From: Paraglaciecola sp. T6c
Lineage (GTDB): Bacteria; Pseudomonadota; Gammaproteobacteria; Enterobacterales; Alteromonadaceae
DNA length: 64,000 nucleotides
Direction: 5' to 3'
NCBI RefSeq assembly: GCF_000014225.1
Contig: NC_008228.1
Coordinates: 4,030,001 to 4,094,000, forward strand
Made by a program: the position numbers and the translations under genes. The notes beneath the pieces are model-generated. The model searched no databases. It was not told the origin of the DNA and was given only the letters and a program-made list of their open reading frames with translations. This document shows positions 1-64,000 of this stretch, in pieces (the first letter of the stretch is position 1; each line of letters starts with the position of its first letter).

Positions 1-533
1 ATCCCCATCACGACCCAAGCATTGATATGGCCTGACGTTTCGACAAAGCGCACAGGTGTTGAGCGCATAAGGTAGTTACGCCCTTGGTAAGTAAACCAAT
101 GTAACGCTGCTTTGGAGAAAGCAGGAACGACTTGCTTGCTATTTTCAAACGGCGAATGCGCTTCAATAAGTGGTGTGAAGTCCTTACTCAAAACCCAGTA
201 GATATCTGCTCCTAAACGGCTCTGGTAGTTTGACATAGCGGAGCTTAATGAGCGTTGATCATTTTTAGCTGTTGCTATGAGTTGCTTCATGCTGAAATCT
301 TTGGCGAGTGTGGCCATTCCGTTATCTAGCGCACTGGCTCGTCCCTCCACATTGTCCTGAACGACCGCAGCAGAAGTTTGAATATGATTCATTAGTTGAG
401 CACTAGCGTGTTTGAACGTGGCTTGCTGAACGAAATAAATGGTTACCACGACGATAATACTGAGCAAGAGCAAAAATATGAAAGACATCCGCATTTGCAA
501 AGATGGTTTAATCAATACGCTTTTGTTACTCAT
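1..533 (-). CDS. Membrane-anchored sensor protein, C-terminus beyond window
   Basis: This open frame starts with ATG at 533 and runs off the left edge with no stop, so about 177 N-terminal residues are visible. A short basic N-terminus is followed by one hydrophobic segment (about residues 15-36) and then a soluble stretch containing patterns such as DIYWVLSKDF and INAWVVMGI. This resembles a periplasmic Cache/CHASE-type sensor region. The output domain (GGDEF/EAL or histidine kinase) lies outside the window and cannot be named. Its first 8 bases overlap the end of the upstream cupredoxin gene, which implies translational coupling. The function as a sensor coupled to the cupredoxin is inference from that overlap and from the domain architecture. 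Confidence 0.7.
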   Translation of the reverse strand, partial: MSNKSVLIKPSLQMRMSFIFLLLLSIIVVVTIYFVQQATFKHASAQLMNHIQTSAAVVQDNVEGRASALDNGMATLAKDFSMKQLIATAKNDQRSLSSAMSNYQSRLGADIYWVLSKDFTPLIEAHSPFENSKQVVPAFSKAALHWFTYQGRNYLMRSTPVRFVETSGHINAWVVMG

Positions 534-1167
534 ATTCACCGAATTCATCTGCCGCATCTTCAAAAGCATTTACATCAGGTAACAGAGCAGAAGGCACACT
601 CATGCTCACGTGAGTATCACCTTGTATTGATAACATCATTTGAAATGACTCTGGGCTATCGCTAATACGTGGATGCCATGCTTTAAGAGTATATTCACCG
701 TCAGGCACGCTGATTGTCACCTCGCCTGCGTAGTCCGATTTTTTAAAATACGGTGTATCCACTACATAGATGTAACCCAGCATCCAGTCATGCACGTTAC
801 ACCCCATTTCCACCACTCCAAGGTTGTCGAACAATAACGGATCCGCCCGTAATCCCTTGTATAGCTCTAACTCAAACACCTTGGCGCTAGAGAACGAGTA
901 TACGTGATGCTGAATCGAGTCAGAATTAGGAAAACTCACTTGAGTGTTACGCTGAACAGCAAGAATATGCGGGTAAAACTGGGTGTCGACTTGATCCATG
1001 ATCGCCATGTTTTCAACAGGCTCGAAAGATTCCGTTTTCGGTATAAGATAAACCACAGCATTCGCTAATGGGTTTTGCTGGTTATCCAAAAGGGAAACCG
1101 CAATGTTGCCAGCAAAACTGACTGAATTTGCCATGATTAGCAATAGAAAGAGAATGAACCTGGTCAC
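526..1167 (-). CDS. Periplasmic cupredoxin-like protein (methylamine utilization protein-like)
   Basis: The 213-residue product begins with a signal peptide (about residues 1-19, cleavage near SFAG). It then shows a beta-rich domain with the pieces of a type 1 copper site: His87/His88 in the segment SDSIQHHVYSF, and the loop CNVHDWM giving Cys123, His126 and Met129. The C-x2-H-x2-M spacing is that of the amicyanin loop. A further Ig-like segment (GEYTLKAWHPRI) follows. Such proteins are often annotated as methylamine utilization proteins, but no methylamine dehydrogenase genes are visible, so that name should not be taken as function. The gene overlaps the following membrane sensor by 8 bases. 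Copper binding is expected from the ligands; a role as a ligand-presenting partner for the sensor is inference. Confidence 0.75.
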   Translation of the reverse strand: MTRFILFLLLIMANSVSFAGNIAVSLLDNQQNPLANAVVYLIPKTESFEPVENMAIMDQVDTQFYPHILAVQRNTQVSFPNSDSIQHHVYSFSSAKVFELELYKGLRADPLLFDNLGVVEMGCNVHDWMLGYIYVVDTPYFKKSDYAGEVTISVPDGEYTLKAWHPRISDSPESFQMMLSIQGDTHVSMSVPSALLPDVNAFEDAADEFGEYE

Positions 1168-1251
1168 AGCCGCCTCAATTTTTTGAATAATACTAACTTA
1201 TTTTTTGTTGATGTATTATATAAAGACGCTTTTTTACGACATTTAATGGGG

Positions 1252-1279
1252 CAAAGACAACGAAATCACGTCGTCTTTG
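1252..1279 (-). terminator. Hairpin just downstream of fimV, no T-tract
   Basis: An 11-bp stem (CAAAGACAACG pairing with CGTCGTCTTTG, one G-U pair, 6-nt loop) lies 14 bases beyond the fimV stop. No run of T follows on the minus strand, so it is not a classic intrinsic terminator. It may be a transcript 3'-end stabiliser or a weak terminator before the cupredoxin gene. Confidence 0.4.
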
Positions 1280-1293
1280 TCATAGTTTCTTAC

Positions 1294-4200
1294 TTAGTCA
1301 TTTTCGGATAGGCTAGCCAGCACACGCTTAGCTTCATCTGATTGCGGGGGGTGTCCGTTTTCGATGATTTCTTCAAGTAGCTCCGTAGCTGATTCTGTCT
1401 CACCTATTTCGATATAGGCATGCGCCAAATCAAGCTTAGCGCCAAAGCCGTCGTCACTGTCCACGTCAATATGATCAACGTCGCCTTGTGCCCCTGAAAA
1501 CTCCCCCATCACAGACTCTAAATCTAGCGCTTTTTCCGGTGAGGGATCCGCCGTGATACTGTCATTAAGCAAGTCGTCAACGTCCAGAAAATCGCGCTCT
1601 TGTTCATGGGGATCGCTTTCTTCCAGTAAGGTTGCGATGTCCACCGCGTCGTCAATATCCTGTCCGGCTTGATTGGTATTGCTGGGTGACGGCGTGTTTT
1701 CGGTCGTTGCAGAAATGGCGTCGCCCAAATCTTCATCTAAACTTTGCAACATGTCATCGAATGAGCCGGATTCTAGGTTCTCGATGGCCCCTTTGTCGTC
1801 TTCATCTACTTCGTTTAACCAGTCCCCTAGTTCAGGGAATTCATCTAACTCTTCACTGTCTTTATCAAAGGACGGTGCTAATGATTCGTTATCAGATAAC
1901 GCTGCGCTATTGCTAGAGTTATCGTCTAGAACAAAATTATCTAGCGCACGCTCTAACTCATCATCATCAAAATCACCTATGGCATCTATGTCGTCTAAAT
2001 CCATTGCATCGGATGACAGCTCACTTTCCTCAGACTGAGATGGCTGTACACTGGTTTCAGGCCCATCGTCGTCAAAATCTGCAAGTGCTTTTTCTAATTC
2101 ACCGTCATCAAAATCGCTCAAGCCATCTATATCATCCAAATCCATAGGATCAGACAAGGTGTCGCTTTCACCCGCTTGAGAGGGTTCGTCATTTGCCTCA
2201 GCTATCGATTCATCGAAATCAGCAAGTGCTTGCTCTAACGCATTATCTTCATCGAGAACATCTGATTCAGTATCTAATTCCAGCTCTTCATCTTCTGCCT
2301 CGTCGACTGATTCGTCAGCGGCTGTCGCCTTAGATGCGGTTTCCTCTGTTAACGGCTGTGACTCCTCTGTCACAAACTCGTCGGCCTGCTCAGCTATCGG
2401 CGTCGATGCTTCATCGCCTTTCCCTGGCTCTTCTTCTGCAGGTTCGTCTATTAATTCGTCAGCAATTGCTGCCTCAGGCAATGTGCCCTCTTCTAACAAC
2501 TCTGATTTATCTGCTGCAAGCTCTTCAAGCGGCTCGTCTTCTGTCGCCGGCTTTTCATCTACTGAGTCATCTACTAACTGGTCAACATCTGCTGCTTCTG
2601 GGGTTAGACCTTCTTCTAAAGGCTGTGATCCCTCTGTTACAAACTCGTCGACCTCCTCAACCGTCTGCGTTGGTTCTTCATGGTCTGTCCCAGACTCGTC
2701 AAGCAGCTCGTCTTCTGTTGTCCGTTTTTCACCTATGGAGTCATCTACGGAGTCGTCTACTGACTCGTTAGCGTCTGCTACTTCTGGGGTTAACTCTTGT
2801 TCTAGAGGCTGTGATCCCTCTGTTACAAACTCGTCAGCCTGCTCAGCTGTCTGCGTCGACTCTTCATCTTCTGATTCTTCAGTGTTTGCCGCCTCTGGGG
2901 TTAAATCCTCTTCTAGAGGCTGTGATTCCTCTGGTAAATTTTCCTCTTCTGAGAGCGCTGATTCTTCTGTTTCGAACTCGTCGGCCTGCTCATCGGTCAG
3001 CGTTGGCTCTTCAACTTCAGTCCCAAACTCTTCATCTGCTGACTTCAAATCTTCTACTGACAGATTTTCAACATCATGTTCAATTTTTTCAGACTCATGG
3101 CTATCAGCTTCAGCAAAGATATCGCCTAGCCCTTCTGTAATCTTGTCTAATTCCTGAATATCATGTTGCGGCGTACCGGTAAATTCTGGCTCGGATGCAT
3201 CCTCTTCGTCGGGGAGCATATCCTGCATCATCTCGACTTGTTCAAGTTCATCAATCAAGTTGCTGGTGATGTTGTCTAGCTCTTCACTTTGCGATGCAAT
3301 TTCTTTATCGAGTTGCTCGAGCATATCTTCATTGATAGGATCATCTGCATTTACTTCAGATGATTCTGGTAATTCAGGTTTAGGCTCAACGAGTAAATCA
3401 TCAATACTGATCTCAGGTTGCTCATCACTGTCATCTACCTGGGAGACTGCACTAGCCTCGCTTGATGTTTCCTGTAATAGCTCGTTAGATGCATCACCAG
3501 TGGCTTCGACGTCCGGATCATCCGACTCGTTATCGTCTAAATCTAAGTCTTCATCCCCTAGCTCTTCAACAATTTCGGCTTCGGTTGCGCTCTCTACTTT
3601 CGCCGACTCGTCGAGATCTATATCAAAGTCAAACTCTTCGTCGTCTGAGGCGCTCGACTCCTCAGTGTTTTCAGGTTCAGGAGTTTGTGCTTGCGTGTCG
3701 TCTATTTCGACCTTCTCAGTTTCGGCTTCTTGCGCGTCAGCCTGAATTTCTTCCTTATCTTCATCAGACAGGCTGATGTTATCCATTTCTTCATCAATTT
3801 CAGCCAACAGATCGTCTTCATCTTCGAATAGGTTGTCTAAATCATCTTGGTCAAGTTCGTCACTTCCTGCTTCAAACTCTTCTGTCGGGTTGAGTTCGCT
3901 ATCTGGCACCAACATATCATCGCCAAGATCATCGAATTCTTCCTTTCCAGCAAGTTCTGATGTGTCATCTAACTCTTGCGTGTCGTCAAATGAGTCTTTC
4001 AGCTCTTCTGCTAATACATCGTCGGGAACATCTTGTTCGCCAAATAAATTATCGTCATCTAATTCCGAAGTTAATTCTTCGCTCAATGCATCAGACAGAT
4101 CATCCATCTCACTGGCCACGTAAGTATCAGCCGGCTCATCTTTTGTCGCCAATAAGTCTAGATCCATCTCCTGCGGCTTTTTACGCTTCATTAGCCAGAA

Positions 4201-5037
4201 AGCAAAACCACCTAAGATAAGCAAAGAAATTAAGATAGAGGAGATAATCAAGGTCAGTGGTTTCATCAGCCAGTCTGTGAAACCGCCTTCTTGCTGCTGT
4301 GCCAACGCTTTGGCCTCAGCATCACGTGATTTAGCAAGAAGCTCTTCAATGCTCTTGCCCATTTGCGACATTTGTTCGTCTCGGATTTCTTCTTGACTGC
4401 GAATTTCTGCTAAGTCTTTGTTAACCGAATCAAGGCTTTCGAAAACGCGCTGGTTTTCATTGAGAATAGTTTGAACGCTGAGAATAGACTCGGCAAATTG
4501 TTGCCGAATTTCTTGAAATTGACGATTTTGTTCCTCATCGATAGCACCTAAACGTTTTTCAATTATGTCTTTGGTTTCGTCTAAATCGTCTTTACTGGCT
4601 AATTTTTTATTGACGTTACCTGTTGCGCCATCGCCAAGAGTTTCGCCACCTAAATTAAGTAGCTGATTGTCGTAGCGCACTTTTGAAATAGCCTGAGCTT
4701 CGTTTACCCTATTCACATACTGAGACGCTGGTAGGCGCAAAATAGCCCCGTCTCTCATCAGGTTTATGTTATTGCGTTCAAAAGCATCGGGGTTAAGCTC
4801 GTAGGTCGCGAGCATCACTTGATATATGGAGTGATTGGTATTCTGTCTTGCATCGCTTGCAATACGCCAAAGTGTGTCAGCGGCCGTTATTGGGCCATAT
4901 GTTTGACCTGAATAATCGGAATCGCTGCTTTTGGGACCTTTAATACGGATTTGCTGAAAATCGGCTGCGTGTAAACCAATAGAGAAGTTTAAGGTGAGGC
5001 TCGCTACAAATAAGAGGGCTAGCGTTCGCAAATTCAT
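1294..5037 (-). CDS. fimV: FimV/HubP-family polar hub protein
   Basis: The 1247-residue product has the full FimV/HubP layout. There is a signal peptide (residues 1-24), a LysM-like periplasmic region with the family pattern YGPITAADTLWRIA and ELNPDAFERNN (about 45-105), a coiled-coil segment (about 150-248) and one membrane helix (about 261-284) followed by KRKK. A very long, highly acidic cytoplasmic region follows (about 290-1190), then the C-terminal FimV motif with a TPR-like helix pair (KLDLAHAYIEIGETESATEL). The family organises cell poles, type IV pilus machinery, flagella and chromosome partition proteins. The acidic region contains degenerate repeats. The start is supported by an AAAGGA sequence shortly before ATG. 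It follows pdxB and asd as in many gammaproteobacteria, but truA does not follow it here. Confidence 0.93.
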   Translation of the reverse strand: MNLRTLALLFVASLTLNFSIGLHAADFQQIRIKGPKSSDSDYSGQTYGPITAADTLWRIASDARQNTNHSIYQVMLATYELNPDAFERNNINLMRDGAILRLPASQYVNRVNEAQAISKVRYDNQLLNLGGETLGDGATGNVNKKLASKDDLDETKDIIEKRLGAIDEEQNRQFQEIRQQFAESILSVQTILNENQRVFESLDSVNKDLAEIRSQEEIRDEQMSQMGKSIEELLAKSRDAEAKALAQQQEGGFTDWLMKPLTLIISSILISLLILGGFAFWLMKRKKPQEMDLDLLATKDEPADTYVASEMDDLSDALSEELTSELDDDNLFGEQDVPDDVLAEELKDSFDDTQELDDTSELAGKEEFDDLGDDMLVPDSELNPTEEFEAGSDELDQDDLDNLFEDEDDLLAEIDEEMDNISLSDEDKEEIQADAQEAETEKVEIDDTQAQTPEPENTEESSASDDEEFDFDIDLDESAKVESATEAEIVEELGDEDLDLDDNESDDPDVEATGDASNELLQETSSEASAVSQVDDSDEQPEISIDDLLVEPKPELPESSEVNADDPINEDMLEQLDKEIASQSEELDNITSNLIDELEQVEMMQDMLPDEEDASEPEFTGTPQHDIQELDKITEGLGDIFAEADSHESEKIEHDVENLSVEDLKSADEEFGTEVEEPTLTDEQADEFETEESALSEEENLPEESQPLEEDLTPEAANTEESEDEESTQTAEQADEFVTEGSQPLEQELTPEVADANESVDDSVDDSIGEKRTTEDELLDESGTDHEEPTQTVEEVDEFVTEGSQPLEEGLTPEAADVDQLVDDSVDEKPATEDEPLEELAADKSELLEEGTLPEAAIADELIDEPAEEEPGKGDEASTPIAEQADEFVTEESQPLTEETASKATAADESVDEAEDEELELDTESDVLDEDNALEQALADFDESIAEANDEPSQAGESDTLSDPMDLDDIDGLSDFDDGELEKALADFDDDGPETSVQPSQSEESELSSDAMDLDDIDAIGDFDDDELERALDNFVLDDNSSNSAALSDNESLAPSFDKDSEELDEFPELGDWLNEVDEDDKGAIENLESGSFDDMLQSLDEDLGDAISATTENTPSPSNTNQAGQDIDDAVDIATLLEESDPHEQERDFLDVDDLLNDSITADPSPEKALDLESVMGEFSGAQGDVDHIDVDSDDGFGAKLDLAHAYIEIGETESATELLEEIIENGHPPQSDEAKRVLASLSEND
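2348..2960 (-). repeat. Degenerate repeats inside the acidic region of fimV
   Basis: At least four imperfect copies of a segment encoding variants of EFVTEGSQPLE followed by LTPEA are seen at about 2348, 2600, 2786 and 2900. The best two are about 186 bases apart and nearly identical over some 60 bases. Two further units encoding variants of DLDDIDGLSDFDD lie near 1960 and 2110. Such repeats can change in number by recombination and would alter the length of the cytoplasmic linker. Confidence 0.7.
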
Positions 5038-5444
5038 TGATCCTTTATGCCTCGAAATTAGGGTAAATAAGCCGCCATCAGGTTATTTACAATATCATTT
5101 ATTATTATCGTTACGCGTACTTGCATACGACGAATCACAGCAAAAAATATTCCACAAATTCATAAACTAAGTGGATTACATCTTCACGTCTTACTATAAA
5201 CCAGAAGATTCAGATGATCTAGAATGGCCTAGTCGCCACTTTCCTATCAATTCATCTAAGACCGGAACAACTCAAACATCACATGATTTATGATAAGGCT
5301 ACGTCTTATTATCGACACATGCAGTAAAAATATGAATATATAAACCATCAAACTATAAGCGATTATTAGCACTATCGGCTGCACAAATAATTAACCCACG
5401 GCCGTAAAGTACGCACCGTGGGTCAACATTAGTCTATTCGGTGA
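5038..5444. other. Intergenic region upstream of fimV
   Basis: This 407-base AT-rich stretch lies between asd and fimV, both on the minus strand. It holds the asd terminator (5394-5423) and presumably the fimV promoter. I see no convincing small gene and could not pick a promoter with confidence. Confidence 0.5.
5394..5423 (-). terminator. Likely intrinsic terminator of asd
   Basis: A perfect 8-bp stem (ACCCACGG with CCGTGGGT, 14-nt loop) lies 22 bases after the asd stop. On the minus strand it is followed by the T-rich tract TTAATTATTTG. This suggests that fimV is mainly transcribed from its own promoter rather than from pdxB-asd. Confidence 0.6.
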
Positions 5445-6461
5445 TTACATGTAATCGCGAATAAGCACCTCTGCAATTTGAACACTGTTAGTAGCAGCGC
5501 CCTTGCGCACGTTATCAGAAACAACCCACATATTCAGGCCATTGGGGTGGCTAATGTCGTTACGAACGCGCCCAACGTGAACATCATCGTTTCCGCTCGC
5601 ATCACTTACTTGAGTAGGAAAGTCGGCTGGGTCTGCTTTTAGAACAATACCCGGCGCTTCAGCCAATAAGTTTTTCGCATCTTGTGCATCAATCGGAGTA
5701 CGCGTTTCTATGTGTATCGCTTCACCGTGGCCATAGAATACCGGAACACGCACTGCGGTGGCATTCACACGAATGCTTTCGTCACCCAAGATTTTCTGGG
5801 TTTCCCACACCATCTTCATTTCTTCTTTGGTGTAATCGTTATCTAAAAACACATCTATTTGCGGAATTACGTTAAACGCGATTTGACGACTAAACGCTTC
5901 AGGCTTTGCTTCTTGCCCGTTTAGGAGCGCGGCAGTTTGCTTCGCCAATTCATCCATAGATTCTTTCCCGCCACCTGATACAGACTGGTAAGTGCACACG
6001 TTAATGCGCTCAATACCCACTGCGTCGTGGATTGGTTTAAGTGCTACCATCATTTGGATGGTTGAACAGTTAGGGTTAGCGATGATGTTGCGGTTACGAA
6101 AATCAGCCAATGCATGAGCATTCACTTCCGGCACCACTAGAGGGATATCCGGTTCATAACGGTAGTGCGATGTATTATCGATAACCACGCAACCTGCTTC
6201 TGCAGCGATAGGTGCAAATTTCTCAGAAACACTGCCGCCTGCTGAAAAGAAACCCAATTGCACTAGGCTCCAATCAAAAGTATCTGCGTCTAGCACAGTT
6301 ACTTCTTCACCCTTAAACGTCACCGTACCACCAGCAGAACGTGAACTTGCCAATGGGTAAAGTTTATTGACTGGAAATCCTCTTTGTTCAAGAATTTCAA
6401 TCATGTGTTGTCCTACTAAACCAGTAGCACCCAACACGGCGACATCAAAAGACCGAGACAT
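5445..6461 (-). CDS. asd: Aspartate-semialdehyde dehydrogenase (Usg-like branch, catalytic Cys retained)
   Basis: The enzyme converts aspartyl-4-phosphate to aspartate semialdehyde, a precursor of lysine, diaminopimelate, threonine and methionine. The 338 residues show the NADP-binding motif GATGLVGQ (11-18), the catalytic cysteine in NPNCSTIQ (Cys132), and the later VFYGHGEAIHIE segment with active-site histidine (His245). The sequence and the position after pdxB match E. coli usg. The E. coli Usg protein, as I recall it, has lost the cysteine, whereas this copy keeps it and should be active. The 40-base gap to pdxB indicates co-transcription, and a terminator follows. Confidence 0.92.
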   Translation of the reverse strand: MSRSFDVAVLGATGLVGQHMIEILEQRGFPVNKLYPLASSRSAGGTVTFKGEEVTVLDADTFDWSLVQLGFFSAGGSVSEKFAPIAAEAGCVVIDNTSHYRYEPDIPLVVPEVNAHALADFRNRNIIANPNCSTIQMMVALKPIHDAVGIERINVCTYQSVSGGGKESMDELAKQTAALLNGQEAKPEAFSRQIAFNVIPQIDVFLDNDYTKEEMKMVWETQKILGDESIRVNATAVRVPVFYGHGEAIHIETRTPIDAQDAKNLLAEAPGIVLKADPADFPTQVSDASGNDDVHVGRVRNDISHPNGLNMWVVSDNVRKGAATNSVQIAEVLIRDYM

Positions 6462-6501
6462 GTAGCATAACTCCTAAAATGTGATTGTTTATTTAAGTAA
6501 C

Positions 6502-7626
6502 TTATTTACGGTTGAATCCGAGGGCGTAGATTGCCTCTGATCCGCTATAATTTCCAGTATTTACGCTAAGTGCAGCGAATTCTCTTCGAATAGAATAGTT
6601 TTTTCGGATATATCTAAACTGATCCGGCTGTTCAATGGTCTCTTTAAACTGCTTAGAGTCCTTTCGAATGTCGTAAACACTAAGCACTAACGCACTTAGT
6701 TGCGCTTGCCCGCTTAATGTTTCATCAAGCGTGATAATGCTTGGCTGGGGTGCCGGCAAATAATCGCTAAGCTTTTTTGTCGCATTAAAGCCAAATTGTT
6801 CGCACACCTGCTGATAAAGCATTTCAGTACCGCGCGCCTTTCCCTCAACAGTGTGCCCAGCGATGTGCGCCGTAGCTAATGCGATATAGGGTACGAGCGC
6901 TTGGTCGATATCTGGTTCGTTTTCCCACACATCTAACACAACATTTAGCTTGTACCCTGATTCAAAACTCTTTAACAACGCTTTATTATCAATGACTTCA
7001 CCGCGACAGGCGTTAATCAAAAGCTGGTCTTTACGCAATTGCCCAATACGTTTAGCATCAAACATATGCCCTGTATTGTATTGACCGCCTTCAATTAAAG
7101 GCACATGCAAGCTAATGATATCGCACTGCATGATGGTATCCATATCGACAAAATCTCTGGTGTCGCCAGCATCGGCCAACGGGGGATCGCACAAATGGTA
7201 GCGAATACCCAGCGCTGTCAGTTTCTCAGTTAATCGAGTGCCTACATGGCCCGCCCCGACAATACCAACCGTTTTAGTCGTTAACTGCCAATCAAGTTTT
7301 TCAGCCATAACGAATAATGCACTAAGGACATATTCGGCAACGGCTACGGCATTGCAGCCCGCTGCAGAGTGAATATCTAATCCGCGGCTGCGCAAGTACT
7401 CTTTATCGAGATGATTAGTGCCTGCGGTAGCAGTACCCACATATTTGATGTTTTGATTAGCTTTAAGAAGCTCAGCATTGACCTTAGTCGTCGATCGCAC
7501 CAATAACACGTCGGCATCTGCGACAAGCTCACCATTAACGTCTTTGTGGGAAAAAACCTGGCTGTCACCTAACCCTGCAAAAAATTCAGCAGCATAAGGC
7601 AGACTGTCTTCATAATAAATTTTCAA
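6502..7626 (-). CDS. pdxB: Erythronate-4-phosphate dehydrogenase
   Basis: PdxB oxidises 4-phosphoerythronate in the DXP-dependent pathway to pyridoxal phosphate. The 374-residue product has the D-2-hydroxyacid dehydrogenase layout. A catalytic-domain half contains LLVRSTTKVN. The Rossmann motif TVGIVGAGHVGTRL lies at about 121-134, LLINACRGEVID carries the active-site Arg, and a His occurs in AHIAGHTVEGK. The PdxB-specific C-terminal dimerisation domain follows. The ATG start gives the expected N-terminus MKIYYEDSLPYA. It heads the pdxB-asd pair, a conserved gammaproteobacterial order. Confidence 0.95.
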   Translation of the reverse strand: MKIYYEDSLPYAAEFFAGLGDSQVFSHKDVNGELVADADVLLVRSTTKVNAELLKANQNIKYVGTATAGTNHLDKEYLRSRGLDIHSAAGCNAVAVAEYVLSALFVMAEKLDWQLTTKTVGIVGAGHVGTRLTEKLTALGIRYHLCDPPLADAGDTRDFVDMDTIMQCDIISLHVPLIEGGQYNTGHMFDAKRIGQLRKDQLLINACRGEVIDNKALLKSFESGYKLNVVLDVWENEPDIDQALVPYIALATAHIAGHTVEGKARGTEMLYQQVCEQFGFNATKKLSDYLPAPQPSIITLDETLSGQAQLSALVLSVYDIRKDSKQFKETIEQPDQFRYIRKNYSIRREFAALSVNTGNYSGSEAIYALGFNRK

Positions 7627-7856
7627 CTAATGAGGCCTCATAGCTCGCCAGCGAATTTCCGCTACGCCTGAAAAAAAGAGCGCAAGTATGCCACGCTGAA
7701 TCAATAAGCTAAATGCCCACAAGGGATTTTCTAAGGTGTTTAGGCAATGGTCTAATCACTTGCGTCTCTGAAAGTAGACAAAACCCGCGATTCAATAGAT
7801 GCACACCCTATAGGTTTATCAAAGCAACCCAGGTTATTGATCTATCAGCGGTGTCA

Positions 7857-8750
7857 TTAGCAATGTAGAGCCACAAATGCTTGATATAATTCGGTGACTT
7901 GCTGGGGCGCTTCAAGTTGAGGATAGTGACCCACATCCAGTTTATAGGTTTGAGCGCCAGGCAGTAATTTTTCAAATTGATGTAACATGTGCTGACCCGA
8001 TATGGGATCGTGTATGCCGTTCACAAAGCACTGGGCAACGGGTGTATGCTGCATGGCAGTGAGCCATCGAGCCCCATGCACTTTGCGCTCATCTATATAG
8101 CCTAATAAGCTTGGCAGTACTCGTTTTCCTTGCTTCCATTCAAGTAACTCATACAAAATTGCAACGTGCTGTACTTCAGGCTGGCTTCGCGGGCCAAAGA
8201 TTTTCGCAAAGCTGTTGTGCAAACTTCCTAAGCTCATCAATCTTGCCACCAACGATCCTAAAGGGCTTTTAAGTAACGTTTGTGTGAGCAACGGGCGATG
8301 GTGATCCGCAAACAACCCTCCATTTAAATAACAAAGGCTTTTGATGTTCAAGCCCATTCTTTTTTCATGTTGGCGAGCCAATAACTCTTGGGCGACCGAG
8401 TCTCCATAATCATGAGCAAGAATATGGCATTGGCCAATTTGCAAATAGGACATCAGTTTTTCAACAATATCCGCTTGCTCGAGCAAACTATAATCGTATT
8501 TGTGCGGCTTATCTGATAACCCAAGACCCAATAAGTCCAAACACACTAACCGGTATTTTTGACGCAAAACCTGCCATTGATAGTGCCAATCCCATGCTGC
8601 GCTGGGAAAGCCATGGATCAGTAAGATCCACGGTGCGTCATTTGCTACAGCTTCCTTGTCTTGTGCTGTCCAGTAGGCAATTTGGTGCTCACCAATTTGT
8701 GCGTAACTCGCACTTGATTGGTATTGCGCAAGACTAGGAAAATCACGCAT
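7857..8750 (-). CDS. Alpha/beta-fold hydrolase, epoxide hydrolase/haloalkane dehalogenase-like
   Basis: The 297-residue protein has the oxyanion motif LLIHGFPSAAWDW (His46-Gly47) and a nucleophile elbow LAHDYGDSVAQE in which Asp114 rather than Ser holds the nucleophile position. A likely acid, Asp248, lies in NGIHDPIS, and the catalytic His275 is in VGHYPQLEAP. An Asp nucleophile is the hallmark of the epoxide hydrolase and haloalkane dehalogenase branch, so C-O or C-halogen cleavage is possible; the substrate is unknown. The start ATG overlaps the stop of the upstream aldolase gene by one base (TAATG), so the two are translated together and may act in one catabolic route. Confidence 0.82.
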   Translation of the reverse strand: MRDFPSLAQYQSSASYAQIGEHQIAYWTAQDKEAVANDAPWILLIHGFPSAAWDWHYQWQVLRQKYRLVCLDLLGLGLSDKPHKYDYSLLEQADIVEKLMSYLQIGQCHILAHDYGDSVAQELLARQHEKRMGLNIKSLCYLNGGLFADHHRPLLTQTLLKSPLGSLVARLMSLGSLHNSFAKIFGPRSQPEVQHVAILYELLEWKQGKRVLPSLLGYIDERKVHGARWLTAMQHTPVAQCFVNGIHDPISGQHMLHQFEKLLPGAQTYKLDVGHYPQLEAPQQVTELYQAFVALHC

Positions 8751-9502
8751 TATTCGTCGTAGCCTGGATTGGTGCGATCAAGTTTACGTAAAATGCCCGG
8801 CCAAGCTAGAGCACCACCTGCTGAGCGTGTCACTTGTTTTGCTTGCGCTCTGATACCCGCCAAAATTTGCTCTGGAATGGAAATAAGTTCTTGTCCTGAT
8901 GCTTGCGCTTGCAGCTGGATTTCACAAGAGCGTTGCAACAAGAACATCCCCAAAAATGCATCCGCGATAGAGTCTGCGCAGGTTAACAAGCCATGGTTAC
9001 GCAAAATCATAAAGTTGGTGTTGCCAAGGTCGGCCACCAATCGTTTTTTCTCCTCTGGGTTTAACGCAACCCCTTCATACTCGTGATAAGACATAGAGGA
9101 TAATGCAAATAAAGACTGTTGGCTCAGAGGCAGTAGCCCTTCCTTTTGAGTAGAGACTGCAATGCCGGCAGTCGTGTGCAAATGCATCACACACTGGGCA
9201 TCCTCGCGAGCTTCATGCACAGCACTGTGAATAACAAAACCGGCTGGGTTGATGTTGTAATCAGACGCCATCACCTTTTCGCCCTGTAAGTTAACTTTCA
9301 CTAAACTCGATGCGGTTACTTCGTCAAACATCATGCCGTATGGATTGATCAAAAAGTGATGCTCAGGCCCAGGCACTCGCGCTGATATATGGGTAAAGAC
9401 CAAATCATCCCAACCATAATGAGCGACCATACGGTATGCAGCCGCCAAGTCGACTCTGGCTTTCCATTCTTGTTCACTGACATGTTGCTTTACTGATGAC
9501 AT
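8750..9502 (-). CDS. Class II aldolase/adducin family protein
   Basis: This 250-residue protein belongs to the zinc-dependent aldolase/epimerase fold. Visible features are the N-terminal AAAYRMVAHYGWDDLVFTHISARV segment, the phosphate/substrate region HHFLINPYG, and metal ligands in MHLHTTAGIA (His107, His109) and ILRNHG. Family members include fuculose- and ribulose-phosphate aldolases, but many homologues of this subtype have no assigned substrate. It is the first gene of a two-gene unit with the alpha/beta hydrolase. It is divergent from the Crp/Fnr regulator gene with a 96-base spacer, which suggests local control by that regulator. Confidence 0.88.
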   Translation of the reverse strand: MSSVKQHVSEQEWKARVDLAAAYRMVAHYGWDDLVFTHISARVPGPEHHFLINPYGMMFDEVTASSLVKVNLQGEKVMASDYNINPAGFVIHSAVHEAREDAQCVMHLHTTAGIAVSTQKEGLLPLSQQSLFALSSMSYHEYEGVALNPEEKKRLVADLGNTNFMILRNHGLLTCADSIADAFLGMFLLQRSCEIQLQAQASGQELISIPEQILAGIRAQAKQVTRSAGGALAWPGILRKLDRTNPGYDE

Positions 9503-9561
9503 TTATTTACTTCTTTTCGATTGTTAAATTTGTGTTCACAACTTAATCTACCGATACCATT

Positions 9562-9582
9562 CAAACTGTCGCCTATACGACA
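9562..9582. promoter_or_regulatory. Candidate operator between aldolase and Crp/Fnr genes
   Basis: TGTCG-N6-CGACA (9567-9582) is an inverted repeat with the half-site spacing of Crp-family operators, although the half-sites are not the CRP consensus. The overlapping minus-strand sequence GCGACAGTTTG (9572 to 9562) matches 10 of 11 bases of the left part of the RegA-type box upstream of the nearby TonB receptor gene. Either the Crp/Fnr protein or the RegA-like regulator could bind here; both are inferences. Confidence 0.4.
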
Positions 9583-9598
9583 ATCAAAGATAAATCCC

Positions 9599-10291
9599 AT
9601 GTTATTAGACTCGATCAGGCCCATTCTTAGTCAAAGTTCTTGGTTCAAATCACTTCCTCAAGACGCGATTGAACAACTTGTCACTGCGGCAAAATTAAAG
9701 CGCCTAGACACAGGTCAATTGGTCTATCAAAAGCATGATTTAGGCGACGGCTTGTATTGCGTTATGTCAGGTAAGGTGCGTTTAAGCAATGTCACACTCG
9801 AAGGAAAGGAACTCATTTTAACCTGGATGCAACCCGGTAATTGGTTTGGGGAGATTTCACTGTTTGACGGATTGCCTCGGGCTCACGATGCTTATGCAGA
9901 TGAGCCCTGTGAGTTACTGAAAATATCGAGTCAGGATTTTAAAGCCTTGCTGATTGAGCGCCCCACGCTTTACCCACATTTCATGCGTTTGCTGTGTCAG
10001 CGCATTCGCACCACATTTTCGTTCATCGATGAAACCGGAAGCTTGTCTCTAAAAGGGAAATTATGCGGCCGCATTTTACTATTCGCTGAAGGTTTAGAGC
10101 ATCAAGCTCCTATCGAAAACGGCTCGAGCTTGTGCATTTCTCAAGAGTCTCTGGCCTTGATGCTGCACAGCTCAAGGCAAACGGTGAATAAGCTACTGCA
10201 AGAATTACAGCAGCAAGGCGTTATTAAAGTCCACTATGGGAAAATAACCATTGTGCAGCACACCATGCTTAAAACCCTTTGCCAGATTTAG
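9599..10291 (+). CDS. Crp/Fnr family transcriptional regulator
   Basis: With the ATG at 9599 the protein has 230 residues, the usual Crp/Fnr length. The open frame extends upstream to 9521, but that would place coding sequence over the divergent promoter region and adds a non-family N-terminus. The effector domain shows DGLYCVMSGKVRL and WFGEISLFDGLPRAHDAYA, resembling the cyclic-nucleotide phosphate-binding cassette. The C-terminal helix-turn-helix is ISQESLALMLHSSRQTVNKL. No FNR-type cysteine cluster is seen, so oxygen sensing through an iron-sulfur cluster is unlikely. It is divergent from the aldolase-hydrolase pair and upstream of the copper-type TonB receptor gene; which of these it controls is unknown. 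Confidence 0.88.
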   Translation: MLLDSIRPILSQSSWFKSLPQDAIEQLVTAAKLKRLDTGQLVYQKHDLGDGLYCVMSGKVRLSNVTLEGKELILTWMQPGNWFGEISLFDGLPRAHDAYADEPCELLKISSQDFKALLIERPTLYPHFMRLLCQRIRTTFSFIDETGSLSLKGKLCGRILLFAEGLEHQAPIENGSSLCISQESLALMLHSSRQTVNKLLQELQQQGVIKVHYGKITIVQHTMLKTLCQI

Positions 10292-10350
10292 CGCTTGCTA
10301 CACCCGCACTAAATACTTAACACCCATACGGTTGTGCAGACATGCTTGGT

Positions 10351-10365
10351 GCGACAATTTGTCGC
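10351..10365 (+). promoter_or_regulatory. Candidate RegA/PrrA/RegR-type box upstream of the TonB receptor gene
   Basis: GCGACAATTTGTCGC is a 15-bp perfect palindrome about an odd centre. It fits GCGNC-N5-GNCGC and agrees at 14 of 15 positions with the RegR-box consensus as I recall it (GNGRCRTTNNGNCGC). It sits immediately upstream of the -35 area. The predicted centre is about -44 relative to a start inferred from the -10 box at 10390-10395, a position typical for activators. A RegA-like regulator is encoded about 3.3 kb downstream. Confidence 0.6.
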
Positions 10366-10389
10366 GTTTTCAGCGCCTATCGCCCTTTA

Positions 10390-10395
10390 TATAAT
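10390..10395 (+). promoter_or_regulatory. -10 element of the TonB receptor promoter
   Basis: A perfect TATAAT lies 32 bases before the receptor ATG. The -35 region 17 bases upstream (around 10367-10372, TTTTCA) is a poor match to TTGACA, which fits a promoter that needs an activator. Confidence 0.5.
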
Positions 10396-10426
10396 GGTGC
10401 TCTAATCAAGTCATATAAGATAGATA

Positions 10427-12580
10427 ATGAAACCGTCATCTCCTCGCTCATCCTATATATGGTGTTTATCCCCCGTCGCTTTGGCCATCAGCAGTACTTT
10501 CTCTTTTGCAATACATGCTGAAGAGACCATTGAAATAGTCGAAATCAATGGTCATCAACAAAATAATGCGAGTCAACTAGGGTCAGTGGACGAATTGTTA
10601 AAGCGTCAAGGTGTCGATTTTTCTGCTGCAGGCGGCATGTCGAGCTTACCGGTTTTAAATGGCATGATGGGCGACAGGGTAAAAGTGTTAATTGATGGGG
10701 CTGATATTACCGCCTCTTGCGCTAATCACATGAATCCGCCTTTATCATATGTATCGGCCAACCAAGTTCAGGTACTGAATGTTGTTGCTGGGATAAGCCC
10801 TGTCAGCGCAGGTGGTGATAACATTGCCGGCGTTATTAGCGTCAATGAGATCGCTCCACTGTACTTGGAAGGTAACGATGTGCGTTGGCATTCAGGTTAC
10901 GGCTCAGTGCAATACAACAGTAATAATCAAGCAAAATCAATAGGGCTAGGGGCCCGTATGGCAAGCCAAAATTTTAGTCTTGATTACCAAGGGGCTTTTG
11001 AGGATGCAAAAAGTTACGAAGACGGTCATGGCAACACAGTATTGGACACGTTATACAGGGCACAAAACCACGCATTAACTGTCGCTGTAAAAGACGATAA
11101 ACAACAGCTCGCTGTTAAACTTAACCACCAGAATATCCCATTTCAGGGATTCCCTAATCAATTTATGGATATGACTGACAACAAGAGTTATGGCATGACT
11201 AGCTTGTATCGGCGTCAGCTTGATGAGGGAGATTTTGAAGTTCAAGTAAATTGGCACGGTGTTAAACATGAGATGGGATTTTTCAGTGATGAAAAAACGG
11301 GCATGATGCCCATGAAAACGTCGGCAGATGATTACAGTTATCGATTGAACTGGCAATTTATCACCAGCACAAACAATACCGTCAATTTTGGACATGAGTA
11401 TTTTGAGTATCATCTAGATGATTGGTGGCCTGCAGTTGAAGACTCTATGATGATGGGGCCAAACAATTACATCAATATTAATGACGGTAAGCGTCAGCGA
11501 ATAGCTGTTTTTGCTGAAACATCTCAGTCACTCAATACCAATTGGTGGCTATCTGCTGGTATACGCCTTGAGCAGGTAACGACCAATACCGGTGAGGTTC
11601 AGCCTTATACCAATGACACATTGATGGACATGAGCTCAATGCATATGTCAATGGAGCCCAGCATGTCTATCAGTGCGTTAAACAATAACGATGCTGCAGA
11701 TATTTATAACGCAATGAACAGAAAACGTAGCAATACGTTAATAGATGCGACGCTCAGCACGCGCTACTTATTTGATGCCAGCCAGCAACTAGAATTGGCT
11801 ATTGCCCGTAAAAGTCGAGCACCCAATTTATACGAACGTTACAGCTGGGGCGTCAGTACCATGGCGACCACAATGATAGGTTGGTTCGGTGACGGTAACG
11901 GTTATATAGGCAACCCCAACCTAGCACCAGAAACAGCTCGCACCTTGAGCGTTAACTATAGCGATTCGACAGTGGATAATGAATGGAAATTTAGTGCCAA
12001 TGCTTGGTATACGTCGGTAAAAGATTACATTGATGCTGAAATAGTGAGTTCCTTTAACCATGCCTCGTCCGGTGCTGGCAACAGGAATATTCTGCAATTC
12101 ACAAATTTAGATGCAACCCTGTATGGGGTTAAGTTGAATGGGTCAATTCAGTTCTTAGATTCTGAAAAATGGGGGCTATGGCAACTGAACGCTAATCTAT
12201 CCACCACTCGCGGCAAGAGGGATGACAACGAAGGTGACTTGTATCAAATAGTGCCACTTAAATCTGAATTGAAAGTCGAGCAAAAAATGGGGAACTGGCA
12301 AAATGCAATTGCATGGCAATGGGTAGCAAGTAAGAAAGATACAGATGAACGACGTTTAGAAAATAGCACCAAAAGCTATCATCTCATTAATGTGAGCAGC
12401 AAATTAACTTGGCAAGACGTTACCCTATCATTCGCAGTTAATAACTTATTTGACACTTACTATGCGTTACCTATGGGAGGTGTGAGCATCGCCGAGTATA
12501 AAATGGATAACAGCCAAGGCTTCAGCCAATTAGCGGGCGCGGGGCGGTCTGTTAATATTGGCCTGAGTTACGCGTTCTAG
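10427..12580 (+). CDS. TonB-dependent copper receptor, OprC/NosA-like
   Basis: This is an outer-membrane TonB-dependent receptor of 717 residues. It has a signal peptide (about 1-31), a TonB-box-like ETIEIVEI, a plug domain (VKVLIDGADI, AGGDNIAGVISV) and a 22-strand barrel ending in the aromatic pattern GLSYAF. The plug carries Cys98 and Met102 in SCANHMNPPLSY (CxxxM), and the barrel carries His281 and Met283 in VKHEMGFF (HxM). These are the ligand patterns described for the copper receptor OprC, and their 183-residue separation is almost that in OprC (180). Extra Met-rich stretches occur at about 340-343 and 400-413. Copper import is therefore the best call. The gene precedes a two-component pair by 35 bases on the same strand, suggesting one unit. 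Confidence 0.85.
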   Translation: MKPSSPRSSYIWCLSPVALAISSTFSFAIHAEETIEIVEINGHQQNNASQLGSVDELLKRQGVDFSAAGGMSSLPVLNGMMGDRVKVLIDGADITASCANHMNPPLSYVSANQVQVLNVVAGISPVSAGGDNIAGVISVNEIAPLYLEGNDVRWHSGYGSVQYNSNNQAKSIGLGARMASQNFSLDYQGAFEDAKSYEDGHGNTVLDTLYRAQNHALTVAVKDDKQQLAVKLNHQNIPFQGFPNQFMDMTDNKSYGMTSLYRRQLDEGDFEVQVNWHGVKHEMGFFSDEKTGMMPMKTSADDYSYRLNWQFITSTNNTVNFGHEYFEYHLDDWWPAVEDSMMMGPNNYININDGKRQRIAVFAETSQSLNTNWWLSAGIRLEQVTTNTGEVQPYTNDTLMDMSSMHMSMEPSMSISALNNNDAADIYNAMNRKRSNTLIDATLSTRYLFDASQQLELAIARKSRAPNLYERYSWGVSTMATTMIGWFGDGNGYIGNPNLAPETARTLSVNYSDSTVDNEWKFSANAWYTSVKDYIDAEIVSSFNHASSGAGNRNILQFTNLDATLYGVKLNGSIQFLDSEKWGLWQLNANLSTTRGKRDDNEGDLYQIVPLKSELKVEQKMGNWQNAIAWQWVASKKDTDERRLENSTKSYHLINVSSKLTWQDVTLSFAVNNLFDTYYALPMGGVSIAEYKMDNSQGFSQLAGAGRSVNIGLSYAF

Positions 12581-12615
12581 TATTCTTGTGCGCTTTAGTT
12601 AAGAGCAAATAGCAA

Positions 12616-13689
12616 ATGTTGTTACTGATGGCAATGGCGTGTAAACGTCAAATACGCCTAATCCCCTGGTTAATGCTGTGTTTGTTGATGTTGGAAGTCA
12701 TTAGCATTAATACCTTAATAGCGCTTAATGGTGCCGCAAGTAATCCATTCAACGCGATACTGCTGGTTCCATTAGTATTGGCCTTTATGTTACTCCCCTT
12801 AGCGCATGCAGGGAGCTTGTTAATATTGAGTATCATTGCGCAATTTGTTCAAGTGCTATTGCTACCCGAACACGTCCATCATCAAGGCATGATGCAAGAG
12901 CACTCATATGCCATGGTTGGAAGTTTTGTTTTAACCAGTTTACTTATTGCCATCGTAGTGTGTTACTTCCGTTATCAAATTGCGGATCGTGAACGTATCT
13001 TACAGAAACTACGAGAGCGCCAACTGCGAGACGAGCAACTACTGGCGATTGGAACCGCTGCAGCGCAATTAACACACGATGTAGCGACGCCAGCTCAATC
13101 TATACGTTTATTATTAGAAGAAGGCGCCGAGCAGCAACGTTCAACAGGATGGTTACATGCGTTAGAGCAACAATTCCAGCGTATCGAACAACAGTTGCGC
13201 AATTGGCGAGTGGTTGCCGATGATGTAAGAGAACAGCGGATGCATAGATACAAGTTGGATGAATTAACCGATTCATTACGTCAGCTAATGCAAATATCTA
13301 GGCCAGAAGCAGAAATCCAGTGGCAGTCACAACGCAATGATAAGCAGCAGTTTATATTGGCAGATCGAACGCTACTGCCAGCGCTTACAAGTGTCATCAT
13401 CAATGCATGTGAAGCGGCACTCAAAAGCCATAACCAGCGTGTATTGGTGAGCACTAACATAAGCAAAAGCGGTTGGCATTTGCAAATAGAGAACGAAGGG
13501 AGAGCCATGCCAGAGGAGGCTATCGCATCATTGGGCAGGCGGTTTTTCCCTAGTCACGAAGGCCACGGCATTGGTGCAGTTTTGACTAACGCGACCCTCG
13601 AAAAATTTGCAGGGAAAGTAAATTGGCAGTTCAAAAACGACACCATGATAACCACGATTTATTTGCCTTTGGACTATACGCATGCGTAG
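12616..13689 (+). CDS. RegB-like membrane histidine kinase with His/Met-rich loop
   Basis: The 357-residue sensor kinase has four predicted membrane helices (about 15-38, 46-63, 66-83, 101-118). A cytoplasmic H-box LTHDVATPAQSIRLL (His154), N-box INACEAA (Asn263) and G-box GHGIGAVL follow. Residues 39-45 read GAASNPF, nearly the GGxxNPF quinone-binding motif of RegB/PrrB. The loop at 84-100 contains HVHHQGMMQEH; by the positive-inside rule it faces the periplasm, so it could bind copper. It overlaps the response-regulator gene by 8 bases and lies 35 bases after the copper-type receptor gene. Redox and/or copper sensing is inference; the kinase identity is firm. The first Met was taken as start, with only a weak ribosome-binding site. 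Confidence 0.85.
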   Translation: MLLLMAMACKRQIRLIPWLMLCLLMLEVISINTLIALNGAASNPFNAILLVPLVLAFMLLPLAHAGSLLILSIIAQFVQVLLLPEHVHHQGMMQEHSYAMVGSFVLTSLLIAIVVCYFRYQIADRERILQKLRERQLRDEQLLAIGTAAAQLTHDVATPAQSIRLLLEEGAEQQRSTGWLHALEQQFQRIEQQLRNWRVVADDVREQRMHRYKLDELTDSLRQLMQISRPEAEIQWQSQRNDKQQFILADRTLLPALTSVIINACEAALKSHNQRVLVSTNISKSGWHLQIENEGRAMPEEAIASLGRRFFPSHEGHGIGAVLTNATLEKFAGKVNWQFKNDTMITTIYLPLDYTHA

Positions 13690-14209
13690 CCTAATACTGA
13701 TTGACGATGATGAGGCATTCTTAACCGTCATTAAGCGACGATTTCTGCAAACAGGCTTATTTACCGTCACCACTCACACCAGTGTTAGCGAAGCCTTACT
13801 GCAACCTGTTTCACCAACTCACGGAATATTACTCGATATGATGCTCGGCTCCGATTCAGGATTAGACGGCATCGAGGCATTAAAACGGCATTTTCATCCT
13901 ACCCATCTCATTATGCTTACTGGCTATGCCAGCATAGCGACTTCTGTGGAGGCCATGCGCCGTGGTGCAACTGACTACATTACCAAACCGATTAGCTTTC
14001 AAGAGCTTGTCCTGCGCTTCCAAGAAATCCCCGGTTCAAAGGAGCCTCCTCAAGCAAAACCTATGACGCCTGCTCAAGTTGAATGGGAACACATACAGCG
14101 CATTTTACTCAGCCACAATGGCAATATTAGTGTGACTGCCCATGCTCTGGGTATGCACAGAAGAACCTTACAACGAAAGTTGCAGAAATTTTCACCAAGC
14201 AAAAGTTAA
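13682..14209 (+). CDS. RegA/PrrA-like response regulator
   Basis: The 175-residue protein has a receiver domain with acidic pocket LIDDDEAF, phosphoacceptor Asp52 in GILLDMMLG, Thr80 and Lys102 in YITKPI. It ends in a Fis-type helix-turn-helix, VEWEHIQRILLSHNGNISVT followed by AHALGMHRRTLQRKL. This exactly follows the RegA/PrrA/ActR pattern, in which a short linker joins receiver and Fis-like domain and the WEHIQR and HRRTLQR segments are hallmarks. It overlaps its cognate kinase gene by 8 bases. RegA proteins control redox-linked genes such as oxidases and denitrification genes; here the nearest matching box lies before the copper-type TonB receptor gene. Confidence 0.9.
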   Translation: MRSLILIDDDEAFLTVIKRRFLQTGLFTVTTHTSVSEALLQPVSPTHGILLDMMLGSDSGLDGIEALKRHFHPTHLIMLTGYASIATSVEAMRRGATDYITKPISFQELVLRFQEIPGSKEPPQAKPMTPAQVEWEHIQRILLSHNGNISVTAHALGMHRRTLQRKLQKFSPSKS

Positions 14210-14582
14210 TACCAATATGGCGCGCTAAAACAATAAACGACAAATATAAAAATAATGCGATGCTAATGTGCATATGCTAATACGGATGAAACCAACTTCA
14301 TTGAATATGATTAGCCATGCGCCCGCTGAAATCCCAAATGAAATCCAATACTAAACAGCATGGCTTTAATCAAACACGCTTTTTTTAATATTCGAATGCC
14401 ACAAAAATATACATTTATGTCTAATATCATTCATGTTGCCGCCCGTTAAACTGGCTTGGATTGATACCCAAAGATATAAAATGCCTAAAGACACCCATGT
14501 AGCCACCTTTAAGTTACGCAAGCAAACACGTATGAAGCAACGATACTGATGAAGTAAGATCTAACAGGGACAGCTAAATAGC
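14210..14582. other. Intergenic region between the RegA-like gene and the barrel operon
   Basis: This 373-base stretch presumably holds the promoter of the next operon. I find no clear hairpin terminator after the response regulator, no RegA-type box and no small gene with a convincing start. Confidence 0.4.
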
Positions 14583-15599
14583 ATGAAAAATGTTTACTTG
14601 CAGAAACGAACGTTAATCGCCCTAAGCGCATGTTCATCAACTTTTTCTGTAAATGCAGTCCCCCTAAACAGCCAATGGCTAACAGAAAACAGCCGCTGGA
14701 CAATCGACGCTTCCGCGCAGGTAAATCGTAATACCGACACCCAAAAAAATGCACAAAGCTATGCGCTAGGAGTGGATTTTCACAAAGTATTTAGCGATGA
14801 CACTCACGATATCGGCACCCTTACCTTTCAACCTTACTTAGTAAAAATCAATAATGTAGGTCGCCCCCCATTTACGTTTGATGATGGAGATGACACGGAA
14901 CTGACCTGGCGAATTGCAAATTTTAACTACACCGCGTTAGCGCAAGGTAAATTCAATGTTCGGCTAGGACACTTTGAAATACCCTATGGCTTAGAGTATG
15001 CCGAAGACACCAATGGTACATTGAGACAAATGACGGCCAGTGATCGTGGCATAAAAGCAGATTGGGGTATTTCTTTTAATGGCATTTTACCCTACCTAGA
15101 ATATGAAGTGGCCTTTACGCGGGGCTCAGGGAACGAGATAAAAAGCACTGGCAACCCTCATGTAATTTCAGGTCGAATTGGTTCACCGAGCCAGCGTAAC
15201 CTGATCACTGGTATTTCGTGGTTCAAAGGTGACGTTCTGACCAGAGATGGCTTGGTAGAGCGAGAAAGATATGGTATTGACGTGTCGTACTTCTATTACC
15301 AGTGGCAGTTTATGCTTGAATCATCTTGGGGTGAAACACAAGACAATGACACACGTCATAGCTTTGCCGAGGTTGCCTGGATGAGCCCTCAAGAGCACTG
15401 GAAAAGTTACCTTCAATTGGTTTATCAAGATATTGACGTTGAACGAAGGAACGACTTTGCAAGCTATTGGATATTCGGTCTAAGATGGCAAAATAACGAT
15501 GGCTTCGATTTAAGTGCCCAGTTTAAACACGATCTCCATTCAGCGTCTACAATTGAGACAGCGCCAAATTTAAGCCTGCAAGTAAGGTATAGATTATAA
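14583..15599 (+). CDS. Outer-membrane beta-barrel (porin-like) protein, function unknown
   Basis: The 338-residue product begins with a signal peptide (MKNVYLQKRTLIALSACSST, cleavage near VNA at about 26). It continues with alternating hydrophobic/polar stretches rich in aromatic residues, typical of outer-membrane barrels, and ends in a terminal strand LQVRYRL. Segments such as FNVRLGHFEIPYGLEYAEDT resemble the phosphate-selective porin/alginate-porin-like barrels (inference). It is the first gene of a three-gene operon. Its stop overlaps the ATG of the periplasmic protein by one base (TAATG), so the products are likely made together. The substrate is unknown. Confidence 0.7.
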   Translation: MKNVYLQKRTLIALSACSSTFSVNAVPLNSQWLTENSRWTIDASAQVNRNTDTQKNAQSYALGVDFHKVFSDDTHDIGTLTFQPYLVKINNVGRPPFTFDDGDDTELTWRIANFNYTALAQGKFNVRLGHFEIPYGLEYAEDTNGTLRQMTASDRGIKADWGISFNGILPYLEYEVAFTRGSGNEIKSTGNPHVISGRIGSPSQRNLITGISWFKGDVLTRDGLVERERYGIDVSYFYYQWQFMLESSWGETQDNDTRHSFAEVAWMSPQEHWKSYLQLVYQDIDVERRNDFASYWIFGLRWQNNDGFDLSAQFKHDLHSASTIETAPNLSLQVRYRL

Positions 15600-16228
15600 T
15601 GAAGAACAAATACCCACGTTTCATCGCCCCCACCATACGCTTAGGTTTGCTCGTTTTAGCCTTAGTAGCACCAACCGCCTACGCGGCTTTTTGTTCGTTA
15701 CGAGACCCAATTTCAGCTATTCAAACCTTGTTCGATGAAGATAATCAATTTCGCTCCGTGGTCACCGATGTGACACACAAAGACAGAGAGCAACTTAAAC
15801 AATTACTGCCATTTACAATACATCAAAGTGAAGTGGCCAAGCACACCTTGTACGTCGTGTACGACGGCGAAATACCTCTGGGGTTCTTACAGGCTCGCTC
15901 TGAATGGGCGAAATGGGGACTGGTGGAAATTGCTTGGGCAATGAATCTAGATAGAAGTATAAAAGGGTTTTATTTTCAGCGTTGCCGAAGCCCCCAATGC
16001 AACGACACCGTTGTAGCAAGTATATCTGAGGCGTTGAAAGGAAAGCACTTTTCTGATTTAAAAAGCCTACTCAGTAACGATGGAAACGCCTTGTCTGCTG
16101 CTGGTGAAGCGGCCTTCCCTATTGCCCCTAATTTAGCCCTTCTGACCTTGCATTCAGCGTTAAAAACGCTGGCGATTACCGATATTAGTTGGCAGCACGA
16201 AATCCACAATATCACTCAGCGAGACTAA
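15599..16228 (+). CDS. Exported protein with FMN-binding-domain-like features
   Basis: The 209-residue protein has a signal sequence (about 1-29, ending TAYAA). The middle (LYVVYDGEIPLGFLQARSEW, then WGLVEIAWAMNLDRSIKGFYF) follows the pattern of periplasmic FMN_bind domains (gkhglIeyavgld..g.vkgv). However, the usual ETPGxG-like segment is replaced by QRCRSPQCND with two cysteines. FMN or redox binding is therefore only possible, not shown. It is tightly coupled to the upstream barrel gene (1-base overlap) and lies 8 bases before a GGDEF-EAL gene. It may be the periplasmic partner of either product. Confidence 0.5.
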   Translation: MKNKYPRFIAPTIRLGLLVLALVAPTAYAAFCSLRDPISAIQTLFDEDNQFRSVVTDVTHKDREQLKQLLPFTIHQSEVAKHTLYVVYDGEIPLGFLQARSEWAKWGLVEIAWAMNLDRSIKGFYFQRCRSPQCNDTVVASISEALKGKHFSDLKSLLSNDGNALSAAGEAAFPIAPNLALLTLHSALKTLAITDISWQHEIHNITQRD

Positions 16229-16236
16229 GGAAGTTA

Positions 16237-18237
16237 ATGAGAATACGCAGTTACCTGGCTTTACTTGTTTGTGCCTGCTTGCTGGGTGCATATGTTTTAG
16301 AGCAGGTGCTCGCTTATCGTTTTAACAATGTACAGACCCTAGCCGAAGAGCATAGTAAAAGCCTACTTTGGGAGAAAGATTTACAGCGAATTGAAAGCAC
16401 CGCCTCCCAGTTTTTAGTGTCATCTGATTTAGTGATTGGCTCCGGCAATACCTACCTTATATTCGGCGCCAAAAACATGGGGCAGTACCTCGTAGATGAG
16501 CTAGAGGTAATGCAATCCGATGTGCGATTCCCTGAGCTCACTTCCAAAATATATGAATCTCAATCTTTTGTTAAAAATATTATCGGTACACTGGATATAG
16601 TTTCAGATCTTCCGCCGAGTAATTTACAACTGAGCTTGAGTAAATTGCTCAATCAATATGACCCCGTGAGTTTGACGCTATCCCGCAACATTCAGTTTTT
16701 AACCCAAAAAACCGCCGAACTGATTAAACTGGAGGCAGTACAGTTAGAAAACGAAAAACAGCGTATGGTAGAAGTAAGCTGGGTGACGCGCATTGGCTTT
16801 TTTCTGCTAATAATCGGTCTATGGTGGTGGGCTAACAATCGCATCTGTAAACCCCTGAACGGCCTAATTTATTCATCGCACCGCGCCCTTTCAGGTCATG
16901 ATTTTGAAGCTTCTAAAAAGGCACCTACAGAAATTTTAGAGCTGAGCAACGACTTTAAGCATTTAACCGAGACGCTGTTTCATCAAGCGTCTCACGACCC
17001 TCTCACCGAGCTACAAAACCGAAGGGCGTTTGAGCGTAATCTCCATGAGATAATGGACGACAGAAGGCTTAGCTACTTTTTGTGTTTTATAGACCTAGAT
17101 TACTTTAAGACGATCAATGATACATGCGGTCATGCTGCTGGGGACGAAATTCTGGTTAAGGTCGCCCGTATTTTAAAAGCCAATGTGAGAAGCAACGACA
17201 TAGTGGCGCGCTTAGGAGGCGATGAATTTTCAATTTTAATTAAAGACTGTCCGTTTGATAATGCATTGCAAATTGCCAATAATATAAAGGAGAATATTCG
17301 GGGCTTAACATATCACTGGGAAGGTGAAACCTTTCACCTCAGCGCCAGTATCGGCGTAGCACCTAAAGTGCATGGTAGTACGACCACTGAGCTGCTCAAT
17401 TCAGCTGACGTTGCTTGCGGGATAGCAAAAAATGCTGGGCGTAATACAGTGCATTTATATGATGTGAGCAATGAAACGGGCGTCAACAAGCGCCAAGACA
17501 TATTATCCGTTCATCAAATCAACAACGCCCTCAAAAACGATCTTTTTGTCCTATATAGGCAAGACATTATACCGCTACAACATACTCAGCAGGATCAGCA
17601 TTTTGAGGTCTTGCTGCGCATGAAGGGCCCAGATGACACCATTATCAGCCCTGCACGTTTTTTCCCCATTGCTGAGCGTTACCGCCTTACCAGCAAGATA
17701 GATCGCTGGGTGATTAACGCTTTATTTACCCATTACGCCGATAACAAAAAGCAGCTCGACAGTATCCATACGATTTCAATTAATCTGTCAGGTCACTCAA
17801 TGAATGACAGAGAGTTAGAGCAGTTTATTATGACTAAAGTAAAAAGCGGGCTTATCCCAGCGACAAAAATATGTTTTGAAATAACGGAAACGGTCGCAAT
17901 CACTAATGTTAAGCGAGCAAGATTGTTTATGGATAACATCAAGGCACTTGGGTGCAGTTTTGCTCTGGATGATTTCGGCAGCGGACACACTTCTTATACC
18001 TACGTAAGGGAACTTCCCACCGAAAAAATTAAAATCGACGGCTCTTTCGTTTCATGCATGATGGAAAACCCTCTTGATTACACAGCGGTTAAATCTATTT
18101 GTGATATTGCTAAAGCGGCAAAACAGGACGTTATCGCTGAATGTGTTGAAGATAAAAAAACGATGGAAGCACTGAAGAAGCTCGGTGTGGATTACGGGCA
18201 AGGTTATTATTTTTGCCATCCTTATGCTCTTGTCTAG
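16237..18237 (+). CDS. Membrane GGDEF-EAL protein (c-di-GMP turnover)
   Basis: The start at 16237 is chosen because AAGGAAG lies just upstream and a membrane helix follows immediately; an in-frame ATG at 16189 would overlap the previous gene by 40 bases. The 666-residue protein has TM1 (7-24), a periplasmic helical sensor region, TM2 (184-200) and a HAMP-like linker. The GGDEF domain carries intact GGDEF (327-331) and an inhibitory-site RxxD (318-321). The EAL domain has EVL (457-459) in place of EAL but keeps FEITET, LDDFGSGHTSY, KIKIDGSF, ECVED and QGYYF. Both catalytic halves could be active. It is the third gene of the barrel/periplasmic operon, so its sensor may read their state or cargo. 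Confidence 0.9.
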   Translation: MRIRSYLALLVCACLLGAYVLEQVLAYRFNNVQTLAEEHSKSLLWEKDLQRIESTASQFLVSSDLVIGSGNTYLIFGAKNMGQYLVDELEVMQSDVRFPELTSKIYESQSFVKNIIGTLDIVSDLPPSNLQLSLSKLLNQYDPVSLTLSRNIQFLTQKTAELIKLEAVQLENEKQRMVEVSWVTRIGFFLLIIGLWWWANNRICKPLNGLIYSSHRALSGHDFEASKKAPTEILELSNDFKHLTETLFHQASHDPLTELQNRRAFERNLHEIMDDRRLSYFLCFIDLDYFKTINDTCGHAAGDEILVKVARILKANVRSNDIVARLGGDEFSILIKDCPFDNALQIANNIKENIRGLTYHWEGETFHLSASIGVAPKVHGSTTTELLNSADVACGIAKNAGRNTVHLYDVSNETGVNKRQDILSVHQINNALKNDLFVLYRQDIIPLQHTQQDQHFEVLLRMKGPDDTIISPARFFPIAERYRLTSKIDRWVINALFTHYADNKKQLDSIHTISINLSGHSMNDRELEQFIMTKVKSGLIPATKICFEITETVAITNVKRARLFMDNIKALGCSFALDDFGSGHTSYTYVRELPTEKIKIDGSFVSCMMENPLDYTAVKSICDIAKAAKQDVIAECVEDKKTMEALKKLGVDYGQGYYFCHPYALV

Positions 18238-18627
18238 GGGGTTAACCTCGCCGCGCCGGTGTGACGGCCATTAAAAAGCCGCAACATGAAACATGAAGCG
18301 GCCCAGGGATACTACGACAGTTCACTACGCTGTCATTAAGTTAGTCGCCAAATACAGGTAAAAAGTTTAATGAAGAAAAAAATAAAAATTTATTTTTTTC
18401 CTGTGTGTCTTATACCTTAGGTAGTATACGGTATTATTTTTACTCAAAAATATAACTGAGCATATTGTGCTTAGACTAAATATCAATACTTATCAGAGAT
18501 TTACTTTTTGAATAATACTTTGTTACGTTTTAGACTCAATTAACACTCGGCGATAAAGGTTAGCTTGATTTTTCCTATTCAGAGCACTAAAAACGTTTGA
18601 GTTCCAATCCACAACCAAGAGAGCATT
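18238..18627. other. Intergenic region with a minus-strand terminator-like hairpin
   Basis: This 390-base AT-rich stretch lies before the DHH gene. At 18278-18302, GCCGC and GCGGC flank a nested CATG-AAA-CATG stem, and on the minus strand the hairpin is followed by five T. No minus-strand gene is seen upstream of it. No small open frame here looks real. Confidence 0.4.
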
Positions 18628-19557
18628 ATGTCAAACAGTACTTTTCGACTTATCACCCGCAGCGACTTCGACGGCTTAGTCTGTGCAGCTTTGCTTAAAA
18701 ACATGAACATGATTGACGACATTAAGTTTGTTCATCCTAAAGACATGCAAGATGGAAAAATTGAGGTGGGGCCGCAAGATATTCTAACTAACTTACCTTA
18801 TGTCGAAGGCTGTCATATGTGCTTCGACCACCATCACAGTGAAACCATGCGTAACAAAGCGCACGATAATCACGTTATCGACCCATCTGCCCCTTCTGCC
18901 GCGCGAGTGGTTTACGATTATTATGGTGGCAAAAGCAAATTCCCTAAAATCTCTGACGAGCTAATGGATGCCGTAGATAAAGGTGATTCAGCCAATTTTA
19001 ATCAACAAGAAGTCCTCGACCCACAGGGATGGGATTTAATGAATTTCTTGATGGACGCACGCACTGGATTAGGCCGGTTCCGTGAGTTTACTATCTCAAA
19101 CTACAATTTAATGATGAAGCTTATCGATTGCTGTTTAGATCTCAGCGTGGATGAAATTATTCAGCTTCCCGACGTACAAGAAAGGATCAAAATCTATCAA
19201 GAGCACCGCCCGCTAGCGATTGAACAAATTAAACGCTGCGCGACAATCAAAGACAACTTAGTGATTTTAGATTTAAAGGATGAAGATCCCATCTATGCCA
19301 CCAATCGTTTTATGATTTATGCCTTGTTTCCCCAATGCAATATCTCTATTCATAAAATGTGGGGCTTTCAGAAACAGAATGTGGTGCTCGCTATTGGTAA
19401 ATCCATTCTGAATAAGTCGTCTAATACTAATATTGGTGAAGTGTGCTTGAAACATGGGGGCGGCGGCCATGAAAATGCAGGTACCTGCCAAATTGCCACC
19501 GAGCAAGCCGAAGCAGTATTGCAAGAAATCACCCAGAAGATTAATCAAGACGGCTAA
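18628..19557 (+). CDS. DHH-family phosphoesterase
   Basis: The 309-residue protein carries the metal motifs of the DHH superfamily: SDFDGLVCAAL (Asp13, Asp15), CFDHHHSE (Asp67-His68-His69), and a C-terminal DHHA1 glycine-rich stretch GGGGHENAGTCQI. Related proteins are annotated as exopolyphosphatase-like or nanoRNase-like; the spacing does not decide which, so the substrate is open. The start is supported by AGAGAGC just before ATG. It is a single-gene unit with a candidate terminator 47 bases downstream, overlapping the end of the convergent gene. Confidence 0.82.
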   Translation: MSNSTFRLITRSDFDGLVCAALLKNMNMIDDIKFVHPKDMQDGKIEVGPQDILTNLPYVEGCHMCFDHHHSETMRNKAHDNHVIDPSAPSAARVVYDYYGGKSKFPKISDELMDAVDKGDSANFNQQEVLDPQGWDLMNFLMDARTGLGRFREFTISNYNLMMKLIDCCLDLSVDEIIQLPDVQERIKIYQEHRPLAIEQIKRCATIKDNLVILDLKDEDPIYATNRFMIYALFPQCNISIHKMWGFQKQNVVLAIGKSILNKSSNTNIGEVCLKHGGGGHENAGTCQIATEQAEAVLQEITQKINQDG

Positions 19558-19601
19558 ACTACATTAGCTTAATAAGCACGTTTATGTTGATTCAGCGTTT
19601 T

Positions 19602-20135
19602 TCAGGCCTGCATTTGCAGGCCTATTTCTTCCAGTAAATCAAAGATACCGGTCTCATCCACTTTAATTTCATTAACCGAACCATTGTCTGCCATGGCGTC
19701 TTGGCTGCCAGCAACATGTTGTGCATAACGGCTTTGGGTATGTATATCGCAATTCTCGAAAATGTCTTCATCAATATGAAAAGCATCATTGTGCAATGAT
19801 AAAGGTTGTGGGTGCATTGCCAACCATAGCTGAGCACTGCGAATACCATCGCTGTGAAGTAATTGCGAGGTTGTATCCGCTAACGGCCAGTCTTGGGCAA
19901 TTGCTTGCAATGGAGCTTCGGGGTAATCAGATTGAACGCCATAAGCTTGCTGCGTGACAGCTTCGTTTGGGGCGCCAATGCGGGGGCGAGCCAATACGTC
20001 TTGTTGCAGCATCGATAACAACAGGGCAAATTTCGCACCTTGGCTTGACGCGCGATTAAGCGACCCGCCGAATTCAAGATCCTGCGCAGCCTTATTGACC
20101 GTTTGATTATGTTGTGCTGATTGAGTTTCCTGCAA
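19602..20135 (-). CDS. Conserved hypothetical, possibly VC2046/SO_2500 family
   Basis: This 177-residue soluble protein has no signal peptide or membrane helix. Features include GGSLNRASSQGAKFALLLSM near the N-terminus and an acidic C-terminus (DETGIFDLLEEIGLQMQA). The N-terminal pattern recalls the uncharacterised VC2046/SO_2500 family of Vibrio/Shewanella-type bacteria, but I am only moderately sure. It is convergent with the DHH gene, and its last codons form part of a perfect 8-bp hairpin. No function is proposed. Confidence 0.6.
   Translation of the reverse strand: MQETQSAQHNQTVNKAAQDLEFGGSLNRASSQGAKFALLLSMLQQDVLARPRIGAPNEAVTQQAYGVQSDYPEAPLQAIAQDWPLADTTSQLLHSDGIRSAQLWLAMHPQPLSLHNDAFHIDEDIFENCDIHTQSRYAQHVAGSQDAMADNGSVNEIKVDETGIFDLLEEIGLQMQA
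19604..19623 (+). terminator. Likely terminator of the DHH gene inside the convergent gene end
   Basis: AGGCCTGC-ATTT-GCAGGCCT forms a perfect 8-bp stem with a 4-nt loop, followed on the plus strand by ATTTCTT. It overlaps the last six codons of the convergent gene. On the minus strand no T-run follows. Confidence 0.6.
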
Positions 20136-20311
20136 ACCTAGCTCACCAATAAATATCGTTCGAAAAACGGTAGATAGTAAAATGATTGATTAACTAGGTT
20201 ATCGCTCGAATAGACTGAAGCTTGAGAGTTTGCTTGGTAAAATTAGCAGCAGAGTTAGCTTGGCCATGAACGCCGGCATTCAAAATAGGCGCCCAAGGGC
20301 AGACTTAAGAG

Positions 20312-21121
20312 TTATCGTTTGGGTACAAGTAACGCGGGATCAATGCGCACGTTCATCCAATTCATTCGCCAGTCAAGATGCGCACCAGTCACCCGCCCTG
20401 TGGCACCAATTTCAGCAACCAATTGACCTTGCTTCACTTCATCACCCGCTTTCGCTAATCCCTTACTTAAGTGCAAGAACGTAGATGACACACCAAGCCC
20501 GTGATCGATAATCATAGTGCCCCCCGAGTAATACATATCAGGGACAAATAGCGTGACTACACCATCAGCTGGCGCATAAACAGGAGTGCCTGTAGGCGCT
20601 GCGACATCCACACCATAGTGAGGGCGTTTAGGCTGACCATTAAGTACCCGCTGGCTACCGTAAACACCGCTTATCGGGCCTTCTGCCGGCCATAGAAAAT
20701 CTTGAGCGAAGTCAGTGCGCTCATCACGACGTGCGCGAGCTGCAGCCACTTGCACGTTATCCTGACGGATTTTATCTAGCACCTCCTGTGGAGGAGAGAC
20801 CATTTTACTGGGCAGGCCTTCAATACGCTGAATGTCGTATTCTCGCGAGGTTAACGTGATACGCTTTTCATGTGTTTTACCTTCAGGGTCGCGCCATGTC
20901 AGTTGATGCTCCAACGTATCGTCTCTGCTAAAACCAAAAGCAAATTTGCCATCATTGCCCACTAAAATAGACTTATCATCAAGCCAAATTTCACTGCCCA
21001 CTGGCACGCTGCCCCGCAGCAAACTGCCTTGAGTTAGCTCTCCTCGCAGCTCAAGTATCTCGGCGTGGGCCCCCACCATAAACAGTAAATTGATAAACGC
21101 CCCAAAAATAAGTTTATGCAT
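20312..21121 (-). CDS. Exported M23-family metallopeptidase
   Basis: The start at 21121 gives a clean signal peptide (HKLIFGAFINLLFMVGAHA) and an 8-base overlap with the upstream gene; an in-frame start at 21157 is less likely. The 269-residue product has an N-terminal Ig-like domain (about 20-120) and a C-terminal lysostaphin-type domain. Zinc motifs are HYGVDVAAPTGTPVYAP (His/Asp) and GAHLDWRMNW, where the second motif reads HLD rather than the usual HLH. TFLHLSKG supplies a further conserved His. It probably cleaves or regulates peptidoglycan cross-bridges in the periplasm. The HLD form occurs in some family members as I recall, so activity should not be assumed lost. Confidence 0.85.
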   Translation of the reverse strand: MHKLIFGAFINLLFMVGAHAEILELRGELTQGSLLRGSVPVGSEIWLDDKSILVGNDGKFAFGFSRDDTLEHQLTWRDPEGKTHEKRITLTSREYDIQRIEGLPSKMVSPPQEVLDKIRQDNVQVAAARARRDERTDFAQDFLWPAEGPISGVYGSQRVLNGQPKRPHYGVDVAAPTGTPVYAPADGVVTLFVPDMYYSGGTMIIDHGLGVSSTFLHLSKGLAKAGDEVKQGQLVAEIGATGRVTGAHLDWRMNWMNVRIDPALLVPKR

Positions 21122-21989
21122 AAGCGATAGCGCCTTTGCCGACACCTTCAAAAGCAAATATTTTAAATTCGCTCTCAGGTACTAAGCGCTTTTGCTCATC
21201 AGCAATGTACTGCGCTAGGCACTCTACTGTGGTATCTGTATCAACCATTTCTGTTTCAGCCTTGGGAATGGCCAATTCAAACCAACCCTGAGACGATTCG
21301 TAGCCAAACAAATAATGTTCAGTGAAATCCGTTTGGTTTTTCACGAAGTTCACCTTATCAGCGCTCACTAAATCTTCGTTAGAGCCTACATAAATATCGC
21401 ACCAGCGCTCGGCCCAATACTGCTGCCACTCTAGGCTTTCATGTTGGTTTTCAACAATGGTAATTTTTGAGCGATGCCCATGTGCGATGCGCTGACAGTT
21501 ACCGTCGTGCTTTTTCAGACCATGGGTATAGTGGTAATACGGGGTATTGATCACTTCAGCGCGCAGGGTTAGCTCTAGTCCTGCCACATTGTCAGGTAAA
21601 TGCGTTGCGATCACCTGCTTTAAATATTGGCTAACCGATGACATAGTTACATGCTTAGAGTACACGAAAGCATACGCCTCAGAGGGGCAATTAAGATGGA
21701 TAGAGCGACCTTCTGGGCGCATAAAGTCCACACTTACTCTGTCGTTCTTTTCATCCCGCCATATATGGCTGTATTCATGTTCAACGGGGATCAGCAATTT
21801 ATGGTCGACATATTCATCGATCAAATGCTTGAGCTGCTTTTTAACCTTAGAGAAATCGAGCACCATGCTCTCTTCATTCAAATCGCCGTCTAATACGACA
21901 TCGACTATCCAACTTTCTCCAACCATGCCGCGCTTGGGGCACAAATACGAGAAGTCCATAACGGTTAAATCGTTAACGAATAATTGCAT
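21114..21989 (-). CDS. 6-carboxytetrahydropterin synthase (QueD)-like two-domain protein
   Basis: At 291 residues this is about twice QueD length and seems to hold two T-fold units. The N-terminal half has the pattern VLDFSKVKKQLKHLIDEYVD, typical of QueD after its first motif, but lacks the HGH zinc motif. The C-terminal half contains GNCQRIAHGHRSK, with a cysteine and HGH as in QueD. QueD makes 6-carboxytetrahydropterin for queuosine and related 7-deazapurines. Whether this fused form has that activity is unknown. It is translationally coupled (8-base overlap) to the M23 peptidase gene. Confidence 0.78.
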   Translation of the reverse strand: MQLFVNDLTVMDFSYLCPKRGMVGESWIVDVVLDGDLNEESMVLDFSKVKKQLKHLIDEYVDHKLLIPVEHEYSHIWRDEKNDRVSVDFMRPEGRSIHLNCPSEAYAFVYSKHVTMSSVSQYLKQVIATHLPDNVAGLELTLRAEVINTPYYHYTHGLKKHDGNCQRIAHGHRSKITIVENQHESLEWQQYWAERWCDIYVGSNEDLVSADKVNFVKNQTDFTEHYLFGYESSQGWFELAIPKAETEMVDTDTTVECLAQYIADEQKRLVPESEFKIFAFEGVGKGAIAYA

Positions 21990-22137
21990 AAAACAGACTG
22001 AATACCTTTGTTGAGAGCATAATTTTGGGGCAATGGTTGTATATTACGAGCGCAGTATATCGCGGGTGTGCAACTTTATCATGTGTTTACACCAGCCTGA
22101 ATCATCAGACTGGTGCGCTTTAATCGCTATATCACCG

Positions 22138-23187
22138 TCACTTTTGAGCCTTGAGCAACTGATCTTTCAAATTCGGCGGAATGCCCTTGATCATCAGCGT
22201 GTCAGAACCCGCATCATAATGCACGCGTTCACCGTACAAATTACGCTCAAAACTTAAGCTTATACCGCCGCCTTGACCGCTAAATTTTGCCAAGGTTTTC
22301 AAAGCGCTACGGTCTGCTTGAAAGTTTTCTTCAATAGGCGTTTCACTCTTAGCTACGAACTGATAGAAGTCTTCGCCTTCAGGCTCTTTAGGTAGTTTAT
22401 CCGCCAATTCTTTTAACTGAATATCCTCACCTGCATCGAGTTTTTCTTTGTAATACTCGGAAACAGTTTTACGGGTCGCTTGCTTCTCACTGGCATCCAT
22501 TTGTTCTGACGCTAAATAATCATCAACTGAGCTGAGTAATTGCTTATTTTGCTGCTTGATATCGACCAATTCTTCACAGCCCAAAAAGTGCATGAAGAAG
22601 TCAGAGACCTTGCGGCCCATTCTGCCTTTAATAAAGCTGATATAGCGATTCTGCTCCGGTGTAGTTGAAAGCTGAGTAATATCAATGCGTACCGCAAGTT
22701 GCATTTTGGCTAAATCTAAGTGATCGCTGCTGCTTAGTTCTAATTCACGATTAATTTCCACGTGCTGCTTGGTGTTTAATATCGCGATCATTAAATATTC
22801 AGTAGCCAGAAATTCATAATGGCTGAACACCACAAACCCCGTTTCAATACTCGCCATGTCCGCCATGGTCTTTTTCAACATCTCGCTGCTCTGAATACTG
22901 AAATCGACGAACTGTTCAGGGTCGCCAAGCATCGCATTCAGTTTGTCTTGGAACTGACTCACCGGTACCTCTTCACCATCTTCATCTTGGGGAGGCGCTG
23001 AGCCTTGCTCAAGGAACCCACCCACCCCTTTACCTGGCTTTGTATTAAACGCATGATTAATCTGCTGGGCGAGATCTTCAATCTCAGGGGTAACTGAAAA
23101 ACAGCTATCGCGTGGAACAAGTGTCAGTTGTTGCTGATCATTTATCGCTAATTGATGTACCACAAAGTGACGAATGAGTGCGCTCAC
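22138..23187 (-). CDS. yejK: Nucleoid-associated protein YejK
   Basis: The 349-residue protein matches YejK/NdpA. It begins SALIRHFVVHQL and contains FEDLAQQ-like helical N-terminal features, with the YejK-typical C-terminal segments FIKGRMGRKVSDFFMHFLGC and GGISLSFERNLYGERVHYD. The start codon is GTG (23185-23187), supported by AAAGGAG six bases upstream. YejK binds the nucleoid; its precise role is unclear. The gene is divergent from yejL-yejM, the conserved arrangement of E. coli and relatives. Confidence 0.93.
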   Translation of the reverse strand: MSALIRHFVVHQLAINDQQQLTLVPRDSCFSVTPEIEDLAQQINHAFNTKPGKGVGGFLEQGSAPPQDEDGEEVPVSQFQDKLNAMLGDPEQFVDFSIQSSEMLKKTMADMASIETGFVVFSHYEFLATEYLMIAILNTKQHVEINRELELSSSDHLDLAKMQLAVRIDITQLSTTPEQNRYISFIKGRMGRKVSDFFMHFLGCEELVDIKQQNKQLLSSVDDYLASEQMDASEKQATRKTVSEYYKEKLDAGEDIQLKELADKLPKEPEGEDFYQFVAKSETPIEENFQADRSALKTLAKFSGQGGGISLSFERNLYGERVHYDAGSDTLMIKGIPPNLKDQLLKAQK

Positions 23188-23373
23188 GTTGGCTCCTTTA
23201 GTATTGTTAATGGTTTACGCTGTTACAGCACAAACCTAAAATGGATTTTGTTGGACGAATAACTAGACAACTACCGCCCTTTTCGCCGACTATTTATCTG
23301 CCTACAGTGCGCATTACTCGCATTTTGAGCAGACCATTGTTACTATCTCGCCATCACTATTGAGAGAAAAAAC

Positions 23374-23592
23374 ATGCCTCAAAATTCTAAATATTCGGAC
23401 ACCCAATTCGAAAACGTTATGCACGACATCATCATCGCACTGGAAAAGCATCAAGCCAGTCGAGATTTATCATTGATGGCGTTGGGTAATGTCATCACTA
23501 ATATTTTTATGCAACAGGTCAATGAAAGTCAGCGAAGTGAAATGGCTGATAAGTTTACACAAGTACTTTTAAAAAGTATCAATGCTAAATAG
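23374..23592 (+). CDS. yejL: YejL family (DUF1414) protein
   Basis: This 72-residue protein has the YejL pattern: KYSDTQFENVMHDIIIALEK near the start, then LSLMALGNVITNIF and a C-terminal helix ending in SINAK. It is small and cytoplasmic, with no known biochemical function. It is divergent from yejK and 8 bases before yejM, matching the conserved yejK/yejL-yejM order. The ATG at 23374 is preceded by GAGAGAAAAA. Confidence 0.93.
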   Translation: MPQNSKYSDTQFENVMHDIIIALEKHQASRDLSLMALGNVITNIFMQQVNESQRSEMADKFTQVLLKSINAK

Positions 23593-23600
23593 ATAAATTC

Positions 23601-25130
23601 ATGATTTTAACAGAAACGCCTAGACGCAAATTAGTCACGCAGTTAGTTACTTGGGGCCATTGGTTTGCGCTTTCAAATATGATTCTGGCCATCGCGATTG
23701 CCAGTGTCTATATTTTTAGCTCACCCGCCCCTGAAACGCCATTGGGGATCACTTATTTACTGACTAACTGGATCAGTCATATAGGGTTTCTGACTTTCTT
23801 CGGGTTTATCATTCTGATATTACCCTTGTGCTATCTAGTACCTAACGCGCGAACGGTCAAAGTGGTAAGCGCTGTTTTAGCTGCGGTGGCACTCGCCATG
23901 CTCGGGTTTGATGCATTGCTGTATAACAAATACGGTGTGCATCTGAGCTTTTCTACCGCTGAAATGCTAAGAAGTGAAGCCAACACCAGTATGTCGTTGT
24001 TTGGTTGGCAAAGGTGGGCTTTTTTCTTTCTCATCTTTATATTCTGGTTGTCTGCTCAATTAGTCATCGCTAATGCGCTTTGGAAGCGTGTTGCGCGCTT
24101 GCAAAAACGTAAATTGGCCTTGCCAATCAGCAGTTTTTTTGTGGTTTGTTTTGTGTCTAGCCATGCTCTGCATATATGGGCTGACGCGAACTTGTATCAC
24201 CCTATTGTGCAGCAAGATGATTTATTTCCGTTATCTTACCCAGCCACAGCGAAAACCTTGATGTCTCGTTATGACCTGCTTGACAGAGACAACTATGAGC
24301 AACGTCTTGAGCTGCAATTTGATGATCGGATCAGCCAAATTAACTATCCTTTGTCGCCTTTGTATTGCTCGGTGTCTGTACAGAAGAAAGTGTTATTATT
24401 GGTCAATACGGACACGCAGGCGAGCACGCTTGAAACAACCTTAAGCCATCACATTCCGCTATACGCTGATCAATCATCAGCAAGCGATAGCCAGCGCAGT
24501 TACCTGTTTGGTCTACCTGAGCTATATCATTCAGCGCTTAGCAAGAAAACGCCTATTTTGCTGGAGTTACCTGCCGCTTTAGGATTACAGGTGGGTATTT
24601 TTGCGAATGAACTTGAGGCTGGTAAACAAACACAGAAATTCAGCCAACAATGGTCTGATTTCGAGCAAGGCGTTACCTCCGCCAAGACGAACCTTGCCAT
24701 AGGCTTTGTCAGCAATGAGCAACTCAGTGACATACTCGCTACCTCGCAAGTGATGCAGGATTACCAAGTATTAGTTGTGAACACAACTGAAGCTGGCGAG
24801 TATGCTCTGTATAGCACTAACACGCTTTTCGCTGACTTTGCCAGCAGTGAAGACTTAGCGCCTACCATACTGAATTTGTTGGGTTGTAACGCCCCTACGC
24901 AAAATTACAGTACCGGGCGGGACTTGAGCAAGCCAGGGCGTGACTGGTTAGTAACCACCCAAGAGCGTATGGTTATTGTGATGCAAGATAACAAGCGCAT
25001 TGAGGTCTCCAGTAACGGTAACAGTAAAGTGTATAACTTATTAACTGCTAAAGAGTTACCGGATGACGCTGATACACGCTTGCTCAGCCAAGCAATTAAA
25101 CGTCTCAGCAGTTTCGCCGCGCCACGTTAA
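23601..25130 (+). CDS. yejM: YejM/PbgA-like inner-membrane protein with reduced sulfatase-like domain
   Basis: The N-terminal part has five predicted membrane helices of the DUF3413 type (WGHWFALSNMILAIAIASVY and following segments to about residue 190), and a periplasmic domain follows. In E. coli YejM (PbgA/LapC) this domain is sulfatase-like and controls LPS synthesis through LapB and FtsH. Here the protein is 509 residues against 586 in E. coli. The periplasmic part is poorly recognisable: I find no clear metal-binding motifs, only fragments such as DLAPTILNLLGC and GRDLSKPGRDW near the C-terminus. An LPS-control role is inferred from synteny. Confidence 0.82.
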   Translation: MILTETPRRKLVTQLVTWGHWFALSNMILAIAIASVYIFSSPAPETPLGITYLLTNWISHIGFLTFFGFIILILPLCYLVPNARTVKVVSAVLAAVALAMLGFDALLYNKYGVHLSFSTAEMLRSEANTSMSLFGWQRWAFFFLIFIFWLSAQLVIANALWKRVARLQKRKLALPISSFFVVCFVSSHALHIWADANLYHPIVQQDDLFPLSYPATAKTLMSRYDLLDRDNYEQRLELQFDDRISQINYPLSPLYCSVSVQKKVLLLVNTDTQASTLETTLSHHIPLYADQSSASDSQRSYLFGLPELYHSALSKKTPILLELPAALGLQVGIFANELEAGKQTQKFSQQWSDFEQGVTSAKTNLAIGFVSNEQLSDILATSQVMQDYQVLVVNTTEAGEYALYSTNTLFADFASSEDLAPTILNLLGCNAPTQNYSTGRDLSKPGRDWLVTTQERMVIVMQDNKRIEVSSNGNSKVYNLLTAKELPDDADTRLLSQAIKRLSSFAAPR

Positions 25131-25150
25131 ATTGAATATCGAAAGATCAT

Positions 25151-25175
25151 AAAGCCTGCTTCTGCAGGCTTTTTT
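25151..25175 (+). terminator. Intrinsic terminator after yejM, possibly bidirectional
   Basis: AAAGCCTGC-TTCT-GCAGGCTTT forms a 9-bp perfect stem followed by T6 on the plus strand, 20 bases after yejM. It lies between convergent genes and may also serve rlmA on the minus strand, where a weaker T-rich tract follows. Confidence 0.88.
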
Positions 25176-25182
25176 GTGCCCG

Positions 25183-26031
25183 CTAGTCAACTTTACGCAG
25201 CAATCGTAATGAGAAATGCGCACTGACGTGAGTTAATAATTCTTTGATCCGCTGCGTGTTTTCTACCGACGTAGACCAATAGTAGGGCGTCATCATTAGC
25301 AAGTTCATGCGCATCTCAGGCTGGGTTAGCTCAAAATCAAAAACCAGCGTTTCTTCATGCGCCAATTCGAATCCCGGTGGCACGGGCGGCGACGCTTTGT
25401 GCTCTGCGGGGGCTGCGTATACACAAGCTTTTAGCTCAGCTAAGTGTTCAGGAGCCGGGTTCACTTGTAACCAGATCCCGGCTTCATCCAAAATACGCAA
25501 AATTTCTTGCTCGCTACTCGGGGCAAATACTTGGATCACGCCTTGTTGACTCGCATCGGGTACAGGAATAGCAAAGCTGCTGGCAACGCAGAATTCGCTC
25601 TCAGGGTATTTTTTAGCAGCCTTTTGCACCGCAATTTTTGAAATGTCTAAACCCGCGCCAATGACTTTAGTACTTTGGGACTGTTCATTCATTATCGTTA
25701 AAATACGATGTAAATAGTAACCTTCACCACAACCTGCATCGAATACATTTGAGCTTGCATCGGCTTCGTCATTTTGCTGCTGTGAGCGAACATACTCACT
25801 CAACAATTCAGCCATTCTAGTGGCCAGTGGTTGGTAATACCCTTGCTCCAAAAAGGAGCGCCTAGCATTGACCATCTGTTTGTTGTCACCGGGCTCTTTA
25901 CTGTTTTTATGATGAGCGAGCAGTAAATTAACGTAACCTTCTTTAGCCACATCATAAGTATGCCCCGCGGCGCATTTATAGGTGCGTTCAGATAAAAGTA
26001 AAGGCGACTGACAGGCAGGGCAAATCCACAT
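25183..26031 (-). CDS. rlmA: 23S rRNA (guanine-745-N1)-methyltransferase
   Basis: The 282-residue enzyme begins with the RlmA zinc finger (Cys4, Cys7, Cys20, His24 in MWICPACQ and TYKCAAGH). The family segment VAKEGYVNLLLAHHK and the SAM-binding motif NVFDAGCGEGYYLHRI follow (about residues 97-112). The conserved PSSEQEILRILDEAG region is also present. RlmA methylates G745 of 23S rRNA. It is a single gene, convergent with yejM and 74 bases downstream of the MFS gene on the same strand. Confidence 0.94.
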   Translation of the reverse strand: MWICPACQSPLLLSERTYKCAAGHTYDVAKEGYVNLLLAHHKNSKEPGDNKQMVNARRSFLEQGYYQPLATRMAELLSEYVRSQQQNDEADASSNVFDAGCGEGYYLHRILTIMNEQSQSTKVIGAGLDISKIAVQKAAKKYPESEFCVASSFAIPVPDASQQGVIQVFAPSSEQEILRILDEAGIWLQVNPAPEHLAELKACVYAAPAEHKASPPVPPGFELAHEETLVFDFELTQPEMRMNLLMMTPYYWSTSVENTQRIKELLTHVSAHFSLRLLRKVD

Positions 26032-26105
26032 GGCGTATTCCAGATAATAAAAAAGCGCAGTGTAGCAGAATTTACGCTGCGCTTGAGGCTCATTAAGCCC
26101 CGCGA

Positions 26106-27302
26106 TTAATTAACATCAACCTTGCTTGATGCGATATGTCTTTTTATGAAACGGCTATAAGCCCACGCCATACACCATAGCCAAGCACCACCGATAGGGA
26201 TAACCCAAAAGGCGGTGGTTAAAGGGGCGAAATGTGCCCACAAGCCTGTACTGAAAGATGCTACCTGTACGCCAATAGAGGAGCCAATAACGCATAAACC
26301 TGAAATAATTGGCCCTTTATCGCTGTCCACATCCATTGCAGCCGACAGCATAAGCGGGAATAAGCCGCCTAAACCTAATCCCAACATGAAATTCCCCCAC
26401 GACATCACTACAGGGTCAACCGCGAGCTTGATCATAAAGCAGCCAGCGACCATGATAGTCGCCAAAATCAGCATCAATCTGTGTGAGGTTAACCACTTTA
26501 GTAACAGCGCAAATACAAGGCGGCTCACCACCATACCCGCGGTAAAAAAAGCGAACACTAAACGTGATTGCTCACCGCTAAAGCCATGGCCATTCTGTGC
26601 GTAACTTACAAACCAATTAGCGTTACCAAACTCCACCATGCCATAGCCAAATGCAGCAAGGGCTAGAAATATAAAGACGGGGCGACGAATAATGTCGCCA
26701 TAAGACAGGCTTTTGCGATTCTTTTTAGCCTCTTCAGGCGCCACCAGTTTTTTGCCTTGATGTGCTACGCGCCAGGTATATCCGGCTAACAAAAGTAAAC
26801 CGGCAGCTAGAATACGTAGCGGCCAGCGCCAATCGTGTTCTATTAAGTACAAGCCAGAGACATAAAATGGTGCGGCCAATGTGCCTAGGCTAAACATGAA
26901 GTCCATAAAGCCCATCATCGCTGAGCGCTTATGAGCATGTAAGCGAGCAATAACTGTATGACCTATGGTAAATAGACTCGAAGCAAACATGCCCAGCACT
27001 AGCGCTCCTACTAACAACCAGAACCAATGCTGCACAAATGAGATAGCAAGCAGTAGTACCAAAACGCACACAAGCAATACGGCAAAGAGTGACATAAAAT
27101 CAAACTTCTGCGCGTATTTACCACCCAAGATAGCACCGAGGATCATACCGATAGAGATTAAGGTAAAAAAGGCACCACTTATCACCTCACTCATCGCCAG
27201 ACTCTCAGCCAAGTCTGGCAACAATACTCCCCATAAAATAAACACCATGCCAAGAAAGAAAAACCCAGCAAAGATGACAGACGTAGCTGCGCGGCGATCC
27301 AT
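26106..27302 (-). CDS. MFS transporter, fucose-permease-like
   Basis: The 398-residue protein has 12 predicted membrane helices and a central cytoplasmic loop (HQGKKLVAPEEAKKNRKS). Patterns include GGKYAQKFDFMSLF after TM2 and HAHKRSAMMGFMD after TM4, typical of major facilitator proteins. Overall layout recalls the FucP/YfkF-type branch for sugars or small solutes, but the substrate cannot be read from sequence. GGAG lies six bases before the ATG. It lies upstream of rlmA without obvious functional link. Confidence 0.8.
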   Translation of the reverse strand: MDRRAATSVIFAGFFFLGMVFILWGVLLPDLAESLAMSEVISGAFFTLISIGMILGAILGGKYAQKFDFMSLFAVLLVCVLVLLLAISFVQHWFWLLVGALVLGMFASSLFTIGHTVIARLHAHKRSAMMGFMDFMFSLGTLAAPFYVSGLYLIEHDWRWPLRILAAGLLLLAGYTWRVAHQGKKLVAPEEAKKNRKSLSYGDIIRRPVFIFLALAAFGYGMVEFGNANWFVSYAQNGHGFSGEQSRLVFAFFTAGMVVSRLVFALLLKWLTSHRLMLILATIMVAGCFMIKLAVDPVVMSWGNFMLGLGLGGLFPLMLSAAMDVDSDKGPIISGLCVIGSSIGVQVASFSTGLWAHFAPLTTAFWVIPIGGAWLWCMAWAYSRFIKRHIASSKVDVN

Positions 27303-27659
27303 ATATACTCCAAAGAAATAATTTGATGCAGATAAAATGTGGTGACTGGAATCTTAGAATAATAGACTCAGGGTAAAGTGCCTAATAGCAAAACAGTTAC
27401 CGCGAGAAACTGCAATCACCTTTTTCACTAACGAGGCTAATTTTCCGACTATTAATGCACAGCTAAAATGCTGCTAACACCAACATTACAAACCTTACAT
27501 AACATCAATATGCTCAGCCTGCCAAAAAAACCGTTATAGCAATTCCATTCACCGTGGCAGTAAAAATATGCACACACTTAGGACACGTTGAGCAAAAAAA
27601 TTCACTTATAAAAAAGCCCGCTAAATAGCGGGCCTTTTCATGATTGATGCGCTGAACTA
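27303..27659. other. Intergenic region between fabB and the MFS gene
   Basis: This 357-base stretch holds the fabB terminator at its right end and should hold the MFS promoter. I see no other gene or repeat in it. Confidence 0.5.
27610..27633 (-). terminator. Intrinsic terminator of fabB
   Basis: GCCCGCT and AGCGGGC form a 7-bp GC-rich stem (27616-27633, 4-nt loop), followed on the minus strand by T6. It lies 27 bases after the fabB stop. Confidence 0.88.
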
Positions 27660-28874
27660 CTAGCCTTTGTAGCGCTGCATCACCAAAGTACAGTTTGTAC
27701 CGCCAAAGCCGAAGCTGTTTGACATCACCGTATTTAGTTTAGCGTCACGGGTTTGAGTCACTACATCCATCCCGTTCGCCGCTTCATCTAATGTTTCGAT
27801 GTTGATAGAAGGCGCAATAAAATCGTTTTCCATCATCAACAAGCTGTAAATCGCTTCGTTAACGCCAGCGGCACCCAGTGCATGGCCGGTCATCGCTTTT
27901 GTAGCGCTCAGTGGTGGTACTTTATCGCCGAACACTTCACCGATAGCCCATAGCTCTTTGACATCGCCCACTGGGGTAGAGGTACCATGAGTATTAATAT
28001 AATCAATTGGCTCATCAATACCGTTCATCGCTTGCTGCATGCAACGAATAGCACCCTCGCCTGATGGTGCTACCATATCGGCGCCGTCTGATGTCGCGCC
28101 GTAACCCACGATTTCGCCGTATATTTTAGCCCCGCGTGCCAGTGCATGCTCTAGCTCTTCAACTACAACCATACCGCCGCCACCAGCACCAACGAAACCA
28201 TCACGGTTGGCATCATAGGTACGTGACGCCTTGCTTGGCTCATCGTTGTATTTAGTAGAAAGTGCGCCCATGGCGTCAAATTCCATTGATAGCGTCCAGT
28301 GCAGCTCTTCACCGCCACCAGCAAAAATAATATCTTGCTTGCCTAACTGAATTTGCTCTAGGGCGTTACCAATACAGTGGGCACTGGTGGAGCATGCTGA
28401 ACTAATCGAATAGTTAACGCCTTTAATTTTAAAGGGAGTAGCTAAGCAGGCGGAGACGGTGCTGCCCATGCATCGCGTTACCATGTATGGCCCTACGCGG
28501 CGTAAGCCTTTTTCGCGCAATATGTCTACCGCTTCCACTTGATGTTGAGAAGACGCACCGCCAGATCCCGCAATAATGCCCGTTCGTACGTTTGATACCA
28601 TCTCTGGGGTCAAACCTGAATCTTCAACAGCTTGCTGCATCGCAATATAGGCGTAACCTGCGGCATCCCCCATAAAACGCAATGTTTTACGGTCAATGTG
28701 GTCAGCTAAGTTGATATCAACTTTGCCCCAAACATGACTGCGCATGCCATTTTCGGCAAATTGTTCAGAATAAGTGATGCCAGAACGCCCTTCTCTAAGA
28801 GATTTCGTGACTTCAGTTTTGTTGTTACCAATACTAGAAACAATGCCTAGCCCGGTGATAACCGCTCTTCTCAT
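27660..28874 (-). CDS. fabB: 3-oxoacyl-[acyl-carrier-protein] synthase I
   Basis: FabB elongates acyl-ACP and is needed for unsaturated fatty acid synthesis. The start at 28874 gives [18 protein letters not shown], matching the E. coli start, and GAAGGG stands before it; an in-frame ATG at 28892 adds six unlikely residues. The 404-residue protein carries the catalytic Cys161 in [12 protein letters not shown] and the two catalytic histidines in [12 protein letters not shown] and [11 protein letters not shown]. It is divergent from mnmC, the order found in E. coli and many relatives. Confidence 0.96.
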
Positions 28875-29135
28875 GATAAACCCTTCAAGCAAAAAATTGC
28901 TGCTTTTAAAATTGCCGCATATGGTAACGATTTTCGCGATGCAACTGGTCTGCTCTTTAGCGTATAAAAATCGCGCATCTCAGCCTGCGTACTACAAATC
29001 ATTACCGGTTATAAATAGCATCCCTATTTACTTAACACTGTTTGGTTTGTATAGACCGTTTGGATTGTCCAAGCAGTTACCTTAAACTATCGTGCTTTTG
29101 AAGACTAGCCCAAGCATACGTGGAGACCCAAACGA

Positions 29136-31253
29136 TTGACCATTAAAACAGCAGATATTCAGTTTAACGCTGATGGCACGCCAATCGCCACGAATTTTGA
29201 TGACGTGTATTTTTCATCTTTTGACGGCGCCGCAGAAACCGAATATGTTTTTTTACACAATAATCTGTTGCCTCAGCGTTGGCAGCAATGGTCAAAGCCT
29301 ACCTTTGTTATTGCTGAAACAGGCTTCGGTACTGGGCTTAACTTATTAGTGACACTGGCTGTATTTAAACAGCATTTGGCTCAACACCCTGCTAGTACAT
29401 TTACCCTGCACTATATCAGTACGGAAAAATTCCCCCTCACCCATACAGACTTAGTCCAAGCGCTTAATGCTTTTGTTCAATTTGAAGATGACGCTAAGGC
29501 ATTAATTGCTCAATATCCTATGCCACTCGATGGTTGCCATCGTATGTCTTTTCTAAACAACCGCGTCATTGTCGATCTATGGCTAGGTGATATACATGAC
29601 TCATTACCCCAATGGCACACCAATGAAAACGGTTTAGTGGACGCCTGGTATTTAGATGGATTTGCCCCCAGCAAAAACCCACAAATGTGGTCCCCCCAGC
29701 TGTTTGAACAAATGGCCCGCTTAGCCAGTAACGGCTGCACCTTCGCTACCTTTACCGCTGCTGGTTTTGTTAAGCGTGGCTTACGTGATGCAGGCTTTGA
29801 AGTAGAGAAACGCAAAGGACACGGCCGCAAGCGAGAAATGCTTGCAGGCATTATCGCCAGAGAGCTTGAAACGAAAGTCAATCGTCAGCAAGCCCGTTAT
29901 TATCAACGCGGCGCTTATATGAATTCTACGTCTGTAAATACTCGCTGTGCAGAAAATCACGCGCAAACAGCTTTAGCGAGTAAGCCCAAAGTCGCGATTA
30001 TCGGAGCCGGTATTGCAGGGGCCAGCATGGCCTATGCCATGGCAAAAAAAGGCTATGACTGTGATATTTATTTTAACGATGCGACCCCTGCACAAGGCGC
30101 ATCGGGAAATCCCCAAGCCGGGTTTTATCCACAACTCAATGTGGATGCGAGCCATGCCAGTCAGATTAATGCTCACAGTTTTGTGTATGCCGCCAACCAG
30201 TATCGACAGCTTCAGTCTCAAGGTTTTCACTTCGCGCACCAATGGTGCGGTGTGTTGCAATTGGGTTTTAAGCCTGCGCTAGCAGAGCGTTATGCAAAAC
30301 TGACCGAAAGCCAATTATGGCCCGGTGAGCTAGTAAGGTATGTTAAGCCTAGCGAAGCCGCACAATTAGCCAACTGCGAGATGCCATACAGTGGTTTGTT
30401 TATGCCACTCGGCGGTTGGATAGATCCAGCACAACTGGTCGATGCCCTATTCGATGCTGCAGCGAAATTGAGTCAGGTGAGGTTATATAGCCATCATGCA
30501 CTCAACGGCATAGAGCAAAAAAATGTCTCAATTACCGCGCAAGAGAACACACGCTGGCAATTACATTTTGAAGCGTCAGAGGCCACTTCTGGAATGAATA
30601 AAAATACTAGCTTAGCCCAGGCTGACATTGTGATTTATGCCACCGGTGCACAAAGTCATGACATAGCAGCGCTCGCGGATTTTCCTCTGCGCATGGTGCG
30701 AGGCCAAGTTGAAGCGGTGCCGACTCAAACGGCGCTTAGTAAATTAAATACCGTGCTATGTCATAAAGGCTATTTAACCCCGGAATATAACGGCCAGCAT
30801 GCGCTAGGCTCAACCTATGTGAAAAATGATTTAAGCACTGATTACCGCCTAAGCGAGCAAGACAAAAATTTAGCCACCCATTATCAATCACTGTCAGACT
30901 GCCAATGGGCGCAAGAAGTGGTGGGGAACGCACAAGGCCGAGCAGCAGTGCGTTGCAGTTCGCCGGATCACTTACCTTTGGTGGGGGCATTAGCAGATAT
31001 TGAGAAGCAAAAGAAAGAATTAAGCGATTTGTACAAAGCCCTGCCCTTAAGCTATTACCCAAAAGGCAGCAATATGAATAACGTATTTGTTCTCACAGGG
31101 CTTGGCTCTCGTGGGTTAACTACGGCGCCGTTAATGGCTGAAGTACTCGCCAGCCAAATCAGCGGACAGCCACTGCCAATGGCAAATGATTTATTAAACA
31201 CCCTAAACCCGAATCGTTTTTTAATCCGCCAGCTGATCCGCCGAGAAGTTTAA
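29136..31253 (+). CDS. mnmC: Bifunctional tRNA mnm5s2U biosynthesis protein
   Basis: MnmC finishes 5-methylaminomethyl-2-thiouridine in the wobble position of several tRNAs. The 705-residue product has both modules. An N-terminal SAM-dependent methyltransferase (about 1-245) shows FVIAETGFGTGLNLLVTLAVF and WYLDGFAPSKNPQMW. A C-terminal FAD oxidoreductase starts near 280 with KVAIIGAGIAGASMAYAMA and ends with FVLTGLGSRGLTTAPLMAE. The start codon is TTG at 29136, with GGAG about ten bases upstream, giving the family N-terminus. It is divergent from fabB and convergent with yfcL. Confidence 0.95.
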   Translation: MTIKTADIQFNADGTPIATNFDDVYFSSFDGAAETEYVFLHNNLLPQRWQQWSKPTFVIAETGFGTGLNLLVTLAVFKQHLAQHPASTFTLHYISTEKFPLTHTDLVQALNAFVQFEDDAKALIAQYPMPLDGCHRMSFLNNRVIVDLWLGDIHDSLPQWHTNENGLVDAWYLDGFAPSKNPQMWSPQLFEQMARLASNGCTFATFTAAGFVKRGLRDAGFEVEKRKGHGRKREMLAGIIARELETKVNRQQARYYQRGAYMNSTSVNTRCAENHAQTALASKPKVAIIGAGIAGASMAYAMAKKGYDCDIYFNDATPAQGASGNPQAGFYPQLNVDASHASQINAHSFVYAANQYRQLQSQGFHFAHQWCGVLQLGFKPALAERYAKLTESQLWPGELVRYVKPSEAAQLANCEMPYSGLFMPLGGWIDPAQLVDALFDAAAKLSQVRLYSHHALNGIEQKNVSITAQENTRWQLHFEASEATSGMNKNTSLAQADIVIYATGAQSHDIAALADFPLRMVRGQVEAVPTQTALSKLNTVLCHKGYLTPEYNGQHALGSTYVKNDLSTDYRLSEQDKNLATHYQSLSDCQWAQEVVGNAQGRAAVRCSSPDHLPLVGALADIEKQKKELSDLYKALPLSYYPKGSNMNNVFVLTGLGSRGLTTAPLMAEVLASQISGQPLPMANDLLNTLNPNRFLIRQLIRREV

Positions 31254-31274
31254 GCGAGCGCCCTTAGTGATTAT

Positions 31275-31586
31275 TCAGCGACTCGCTTTTGCAAATAGGC
31301 TTTGCCATAACGCCGAGACTTGAACTTGGTCTTGGCCTTCGACTTCATTGTTGGCGTAGGCTTTTTCTAAACTGGTTTGCATATAGGTATCAATCGCTTT
31401 TAGCGAATAGTCATCTAATGCCAATGCATTACTCGTTACTAGGGAGAAGTGTCCCGTCAAGTAGCTGGCAATAAACAACTCTTGGTCGCTGCCATCAACG
31501 ACCACACCATCAAGGTAGCTTTGCGTTGAATCGACAAATTCATCGAATCTTTGTTTTGCTGCATCACTGTTTACTGATCCACTCAT
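31275..31586 (-). CDS. yfcL: YfcL family protein
   Basis: The 103-residue soluble protein resembles E. coli YfcL, whose function is unknown. Recognisable features are the segment FDEFVDSTQSYLDGVV near the start and the helical pattern YLTGHFSLVTSNA. Its position beside mnmC, with epmC (yfcM) close by, repeats the E. coli mnmC-yfcL-yfcM neighbourhood, which supports the call. It is the last gene of a minus-strand run after epmC and the ATP-NAD kinase-like gene. Confidence 0.82.
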   Translation of the reverse strand: MSGSVNSDAAKQRFDEFVDSTQSYLDGVVVDGSDQELFIASYLTGHFSLVTSNALALDDYSLKAIDTYMQTSLEKAYANNEVEGQDQVQVSALWQSLFAKASR

Positions 31587-31619
31587 ATAATCTGTTCAAG
31601 TCCTGTCGTTAGCTAGTCA

Positions 31620-32756
31620 TTAAAATTTAGCGATGGGGTATAACACCTGATCTTTGTAACCTGTAGTCACGCTGATCACGCCCGCCAACTGAGCATCAAG
31701 CGTGATATCCCCAGTGTCTGCGATTAAAGGCTTACCCTTTAGGCCTTGTAATTTGCTTTTGGTCGCCACGAGCAACAGGTTGTCACGACCAATTTTTTTG
31801 AGCACCTCAGGGCTAAGCTGCTGATTACCTCGGCCGAAGATATGTCCTTGGCCACCAATTAAGGTGATAACTAAGGTGACGGGTACATGTGAAGCGTATT
31901 CGAGCAAAGTACTGGCAGTCACATCATGGGCAACAACCTGCTGATTTTGCACAATATCTACGCCAAGTAAGGTGTTCTTTAAACCTAACTCCTGCATAAT
32001 GAAATCAACAGTTGAACCTGAGCCCATCACAAATAGACGCTCTGGGTGCTCGTCCATGAATTCAATCACATGCGCGGCGATATCAGCCAACACTAACTCG
32101 TCAGATTCCTTGCCGCCCATTTTCACCGCTTGGATATAGCGAAGTTCACTGGGCACACGCATTTCACCATACTGACGGGCATTGACTCTGCCTTGGCGAA
32201 AGAGTGTTTCGTCTATGTCCATGACATCAGCGTCTTGCAAGGTGACAATTTCGCCGTTGACCATCATAGCTACCACACGACCTGCCGCCTGCGGCGTGAC
32301 AGCGTATACCCCTGAGTGAATTTTGCAGCCTGCAGGCACACCCAGCACGGGTATTGACTCACCGACAATATGGCACACATTGCGCGCTGTGCCATCGCCT
32401 CCCGCAAACAGGAGCAAATCTACGCCTTGTTGCTGTAATACGTGTACGCAGCGCTCGGTATCTTCAGGCTCGCTTTGAACGGCTTCTTGTTGATACACCA
32501 CTGTGTGTTCAAACCCCATTTCAGCCACAAGCGCTTCGCCCATTTCACCCCCGGCGGTATAGATATGCACACAATCTTTAACCCCCAGCAGTTCTTGTAG
32601 TGCCAATCGAGTACGGCTGTTCGCCAATTTGGTCGCACCTAGGGCGAGTGCTTTGTCTCGAGTGTGTGCCCCGTCGCTACCTTTTAATGCGACGCTGCCA
32701 CCAATGCCAGCAAAGGGATTAATCACTAAACCAAGTTTAAATTGCGTCATTGTCAT
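31620..32756 (-). CDS. ATP-NAD/AcoX kinase family protein
   Basis: The 378-residue protein starts with KLGLVINPFAGIGGSVALKG and has the nucleotide motif LLFAGGDGTARNV, both typical of the ATP-NAD kinase/AcoX family. Further conserved segments are GVPAGCKIHSGVYAVTP and VMGSGSTVDFIMQ. These proteins share the NAD-kinase fold, but their substrate is mostly unassigned; a second NAD kinase activity is not proven. The start ATG overlaps the stop of epmC by one base (TAATG). It is therefore co-translated with epmC and inserted between epmC and yfcL. Confidence 0.85.
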   Translation of the reverse strand: MTMTQFKLGLVINPFAGIGGSVALKGSDGAHTRDKALALGATKLANSRTRLALQELLGVKDCVHIYTAGGEMGEALVAEMGFEHTVVYQQEAVQSEPEDTERCVHVLQQQGVDLLLFAGGDGTARNVCHIVGESIPVLGVPAGCKIHSGVYAVTPQAAGRVVAMMVNGEIVTLQDADVMDIDETLFRQGRVNARQYGEMRVPSELRYIQAVKMGGKESDELVLADIAAHVIEFMDEHPERLFVMGSGSTVDFIMQELGLKNTLLGVDIVQNQQVVAHDVTASTLLEYASHVPVTLVITLIGGQGHIFGRGNQQLSPEVLKKIGRDNLLLVATKSKLQGLKGKPLIADTGDITLDAQLAGVISVTTGYKDQVLYPIAKF

Positions 32757-33388
32757 TACACCGCAGCCTCAGACATAGTGACACGCCATTCTTCGGGCAA
32801 ACTAAACTTAGCTGGCGTTAATGCCTCTGTCGCATAGAATGCTGCAAGCGCCTCAATAAACAAGGCCGCCCGCGGGGGGAATCCATCTCGTAAATATTCT
32901 AATACTTGTTGATGCACATTTAAGGTAAATGCTTTGGTATCGGGCTCGGCGCCATTTAAGTTATCAGTGCTAACACGAAACGCTTTATTAGCTGCCACAG
33001 AAAACGCCCATTCGATTGCTTGAGGTTTAATTTCTACTTGCTCGAATTTTTTCTGCTCGGCTTCTGTTCTTCCATCTGGGCAATACCAGTAACCATAATC
33101 GTTTAACATACGACGCTTTTTTCCGGCAATACACCAGTGGGCAATTTCGTGCAGCGCACTGGCGAAATACCCATGAGCAAAAATCACTTGATGGAAATCA
33201 CACTCCTTATTGGCAGGGATATATTCAGGCTCGCCAGCGCCTTTGATCAAGCGGGTATTTTCGCTTTGATTGAAGGCAGCATCAAATAACGCAATGACAT
33301 CTTGGTATCGATGTATTTCTGCGCTGATAAGACGACAACTCGGTTCATTGACATCGTTGGAGTGTATGCAGGCGTTAGCGGTATTCAT
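32756..33388 (-). CDS. epmC: Elongation factor P hydroxylase
   Basis: EpmC (YfcM) hydroxylates the lysylated lysine of elongation factor P. The 210-residue protein has the metal-site segment ALHEIAHWCIAGKKRRMLND (His80 and His84) and the family pattern YGYWYCPDGRTEAEQKKFEQ. The motif VEIKPQAIEWAFSVAA also fits. It is the first gene of the epmC / ATP-NAD kinase-like / yfcL unit. Its presence predicts that EF-P is lysylated by EpmA/EpmB elsewhere in the genome. Confidence 0.93.
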   Translation of the reverse strand: MNTANACIHSNDVNEPSCRLISAEIHRYQDVIALFDAAFNQSENTRLIKGAGEPEYIPANKECDFHQVIFAHGYFASALHEIAHWCIAGKKRRMLNDYGYWYCPDGRTEAEQKKFEQVEIKPQAIEWAFSVAANKAFRVSTDNLNGAEPDTKAFTLNVHQQVLEYLRDGFPPRAALFIEALAAFYATEALTPAKFSLPEEWRVTMSEAAV

Positions 33389-33536
33389 AGGGGGCGCATT
33401 CTACCTAACCCAAGACCATAAACTCAAGCGGCGAAACGCCCTATTGTGTTAACTCGTACTTTACGTCAAGCTAACCTAAGCATATGTTTATTGTTTTCTA
33501 TTTTCTGTTTTTTCATACCACGAACAAGGACTTACC

Positions 33537-34274
33537 ATGTTTTCACGCCTAGTAAAATCACTGCTGATGGCCTCAACATTTGGCGGACTATCGCTTTCTG
33601 CCCATGCATTTGACGTAACGTATACCGCTCAAGCCCCTATTATTGACGGACATTCAGAAAATGTTTGGCAACAAGCACAATGGCACGACATGCCATATTT
33701 AATGGACGGCACCTTTCCAGAAAAAGCAGATTTTTCCGGCCGCTACCGTCTGCTATGGGATGAAAACTACTTGTACCTACAAGCCGAGATTACCGACGAC
33801 CTGCTGATCGACACCCATGCTGATCCCTTGGTGCAATACTGGGATGATGACGCCCTAGAAATATTTATTGATGGTGACGCATCAGGCGGTAATCACCGCT
33901 TTAATCACAGCGCATTGGCCTACCACATCGGCCTTGATAACCAAGCAGCAGATATTGGCGACGATGAAAAGGCGCATTTGTATAACGAACATGTAAACAG
34001 CACCTGGAAGCGCCAATTAGATGCGCCCAACACAATATTGTGGGAAGTGGCCATCAAGCGCTATCCCAACAACTACACTGATGCCAACCCTAAAGCGGCA
34101 ATTCCCCTGAAGAGCGGCGATGTGATGGGCTTTATGTTGGCTTACTGTGATAACGATGGCAGCGAAGTTCGTGAGCATTTTATGGGGTCTCATGATTTTG
34201 CTGAGCAAAACGGTAGCAAAAACTTGGGTTTTATCACCGCTGACGTCTTCGGTAAAATCACATTGAAAAAGTAA
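33537..34274 (+). CDS. Exported carbohydrate-binding family 9-like protein
   Basis: The 245-residue product has a signal peptide (about 1-24, ending SAHA). A single domain of the CBM9/DOMON-like fold follows, with pieces PIIDGHSENVWQQAQW, YRLLWDENYLYLQAEITDD and DDDALEIFIDGD. These are hallmark segments of CBM9-like domains, which bind sugar chain ends. No catalytic domain is attached, so it probably acts as a periplasmic or secreted sugar-binding or scaffold protein. It stands alone before the FFLEELY-motif gene with a 69-base gap. Confidence 0.82.
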   Translation: MFSRLVKSLLMASTFGGLSLSAHAFDVTYTAQAPIIDGHSENVWQQAQWHDMPYLMDGTFPEKADFSGRYRLLWDENYLYLQAEITDDLLIDTHADPLVQYWDDDALEIFIDGDASGGNHRFNHSALAYHIGLDNQAADIGDDEKAHLYNEHVNSTWKRQLDAPNTILWEVAIKRYPNNYTDANPKAAIPLKSGDVMGFMLAYCDNDGSEVREHFMGSHDFAEQNGSKNLGFITADVFGKITLKK

Positions 34275-34343
34275 TGTCTTCTCTTAATTCAGCGCTTGTT
34301 AAAAAGACGCGCGTCAAGATTGCCTCATTGACTGTGTTATCTA

Positions 34344-35171
34344 ATGCCTGATTTAGTGGCTCAGGTTTCGCGTCATTTACACACCGTGCAAACGCTGCAA
34401 GAAATGGCGTTAGACGCGAAACTGTTACCCCTCATCCAAGGGGTACAGGCATGGCAAACTCTGCGTATGCAAAGCACCCATCAAGCGCACATGAGCAATC
34501 CTGATACTGCGCCTGCACTGGCTTTTTTTGTTGAACAAATTTATGGCCCAAAGGATTTCAGCCAGCGAGATGCGGATATAAAACGCGTTGTACCAAAAAT
34601 GCACAAATACATGCCCAGCAAAGCGTTGTTCTCCTTGGAAAGCGCTTTGCGTTTACACGCATTATCTTATGAGTTGGATTACGTCTTGGCGCTGGAACTC
34701 AAAAAGCATGTAACAGCCGCTAACCGCCAATTCGTCACACCTAATCAAACTGACGCCAATAAGCGCATCATAATTAATCAGCAAACGTACGCGGCGGCTT
34801 TTGTCAGTGGGCACAATGGGCATTTACGCCAAGAGCAAATCAGTTTGCTTGAGGAGCTTGGTAACAACTTAAGTGACGCGGTAGCGATCAAAGGCGTTGC
34901 TATGATGTTGGCCCTGTCAAAGCACCCCGCTCGTATGAAAGGCTTGCAAACATTGCATTTATTTTTGCAAGACGGCTACAAAGCATTTAAAAAAATCCCT
35001 AACAGTCAGACCTTTATGCGCGAAATTATCAGCAAAGAAGCACATCTTGTTGCGTTGTTGTTTACTAAGGAGGTGTTTCCCAAGGAAGTGCTTACTAAAC
35101 AGCAGCTTTTCCAACAAGGTACTAACCCATTACCTTGTATTCCCAGTATTGAAATTTTACTTGAGAGCTAA
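34344..35171 (+). CDS. FFLEELY-motif family protein, function unknown
   Basis: The 275-residue soluble, helical protein contains ALAFFVEQIYGPKDFSQRDAD (about 54-74). This is a variant of the FFLEELYGP signature that names a conserved family of marine gammaproteobacteria. No catalytic motif is evident. It is followed after 6 bases by the acyl-CoA thioesterase gene, and then by the retropepsin-like gene, so these three probably form one transcript. The start lacks a strong ribosome-binding site. Confidence 0.75.
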   Translation: MPDLVAQVSRHLHTVQTLQEMALDAKLLPLIQGVQAWQTLRMQSTHQAHMSNPDTAPALAFFVEQIYGPKDFSQRDADIKRVVPKMHKYMPSKALFSLESALRLHALSYELDYVLALELKKHVTAANRQFVTPNQTDANKRIIINQQTYAAAFVSGHNGHLRQEQISLLEELGNNLSDAVAIKGVAMMLALSKHPARMKGLQTLHLFLQDGYKAFKKIPNSQTFMREIISKEAHLVALLFTKEVFPKEVLTKQQLFQQGTNPLPCIPSIEILLES

Positions 35172-35177
35172 TCGATC

Positions 35178-35642
35178 ATGTCAGACTCCCTAGATCTCCT
35201 TCCGTGGCATTACCCAAAGCCTTTTGTGTGCCAATGGCAGATAAGCCCTGAACAAATTGACCATTACAACCATGTCAATAATGTGGCCTATGTCAGTCAA
35301 TTAGAGCGCACCGCCTGGGCCCATTCAAATGCACTAGGTCTGAGTATCGAACAATACCAAGAGCTAGACAGAGGTATGGCCATTTGCCGCCATGAGATTG
35401 ATTATCTGGCAGCGGCCGTATTGGGCGATACGCTAGCTTGTGCCACATGGATTGTCGCCTGTGATAACAAGTTAAAACTCGCTAGGCAGTTCCAGTTTAT
35501 TCGCCTAAGTGACGGTTTAACCATGCTCAATGCACGCACCGAATTTGTGTGCATAGCATTAAGTTCCGGTAAGCCAAAGCGCATGCCCAAGGTATTCTGC
35601 GATACCTACTTTAATGCCATGCTGGCGTCTCAAACAGAGTGA
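35178..35642 (+). CDS. Acyl-CoA thioesterase, 4HBT/YbgC-like hotdog fold
   Basis: The 154-residue protein shows the single hotdog domain pattern: FVCQWQISPEQIDHYNHVNN, where the Asp is a typical catalytic residue of the 4-hydroxybenzoyl-CoA thioesterase type. The segment continues AYVSQLERTAWAH, and later comes RHEIDYLAAAVLGDTLACAT. It should hydrolyse acyl-CoA thioesters; chain length is unknown. It lies 6 bases after the FFLEELY gene and 13 bases before the retropepsin-like gene. Confidence 0.87.
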   Translation: MSDSLDLLPWHYPKPFVCQWQISPEQIDHYNHVNNVAYVSQLERTAWAHSNALGLSIEQYQELDRGMAICRHEIDYLAAAVLGDTLACATWIVACDNKLKLARQFQFIRLSDGLTMLNARTEFVCIALSSGKPKRMPKVFCDTYFNAMLASQTE

Positions 35643-35655
35643 AGGCATCAATGTC

Positions 35656-36933
35656 ATGACTAAACTCAATAGCGCACTGCTCTTGGCTTTATTGGCTTCA
35701 ATTTTTGCTAACGTTTATCAGTACCTAAACGGCCACGAACAAGTACCCGTGCCCCAGTCAGAACAGAGTCAAATTGAATCACGCCGATCTGATGCCCTAG
35801 CGCACCAGCAAAGTAAAGACACCCAGCAGCTAAATGAACAGCTAAGTGAGCAGCTAAATCAAGACACTCAACCTCACTTTTCTCAAACGCCCAACGTACA
35901 TGAACCAAGCATTGAAACCGATTCAAGAGTAACAAAGAAACCAACCACACCAGCAAGCGCTGAAATGCAACGCGGAGTACCAAACACGACACGCTTCAAA
36001 CCAGATAGGCGTGTAGCCTATTTGGCCCAAACTCGGCGCTGGCTTGCGGCGCAGGAGTACGCCAAATTAGATGCCTTTTTCCCACTATATCTACGCCAAT
36101 ACCCACAAGATGTTGAGTTTTTGTTGCTAGAAGCCGAATATATTGCACATACGCATTTGCTCAGTGATGCCATCATTCATTACCACGGCATGCTCAGTTT
36201 ACCCTTGAGCCATGCACAGCAAACTCAGGTGCAAAACACCATTTCGCGCTTAACCAATGAAACCATCAACCAGTTAAAACAGACCTACTCATGGGATATA
36301 TTGGCGCAATTTGCTGAGCCCTTACTACAAGTAAGCCCCACCAGCCGTGAATTAATATTAGCGTTAGCCACAGCGTACGCACACCAGCAGCAAGCGGGGT
36401 TAATGGAAAACACCTTAGCCTCTATTCGCTATGAAGACCCTCAAGCCATGCAGATACGCGGAATTATTCAACAATACGATGACGAGGTGAACGCACAAAG
36501 CGATAGAGCCACCAAAACAACTAACGACAATCCACGCAAGAATGTCCCCGCAGGTGTTACGTCAATAGGATTACAAAAATATGGCGATCAGTACGTAGTT
36601 GAAAGCCGCTTAAGCGGCAATCAAGTCCACTTTTTAATTGATACGGGCGCATCCACTACCACCATTTCAAGACAAAAATTCAAAACACTATTTAAATCAG
36701 TCGCCACTAAATTTGTTGGCCAATTTAACGTGCAAACTGCCAATGGCACCGTACGCTCCCCTATGTACCAATTCGCTAGCCTGGAAATTGCAAAGGCGAA
36801 AGTAAAAAACATCAACGTGATGGTATTGCCACTCGATGAGCTAGGTCACAGCGATGGCTTATTAGGAATGAATTTTTTACGAGAGTTTGATTTTAGAATA
36901 GATCAAAAAAATGCCCTGCTGCATCTGCAATAG
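35656..36933 (+). CDS. Membrane-anchored retropepsin-like aspartic protease
   Basis: The start at 35656 has GAAGG ten bases upstream and gives an immediate membrane anchor (about 5-23); an upstream in-frame start at 35614 would overlap the thioesterase gene. The 425-residue protein has a Gln/Ser-rich linker, a helical TPR-like middle (about 120-270), and a C-terminal clan AA domain. That domain has VHFLIDTGASTTTISRQKF (active-site Asp329) and the flap/exit motif LLGMNFLREFDFRID. Bacterial retropepsin-like proteins of this type act as dimers in the periplasm; the substrate is unknown. Confidence 0.85.
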   Translation: MTKLNSALLLALLASIFANVYQYLNGHEQVPVPQSEQSQIESRRSDALAHQQSKDTQQLNEQLSEQLNQDTQPHFSQTPNVHEPSIETDSRVTKKPTTPASAEMQRGVPNTTRFKPDRRVAYLAQTRRWLAAQEYAKLDAFFPLYLRQYPQDVEFLLLEAEYIAHTHLLSDAIIHYHGMLSLPLSHAQQTQVQNTISRLTNETINQLKQTYSWDILAQFAEPLLQVSPTSRELILALATAYAHQQQAGLMENTLASIRYEDPQAMQIRGIIQQYDDEVNAQSDRATKTTNDNPRKNVPAGVTSIGLQKYGDQYVVESRLSGNQVHFLIDTGASTTTISRQKFKTLFKSVATKFVGQFNVQTANGTVRSPMYQFASLEIAKAKVKNINVMVLPLDELGHSDGLLGMNFLREFDFRIDQKNALLHLQ

Positions 36934-37038
36934 GCGCCTTTCCTTAAGCGCCGCTGCTGAAGATAGTAAGCTGTGCTATTTATATTAATGAGGTTAAAAG
37001 CTGTTGTCAGTTATCTGACGGGAAATAGGTAAGGTTCC

Positions 37039-37896
37039 CTAATCTTCGTCACTAGGGCCTGCGATGCGTGCTTTACGCTCTTGTTCTTCTTCAAACGCGG
37101 CTTTAATTTCTTCTAAAACAGTATCGACATCCGCTTCATCATCTGGGAAATCAAAATGCCCAGTTAACTGGGTATCTGCTTCAAGCTCACCTGCTTCAAA
37201 CAAAGCCCACATTTCTTCGGCGTAATGGCTGTTTTTAAGCTCTGGGGCATATTGTGCGTAGTACTCAGTCATATTGCGCACGTCGCGCTGTAACATGCTA
37301 AACGCATTGTTATTGGCTGCCGCATCAACCACTTGGGGCAAATCGATGATCACGGGGCCGTAAGCATCGACCAAAACATTAAATTCTGACAAGTCACCAT
37401 GCACCAAACCGGCTAATAACATACGCATCACATACACCATCACAATGGCGTGATCTTCTATGGCTTGTTCAGCAGGCATAGTCACATCATTTAAACGAGG
37501 CGCCACATCGCCTTCGTCATCGGTGATCAACTCCATTAGCAATACACCGTCATAACAGCCGTAAGGCTCAGGCACACGAACCCCGGCTTTAGCTAACGTA
37601 AATAAGGCATCTACCTCAGTGTTCTGCCAAGCGTCTTCTTGCTGCTTACGACCGAATTTTGACCCCTTTTCCATGGCTCGGGCGCGGCGGGTGTTGCGCA
37701 CTTTACGCCCTTCTTGATATTGCGCCGCTTTTTTAAAACTGCGCTTCATCGCTTCTTTATACACTTTGGCGCAGCGGATTTCGTTACCACAGCGCACAGC
37801 ATAAACTGTAGCTTCTTTGCCGCTCATTAGCTGATAAAGCACCTCATCAACGAGGCCGTCATCAACCAGGGGTTGTATTCTTTTAGGTATTTTCAT
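37039..37896 (-). CDS. RIO1-like serine protein kinase
   Basis: The 285-residue protein is a bacterial RIO-type kinase. Seen are the ATP-binding loop LMSGKEATVYAVRCGNEIRC with its lysine in AKVYKEA, the catalytic loop LVHGDLSEFNVLV, and the metal-binding Asp in PVIIDLPQVVD. An acidic tail follows. It resembles the PA4780-type kinases of Pseudomonas, whose targets are mostly unknown. It is a single gene, convergent with the retropepsin-like gene. Confidence 0.92.
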   Translation of the reverse strand: MKIPKRIQPLVDDGLVDEVLYQLMSGKEATVYAVRCGNEIRCAKVYKEAMKRSFKKAAQYQEGRKVRNTRRARAMEKGSKFGRKQQEDAWQNTEVDALFTLAKAGVRVPEPYGCYDGVLLMELITDDEGDVAPRLNDVTMPAEQAIEDHAIVMVYVMRMLLAGLVHGDLSEFNVLVDAYGPVIIDLPQVVDAAANNNAFSMLQRDVRNMTEYYAQYAPELKNSHYAEEMWALFEAGELEADTQLTGHFDFPDDEADVDTVLEEIKAAFEEEQERKARIAGPSDED

Positions 37897-38347
37897 GGCG
37901 CCGTTATACAGCAGTTAAGGCTTGCTTGGAATAGCAGCAAAAATTTGACATACATTTACTCAATGAAACACCTTAGACAAGAAATTTGATATGGATTGCG
38001 AACGGATGTTCGACGACGCTCAACACTGTGTTTTATCGCATTTTTTCACCGTATTGTTTCAACGTAATTTAAGCCTGAAAACAACATAAAACACACCTTA
38101 CGACGGATAGATTAATCTGCTAATGTTGCAAATTCAAGTGCTTAAATCTTCTCCCCCTAAAAACGTTATACCTGTATCTAACAAACTGATTTAGCGAGCG
38201 CTTTTCGCGCACAATCGTATATCAGTGTAAAGGTTGTCATTTTTCATTTTAGCGTCATTTACGCCCAAGAGCCCTTTGAGTGTTGCCCGCGTGCACTAAG
38301 TGCTATGCTGCATACTCGGCTCAGTTGTTTACGCCATTAGGAACCCA
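37897..38347. other. Intergenic region between RIO kinase and an exported protein
   Basis: This 451-base region separates divergent genes and must hold both promoters. A TTGACA occurs at 37945-37950 on the plus strand, but no good -10 follows it. I see no small gene or repeat. Confidence 0.4.
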
Positions 38348-39184
38348 ATGAAATTACCCTGGTTACGTCGTTTAATATTTATTAGTAGTGTGTCATTTAC
38401 TTGTTTTAGTTTGGCACAAGTCTCCTCCCCTCATGTATTGGAACAAACCACAGGCCTTAAGCGCTTCGACGCGTCGCACCGTCTATCCGGAGCGGATAGC
38501 CGCAGCACAGTTGACATAAAACAGATGCATGTTGGTGACAACGCCCTTGCCAGTGCAATATCGCTTTATGACCAAGGCGCTAAATTACATCACATCGCCG
38601 GCAGCAGCCGCAGTGACAAAGTACGTTTGAGTTTTTATCAGCCCTATCAAAACTCCCGCTTAGAACAGCGCCTAGCGCTACATTTTAATAAATTCAATGG
38701 CTTTATTACTCAAATCAATAGCGTGTATACCGTTGAAAGTGCTTATGTGGGCATTAAAGACGTACTCAAAGACGTGTTGGCCTCAGCGGTTACTAAGTAT
38801 GGTGAGCCCATTAGCCTTGCCGATGCGCGCACGCAAACCAACCTGACGCAAGATGAGGTGCCGCTTAGCAACTTTATTAAGACCCTTGCCCCAAGAGAAG
38901 ATGTAAAGAACGACGTCATCGCATTCTTTGAAGACTTACGGGTATCACGCAGTGCCAAATTTGTGGCTGACGACGCTGGTCGCGCATTGTTACAAACTGG
39001 TTTTAACCGTTGTTATCTTTGGCAAACAGACAGCTACAACGAAATACTCACCTTGTGTTTCTTCCCACCCAATGCAGCCAACTCGGCCAACCGAGGCGTT
39101 GAGTTACAATTAGTCGATTTTGCCGTGCAGAAAAAAATTGCTGCGACAGAAAAAATCAAAAACACACTATCACTCAGTTTATAA
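38348..39184 (+). CDS. Exported protein of unknown function
   Basis: The ATG at 38348 is chosen because AGGAA stands just upstream and a signal peptide (LPWLRRLIFISSVSFTCFS, cleavage near LAQ) follows at once; an in-frame start at 38300 lacks this. The 278-residue product shows no recognised domain. It contains two cysteines near the C-terminus (NRCYLW and LTLCFF) that could pair, and a charged region RLSFYQPYQNSRLEQR. It lies 132 bases before dapD without evident link. I do not recognise the family. Confidence 0.65.
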   Translation: MKLPWLRRLIFISSVSFTCFSLAQVSSPHVLEQTTGLKRFDASHRLSGADSRSTVDIKQMHVGDNALASAISLYDQGAKLHHIAGSSRSDKVRLSFYQPYQNSRLEQRLALHFNKFNGFITQINSVYTVESAYVGIKDVLKDVLASAVTKYGEPISLADARTQTNLTQDEVPLSNFIKTLAPREDVKNDVIAFFEDLRVSRSAKFVADDAGRALLQTGFNRCYLWQTDSYNEILTLCFFPPNAANSANRGVELQLVDFAVQKKIAATEKIKNTLSLSL

Positions 39185-39316
39185 ACGATGACGGGTCTAA
39201 ACAGGGCAAGAATCCTCTGTAAATTATAATTTATAAGCAAAAGGGGGCTGTCAATTACGTCGTTTCACGCCATAATTCGCCCTCAATTTTTAAACTATCG
39301 ACACTAGGAAAGATAA

Positions 39317-40213
39317 ATGACTGTAAAACGTATTGGTCATCGCTACATTGATGCCGCCAGTGGTAAAACGTTAGATGTGTGGTTTCCCCGCGCGAACACC
39401 CAAATTGCACGTAGCTGTCTTGCGCAAAAGGTTGGCGTGATCAACAGCGATTTCGTTGAAGTTGAACTTGAAATCGACGGCGCACCACAAAACATCGAAG
39501 ACGCTTACCTGCGTTTACATTTATTGTCAGAAGGCGCAGTAACACCTAATAACATCAACTTAACAGGTATTTTTGGTTTACTGACTAATGTCGCTTGGAC
39601 GTCTGCAGGCCCTGTATTACCCACTAAAGTTGATGAGTTACGTGCCGCGATTGCCAGTGAACATCATCATTTAACTGTCAGCTCAATTGATAAATTCCCA
39701 CGTATGACCGACTACGTTATTCCTGAAGGTGTGCGTATTGGTGATGCTGATCGCGTTCGTTTAGGTGCACATTTAGCTTCTGGTTCAACGGTCATGCATG
39801 AAGGATTCGTTAACTTCAATGCAGGTACCTTGGGCAGCTCTATGGTTGAAGGGCGTATTTCACAAGGCGTAGTGGTCGGCGATGGCTCTGACATCGGCGG
39901 CGGAGCATCGACGATGGGCACGTTATCTGGCGGCGGCAAAACCATCAATGCAATTGGTAAAAACAGCATGGTTGGGGCGAACGCTGGTATCGGTATTTCA
40001 TTAGGTGACGACTGCATCGTCGAAGCGGGCTTGTATGTCACAGCTGGCACGAAAGTCACCACACCAGATGGCAAAGTAGTGGCTGCTCGTGAGTTATCCG
40101 GTATGAACGGCTTATTGTTCCGCCGCAATAGCCAAAATGGTTCAGTGGAAGCCATTGTCGCTGATCCCGCTAAGTGGGGCGGACTAAACGCCAGCTTGCA
40201 TAGCAACGACTAA
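39317..40213 (+). CDS. dapD: Tetrahydrodipicolinate N-succinyltransferase, second DapD type
   Basis: DapD transfers succinyl from succinyl-CoA to tetrahydrodipicolinate in lysine and peptidoglycan synthesis. The 298-residue protein is not of the E. coli type. It has the longer N-terminus and left-handed beta-helix of the Pseudomonas/actinobacterial form, with hexapeptide segments VRIGDADRVRLGAHLASGST, EGFVNFNAGTLGSSMVEG and IGGGASTMGTLSGGG. The aspartate-semialdehyde route that feeds it begins with asd at 5445. A strong bidirectional terminator follows. Confidence 0.93.
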   Translation: MTVKRIGHRYIDAASGKTLDVWFPRANTQIARSCLAQKVGVINSDFVEVELEIDGAPQNIEDAYLRLHLLSEGAVTPNNINLTGIFGLLTNVAWTSAGPVLPTKVDELRAAIASEHHHLTVSSIDKFPRMTDYVIPEGVRIGDADRVRLGAHLASGSTVMHEGFVNFNAGTLGSSMVEGRISQGVVVGDGSDIGGGASTMGTLSGGGKTINAIGKNSMVGANAGIGISLGDDCIVEAGLYVTAGTKVTTPDGKVVAARELSGMNGLLFRRNSQNGSVEAIVADPAKWGGLNASLHSND

Positions 40214-40290
40214 ACGTTTGTAGCCTAATGTAATGAGCACACTTCATTGCATGGCTCTTCAACGGTAGCTCTTTAACTGGGCGGCAGAAA

Positions 40291-40320
40291 AAAAAGCCAG
40301 CTGATATCAGCTGGCTTTTT
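40291..40320. terminator. Bidirectional terminator between dapD and acr3
   Basis: A perfect 30-bp palindrome: the left arm AAAAAGCCAGCTGAT is followed directly by its reverse complement. It gives a GC-rich stem with A/T tracts at both ends and so works as an intrinsic terminator on both strands, 78 bases after dapD and 38 bases after acr3. Confidence 0.9.
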
Positions 40321-40357
40321 TGTACGTAACCGTTTATTTCACTTACAAAACACGCTA

Positions 40358-41413
40358 TCAAGCAAACCACTCACGGGTGCGATTCGCAAAATACACCAAC
40401 GATAGCATCACAGGAACTTCTACCAACACCCCCACCACGGTCGCCAGCGCAGCCCCGGAATGCAGGCCGAATAAAGATATTGCTACCGCAACGGCCAATT
40501 CAAAGAAGTTAGATGAGCCAATCATACTCGCTGGCGCTGCCACATTGTGGGGCAAGCGCATGCGCTTGGCTGCGTAGTAAGTAATGGCAAAAATACCGTA
40601 GGTTTGCAGCAATAACGGAATCGCAATCAGCACAATCATTTGTGGTTTGTCTAATATGGTTTGCGCTTGAAAACCAAACAGCAGCACCACAGTCGCTAAC
40701 AACCCAATAATTGACCAAGGCTTTAACGCGCCAACAAATTTCGCGATGCGTACGTCACCGTCTTGTGCTGCGCCTTGTGTAATATCAGCGGTATCATTGT
40801 GACTTTTATTCAGCCAAGAGCGGGTCATCGCACCGGCCACCAATGGCAGTAACACGTATAAGACCACTGAGATAATCAAGGTTTCCCAAGGAACTTGAAT
40901 ATCGCTCATACCCAGCAGTAATGCGCTGATGGGAGCAAACGCAAAAATCATGATAATGTCGTTTACCGACACCTGAACCAAGGTGTAGTTAGCATCTCCT
41001 TTCGTCAGTTGGCTCCACACAAACACCATAGCCGTACACGGTGCCACGCCAAGTAAAATCATGCCTGCGATATATTCATTTGCGGTTTGCGGGTCAACCC
41101 AATCCGCAAAAACACCCTTGAAAAACAACCAGCCTAGGGCCGCCATAGTAAATGGCTTAATGAGCCAGTTGATCACCAATGTCAGTACGATCCCTTTCGG
41201 TTTGCGCCCCACGTCTTTGATCGACGAGAAGTCGATTTGAATCATCATAGGGTAAATCATCAACCAGATCAGCACCGCCACGACTAGATTGACGTGGGCG
41301 TATTCAAGCCCTGCCACCACGGCGAAAAGATCAGGAAATACACTTCCCAGAACAACCCCGGCGGCAATGCTTAGTGCAACCCAAACAGATAAATAACGTT
41401 CGAATAAACCCAT
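40358..41413 (-). CDS. acr3: Arsenite efflux transporter Acr3
   Basis: The 351-residue protein has ten predicted membrane helices and the Acr3 signatures [20 protein letters not shown] and [20 protein letters not shown], the latter with the conserved cysteine needed for arsenite transport in this family. It exports arsenite across the inner membrane. It is the last gene of the arsR-arsC-arsH-acr3 unit, 14 bases after arsH, and ends at the bidirectional terminator. Confidence 0.94.
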
Positions 41414-41427
41414 TTTTTTTGCCTCCC

Positions 41428-42162
41428 TTAAATAGAACGTTGGTTAACGCGCTGACTTAATTGCTCTGCATTTTCGACTCGCTCTGAATAACGATCAACC
41501 AAGTGATCTTTATTATCCCGCGTCAACAAGGTGAACTTCATCAGCTCTTCTAATACGTCCACAATCCGATTGTAATAGGATGACGGCTTCATGCGGTTGT
41601 CATCGTCAAACTCCATAAAGGCTTTTGCCACAGAAGACTGGTTCGGGATAGTCAACATGCGCATCCAGCGACCTAGCACGCGCATTTGATTCACTGCATT
41701 AAACGATTGAGACCCACCGCTGACCTGCATAACGGCCAAGGTTTTACCTTGTGTTGGGCGAACGGCTCCTACCGATAGTGGCACCCAATCAATTTGGCTT
41801 TTTAGAATGCCAGTCATTGAGCCGTGACGCTCAGGTGAGCACCACACTTGCCCTTCTGACCACATCATTAAGTCGCGCAGCTCAACCACCTTAGGATTGG
41901 TCGCATCATCACCATCTGGCAATGGCAAGCCGGTGGGATTAAATATGCGTGTTTCAGCCCCCATGGCTTGTAAAATTCTGGCGCTTTCTTCTACTACGAG
42001 TCTGCTAAATGAGCGCTCACGCAATGAGCCATACAACAACAAGATACGTGGCTTGTGGGCAGACGACTCAGTGTTAAATTGTGCAAAATTTGGAGCACTG
42101 AATGCCTCGGCTTGCACGTTTTCAGGTAAGGTATCTGAGTTTACTATGTTGATATCAGTCAT
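41428..42162 (-). CDS. arsH: Arsenical resistance protein ArsH (NADPH-FMN reductase)
   Basis: The 244-residue protein carries the FMN-binding segment [20 protein letters not shown] and the ArsH core [20 protein letters not shown] and [20 protein letters not shown]. ArsH is a flavoprotein; members oxidise trivalent organoarsenicals or reduce quinones and other acceptors. The start overlaps the arsC stop by one base (TAATG). Confidence 0.94.
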
Positions 42163-42632
42163 TACTGAGCTCCCAACGCTTGAAATGCTTCGCGTAACGC
42201 TTCTTGGTCTTGGGTATCAACATCGACATTGAGCATGGCATTTACGCGCTGAGTAATTTCATCAATGGTGGCGCGAAATGCTTGCGCTATTTCATCTTCG
42301 CTACCGGATAATTTAGACGGATCAGCTAAGCCCCAGTGTACTTTGACACTTTTGCCAAACCAAAGCGGGCAGGTCTCGCCCGCTGCGTTGTCACAAACGG
42401 TGATCACCACATCAGGAGCAAAATCTTCAAACTCGTCCCATGATTGACTAATCAATCCTTCGGTACTGATACCCGCTTCTTGTAAGTATTTAATTGATAA
42501 TGGGTGTACCTCACCTACCGGTTGGCTGCCAGCGCTTTGCGCCTCAATCTTGCCTTGGCTAGCATGGTTAGTGATCGCTTCTGATAAAATGCTACGGCAA
42601 CGGTTGTGGGTACATATAAATAAGACTTTCAA
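42162..42632 (-). CDS. arsC: Arsenate reductase, LMW-phosphatase type
   Basis: Translation is judged to start at TTG (42630-42632) because GAGGATC stands six bases before it and the product then begins [18 protein letters not shown], the usual N-terminus. An ATG at 42686 would add 18 residues unlike the family. The 156-residue enzyme has the phosphatase-like CX5R loop (CTHNRCR) and a second Cys pair in [13 protein letters not shown]. This fits the thioredoxin-coupled three-cysteine mechanism that reduces arsenate to arsenite. It lies downstream of arsR and overlaps arsH by one base. Confidence 0.92.
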
Positions 42633-42774
42633 GGTGATCCTCGCTTTGCTTTTAGGGTAAAACACATCATTCAAACAAAATGCCATTGTCAGTAGAGCTA
42701 TTTCTTAAAGCACCGCAACTCTTTGTTATGAATAAGATTCGATTCTTTTTATGAACTACGCTCGTTATTCGCAG

Positions 42775-43119
42775 CTAACAACACTCGCTTTGCTTGGCCA
42801 TGTTCAAATTGGTGATGTTGTCATTCAAATAGGCTTCTGTGTTGTGTGCGGTCAATTCAAGGACTTTCATCGCCCATTCTGGCAATTTAGGGTTAACCGA
42901 GTAGTACACCCATTTTCCTCGACGCTCATCAAGCAGAATATGACATTTACGCAAATCAGCGAGATGGCGTGACACTTTAGGCTGGCTCAACTCTAGCGCC
43001 GTAATGAGATCGCACACGCACAATTCTTTTTCAAGATAGATCAACATCAGTGCTTTAAGGCGCGTGTCATCTGACAAACATTTGTAAAACGACAAGGGTG
43101 ACAAAATAGGGGTAGACAT
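42775..43119 (-). CDS. arsR: ArsR-type arsenite-responsive repressor
   Basis: The 114-residue protein is a winged-helix ArsR. Its metal site is ELCVCDL (the two cysteines bind arsenite) and its recognition helix region is ALELSQPKVSRHLADLRK. A further pair ECC at the C-terminus may contribute. It is the first gene of the unit, with arsC 142 bases downstream (88 bases before the alternative ATG). A consensus promoter with an overlapping inverted repeat stands upstream. Confidence 0.94.
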   Translation of the reverse strand: MSTPILSPLSFYKCLSDDTRLKALMLIYLEKELCVCDLITALELSQPKVSRHLADLRKCHILLDERRGKWVYYSVNPKLPEWAMKVLELTAHNTEAYLNDNITNLNMAKQSECC

Positions 43120-43140
43120 AAAAACGCTCCGCTTTTTAAT

Positions 43141-43177
43141 ATTCGATAAATCATATATGTGTTTTTTCGAATGTCAA
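43141..43177 (-). promoter_or_regulatory. arsR promoter with candidate ArsR operator
   Basis: On the minus strand, TTGACA (43177-43172) and TATGAT (43155-43150) form a near-consensus sigma-70 promoter with 16-bp spacing. Inverted TCGAAT (43167-43172) and ATTCGA (43141-43146) flank the -10 region, so a bound ArsR dimer would block RNA polymerase. The ATG of arsR follows at 43119 after GGAG. Confidence 0.65.
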
Positions 43178-43359
43178 TTAGCTATTTTTCGATTTAACCC
43201 AAGAAAAGCCACGACATTATTGAATGTGATTAGGGGCGCCGGCGTACTTTGGTGATAACTTGATAGGACTGTAAAAATGAATCCACTGGAAATCAGTCGT
43301 AAAATCAAGGTATAACAAGATATGAACTTTCGATAACTCAGATTATTTCGGACCCCCCC

Positions 43360-44397
43360 ATGCCTTTAAGTGACACCTTCATCAGCGATTGGCTACCAGT
43401 TGTATTGACCTTGGTTTTCTTTGGTTTGCTGACCTGGCTAGCGCAAATTTTTCTGTTCAATAAACTTAAACACACTGGAGACGAAAATATTTTTGCCCGT
43501 CAGCTTGGCATGTTAATGCTAATGTTGGTTGGCCTAGTCACCGTGGTGATCATGCTGCCCATATCTGAAAGTTTAGAGCTACAGATTTTAAGCTTAATCG
43601 GTTTATTACTGTCTGGTTTACTCGCCTTCTCCTCTACCACCTTGTTCAGCAATTTAATGGCAGGAGCGTTATTGCGCTTCACTCAGCCGTTTCGCACTGG
43701 AGACTTTATTCGTTTTGACAGTAATTTTGGCCGGGTGACTGAACTGGGCTTGTTTGATTGTGAAATTCAAACGCAAAACCGAGAGTTAGTATCGATTCCA
43801 AACAGCTTACTGATCAATAAACCGGTTAGCGTAATCCGCCGCTCAGGCACCATCATAAGTGTTGAGTTGTCATTGGGTTACGATCTGCATCACAGCAAAA
43901 TTGATGAGCTACTATTGCAAGCCGCAAAACAAGCCGGACTAGAAGACCCATTCGTGCATATCACCCAATTGGGCGATTTTTCGGTCAGTTATCGCGTTAG
44001 TGGCTTGTTAGTAGAAGTGAAAAACCTACTGACGGCTCGCTCAAACTTACACCGCCACGTACTTGATTGCCTTCACGATAATGACATTGAAATTATGTCG
44101 CCGAATTTTGTTAGCCAACATGCGGGCCCAGATGTGGAGCGAAAAATTGCCCACTCCCCCGCATTTAATCAAGTACAAACAGAGTCCACCGCAGAAGACA
44201 TCGCATTTGATAAAGCCGAGCAAGCTCAGCAACAAGCCAATGATAAAATTGAGACATTAGCAAAAATAAAAAGTTTAGAAGAGCAACTTACCCATGCCGA
44301 GAAAGACCAACGTCAAGCGATAGAAAAGAGCATTGACCAACTAAAACAGAAATTGGCCGAAATCAAAGATGTCGTAGACGTACCTGAGGATGAATAA
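43360..44397 (+). CDS. MscS-family mechanosensitive channel with coiled-coil tail
   Basis: The 345-residue protein has three predicted membrane helices, with the pore helix and beta domain of the MscS family: FSNLMAGALLRFTQPFRTGD followed by FIRFDSNFGRVTELGLFDCE. The C-terminal 90 residues form a charged coiled coil (KAEQAQQQANDKIETLAKIK and following), longer than in E. coli MscS. It should act as an osmotic release valve in the inner membrane. It is convergent with the RNase H-like gene, 7 bases apart. Confidence 0.88.
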   Translation: MPLSDTFISDWLPVVLTLVFFGLLTWLAQIFLFNKLKHTGDENIFARQLGMLMLMLVGLVTVVIMLPISESLELQILSLIGLLLSGLLAFSSTTLFSNLMAGALLRFTQPFRTGDFIRFDSNFGRVTELGLFDCEIQTQNRELVSIPNSLLINKPVSVIRRSGTIISVELSLGYDLHHSKIDELLLQAAKQAGLEDPFVHITQLGDFSVSYRVSGLLVEVKNLLTARSNLHRHVLDCLHDNDIEIMSPNFVSQHAGPDVERKIAHSPAFNQVQTESTAEDIAFDKAEQAQQQANDKIETLAKIKSLEEQLTHAEKDQRQAIEKSIDQLKQKLAEIKDVVDVPEDE

Positions 44398-44404
44398 CCT
44401 ACTA

Positions 44405-44896
44405 CTAACGAAACGCTTCTCGCAGTGAACGCCTAGCGGCCTTATCGACTAAGGCAAAGCGCTGAGCGATTTCGTCTTTATCACGAGAAGGCTGATGCCC
44501 AGCCACTTTTACAAAATCACATTTAATGTTGTCCGTGAGCCGATAAAGCGCTTGGTAAAGTAGGTAGTGAGATAAACGTTTATTTTTACTCGAATAATAA
44601 TCGTTCCTTTCAAGGCTGGCCCGGCGCTGCGGTAAACAAATGATGTTCTGTGAATCCGTATACACAGTTAACTCTATGTCGTTGGTGCAACCAAGTTCAG
44701 TAATTTCACCGAGCGCCCATAATAAGGTTTGTAACTCTAGCTGAGTCGAACTGGTCTGCTCGAAACGCTGAACCTTTATCTGCTTTTGTAATTCTTTTAG
44801 GGGGGAATGAGCAAGCGAGATAAGAAGATACGCACCATAACCCACCCCAATTTGGGTATTCACACTGCCGTCGGTAAATAGACTCAAGGGTTGCAT
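44405..44896 (-). CDS. RNase HI-like protein
   Basis: The start at 44896 gives MQPLSLFTDGSVNTQIG; an upstream in-frame ATG at 44917 is also possible. The 163-residue protein shows the acidic residues of the RNase H fold in order: Asp in LFTDGS, Glu in TQLELQTLLWAL, Asp in VYTDSQNI, and Asp in ALVDKAARRS. It is not the standard RnhA (spacing and surroundings differ) but may cleave RNA-DNA hybrids. It is convergent with the MscS gene. Confidence 0.75.
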   Translation of the reverse strand: MQPLSLFTDGSVNTQIGVGYGAYLLISLAHSPLKELQKQIKVQRFEQTSSTQLELQTLLWALGEITELGCTNDIELTVYTDSQNIICLPQRRASLERNDYYSSKNKRLSHYLLYQALYRLTDNIKCDFVKVAGHQPSRDKDEIAQRFALVDKAARRSLREAFR

Positions 44897-45021
44897 ATTG
44901 GATCGTGTATAGAGCACATACGTATATTCGTTCGCCTTTCAGTGTGAAAGCCAATGAAAACAAGTATCAAGGTAAGCCACATCCCGATACACTACTTTTT
45001 TAGATTGATTTATAAAAGCCA

Positions 45022-45519
45022 ATGACTGCGCCCTTTAGTTACTCAACAAGCTACGTATTAGATAAAAGCCATTTCATAGAAACTTACGATGCATCAGCCC
45101 CATCGGTCTCCCCAAAAAAAGCGTACACCATAGCGGTTTTATTAGGCCTAGCAGGGCTAATGCTGCTTATGCTAACGCCGGTAGATCCATTCGTCGCTTG
45201 GTTTATTGTTGCCTTAGGAGGGCTTGAAGCTTTCAGCGTGCGCTATAAAAAAGCCTGGTGGCTGGGCAGGCAATTAATCAGTAAGGCAGCCAATACACAA
45301 CTTACATTAACGGTAAACGAAGAAGGTGTCAGTAGCGAATCAATACATATTAAAAGCACGCTATTGTGGGCTGATATCACAAAAATTGAAGCCACCGACA
45401 ACGGCTGGTTGCTGCACCACAAAGGTGGCAAAAACTATCTTTCCGCCAGAGCCTTATCAGAAGAAGCTAACGCATTTTTGATAGCAAAAGCTGAAATGAT
45501 TAACCCCAGCGCAAAGTAA
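45022..45519 (+). CDS. YcxB-like membrane protein
   Basis: The 165-residue protein has two central membrane helices (about 34-72: IAVLLGLAGLMLLMLTP and PFVAWFIVALGGLEAFSV). A soluble C-terminal domain LTLTVNEEGVSSES follows, with WADITKIEATDNGWLLHHKG, the PH-like pattern of YcxB-type proteins. The function is unknown. It lies between the RNase H-like gene (divergent) and a small membrane protein gene (convergent). Confidence 0.65.
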   Translation: MTAPFSYSTSYVLDKSHFIETYDASAPSVSPKKAYTIAVLLGLAGLMLLMLTPVDPFVAWFIVALGGLEAFSVRYKKAWWLGRQLISKAANTQLTLTVNEEGVSSESIHIKSTLLWADITKIEATDNGWLLHHKGGKNYLSARALSEEANAFLIAKAEMINPSAK

Positions 45520-45531
45520 AATAAACGCTGC

Positions 45532-45906
45532 TTAGTCCTTAATAAACAAGCTGTTGCGCTTGGCATACATCCAAGTCAATAGGAGAAATACTAAAGTGAC
45601 CGTGGCGCACACTAACTCAAACTGATCGCCCAATACTTCACGATATTTCTTAGACCAAAACAAAGCGAATAAGCCATGTGAAGTAAGCAAAAAGCCACAC
45701 CAAAAATTCACCCTTTTTGCCCAATTTGTTTGCGTTAACCCATACCAAGCCAAGTTACCTAGAAGTAAAGTGACCACCAATAATACACTAGGGATGATGT
45801 AATGCTTACCAATCACGAATGTTTGCAGTACCGCTAAGCCCGCCAATAAAGCCAACAGCGCCAAAAACCAATCTAAAGAATTTGCCCAACTAAGTGATTT
45901 TTTCAT
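45532..45906 (-). CDS. Small four-helix membrane protein, unknown
   Basis: The 124-residue product has four predicted membrane helices (about 12-30, 38-55, 68-84, 98-114) and a basic cytoplasmic loop. I recognise no family. It is convergent with the YcxB-like gene, 12 bases apart. The N-terminus KKSLSWANSLDWFLALLALL looks like an uncleaved anchor. Confidence 0.6.
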   Translation of the reverse strand: MKKSLSWANSLDWFLALLALLAGLAVLQTFVIGKHYIIPSVLLVVTLLLGNLAWYGLTQTNWAKRVNFWCGFLLTSHGLFALFWSKKYREVLGDQFELVCATVTLVFLLLTWMYAKRNSLFIKD

Positions 45907-46081
45907 GCTGTCTGCCTTTTATTTTTATTGTTCGCTTTATCCTACTGTAAAACCAAACAACAAAACCAGTATATAAAGACAATTGTGGATAAGACATAAC
46001 ACTTGAGTGACTTAAACTCATAAGTATCGGTTCAAGAGCATCAATGCCTCTGAGCACCTATTATTTTCAGGCTAATCCCTA

Positions 46082-46441
46082 TTATTGTTTTACCAACATC
46101 ACTTTTGTTCCTTTATCACTGAGCATACAGTCACGCTCTATGTCACTAATTTTAGTATCGACTTTTGAATCAAACGCACCGGTCGCAATGGCCGCTCGGC
46201 TAGTGAACTCCCCCAGAATCACGTTTAATAAAATGGAGGTTGGCAGCACAGACGCCACCCCATTAACTAGTTTTTCACTAGCGGTTGTTTTATGGGATTC
46301 AAGTGAGGCGATATGCCCGTGCGCTTCCTCGCAATCTACTGCTTTATTTAAATGCTCTGCAGCCAATTCATGGCGCTTAACTGCTGAAGCACAACCAGAC
46401 AGTACTAACGCGGAAATAGGGATTATGAGTATTGCTTTCAT
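46082..46441 (-). CDS. Small lipoprotein, unknown function
   Basis: The 119-residue product begins with a lipoprotein signal peptide with lipobox LSGC (Cys17), so it should be lipid-anchored in the cell envelope. The mature part contains HELAAEHLNKAVDCEE and two further cysteines, which could form a disulfide. No family is recognised. Its neighbours (a small membrane protein and MipA/OmpV) suggest an envelope setting only. Confidence 0.65.
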   Translation of the reverse strand: MKAILIIPISALVLSGCASAVKRHELAAEHLNKAVDCEEAHGHIASLESHKTTASEKLVNGVASVLPTSILLNVILGEFTSRAAIATGAFDSKVDTKISDIERDCMLSDKGTKVMLVKQ

Positions 46442-46892
46442 TGAAGTTAGTCGCCTGTTTAGTAATGAACCAAGTCAGTCTAGACAGGTTGTTTTTCAAA
46501 CAAAAGGGCGTGACGGCCAATGTTAACCAATAGTGATAAGTCACATACTTTCGTGATAATTATGAGTGTATTGCTACGGGCAACAAATAGATGCTTTCTA
46601 AAAACTAGGTGAGAAACATCGTCGAAATTTCATCTCGACGCTTAGCCAAAGGCTATTAATCCCCAGATGCTAGGTTCTCGGATGCCCGGCTTTGCCTCAC
46701 TGGCGAAAACACGCGCCCAGTTACTTTTTAAGGCTGACAACTCGCTCAGTAAAGCCCAATGGCAATACTGAGCAATACTTAGCAAGCTAAAGTGGTTCGC
46801 TCAAAATAACGCTAGCCTTTACTGCATCATGAACGATTACACAATCAAATAAGCTAAGCGTTCGCGGTATTCAAATGCTCAAACCTGATTAC
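46442..46892. other. Intergenic region between a lipoprotein gene and mipA/ompV
   Basis: In this 451-base stretch I see no convincing gene, terminator or repeat. It should include the promoter of the lipoprotein gene and the 3' end of the mipA/ompV transcript. Confidence 0.4.
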
Positions 46893-47741
46893 TCAGAACT
46901 TATATAAATAAGCGAACATCAGCCTGTTTTCAGTGGAACTGTCCACTAACGGGCTGTCTTTAATTTCATCACCTAGACTGATAATACTGGCATCAATGAA
47001 AATCGAACTCTGTCTGCTAAACAAGTATGCTGTGCGTAGGCCTAGTTCAATGTTTATCGTTGAATCGCCACTATACGCTTGTCGCTCTGAGGTCGCTTCA
47101 TTGGCACGCACGCCGTATTGGTAATCCACGTAGCTTTCATCTAGCCAGGTGGCAACAATTCTCGGTGATAACATGACTTGCTGGCCGAGCATCCATCTTT
47201 TATCGAGCCCCAAGCTAAAGGTACTACCATCTCGGTCGCCTGAAACGTCACTCGTCCATTTAGCGCTAACATTAACAACTGGGGTTTGCCACTGGGCTCT
47301 GGCGCCAATCACAAAACCACCATCACGTTCATCCATGCCCTGCAGGACTGGCGTATCTTCAATATCGTCATCATCATATCCGCTAAAGTCATACCCAGCT
47401 GATAAGGTAAAAGCGATGCGTTGCGCATCATTATTTACTTGCAGGCTAGGTAGCTTAACGTCGAGGTTCGGTCCAAACCAACGGATATAGCGATTTTCAT
47501 AGCTGATAAATGGGATAACATTGGTGTTTCTGTCGATGTCTTTTATGCCTAACTGTTGGCTAAAGGCGCCGCCCCCTATTCCCCATTGGGACTTAGTCGA
47601 TTCTGGTTGTAGACCTGTGCGCTCGCTTGGGGGAGTTTGTGCAGAAACAGGAGCACACAATCCCAAGGCAAAAGCGAGCACACTAACGGAGCACAAGCTT
47701 TGCTTAGATAAGCTATAAAAAGGTAAAAATGCGAATGACAT
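46893..47741 (-). CDS. MipA/OmpV-family outer-membrane protein
   Basis: The start at 47741 is preceded by GGAGA at good distance and gives MSFAFLPFYSLSKQ; the 9-codon longer start at 47768 is less likely. The 282-residue product has a signal peptide ending near PVSA, then beta-barrel strands with the MipA/OmpV patterns FISYENRYIRWFGPNLDVKL and FTLSAGYDFSGYDD, and a terminal strand AYLYKF. Members act as scaffold for peptidoglycan enzymes or as outer-membrane channels; the role here is unknown. Confidence 0.85.
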   Translation of the reverse strand: MSFAFLPFYSLSKQSLCSVSVLAFALGLCAPVSAQTPPSERTGLQPESTKSQWGIGGGAFSQQLGIKDIDRNTNVIPFISYENRYIRWFGPNLDVKLPSLQVNNDAQRIAFTLSAGYDFSGYDDDDIEDTPVLQGMDERDGGFVIGARAQWQTPVVNVSAKWTSDVSGDRDGSTFSLGLDKRWMLGQQVMLSPRIVATWLDESYVDYQYGVRANEATSERQAYSGDSTINIELGLRTAYLFSRQSSIFIDASIISLGDEIKDSPLVDSSTENRLMFAYLYKF

Positions 47742-47863
47742 TCGTGATTCTCCAGTAGATTTTAACATTCGATGTACGCTTTACAGCCAAAGTTATGCGC
47801 ACAAGCTAACCGACTATGCATGTGTTCGAATGATGACAGCGCTGCCGCTTTGCAGTAAGAGGC

Positions 47864-47940
47864 CTCACCGTGCGGTAGAAAGCGCTCACCGTGCGGTAGA
47901 AAGCGCTCACCGTGCGGTAGAAAGCACTCACCGTGCATTA
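47864..47940. repeat. Tandem 21-bp repeat, three full copies plus a partial one
   Basis: Units beginning CTCACCGTGCGGTAGAAAG start at 47864, 47885 and 47906 with a period of 21. A shorter fourth copy (CTCACCGTGCATTA) starts at 47927 and runs into the stop codon of the DUF1439 gene. The copies differ at only one or two positions. There are no spacers, so this is not a CRISPR array. Confidence 0.85.
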
Positions 47941-48462
47941 AAACGCACTTAGGGTGATGATCAGCTTTTTGTCTTTCACCTCGAGTGACTCTAACGTCGC
48001 TTTGGCTAATTTTTGCTTCAAGTCGCCATCATCCAACACGTAAATAGGTCGCGACGCTAATATGGTACCGACCACAGATTGCAGTAATTTTCTGATGTCG
48101 TTTTGCTGCTTGTCTGACACTTTGTTCAGGTTTAGCTCCACCAATTTGGCGTTAGTAAAATACAGTGCGCCTTGCTCCTGATTATACGCTAGGCTACCGG
48201 TAATATATGAGCTGCCTGAGCCACTATACGTGCCTAAGGCACTGGCTTTAATATTCGCCCCAAGGCCAATTTCATTGGTCTCATCTAGCAAGTTCAGGCG
48301 CGGCTCTGATAAGGTCATAGTGACGAAAAACTTCGTTCTGGTCATCGGCATGATAGAACTCACCATCTCTTGCAGCTCAGCCTCGGTAAACTCATGCGTA
48401 TAAGCCTGCGCTTGAGTGCAGCTCACACTAAGAAACAGGATTAAACTAATAATAAACTTCAA
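47938..48462 (-). CDS. DUF1439 (YceB-like) exported protein
   Basis: The 174-residue protein starts with a signal peptide (KFIISLILFLSVSCTQAQAY). A lipobox-like SVSC is present, so it could be a lipoprotein. The pattern of the YceB/DUF1439 family follows: FTEAELQEMVSSIMPMTRTK, LSEPRLNLLDETNEIGL, then VVGTILASRPIYVLDDGD. The fold is of the lipid-binding BPI/TULIP-like type, so lipid handling in the periplasm is possible. The 21-bp tandem repeat follows its stop. Confidence 0.82.
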   Translation of the reverse strand: MKFIISLILFLSVSCTQAQAYTHEFTEAELQEMVSSIMPMTRTKFFVTMTLSEPRLNLLDETNEIGLGANIKASALGTYSGSGSSYITGSLAYNQEQGALYFTNAKLVELNLNKVSDKQQNDIRKLLQSVVGTILASRPIYVLDDGDLKQKLAKATLESLEVKDKKLIITLSAF

Positions 48463-48720
48463 ATTTCACCTCGTGTTGACGCTTGTTATTCAGCGTTGCT
48501 CTTGAGTTAGGACTTCAGGGATAGACGCGTGGGGTACTTCTTATCCCTAACAATAACCCAGTTTTACATCATTCGATGACGTTAGGAACAACAATCACTA
48601 TCGCGGTTCTAATTTAGCGCAGAAAATTCTGATAAAGGTGTCATTTTTGGAGAAACATTTGGTAATGTGAATGAATTGATAACGTAATTTAGCAAGCGAC
48701 TTTAGAAGAGGAGATTGAGC

Positions 48721-49992
48721 ATGAAAAAGGAAACTATCTGTATCCACGAAGGGTACGAAACCGATCCCACAACAAAAGCCTGTGCGGTACCCATTTATCA
48801 AACCGTTGCCTATGAGTTTGATGATGCCCAACACGGCGCAGACTTATTCGATTTGGCCGTGCCTGGCAATATCTATACGCGCATTATGAACCCCACATGG
48901 GACGTGCTTGAAAAACGTGTTGCTGCGCTCGAAGGAGGCGTTGCAGCCTTGGTCGTTTCAGCAGGCAGTGCAGCCATTAACTACGCTATTTTAACCATAG
49001 CGGAAGCGGGCGATAACATAGTAGCCACCCCGCAGCTTTATGGCGGTACATATACCCTCTTCGCTCATTTACTGCCCAAACAAGGCATTGAAGTACGCTT
49101 TGCTGAAACTGATAAAGCCGAAGATTTAGCGAAATTAATGGACGAAAAAACCAAAGCGGTATTTTGCGAAACCATAGGTAACCCAGCGGGCAATATCGTC
49201 GATATCGAACCTATTGCCAATATGGCACATGAGCACGGCGTTCCCTTGATGGTGGATAACACTGTGGCCACACCGGCACTTTTAAACCCGATTGAATACG
49301 GTGCAGATATTGTGTTGCATTCGTTGACGAAATACATGGGTGGCCACGGCAATTCGTTGGGCGGTATCATTGTTGATTCAGGTAAATTTCCATGGGCTGA
49401 GCACAAAGAGCGCTTCCCTATGCTCAACGAGCCTGAGCCTGCTTATCACGGCGTAGTATATACCCGGGAGTTTGGTGCCGCGGCGTTTGTAGCGCGAGCA
49501 CGTACTGTGCCCCTTCGCAATACAGGCGCCGCTCTCTCTCCGATGAACGCTTTTATGTTAATGCAAGGCATGGAAACACTGCCCCTGCGGATGGAGCGTC
49601 ACTGCGACAACGCCATAGCCGTAGCCGAGTACTTAAAAGCCCACCCGAAAGTAGAATGGGTGAGTTATGCAGGCCTTGAGGGCGATAAGTATTATCCGAT
49701 GGCCAAAAAGTATTTTAACGGTCGTCCTTCATCGTTAATGACATTTGGTATTAAAGGCGGTTTTGAAGCAGGCGTTAAGTTTTACGATGCCCTTAAATTG
49801 ATTAAGCGTTTGGTGAACATCGGCGACACGAAAACACTGGCTTGTCACCCTGCCTCAACCACCCATCGCCAGCTAAATGAAGATGAGCTAAAAAGCGCTG
49901 GCGTGAGCCCAGAAATGCTGCGATTGTGCATAGGTATTGAGCACATTGATGATATACAAGCTGACTTAAAGCAGGCGTTCGACGCAGTTTAA
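48721..49992 (+). CDS. metY: O-acetylhomoserine sulfhydrylase
   Basis: The start ATG at 48721 follows GAGGAG with seven bases spacing; a TTG at 48715 is in frame but unneeded. The 423-residue PLP enzyme has the Cys/Met-metabolism pattern: GYETDPTTKACAVPIYQTVA, NPTWDVLEKRVAALEGG, the PLP lysine in HSLTKYMGGHGNSLGG, and a C-terminal GDTKTLACHPASTTHRQLNE. It makes homocysteine from O-acetylhomoserine and sulfide. It is a single gene with its own terminator. Confidence 0.93.
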   Translation: MKKETICIHEGYETDPTTKACAVPIYQTVAYEFDDAQHGADLFDLAVPGNIYTRIMNPTWDVLEKRVAALEGGVAALVVSAGSAAINYAILTIAEAGDNIVATPQLYGGTYTLFAHLLPKQGIEVRFAETDKAEDLAKLMDEKTKAVFCETIGNPAGNIVDIEPIANMAHEHGVPLMVDNTVATPALLNPIEYGADIVLHSLTKYMGGHGNSLGGIIVDSGKFPWAEHKERFPMLNEPEPAYHGVVYTREFGAAAFVARARTVPLRNTGAALSPMNAFMLMQGMETLPLRMERHCDNAIAVAEYLKAHPKVEWVSYAGLEGDKYYPMAKKYFNGRPSSLMTFGIKGGFEAGVKFYDALKLIKRLVNIGDTKTLACHPASTTHRQLNEDELKSAGVSPEMLRLCIGIEHIDDIQADLKQAFDAV

Positions 49993-50012
49993 CGTCAGTT
50001 TTTTGTGCACTA

Positions 50013-50049
50013 GCCCATTGTTTTCAATCACAAAACAGTGGGCTTTTTT
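50013..50049 (+). terminator. Intrinsic terminator of metY
   Basis: GCCCATTGTTTT pairs with AAAACAGTGGGC (12-bp stem, one G-U pair, 7-nt loop), followed by T6, 20 bases after the metY stop. Confidence 0.9.
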
Positions 50050-50147
50050 GTATTTAGGCTTTTGTTTTCAAGTAGATGTCATTATGATTCTGCTTCGAAT
50101 TTGAGTCCCCTAGAAAGCATACCCATTGTCCAAGGAACAGGAACAAC

Positions 50148-50534
50148 ATGACATATGTACAACTTGCCTACTTTCACCTCGCCACTGTAGTACCGGCTTT
50201 TTTGATTGGCACCTATTTATTGGCCAATCGCAAGGGCACACCAACCCATCGCCTGTTGGGTAAAATATATATGAGCTTGATGCTCATTACTGCCATTATC
50301 ACGCTTTTTATGGCCGCTGTGGTGGGCCCCGTACTGATTGGCCACTTTGGATACGTACACCTGTTTAGTCTGCTAGTACTATACGCCGTACCGAGTGCCT
50401 ATTTCGCTGTACGAAAAGGGAATATTGCGAAGCATAAACGCAGTATGATCCTGCTTTATGTGGGGGCAATTTTGATTGCCGGGGGCTTTACCTTTACCCC
50501 GGGCAGAATGATGTATGACTGGTTTATAGCTTAG
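50148..50534 (+). CDS. DUF2306 membrane protein
   Basis: The 128-residue protein has four predicted membrane helices. It shows the DUF2306 pattern: HLATVVPAFLIGTYLLANRK, GTPTHRLLGKIYMSLMLITA, and HKRSMILLYVGAILIAGGFT with several conserved His at helix ends. The function is unknown; the conserved histidines allow heme or metal binding (inference). It stands alone, convergent with the PhoD gene. Confidence 0.8.
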   Translation: MTYVQLAYFHLATVVPAFLIGTYLLANRKGTPTHRLLGKIYMSLMLITAIITLFMAAVVGPVLIGHFGYVHLFSLLVLYAVPSAYFAVRKGNIAKHKRSMILLYVGAILIAGGFTFTPGRMMYDWFIA

Positions 50535-50642
50535 TCATTTAGCCAACATATTAGGCTGACGAACTCGACCAACACTGCAATTACCACTGACTCATCTATT
50601 CCAATGAGCCGTCGAGCCAACAATATGGAGTATGGACTTTGG

Positions 50643-51755
50643 TTAATGCAGTGACAGCGCCTGCTGCATTTTCACTTCGCCAGTATCGTCTTTTACACTC
50701 ATGGTGACGCGCACTGCCTTTTCGTCAAATTGGATGTCCAATACGCCGTAGTTTGCTTTTGAAAAACTGCTACCCACACGGTGTTTATTCGGGCTAACTT
50801 GTTTCCACTCTTCTGTTAAGCCTGACGAGGTCATCTCCCATAACGATGTGCCACTTTTTCGCCTAACTTGGCTCAGTTCGCTCCAATGCGTATCGCCACT
50901 GACAATCACTAAATTGTTAATCTCCAAAGAATCTAACATGCTGAGTAAGCGCTGGCGCTCTTGGGGAAAGTTAGCCCAAGACTCCCAGCCACTAAATTCG
51001 GGTAAAAGCTGCAAACTTGAAGCTAAAATGCGCACATCAGCTGGTTTTTGTAATTCCTCCTCTAACCATGCCCACTGCTTATCACCCAGCATTTTGTGGC
51101 TAGGATCAGTATGCGGCACATAAGGCCCCTGGTTGTTCGGTTTCTTCTTCAGCATATATTCTACGCGAGTCACGTGTTTTAAATCGTCTCGATTCCAGCG
51201 TAAATCTGGCATGATGACTTGCACCCGATGGGGAGTGTCACCATAAAAGTAACTGGTATAAATACCGTCATCTCGGCGGCGCCTAATACTATCTTTTGGC
51301 TCATTAAAATAGTCGAGCATAATCTGCCGAGAAGCCTCTTTTTGTGGATATGCTTTGCCTGCATCATTTTCACCAAAATCATGATCATCCCATATACCAA
51401 TGGTTGGCGTGCTCGCTAGCATTTTTTGCATGCCAGGCGTTGACCATTGTTTTTTATACTTTGCTTCTAGTTCAGCCATGTCTTCAGTATCACCGTAAAT
51501 ATTGTCACCGAGGAGCATAAATAGGTCGGCATGCTCTTGTAGCATAGGCTGCCAAATTGGCTGGACTTTGTCTTGATGCAAGCACGAGCCAACGACCACT
51601 TTAAAGCTCTGGCGACTGGGGTTCATTTGTGGTGACGTTTTTTGCTCAGCTAACGCACTTAGGCTAACTAGGGCAAGCGTCGCAATAAGTGACATGAGAG
51701 GTATCATCTGAATTCGGCTTTTCATATATTTATAATCAATTTTTAATAGTTTCAT
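50643..51755 (-). CDS. PhoD-like alkaline phosphatase/phosphodiesterase
   Basis: The 370-residue exported protein (signal region ending LSALA) has the metallophosphatase motifs of the PhoD group: VVVGSCLHQDKVQPIW, LMLLGDNIYGDT, IGIWDDHDFGEND and VIVSGDTHWSELS. PhoD enzymes release phosphate from mono- or diesters in the periplasm, usually with calcium and iron. The start is uncertain: the ATG at 51755 overlaps the previous gene by 20 bases, while 51725 gives a shorter N-terminus and a 10-base gap; neither has a good ribosome-binding site. It is the last gene of the receptor/phosphatase locus. Confidence 0.88.
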   Translation of the reverse strand: MKLLKIDYKYMKSRIQMIPLMSLIATLALVSLSALAEQKTSPQMNPSRQSFKVVVGSCLHQDKVQPIWQPMLQEHADLFMLLGDNIYGDTEDMAELEAKYKKQWSTPGMQKMLASTPTIGIWDDHDFGENDAGKAYPQKEASRQIMLDYFNEPKDSIRRRRDDGIYTSYFYGDTPHRVQVIMPDLRWNRDDLKHVTRVEYMLKKKPNNQGPYVPHTDPSHKMLGDKQWAWLEEELQKPADVRILASSLQLLPEFSGWESWANFPQERQRLLSMLDSLEINNLVIVSGDTHWSELSQVRRKSGTSLWEMTSSGLTEEWKQVSPNKHRVGSSFSKANYGVLDIQFDEKAVRVTMSVKDDTGEVKMQQALSLH

Positions 51756-52935
51756 TGTGAGCTTGTTTGGGTTTCAAAATAGGCAAGGCTTCACCTATTG
51801 GCTCGCCATTGATTTTTGCATATTCATCAGGGTTTTGGTCTAACAATATTAACGCCGTCGCAGCGATTTGATTTAGCCCGTAGGTTTCACTGTTGATCAC
51901 CTCTCCCGTTGGCTGGATATCAGGCCCTAAAGCAGCCATCCACACTTGGTTCGAACCTGCTATGCCTTCTTTATGCTTGGCTAGACCGCTCAAATACCCC
52001 TGAGTTGCTTTTGGACTTGCGTGGTGTTGCCACGTTTCGATGCTATCCCCACGACCGTGATCAACGGTTACCAGTAAATTAGTGTTACCTTGGTATTTAG
52101 GTATGGTTTGCAACATACCCCATAAGCGTTCAATAAACACATCGCTTTGGTGTGCCGAGCGCAAGTATGCTGGGTAATCTCCGTCGTGGGCGAAGTCATC
52201 TGTCTCACCGAGTGCCACATAAATCACGCTTGGCTGTTTGGCTTGAATATACTCTTGGGCAAAACCCACGGTGAATGCATCAAGGCGCACGTTATGCCAT
52301 GGGCTGGGAATGTCTTTTTGCAGCTCATTCAACCATTTCGCTTTGGCGCTTAGCCCGCTCCAGTCGGCTGACATAAACCCGGCATTTATCGGCAGTTTGC
52401 TGCGCTCTTGATTGATAATGGCAGGAAACACATCCCAACTGCCAAATGCAGCCACATTGTTTTGATGGCTTTCTTGCTGATTAAGCCACTCTAAAATAGT
52501 CATATTTGGGTTTGCTAAGGGGTTGTTTGAATCAATCCGCTCGTCTGCCTTGCCGGTCAGTATTTCGTTGTAACCAGGATACGAAAACCACCAAGTGTTG
52601 CCGACCTTCATAGCCGATTGCTTATCTCTATTACCTATCACTACTCCTTGCTTTGCCATAATATTCCACAAAAACGGCATTAATTTGTGACGCCTCTCGT
52701 TTGCTGTTTTTGCACCTAGATCGTGGCGGATAGATTTTTTGTGCTTTTCAAATTCAGGCTGGGCTAACAGATTAGCGTCATAGCCGCGAAAGACCTCTTG
52801 CCAGCGTAAACCGTCGATACTGATGATAAGGAGATTATCCGCAGCCCGAACAGGTGCGCTGAGCGTTAAGATAAACAAGACCTGACATAAAATGACTATT
52901 TTCATGATGGATTTAACAGGTTGATTGAATGACAT
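51736..52935 (-). CDS. Alkaline-phosphatase superfamily hydrolase
   Basis: The 399-residue exported protein starts at 52935, where AAGGAA stands six bases before ATG; a signal peptide ends near APVRAA. Core motifs are LLIISIDGLRWQEVFRG (metal-binding Asp), TWWFSYPGYNEILTG (nucleophile region, here Ser-Tyr-Pro-Gly rather than Thr), GETDDFAHDGDYPAYL and LVTVDHGRGD. It should be a phosphomonoesterase or phosphodiesterase; the substrate is unknown. It is followed directly by the PhoD gene and lies downstream of a TonB receptor gene, suggesting organic-phosphate use. Confidence 0.82.
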   Translation of the reverse strand: MSFNQPVKSIMKIVILCQVLFILTLSAPVRAADNLLIISIDGLRWQEVFRGYDANLLAQPEFEKHKKSIRHDLGAKTANERRHKLMPFLWNIMAKQGVVIGNRDKQSAMKVGNTWWFSYPGYNEILTGKADERIDSNNPLANPNMTILEWLNQQESHQNNVAAFGSWDVFPAIINQERSKLPINAGFMSADWSGLSAKAKWLNELQKDIPSPWHNVRLDAFTVGFAQEYIQAKQPSVIYVALGETDDFAHDGDYPAYLRSAHQSDVFIERLWGMLQTIPKYQGNTNLLVTVDHGRGDSIETWQHHASPKATQGYLSGLAKHKEGIAGSNQVWMAALGPDIQPTGEVINSETYGLNQIAATALILLDQNPDEYAKINGEPIGEALPILKPKQAHNETIKN

Positions 52936-52989
52936 AAACGTTCCTTAAAGCGATGCTGAGACTCTGTTTGCTCGTTATTTTTTATTGCT

Positions 52990-53025
52990 TGCTCGTTTCG
53001 ATATTTGTTTCGACACTCGTTTCGC
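52990..53025. repeat. Three 12-bp direct repeats upstream of the phosphatase gene
   Basis: TGCTCGTTTCGA, TATTTGTTTCGA and CACTCGTTTCGC follow each other without gap. A further partial unit (TTTGCTCGTTAT) lies at about 52968-52979 and a decayed one after 53026. They stand 55-90 bases before the alkaline-phosphatase-superfamily gene, where a regulator could bind. Confidence 0.5.
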
Positions 53026-53043
53026 GACTCGTCTTAATATACG

Positions 53044-53066
53044 AAAAAGGCGAGCCGAAGCTCGCC
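53044..53066 (-). terminator. Intrinsic terminator of the 781-residue TonB receptor gene
   Basis: GGCGAGC-CGAA-GCTCGCC (53049-53066) gives a perfect 7-bp stem with a stable tetraloop, followed on the minus strand by T5. It lies 38 bases after the receptor stop, so the phosphatase genes downstream may be separately promoted or fed by read-through. Confidence 0.85.
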
Positions 53067-53104
53067 ATTTCTATTGATTGCACGAGTACAACCTAGCTGT
53101 ACAC

Positions 53105-55450
53105 TTAGAAACGTGCTTGTGCGTTAAATGCAGCGGTGCGCGGTGCGCCAATCCAAGCTGATTGACCTGCAATACCCCCCAAGTAACTTTCGTCAAACAT
53201 ATTATTTACGGTGAAGCGTAAGTCGATTGAATCAATACCTTGAATAGGTGCATCAAGGCTGACTCCGGCATAAAAATCAGTGACTAAATACGCCTCTGCC
53301 ACTTGGGTATTAGCAGCATCGATGAAACGGTCATCTACCCATTTGGTTGACGAACCTATGAAGTAGTTTCCCCGTGTCCAATCAAGTGACACAACTGCCA
53401 TATTCTCAGGTGAACCAAATACGGTGTTACCTTCAGGGAAGTCGATTGAACCATCTGTGTACTCTGAATCGTTGAAGGTATATGAGCTATACACTGACAA
53501 TTCATCGGTCACATTGAATGATAATGACGCTTCAAAACCTGAAGACTCGATGCCGCCCACGTTAACGTAGCTACCGTTAGTACCGATTAGGTAATCAATA
53601 CCATCTGGCGAATCAGGGGCGATAAAGGTTAAGCGGTTATCAAACTTGATGCTGTAGTAGGTTAAGCTCGCATTGATATTTTGTGATACGTAACGTAAAC
53701 CCACATCCACATTTTCAGCGGTTTCAGGTTCAACTTGGGTCAACGTTGAAGCGTCGCGCTCAAGCACTGTGTCTTTAATCGCGGCAAAATTCTCAGCGTA
53801 ACCGGCGAAGACTTCTAAGCCATCAATTGGCGTTTGCGCCACAATACCACCAGAGAATAGCGTGTCTGAGTCAGAATTGAGCTCTGCTTTGTTAGCAGCG
53901 TCAAAGTTATCTTGGCGCTCTAAATCAACGAAGAAACGTTTCATGCCTAAGCGAATACTGGCCCAGCCCATGTCTAGCTCGTCTTCTGCGTAAACCATTA
54001 AAGTTTCTACTGGGAACTCACGTTCGTACTGCACCCAATAAGGCGTGTGGTCGAATTCAAAGCTTGAGCGAGAATCTAGAATTTTGTGCCAATCACGTGA
54101 TTCTTTACGGTTGTAATCTTCGTACCAAATACCACCACGTAAGGTGTTATCCATATCATTTATTTGTGTGTACCACGCAAAATCTGCGTCAAAACCGAAA
54201 CGCTCTTTCTCGTAATGAGTGTGGCGGTATGAACCAACGGGGATTGCACCTTGTGCATAACAACCTGGGTCATATTCTGGGCCTGCACCGCCATACGGCG
54301 CGGTGATCGTGCTTTCACAACCGGCAATGGGGCTAACGGCTAATCCGCTGGCGTTAACAAACAAAAGCTCGCGGATCGCACTACCACCGTAAACGGTATT
54401 CCCCGATGAAAGCTCTGAATGCGCCACGCCATCACCGTCCTCTTTTACATCAACAATGTACTGAGGAGCCCAATCACCACGGCCTTCGTTGTCGTGGTAA
54501 TAAACATTGCCCGATATCTCAACGTTATCCGCTTTATAATCAGCACTTAAATAGGCAAACATGTTTTCACGTAAGCTTGACCAAGCCTGACGAAAAACCT
54601 GATCCACATAAGGAATGCCCACCCACTCACCCGACAAGCCATCTGACTCAGGGTTTTGTTCAAACTGGGCTAGACTGACGCGCTGGTAGTTATCTTCGTG
54701 CACATCATCCCACGAGAAATACCCTTTGATATCAACGTCGCTCACTACCGTCATAAACTTAGCCGCTAAATGGTCACGTTTATTCTCAGCGGTTTGGGTT
54801 ACCCAATCAGTGTTTTCGCTGCTAGACGCACTGAACCATGCGTAGGTATCAGGTGCTATTTCGCCTGTTTCGTAGCGCACGAAGTACTTCTGCGCATCAA
54901 AACTACCAGCAGAAATACTCACCACCATGGACTCTTCCATGCCAGGGTCAATGGTGGTGAAGTTAAGCGTACCGCCTAAGGCCTCGTTAGAACGCGATGC
55001 AATATCACCGGTCCCTTGAGATACCTCAACTCGGCCCAAGTTTTCGGTGTCGATGTAACGGTTAGCCTTAGCACCGCCGCCATAGTTTGAGTTACCGTTA
55101 GCAATACCATCAATGGTGATACCGATTTGCTGCTCATCTAGGCTTAATTGAAAACCGCGAATAGACACAGTGGTAGACCAATCATCTGAGCCAAAGGTAT
55201 CCCCTTCGTTGATCAACACGCCCGGTAGGTTATCAATCACCGCAAGGGCACTGGTCAACGAGCTTTGCTGCTTTGCCATCTCATCAGACGTTTGGTTGTT
55301 TGCGTAAGAAACGCTTTTACCCACAACCGTGATTTCTTCAATCGCAGCATCGTCTGGTGTTTCTTGAGCAATTGCTGAGCTAATAAAAGATTGGCTACCT
55401 ATGGCCATAGCAATGCAAAGTGCTAAGTGTGTTTTAGCGGTTGTTTTCAT
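53105..55450 (-). CDS. TonB-dependent receptor, possibly for phosphorylated ligands
   Basis: The 781-residue outer-membrane receptor has a signal peptide (about 1-28, ending AIAQE), a TonB box EEITVVGKS, a plug (LPGVLINEGDTFGSDDWSTT, then SIRGFQL) and a barrel ending in FNAQARF. The plug/barrel detail NEALGGTLNFTT and the C-terminal AAFNAQARF fit the general TonB receptor pattern. The ligand is not evident. Its setting with two extracellular-type phosphatases and a Pho-box-like repeat upstream suggests a phosphate-containing ligand, but this is inference. Confidence 0.85.
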   Translation of the reverse strand: MKTTAKTHLALCIAMAIGSQSFISSAIAQETPDDAAIEEITVVGKSVSYANNQTSDEMAKQQSSLTSALAVIDNLPGVLINEGDTFGSDDWSTTVSIRGFQLSLDEQQIGITIDGIANGNSNYGGGAKANRYIDTENLGRVEVSQGTGDIASRSNEALGGTLNFTTIDPGMEESMVVSISAGSFDAQKYFVRYETGEIAPDTYAWFSASSSENTDWVTQTAENKRDHLAAKFMTVVSDVDIKGYFSWDDVHEDNYQRVSLAQFEQNPESDGLSGEWVGIPYVDQVFRQAWSSLRENMFAYLSADYKADNVEISGNVYYHDNEGRGDWAPQYIVDVKEDGDGVAHSELSSGNTVYGGSAIRELLFVNASGLAVSPIAGCESTITAPYGGAGPEYDPGCYAQGAIPVGSYRHTHYEKERFGFDADFAWYTQINDMDNTLRGGIWYEDYNRKESRDWHKILDSRSSFEFDHTPYWVQYEREFPVETLMVYAEDELDMGWASIRLGMKRFFVDLERQDNFDAANKAELNSDSDTLFSGGIVAQTPIDGLEVFAGYAENFAAIKDTVLERDASTLTQVEPETAENVDVGLRYVSQNINASLTYYSIKFDNRLTFIAPDSPDGIDYLIGTNGSYVNVGGIESSGFEASLSFNVTDELSVYSSYTFNDSEYTDGSIDFPEGNTVFGSPENMAVVSLDWTRGNYFIGSSTKWVDDRFIDAANTQVAEAYLVTDFYAGVSLDAPIQGIDSIDLRFTVNNMFDESYLGGIAGQSAWIGAPRTAAFNAQARF

Positions 55451-55524
55451 GTGTGTGTATTCTCTTAGGATTATAAAGACCGCAACAATGTGACCGTTTC
55501 TCGTTACAATTTGAGTGCAAAAAT

Positions 55525-55542
55525 ATGACGATATTGTGACGG
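55525..55542 (-). promoter_or_regulatory. Candidate Pho box upstream of the TonB receptor gene
   Basis: On the minus strand, CCGTCAC-AATA-TCGTCAT is a direct repeat of GTCA units with 11-bp period, as in the Pho box. It agrees at 13 of 18 positions with CTGTCATAWAWCTGTCAY. It lies about 75-92 bases before the receptor start. Confidence 0.45.
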
Positions 55543-55694
55543 GTCAAACCACTGAATTACTTAACTTAATGCTTAAAAGAAACTTCAAAAACAACGCCAC
55601 ACTATGCTTCATCGGTCTTCGAGATGTGACTGTTTTACAGCAACTGAGAGCTAAACTTCCCTCTAAGCTAAAAAATAGCCAACGAATTACACTT

Positions 55695-55713
55695 GAAAAC
55701 AGGAATCATTATC
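55695..55713 (+). promoter_or_regulatory. Candidate Fur box upstream of the response regulator gene
   Basis: GAAAACAGGAATCATTATC agrees at 14 of 19 positions with the Fur consensus GATAATGATAATCATTATC, with a perfect right half (AATCATTATC). It ends 38 bases before the response-regulator ATG. Confidence 0.5.
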
Positions 55714-55751
55714 AATAACATCTAAGCACTGAACCATTACCCTGTACTGCC

Positions 55752-56441
55752 ATGTCCTCTCAGCGTATTTTGATTATCGAAGACGACGCCACCTTAAGTG
55801 GTCAAGTCGCAAGATTACTCGAAGAAAAAGGCTTCAATACCCACCAATGCTTAGACGGGCAGAAGGGATTACTCTGTGCATTACAGGAAAGCTTCGATCT
55901 CATTTTGCTCGACGTTTTGCTCCCCTCTCTCAATGGCTTTAATGTGTTGAATCAAATACGTCGCAGCAAGCAGACGCCGGTTATGATGATCACGGCCTGT
56001 GGTGCCGAACAAGAGAGAATCGAAGGCTATCGAAAAGGCGCAGATGATTACCTACCCAAGCCGTTTAATTTCACCGAAATGATGCTGCGCATTGAAGCAT
56101 TGCTGCGCCGCAGTCAACACAGCGTAGAGCCAATCACGAAAACGACAGAATTGAAAATTGATAAACTTCGTCTTAATCGGATAAAACAGCAGGTTTTTTT
56201 TGCAGATTGTGACGTTGAACTGACGCCAATCCAATTCCGATTACTGTGGGTGTTAATCGAAAACAGAAATGAAATCATGAGCAAGGCATTTCTCTATCAC
56301 AGTGTGCTAGATAGGCCCTTTAGTCGTTATGACAGAAGTTTAGATATGCACTTGAGCCGAGTGCGTAAAAAGTTGGTCGAGGTGGGCATGTCGCCGGAAC
56401 GCTTGCTGACGATGCACGGTAAGGGTTATCGATTTACATGA
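55752..56441 (+). CDS. OmpR-family response regulator
   Basis: The 229-residue regulator has a receiver domain (acidic pair in LIIEDDATL, phosphoacceptor Asp54 in LILLDVLLPS, Thr81 and Lys103 in YLPKPF). A winged-helix OmpR output domain follows, with ELTPIQFRLLWVLIENRNEI, HLSRVRKKL and MHGKGYRFT. It is the partner of the kinase gene that overlaps it by 4 bases (ATGA). With the PepSY and TonB receptor genes facing it, it resembles the PfeR/PirR-type regulators of siderophore receptors. Confidence 0.92.
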   Translation: MSSQRILIIEDDATLSGQVARLLEEKGFNTHQCLDGQKGLLCALQESFDLILLDVLLPSLNGFNVLNQIRRSKQTPVMMITACGAEQERIEGYRKGADDYLPKPFNFTEMMLRIEALLRRSQHSVEPITKTTELKIDKLRLNRIKQQVFFADCDVELTPIQFRLLWVLIENRNEIMSKAFLYHSVLDRPFSRYDRSLDMHLSRVRKKLVEVGMSPERLLTMHGKGYRFT

Positions 56442-57853
56442 AAAACACCCTTTTCTGGCGTCTTTGCGCATTTATTGCGTTGGGCACAGTGTTACTTTTT
56501 TGGGCATTGAGTTGGTTAACAAACCACACTGAAACCAGCATGAGTTTCATCGCGCCTGAGCATCAACAACAGCTACTTGAATATGGTAAAGAGGCAGAAG
56601 AAATTTTACGCCGCGACGGTGAAGCGGCCTTAGCAAGTTGGCTACGCGCGTTGCAGCAAAAAGAGCATACCTGGGCTGCTGTGGTGCGAACAAATATCAC
56701 CCCTTTTGCTGGTTCAACCATAGAAAGCCAGTACCTTGATCGGTTCCAAATGGGGCGAAGCGTTGAGTGGAAAATTCACCTGTACTTTGAAGACAACCCC
56801 ACCATGGAGATCCCCTTTTCAGATGCCTCAAGCCACTTTTTGATTCGACTCCCACAACGCATGCGCCCTGGGGCATTTCTGATTTACGCAAAAGTCATTT
56901 TACAAATTGCTCTACCCTTACTATTACTCAGCCTTTTAAGCTTTGTACTTTATCAACATGTAATGTCACCGCTACGAAAATTAGAAAATGCCACTAAGGC
57001 GTTCAGTAGCGGAGAGCTCGATGTAAGAGTCTCACCTTATTTATCCCATCGAGACGACGAGTTAACACGCCTTGCTGCCACATTCGATCATATGGCACAG
57101 CGCATAAGTAAGCTTATTTACAATCAAAGGCAGTTGCTCGCTGACTTATCCCATGAATTACGCACTCCTTTGACCCGAATCGACATGGCGGTGGATTTTG
57201 TAGAGCAAAATATAAACCCCAAACAAGCCTTAGAACGCTTAAGATACGAAGCAGCTACCATGCGCAATTTGGTAGAGGACACGCTCACATTAGCTTGGCT
57301 GAATAATGAATCGCCACGACTCGACACGGATGATTTTGACTTAGTCGAGTTATTAGAAGTGATTTGTGAAGATGCTCGCTTTGAGTATCCGGATCGCCTG
57401 TTAACAACAGACTTACCCGCGCAAAGCAAAATGTCCCACAGTAGCCAAACAGCCTTAGGCCAAGCTATCGAAAACATCATACGCAATGCTTTGCGTTACA
57501 CGCCAAAAGACAGCGAGGTAAAGGTCTCCTTGAGCCAGCGTGACGACGGCTACCTCTTGATCGTTAGAGATCAAGGCCCAGGTGTCCCCCAAAGCATGTT
57601 GTCAGATATATTTAAGCCATTTTTCCGGGTCGATAAAGCAAGATCGGTAGATACTCCACCAGATAGAACTGTCAACCCTAGTGGATTCGGCCTAGGACTG
57701 GCGTTAGCCCACAGACAGATTGCAGCAGTAGGCGGTAGCATAAAAGCCTCAAACTATTACAATAAAAACGACGGTAACGAACAGGGCTCGCCACTGGGCT
57801 TAGAAATCAGCGTTGAGCTTCCTTGCTCAAGCTCTTTTGACGAGTCACCTTGA
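56438..57853 (+). CDS. Sensor histidine kinase, PfeS/CpxA-like
   Basis: The 471-residue kinase has two membrane helices (about 8-28 and 150-172) around a periplasmic sensor of about 120 residues. A HAMP domain (about 173-225), H-box LLADLSHELRTPLTRID (His239), N-box IENIIRNALRYT and G-boxes VRDQGPGVP and FGLGLAL follow. The order and overlap with the regulator gene show a cognate pair. It ends one base from the end of the convergent PepSY gene. The stimulus is unknown; ferri-siderophore or envelope signals are possible. Confidence 0.92.
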   Translation: MKNTLFWRLCAFIALGTVLLFWALSWLTNHTETSMSFIAPEHQQQLLEYGKEAEEILRRDGEAALASWLRALQQKEHTWAAVVRTNITPFAGSTIESQYLDRFQMGRSVEWKIHLYFEDNPTMEIPFSDASSHFLIRLPQRMRPGAFLIYAKVILQIALPLLLLSLLSFVLYQHVMSPLRKLENATKAFSSGELDVRVSPYLSHRDDELTRLAATFDHMAQRISKLIYNQRQLLADLSHELRTPLTRIDMAVDFVEQNINPKQALERLRYEAATMRNLVEDTLTLAWLNNESPRLDTDDFDLVELLEVICEDARFEYPDRLLTTDLPAQSKMSHSSQTALGQAIENIIRNALRYTPKDSEVKVSLSQRDDGYLLIVRDQGPGVPQSMLSDIFKPFFRVDKARSVDTPPDRTVNPSGFGLGLALAHRQIAAVGGSIKASNYYNKNDGNEQGSPLGLEISVELPCSSSFDESP

Positions 57854-57854
57854 T

Positions 57855-58997
57855 CTATGTAGGTGTATTTCTTTGTCGAGGCGCTGTTATCAATCGTCGC
57901 CACGCCAGTAAAATACCTGTGTACACCAAAATGCAAGCCATTAAAGACACCAAGCCAGCAATAGTCTGGCCTATTACGCCGAAGTATTCCCCTGTGTGTA
58001 AAAATCGAGCTGTGCCCCACGCTTGACCTCCGCGGGACCAATCTGATTTTCGCAATACCTTACTGATATCGCCGCTGGAAGTATCAAAATACAATGAATA
58101 CGCCAGCTCTTGTCTGTGACCAATGCTTTTGTCGATATAGAAGCGGGCCTCATTTTCCTCCTCTCCTATTTCCAACCACATGGAATGCCAATCAGCGTAG
58201 TCATTGTCATTTGCGTGGCCAATAGCAAATTGAAACAAAGTCTCGTAAGGCACAACATCCGCCGCTAAACTTGTGGGTGCTTGGTGAGTTTCTCGTTGCG
58301 GTACACTTTCCCCAAACACACCATATAGCGCTTCATTTGCCCACGTGAAATGAAAAAGGGTGGCTGTTAGCGCAATAACAAACAGTGCGGGCAAGCACCA
58401 AATTCCAAAAACCAAGTGCCATTGTCGATAGCGATGCTGAGTATTTGAATAACGCTTTGGTAACCTAAATGCATGTTTTAAAGCGGTGCGATTAAAACGT
58501 TTCGGTAGCCATAAATACAGACCGCTGAGCAGTAAAAATAAAAAGACTAGGTTCGCGTAAGCCGTAATGCTTTTGCCGATAGCGCGAGAATCTCCCGCAA
58601 GCAGTAAATAGCGATGCAAGTTGGTCACTTGGTGGAAAAACTCAGCCGTCACGCCCTCACCGTCTCGCAACACCTCTCCCGTATAAGGGTGCAGTAAATA
58701 ACTGCTCTTACCGGACCAGGCAGGTATAGCGGCACCCTCTTTGTTCACCCAGCGGATAAATATATGATGCTCATTGGGATGGAGTTGGTGCAAGATATCA
58801 ACAACCTCATCGGTGCTGATACGCCTAGCTAATGTGTCAGGCTCGACGGCATATTGCATTTCGCTGAATTCAATAATTTGCCGCTCGTAGGTCAATAACA
58901 CACCAGTAAACGACATACAAAAGACAAACAGACCTGCCACCAGCCCCGTCACTAGATGGGCCCAAAAGACCCACCTCTTGATTACATTACTGCTCAT
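57855..58997 (-). CDS. PepSY-associated membrane protein
   Basis: The 380-residue inner-membrane protein has four predicted helices and the family pattern KRWVFWAHLVTGLVAGLFVF at the start. Further features are AEFFHQVTNLHRYLLL with His, SGLYLWLPKRF, QWHLVFGIWCLPALF and FLHTGEYFG. Members next to siderophore receptors are thought to reduce or release iron from siderophores at the inner membrane, and conserved histidines may hold heme. It lies 20 bases after the TonB receptor gene, so the two form a unit. Confidence 0.88.
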   Translation of the reverse strand: MSSNVIKRWVFWAHLVTGLVAGLFVFCMSFTGVLLTYERQIIEFSEMQYAVEPDTLARRISTDEVVDILHQLHPNEHHIFIRWVNKEGAAIPAWSGKSSYLLHPYTGEVLRDGEGVTAEFFHQVTNLHRYLLLAGDSRAIGKSITAYANLVFLFLLLSGLYLWLPKRFNRTALKHAFRLPKRYSNTQHRYRQWHLVFGIWCLPALFVIALTATLFHFTWANEALYGVFGESVPQRETHQAPTSLAADVVPYETLFQFAIGHANDNDYADWHSMWLEIGEEENEARFYIDKSIGHRQELAYSLYFDTSSGDISKVLRKSDWSRGGQAWGTARFLHTGEYFGVIGQTIAGLVSLMACILVYTGILLAWRRLITAPRQRNTPT

Positions 58998-59017
58998 AAA
59001 TTGATAATACTAGGTGA

Positions 59018-61081
59018 TTAAAAATCGTAAGAGACAGACAAGCGAACGTCACGACCTGCTTCATATGGGCCAATAACCGTAGCAAATACCTCGCTATAGT
59101 CCCCCACACTTGAGTGGTCGATATATAACTTATCGAATAAGTTGCTGACCGCTAAATTAACCATCAAGTTATTGGTGATATGCCATTTTCCGTAAATATC
59201 CACTGTAGTGTAACTGGGTTTATTTAAGCGATATAAGGCATCTGTCCAACCTAAATCTACAGCTTGATGCAGGGTGTCAATATCAATAGAGTCCACTTTA
59301 GCTACACTCACACCAATGCTAATATCTGGGTTGATGTCGTAGTCCGCTCCCGCCACCCAAGTATTTCCTCGGCTGTTTCCTAAGCCGACAAATTCATAGC
59401 CGTTAATATCAATTGATGAGTAGCTGACGCTGTATAAGTCGTCTCTTGGCTTTAATTCAGTATCTGCACTGGAGAATCCAAGGAATAAATCGATTCCGTT
59501 TACACGATATGCCACATCAAACTCAACACCACTTGTATCGAGTGTGCCGATATTGTTAAACACAGCATTACCTTCATATCCTTCAAAAATAACGTCATCC
59601 AAAGAAGAGCGATAAACACTAAGCTTAGCGTTCAGATTATGAGTATTGTATTCAACAGACGCTTCGATATTTTCTACGGTTTCAGGTACTAGGTCATTGG
59701 CAACAACCGGTATATCTGAGCCATCATAGAGATAGCCGTCGATGGTAAAGCCATCACCTATCTGCTTGCCTCTAGCGGCTTGAGCGTAGCCTAACCCGAC
59801 AGTCCACTCTTGGGTTAAGTCATAGGCGAGCCCCACATTAAAACTGACTTCAGAGTCATCCAATGTCGATGCAACGTCGGTGACGGGTTCACCATAGTAT
59901 TCATCAATCAAGATGTTTTGCTCAAAATCATAGTCGTCGTAACGAACACCGTAACTTAGCAATAACTCTGGGGTGAGATCAGTGTAACCTTGAGCGTAGA
60001 TCCCAAGCACACTCCCTTCTTCGGCGTTTTCAGTCGCGCCTTGGGCAGATCCACTGGTCACTTCATCGTGACGATAATCAAGACCGTAAACAAATTTATG
60101 CTGCCCAGTTTCACTGGTATTGCGCAGATCGAAACCATAGGTGTCAATTTCTGCTAACCAATCAAAGCGGCCACCGCGAAAAGAAGAGTCTGTTTGGTAT
60201 GCGGTTGCTTCGATGTGAACCAACGCACTGTGTGCAAAACGGTAGTTAGCCACGTAGGTGTCACGCTGAGCTTCACTTGAATAAAGGGCATCACCTTCTT
60301 GCACAGCCCAATTAGGCCGCGCTGAAAACTCGCCTTCTTCATCACGTTGTTCAACGCTTAACGACAAGAATTGATTTTCTGCGATATCACCACTAACTTT
60401 CAAAAACGCCATGTCTTGATCTGCGGCGGTACCGTATATCTCATTGCCGTTACCATCTTCCATGTTGTCTCGGTCAATGGTGCTGTAATAACCCAATACC
60501 CCCCAAGAATCGCTTAATTTGCCGTAAAGACTGCCACTGTAGCGAGTACCGTCATTTGAAAAGTAGTTTGCCTTAACGCGGCCTCCAAATTGCTCTTCTG
60601 GCTTTAACATGTCTTGCGCATCTTTGGTTTTAAAGCGAATTGAGCCTCCAATAGCACCAGGACCACTGGTGGCCTCCCCTGCCCCCGCCTGCACATCAAT
60701 TTGTTGTAAAAGGTCTGGGTCAATCGTCACCCGACCAATATGGTGAAACAAGGTAGAGGTTTGCTGCGCCCCATCGACCGTAACATTCAAAAACGCATCT
60801 TCTAAGCCGCGAATATAAATCTTTTGCGCTACGCCCACTGAGCCACCCACACTGACAGAAGGTGAATAACGGAAGATATCCGCCAGATCACTCGCTTGAT
60901 ATTGCTCTATATCTTCGGCGGTAATGCTGAGATTGGTGGCGGCCCCTACAACTGATATTTTCTCTACGGCCGATGTACTTTCGGTTTCTGTTGTATCAGT
61001 ATCTGCATATGCCAATGTGCTGGTTAGTGCACCCACGCTGGCTAATGAGCATATTGCACCTATGAATACTCGTTTTTTCAA
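59018..61081 (-). CDS. TonB-dependent receptor for an iron complex (siderophore or heme type)
   Basis: The 687-residue outer-membrane receptor has a signal peptide (ending LAYADT), TonB-box-like KISVVGAATN, a plug with SPSVSVGGSVGVAQKIYIRG, VTVDGAQQTSTLFHHIG and SGPGAIGGSIRFKT, and a barrel ending RLSVSYDF. Plug details LFHHIGRV and the downstream PepSY gene fit iron uptake; the ligand (siderophore or heme) is undecided. A Fur-like box stands 32 bases upstream of the start. The two-component pair that faces this unit probably controls it. Confidence 0.88.
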   Translation of the reverse strand: MKKRVFIGAICSLASVGALTSTLAYADTDTTETESTSAVEKISVVGAATNLSITAEDIEQYQASDLADIFRYSPSVSVGGSVGVAQKIYIRGLEDAFLNVTVDGAQQTSTLFHHIGRVTIDPDLLQQIDVQAGAGEATSGPGAIGGSIRFKTKDAQDMLKPEEQFGGRVKANYFSNDGTRYSGSLYGKLSDSWGVLGYYSTIDRDNMEDGNGNEIYGTAADQDMAFLKVSGDIAENQFLSLSVEQRDEEGEFSARPNWAVQEGDALYSSEAQRDTYVANYRFAHSALVHIEATAYQTDSSFRGGRFDWLAEIDTYGFDLRNTSETGQHKFVYGLDYRHDEVTSGSAQGATENAEEGSVLGIYAQGYTDLTPELLLSYGVRYDDYDFEQNILIDEYYGEPVTDVASTLDDSEVSFNVGLAYDLTQEWTVGLGYAQAARGKQIGDGFTIDGYLYDGSDIPVVANDLVPETVENIEASVEYNTHNLNAKLSVYRSSLDDVIFEGYEGNAVFNNIGTLDTSGVEFDVAYRVNGIDLFLGFSSADTELKPRDDLYSVSYSSIDINGYEFVGLGNSRGNTWVAGADYDINPDISIGVSVAKVDSIDIDTLHQAVDLGWTDALYRLNKPSYTTVDIYGKWHITNNLMVNLAVSNLFDKLYIDHSSVGDYSEVFATVIGPYEAGRDVRLSVSYDF

Positions 61082-61112
61082 GAAAAGCTCCCTATTGATT
61101 ATTGTAATTTCA

Positions 61113-61131
61113 AATAAGAAGCATTCTCATT
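61113..61131 (-). promoter_or_regulatory. Fur box upstream of the iron-type TonB receptor gene
   Basis: AATGAGAATGCTTCTTATT on the minus strand is a 19-bp inverted repeat; its two 9-base arms match at 7 of 9 positions, and the sequence matches typical Fur sites of the AATGAGAAT type. It stands 32 bases before the ATG, over the likely promoter. Confidence 0.75.
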
Positions 61132-61327
61132 AAGTTTCATGTAAAAGCCTAGCACTTTTACATTTGTTACATTTATACGGTGATTTGATACACACCTACC
61201 AGTGCTATCAATGATAGTGCACAGAAAACGGCAGGTTTGTCAGCGGTAGCTGCAATAAATGCAACTACCGTAACATCGAAAAGAATCGTGGCTCAGAGCA
61301 AAAGGTTGAGATTTAAGGTTATAGCGA

Positions 61328-62185
61328 TCAGCGCATGCCGCGCTTTTCTTTGATCATTTCATACGCCGCTTGTATATCTTGCGCCTTGTTCTTTGCTAGT
61401 TCTAAGGCCTGCTTCGGCAAGCCTTTGGAAACCAGTTTGTCAGGGTGGTTTTCGCTCATAAGCTTGCGATAGGCTTTTTTAACTGCTTTATCATCATCCG
61501 ACTCACTCACGCCCAATATTTGATAAGCATCATTCAACGATTGCTGAGTAGAATAAGTCGACTGGCTGCCCTGATGTGCTCTGTGTGACGATCGCCCATC
61601 TCGCTGACCACCACGCTGACGAAAACGTATTTCCGCTTCGTAAACAGAGAGTAAATACAATAGCTCGTTTTGTTTGAACCCAAGATGCAAAGCTGCAGTT
61701 TCAAGGACTTTTTGTTCTGCTTTATCGAGCTTACCGTCAACGTAGGCTGCTTGGATCAAAATCTCTAAAAAGACTTGCAGTATGTCTCTGCGCCCATGGC
61801 AAGACTCTTTCAATTCAACAATGATGTCTTTTAGGGCGAAGTCTGCTTCTTTACCTTCGCGAAAGGCCTGCTGAGCTTCTTTACGGGTATCTCCCTCCAG
61901 CCCCATTTGATCCATCAAGGCGCTGGCCATTTTGATCTCTACATCGCTGACTTTACCGTCTGCTTTGGCAATGTGTCCCATGACTGAAAACAGGGCATGA
62001 AAAAAGATTGCCTGCTTTTTAAAGTCATCTTGGCTGGTAAAAAAACCACTGAAGCCGCCCATTTGATTGAAGTCTTGGCTATAGCCTTTGTCGAACATAT
62101 GCCCAACAATAAAACCCAATATGGCACCGGGGATCCGCCCAAACATAAAACCAAAAATGGTACCTAAAATCTTGCCAATCATCAT
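61328..62185 (-). CDS. djlA: DnaJ-like co-chaperone DjlA
   Basis: The 285-residue protein has an N-terminal membrane segment rich in glycine (GKILGTIFGFMFGRIPGAIL), a central TerB-like helical domain (about 55-180; VMGHIAKADGKVSDVEIKMA and IQAAYVDGKLDKAEQKVL), a basic linker and a C-terminal J domain. The J domain reads LNDAYQILGVSESDDDKAVK with the HPD motif in SENHPDKLV. DjlA stimulates DnaK at the membrane. It starts at one of two adjacent ATG codons (62185 or 62182) and lies after murU as in Pseudomonas-type clusters. Confidence 0.93.
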   Translation of the reverse strand: MMIGKILGTIFGFMFGRIPGAILGFIVGHMFDKGYSQDFNQMGGFSGFFTSQDDFKKQAIFFHALFSVMGHIAKADGKVSDVEIKMASALMDQMGLEGDTRKEAQQAFREGKEADFALKDIIVELKESCHGRRDILQVFLEILIQAAYVDGKLDKAEQKVLETAALHLGFKQNELLYLLSVYEAEIRFRQRGGQRDGRSSHRAHQGSQSTYSTQQSLNDAYQILGVSESDDDKAVKKAYRKLMSENHPDKLVSKGLPKQALELAKNKAQDIQAAYEMIKEKRGMR

Positions 62186-62223
62186 TTACCCTGTCATAAA
62201 ATTAAGTTCTTGAACTCAGTCGT

Positions 62224-62976
62224 TCAATCTTGTGTATTTAATTGAGCCAAACGCTCAGGCGTGCCTATATCAATCCACAGGCCTTCAAATAGGGACCCAC
62301 TGACTAACTCATTGGCCATCGCATCGACCAATACCGGCGCTAACCGCAAACTCGTTGGAGTGAGGCTGTCGAACAACGCCTTGCGGTATACTCCGATACC
62401 GCTAAAAGTGTATTTACCCCACTGGCCGTCGCAGGTTGGTGTTTCATTCTGGGGGACTTGCTGTAGCACTTTGCTCACACGACCACCCCGTAGGTAAAAA
62501 TCGCCATCAGGATTGTGTGGGGGGTTTGGCACTAATATCAAGTGGGCCAAGGGGAACTCATTAGCAAGCAGAGCAGATTTTGCCGACAATTCATCAAGCA
62601 TGTTCACAAAAGAAAAGTCAGTGAAAACGTCACCATTGACCACTAAAAATGCACCTGACGGGTTATCTTGACTAAGCAGTGGCAATGCTTGCTTTATGCC
62701 ACCTGCTGTTTCAAGTGCCGTTTCTTCCTTCGAATACATTATTTCTAGATTAAAGCGCGAACCATCACCGAGCCGTTGTACTATTTTATCGCCCAACCAA
62801 GCGTGATTGATCACAACGCGCTTGATACCCGCTGTGGCTAGGTGTTCAAGGTGGTATTCAATCAAAGGCTTACCGCGCACTTCTAACAAGGGTTTTGGGA
62901 GGGTATCTGTTAATGGACGCATGCGCTCACCCCGCCCAGCCGCCAAAATCATCGCAGTATTTATTCTTTTATTCAT
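62224..62976 (-). CDS. murU: N-acetylmuramate alpha-1-phosphate uridylyltransferase
   Basis: The 250-residue nucleotidyltransferase carries MILAAGRGERMRPLTDTLPK, the sugar-nucleotide transferase signature, then RGKPLIEYHLEHLATAGI, the metal-binding NGDVFTDFSF and IDIGTPERLA near the end. With AmgK it forms the recycling route that turns MurNAc into UDP-MurNAc and bypasses de novo synthesis. It follows amgK with a 70-base gap and precedes djlA by 38 bases. Confidence 0.92.
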   Translation of the reverse strand: MNKRINTAMILAAGRGERMRPLTDTLPKPLLEVRGKPLIEYHLEHLATAGIKRVVINHAWLGDKIVQRLGDGSRFNLEIMYSKEETALETAGGIKQALPLLSQDNPSGAFLVVNGDVFTDFSFVNMLDELSAKSALLANEFPLAHLILVPNPPHNPDGDFYLRGGRVSKVLQQVPQNETPTCDGQWGKYTFSGIGVYRKALFDSLTPTSLRLAPVLVDAMANELVSGSLFEGLWIDIGTPERLAQLNTQD

Positions 62977-63046
62977 TTATTAGTGACAACCACTGTTCGT
63001 CATAACCTCGCGTTATCATATCCAAGCTTTTTAACGTTCGACTTTA

Positions 63047-64000
63047 CTAGCCTTTGCTGCGAGCGAGTGAGACCACTTTACCTTTTCCAGCATCTTCTAT
63101 TGCCAACACACTGGGTAAAACTTCATCTTCAACAAACTTAGCAAATCCATAAAGCTCAGGATAACCTTTGCCAATATCAACTAAGTAACCCAAGGTGCGG
63201 GGAATATCGCCTAAATAGTCACTTTTACCATCTCTGTGATGAAGGCGTGCGAATATGCCGCTGGCTTTCACATGTCGTTGCATACCGGTTAAATCAAACC
63301 AACGGGTAAATTTAGCAAGGGAGTATTGCGGGTAAAACTGCTGTTGAAATGCCTCTAGCCAATTGCTGACCCATTCATCCGGCCAGCGCCGATAACAGTC
63401 GCGCAATAATGACACCGCGTCATAAGTAATGGGGCCAATCACTGCATCTTGAAAATCAATCACGCCGATATCACCGCTTTCAAGCATCATCAGGTTGCGC
63501 GAATGGAAATCTCGATGTACGCCGACCTTGGGTTGCTCAAAAAAGCTATCCGCTAACACGTTGAATGTGTCGTTCAACATAGTCTGTTGCTCGGTCGTGG
63601 TTTGGTAACTCAAATGCACATCTAATAACCACTGGGTGAATATTTCAAACTCACGAGAAAAAAGTTTGTGATCATAGGCTGGCAAAGATGCTTGAGTAGT
63701 CGTTGTACATTGCTGTACCTTTGGCAGCAGCGCTAACGCCTTGGGATATAGTTGATGGCAACTTTGCTCGTTTAATTGATGCGCCAATTGCTCATCACCG
63801 AAATCATTGAGACAATAAAAACCTAAGTCATGATCAGCGGCCAATATATCGGGCACGCATAATCCGTTAGCAGCAAAGAGCTCAGCGACTAATGCAAATT
63901 TACGACTATCTTCAAATTTAGGTGGGGCATCAACAGCAATAATGCTGCGACCATCAAAGGTGAAGCGAAAGTAACGCCTAAAGCTGGCATCACCGTAAAC
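63047..64000 (-). CDS. amgK: N-acetylmuramate/N-acetylglucosamine anomeric kinase, 5' end cut off
   Basis: The frame stays open to the right edge; 317 residues are visible and about 20 are probably missing by comparison with known AmgK. The visible start contains the family motif YGDASFRRYFRF. The kinase core follows with VGVHRDFHSRNLMMLE and VIDFQDAVIGPITYD, of the aminoglycoside-phosphotransferase fold, and the C-terminus contains GIFARLHHRDGKSDYL. It phosphorylates the anomeric carbon of MurNAc and GlcNAc. It precedes murU and djlA on the same strand. Confidence 0.93.
   Translation of the reverse strand, partial: VYGDASFRRYFRFTFDGRSIIAVDAPPKFEDSRKFALVAELFAANGLCVPDILAADHDLGFYCLNDFGDEQLAHQLNEQSCHQLYPKALALLPKVQQCTTTTQASLPAYDHKLFSREFEIFTQWLLDVHLSYQTTTEQQTMLNDTFNVLADSFFEQPKVGVHRDFHSRNLMMLESGDIGVIDFQDAVIGPITYDAVSLLRDCYRRWPDEWVSNWLEAFQQQFYPQYSLAKFTRWFDLTGMQRHVKASGIFARLHHRDGKSDYLGDIPRTLGYLVDIGKGYPELYGFAKFVEDEVLPSVLAIEDAGKGKVVSLARSKG

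Follow-up and report, generated by a model that had tools for sequence, protein, structure and literature searches.

Two-component systems of the RegB/RegA type are regulators of redox and oxygen responses; the import of copper across the outer membrane is, to our knowledge, a young field, and sensors of copper shortage are poorly known. RegB/RegA is described as a redox system with the quinone motif GGXXNPF (PMC8191878), and in R. capsulatus RegA represses nosR and nos and activates cydAB (PMC5359404). RegR of B. japonicum binds the nosR promoter, nosR being listed among the anoxically induced RegR-controlled genes (PMC4064962); repression in one case and anoxic induction in the other imply that the direction of control at nosR may differ between species. 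RegA of R. capsulatus is described as a copper-binding protein, copper acting via its Cys156, and has been linked with the copper chaperone gene senC as well; group 1 RegA and/or RegB is stated to share a transcript with senC without exception (PMC9147068). As to the receptors, CxxxM-HxM constitutes the copper site of OprC (PMC8610252), and PepSY_TM and PCuAC proteins have been linked to copper (PMC12914433). The locus described below belongs to a known kind, that of the RegB/RegA redox systems; what is new is a RegBA-type module with a predicted dedication to copper import.

The operon and its promoter in the window

The window (the whole stretch of DNA analysed, 64,000 nucleotides of Paraglaciecola sp. 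T6c) contains the genes of an OprC-like receptor, a RegB-like kinase and a RegA-like regulator (Table 1), all head to tail on the forward strand, with 35 bases between receptor and kinase and an overlap of 8 bases between kinase and regulator, an arrangement which makes read-through plausible. Before the receptor gene stands a palindrome with a single-base centre at 10358, its sequence exactly as claimed in the earlier note; together with a -35 and a -10 element it lies within 10351-10395. The -35 and -10 are separated by 17 bases and match the consensus at 10 of 12 positions, a promoter match that taken alone is not above chance, as shuffles average 0.6 such sites. By what we take to be the usual distance between a -10 element and the start, transcription is predicted to begin at around 10402, and the positions therefore agree with the proposal that the box abuts a poor -35 and is centred about 44 bases before the start expected from TATAAT. 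The resemblance of GCGACAATTTGTCGC to the RegR box, likewise proposed, was confirmed: compared with the form GNGRCRTTNNGNCGC given in PMC5506826, it agrees at 14 of 15 positions.

Table 1. Positions in the window of the predicted operator, the promoter elements and the three genes of the operon
Feature	Position	Strand	Basis
RegA-type operator (predicted), palindrome GCGACAATTTGTCGC	10351-10365	+	sequence; conservation; co-occurrence with RegA-family regulators
Poor -35, TTTTCA (predicted)	10367-10372	+	consensus scan; directly after the box
-10, TATAAT	10390-10395	+	consensus scan; starts 32 bases beyond the box centre
OprC-like TonB-dependent receptor, 717 aa	10427-12580	+	PF07715/PF00593; OprC PDB matches; aligned copper ligands
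RegB-like histidine kinase, 357 aa	12616-13689	+	best NCBIfam match NF033792 (ActS/PrrB/RegB); alignments; quinone-type motif GAASNPF; loop with His and Met; redox-box Cys absent
RegA-like response regulator, 175 aa	13682-14209	+	best NCBIfam match NF033791 (ActR/PrrA/RegA); PDB 3rqi, 1umq

All six PDB sequences matched by the receptor at E <= 0.001 are OprC, and all four copper ligands of OprC are present, as Cys98-x3-Met102 and His281-x-Met283. In an alignment of 23 receptors these columns hold Cys in 22, Met in 23, His in 23 and Met in 23, and they coincide with the motifs of two TIGR01778 members (L117 and L051). The designation 'copper receptor' in the earlier note is supported by the ligand residues but not by the family score, since the window receptor misses the TIGR01778 equivalog cut-off (113.6 versus 472.45); to regard copper as its cargo is nevertheless reasonable.

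The RegA-like regulator had been placed downstream on the same strand, which is correct, yet both it and the kinase have diverged to scores below the equivalog cut-offs: 140 bits against 250 for the regulator (NF033791) and 82.2 bits against 350 for the kinase (NF033792). The regulator consists of a receiver domain (PF00072) and a Fis-type HTH (PF02954) with the RegA recognition helix, and the HTH sequence MHRRTLQRKLQK aligns closely with PDB entries 3rqi and 1umq.

Two observations concern the flanks of the operon. Directly upstream, on the same strand (9521-10291), lies a Crp/Fnr-type regulator gene, a homologue of which (86.5%) was found upstream in one related locus (L031) only, within the flanks retrieved. 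Downstream (14583-16228, forward strand) follow a gene with a weak porin match (PF07396, under the cut-off) and a 209-aa protein lacking a family match, both of which are likewise present downstream in L031.

The palindrome in related operons and across genomes

The pattern GCGNC-N5-GNCGC, with which the earlier note had proposed to scan the genome, does fit the window site, but as such it occurs at chance in this genome, at 61 places versus 57 for its reversed control. The 15-mer with up to three mismatches is not enriched here either (93+84 versus 116+106), and a half-relaxed pattern was found at seven places, the window's own included, versus four in the control, an outcome that gives no sign of a wider regulon here. 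The exact 15-mer and the strict form of the box defined below are each present a single time in the genome, and no second RegA-like protein appears among the matches listed; in this genome the predicted circuit looks local. With within-genome counts at chance, the evidence must come from other genomes, and the case is one of cross-species conservation and of co-occurrence with RegA-family regulators.

A protein search supplied 80 loci (the best 80 of 293), to which 30 from other family genomes were added. Seventeen of the loci are receptor-kinase-regulator operons (the window, L031-L035, L037-L041 and L111-L116, with L002, the same contig as L032, counted once), distributed over Alteromonadaceae, Shewanella, Idiomarina/Aliidiomarina and six further family genomes. 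Conservation of the palindrome at orthologous loci had been named beforehand as the refutation test: the box is kept in 17 of 17 of these operons, and the distance to the -10 is the same in most. It is also present in one operon in which MbnP/MbnH genes accompany the kinase and regulator (L036). Taking the best match within 400 bases in each of these 18 rows (with the start codon of L041 set 36 bases inside the longest frame), we found 12-14 of 14 specified matches, the box beginning 43-93 bases before the start codon used. Ten of its 15 positions are invariant in all 18 rows, with more variation in its right arm than in its left. The flanking columns mostly drift, remaining below 0.5 bit; outside the core of the box this value is exceeded at its edges (-2 to 0 and 16-17), in the -10 (40, 41, 43, 44 and 45) and at 51, 54 and 55. 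In most rows 32 bases separate the -10 from the box centre. Of the 18 rows, 15 have T as the first base of the -10, 16 have A as the second and 16 have T as the last, and four of its six columns are conserved in register in 14-16 rows. Judged from this alignment, the palindrome is real and constrained.

The box is lacking in two of the 20 kinase-regulator pairs of the clade, L117 and L118 (nine and eight of 13 matches), the receptor of L117 passing TIGR01778 (606.9 versus 472.45) despite the missing box. In L036 (3464-8543), a kinase and a regulator of the same clade stand with MbnP (256.6 versus a cut-off of 140) and MbnH (461.6 versus 362.85) in place of the receptor, the box preceding MbnP. 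A supported branch (100/96) separates the 20 module regulators (the 17 linked to receptors and those of L036, L009 and L010) from the others; on the tree the link to a receptor requires three changes where the least forced is one, and L009 and L010 are long branches. In four other genomes of the window's own genus (G004, G054, G089 and G117) the receptor search yielded nothing at E <= 1e-40, and neither a RegA-family regulator nor a strict box was found, hence the module is patchy. With respect to a plasmid origin, positions 9500-14300 had no near match in the plasmid collection.

For the comparison across genomes we used a stricter pattern, TGYGACAATNTGNCRC, with its reverse as the control, and 118 family genomes. 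It occurs at 97 sites in 59 of these genomes, against nine sites for the reverse. A RegA-family regulator was assigned to 66 genomes (the match reached E <= 1e-27 in 63 and was weaker or split in three, each genome being scored for up to 29 candidates), and 52 of these possess a strict box versus seven of the 52 RegA-negative genomes (Fisher 9e-13). The association persists without the eight genomes that supplied the box (44/58 versus 7/52; 2e-11) and is absent for the reversed control (6/66 versus 3/52). The strict box is missing from 14 of the 66 RegA-positive genomes. The RegA-negative genomes hold eight sites, of which four are internal to long reading frames (L128, L150, L155 and L171), three lack a named neighbour (L135, L149 and L169) and one precedes nosR (L145); the genome of the latter (G101), in which a RegA-family regulator was not found, is an unexplained exception.

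A further set comprised the 30 of 32 loci (L042-L073) in which a kinase was called, none of them used to define the box. In eight of the 30 the 400 bases preceding the kinase contain a site with at least 12 of 13 matches, whereas 299 shuffled palindromes averaged 0.02 such loci and never exceeded 1; six of the eight cluster together in the tree. Among 229 sampled genomes of the class, 43 contain the strict box, at 66 places in all (63 of the places outside G000 and G001) versus four control places. Thirty of the 66 were retrieved as loci. Of 28 newly retrieved sites, five adjoin RegB, two an OprC-like receptor, one a receptor of a second class and one PCuAC, and seven are internal to reading frames; the remaining 12 show no such neighbour, two of them being situated beside TonB_C proteins. 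In Chromobacterium-type loci the box stands between RegB and a divergent receptor gene; of one receptor tested for each type, that of the Chromobacterium-type L051 passes the TIGR01778 cut-off of 472.45 (607.6) and that of the Marinobacter locus L045 fails it (330.6). One genome (G290:C18 and G290:C107) carries six boxes, including two mirrored pairs 126 bases apart. Given its behaviour across genomes, the box is very probably an operator of RegA-family regulators.

Neighbouring genes and promoter geometry in other genomes

Of the 97 family sites, 94 were examined for their neighbours, the other three being those of the window, L032 and L112. Genes were clustered by single linkage of BLASTP matches, and one representative of each large cluster was run against Pfam or NCBIfam. 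Named clusters adjoin 75 of the 94 sites, whereas 19 are devoid of a named neighbour, eight of these lying inside reading frames. The neighbours comprise 27 OprC-like receptors (five from module loci), 16 NosR, 12 receptors of the second class (one site shared with PCuAC), five RegB, five proteins of PF13557 type, four MbnP, three PepSY_TM, and one each of DUF1775, CydA and another receptor. Altogether 52 sites adjoin OprC-like receptors, nosR, MbnP, PepSY_TM, PCuAC or DUF1775, the last presumably linked to copper as well; these are plain counts of neighbours.

Not all of the receptors show the complete ligand set. In the stretch examined, which is cut short in several, HxM occurs in all 27 OprC-like receptors and CxxxM in 10; in 13 of the remaining 17 a GPNAM-like stretch devoid of Cys is found, and four have no recognisable motif. 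The second receptor class (L157 and 11 others) has the box in front and neither CxxxM nor HxM in the stretch examined, several again being cut short. Cargoes other than copper are therefore possible for both groups. Proteins of about 320-390 aa also have the box in front (L172, L137, L139, L162, L198, and L220, L225, L234, L245); L172, the only one tested, matches PF13557, and in four class loci the same group is divergent from RegB. A role in copper storage guessed for a protein in L243 was dropped, the Pfam search having matched no family.

The distance between box and promoter falls into classes. With each site oriented to its gene and counting from the box centre, the best -10 outside the box starts at +32, as in the window, for one orientation of the receptors (13, five of them from module loci), for the second receptor class (12), for RegB (5) and for MbnP (4), and at +31 for the PF13557 group (5). 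The 14 receptors of the other orientation have their -10 peak outside the box at +48, and when all 27 receptors are pooled there is no peak at +32, the split by orientation having been our own choice. At nosR (16) the -10 is found at -15, so the box overlaps the predicted start, and an FNR-like element, recognised by the spacing of FNR elements, is present upstream in the promoters listed. The order in these nosR promoters (L136, L140, L141, L144, L145, L147, L148 and others) is FNR-like element, -10, then the box over the predicted start. On this geometry RegA apparently represses nosR, and the two arrangements suggest an activator position in one promoter class and a repressor position at nosR.

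The predicted circuit, its rivals and described systems

We propose that the RegA-like regulator, encoded behind receptor and kinase, has the palindrome as its operator. The regulator would be phosphorylated by its RegB-like partner, bind as a dimer at about -44 beside the weak -35 and recruit RNA polymerase, switching on the OprC-type receptor and, by read-through, also the kinase and regulator, which would constitute a positive feedback. Copper shortage might be read via the quinone pool, as copper-starved heme-copper oxidases would leave the pool reduced, or else directly by the His/Met loop of the kinase. Taken as a whole, a self-amplifying and dedicated RegBA-type switch for copper import, with the box as its operator, seems to us the best explanation and a likely one. 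The self-contained circuit predicted in the earlier note finds support, at the level of sequence, in the conserved box, the co-occurrence with RegA, the copper ligands and a gene order that fits read-through; from these and from the conserved spacing we infer binding, activation and feedback. Copper shortage is in our view the likeliest signal, if with slightly less than an even chance: it is suggested by the box before other copper-uptake genes of relatives and by the repressor position before nosR, which controls a copper enzyme.

With the same operator and regulator, the system may be an ordinary redox/oxygen RegBA switch, targeting copper genes only since heme-copper oxidases and N2O reductase need copper whenever respiration is adjusted, and sensing no copper itself, a reading we hold to be quite possible, if short of probable. 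It accords with the redox role and quinone motif of RegB (PMC8191878) and with the control of nosR and cydAB by RegA in R. capsulatus (PMC5359404). We aligned 20 kinases of the clade with 14 ordinary kinases of our own selection. The quinone motif reads GAASNPF in the window kinase, Ala replacing the second Gly, and its Asn and Pro are present in 20 of 20 module kinases, the last residue being Phe in 17 and Tyr in three. One loop His and one loop Met are common to all 20 module and all 14 ordinary kinases, so the loop alone is no argument for copper sensing; the number of loop His residues (2-5 versus 1-6) does not set the module apart either, and the idea that the loop had gained copper ligands is thereby weakened. 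On account of these shared columns we rate the copper-economy reading given below, with its copper-sensing offshoot, somewhat lower and the plain redox switch slightly higher. Against the latter, a further loop Met is found in 19 of 20 module kinases versus seven of 14 ordinary ones, and a Cys present in 14 of 14 ordinary kinases is replaced by Ile, Val or Leu in 20 of 20 module kinases; the column is putatively that of the redox-active Cys265 of R. capsulatus RegB. As the window regulator has no Cys at all and the kinase no Cys in this column, the quinone pool or a metal in the loop are left as candidate signals. The 52 of 94 box sites beside copper-linked genes or nosR also speak against a plain redox switch.

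Alternatively, the RegA-like protein might bind the box but repress the receptor and be released at copper shortage, which we consider improbable. RegA proteins both activate and repress (PMC5359404), and the nosR boxes overlap the predicted start; the receptor box, however, lies upstream of a poor -35 and covers neither the -10 nor the start, and an offset of +32 is seen again in the promoters of RegB, MbnP and further receptors, as would be expected of an activator.

Binding by the Crp/Fnr-type regulator encoded next to the box can be given very little credence. Its gene is adjacent, and positions near -41.5 are typical of Crp/Fnr activators, but within the flank retrieved a homologue accompanies only one of the 17 other box loci (L031), the box tracks RegA-family regulators across genomes, and its core GCGACA/TGTCGC is, as we understand it, no Crp/Fnr half site; the gene not being conserved with the box, this candidate was rejected. 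Least credible of all is an RNA hairpin, which might for instance terminate transcription of the gene upstream, or a palindrome arisen by chance: the sequence folds at -9.7 kcal/mol with GUUUU after it, and near matches are at chance in this genome, yet the folding z-score is only -0.86, 41 of 200 shuffles fold as well and a search for a terminator-like site found none, on which grounds the hairpin was rejected, while the more variable right arm and the kept -10 distance are not what a hairpin would favour.

Kept almost unchanged in distant marine bacteria, and at a nearly constant distance from the promoter, the palindrome very probably belongs to a RegA-type regulator, and copper import is thus probably among the functions of a system otherwise known from redox control. 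The gene lists further suggest that the RegA box may mark a copper-economy regulon in these bacteria. A fuller version is put forward tentatively. In many Gammaproteobacteria and Chromobacterium-type loci, RegBA-type systems would turn on importers (OprC-like receptors, MbnP/MbnH, PCuAC, PepSY_TM, and in one genome cydA, the gene of a copper-free oxidase) and hold down the nos operon, with its high copper demand, at copper shortage; the window system would be a stripped-down offshoot, its kinase lacking the thiol redox switch and having a Met-enriched His/Met loop, that serves as a dedicated copper-shortage sensor for its own receptor. A predicted RegA operator in activator position at copper receptors and in repressor position at nosR offers a testable link between respiration and copper supply, with a bearing on N2O reduction since nos needs copper, and the kinase clade devoid of the thiol switch may serve as a natural experiment on what RegB senses.

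The closest described systems are RegB/RegA and their equivalents (PrrBA, ActSR, RegSR, RoxSR), with which the module shares its best NCBIfam matches, an HTH similar to 3rqi and 1umq, a quinone-type motif and 14 of 15 positions of the RegR form. It differs in scores below the equivalog cut-offs, in the single strict box of the window genome and in a kinase of 357 aa without the conserved Cys, as compared with 410-480 aa in the 14 ordinary kinases. Six neighbouring window proteins were scanned with Pfam, with no match to the SenC/SCO1 family. The copper-disulfide mechanism of R. capsulatus RegA is ruled out here, as the window regulator lacks Cys; as a target, a copper receptor goes unmentioned in the text seen of that work, and the term 'TonB' is absent from its main text (PMC9147068). 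In the literature searched, control of an OprC-type copper receptor by RegA was not encountered. The window receptor is like the OprC/NosA receptors (TIGR01778) in its CxxxM-HxM site and its OprC-only PDB matches and unlike them in its score, although receptors beside related systems (L117 and L051) do pass. In Methylomonas sp. DH-1, RegA affects metal-uptake genes including one of a TonB-dependent receptor; there, however, the metal is iron, and ChIP binding was reported at feo and not at the receptor or tonB promoters (PMC13274454). CrtA of Bordetella and Pseudomonas differs in its control, described as CruR- and Rho-dependent, and the term 'RegA' is absent from the main text (PMC12914433), but it resembles the present system in a TonB-dependent copper import that is tied to respiratory oxidases, and of its neighbours, the PepSY_TM, PCuAC and Sco genes, the first two are also found beside the boxes described here.
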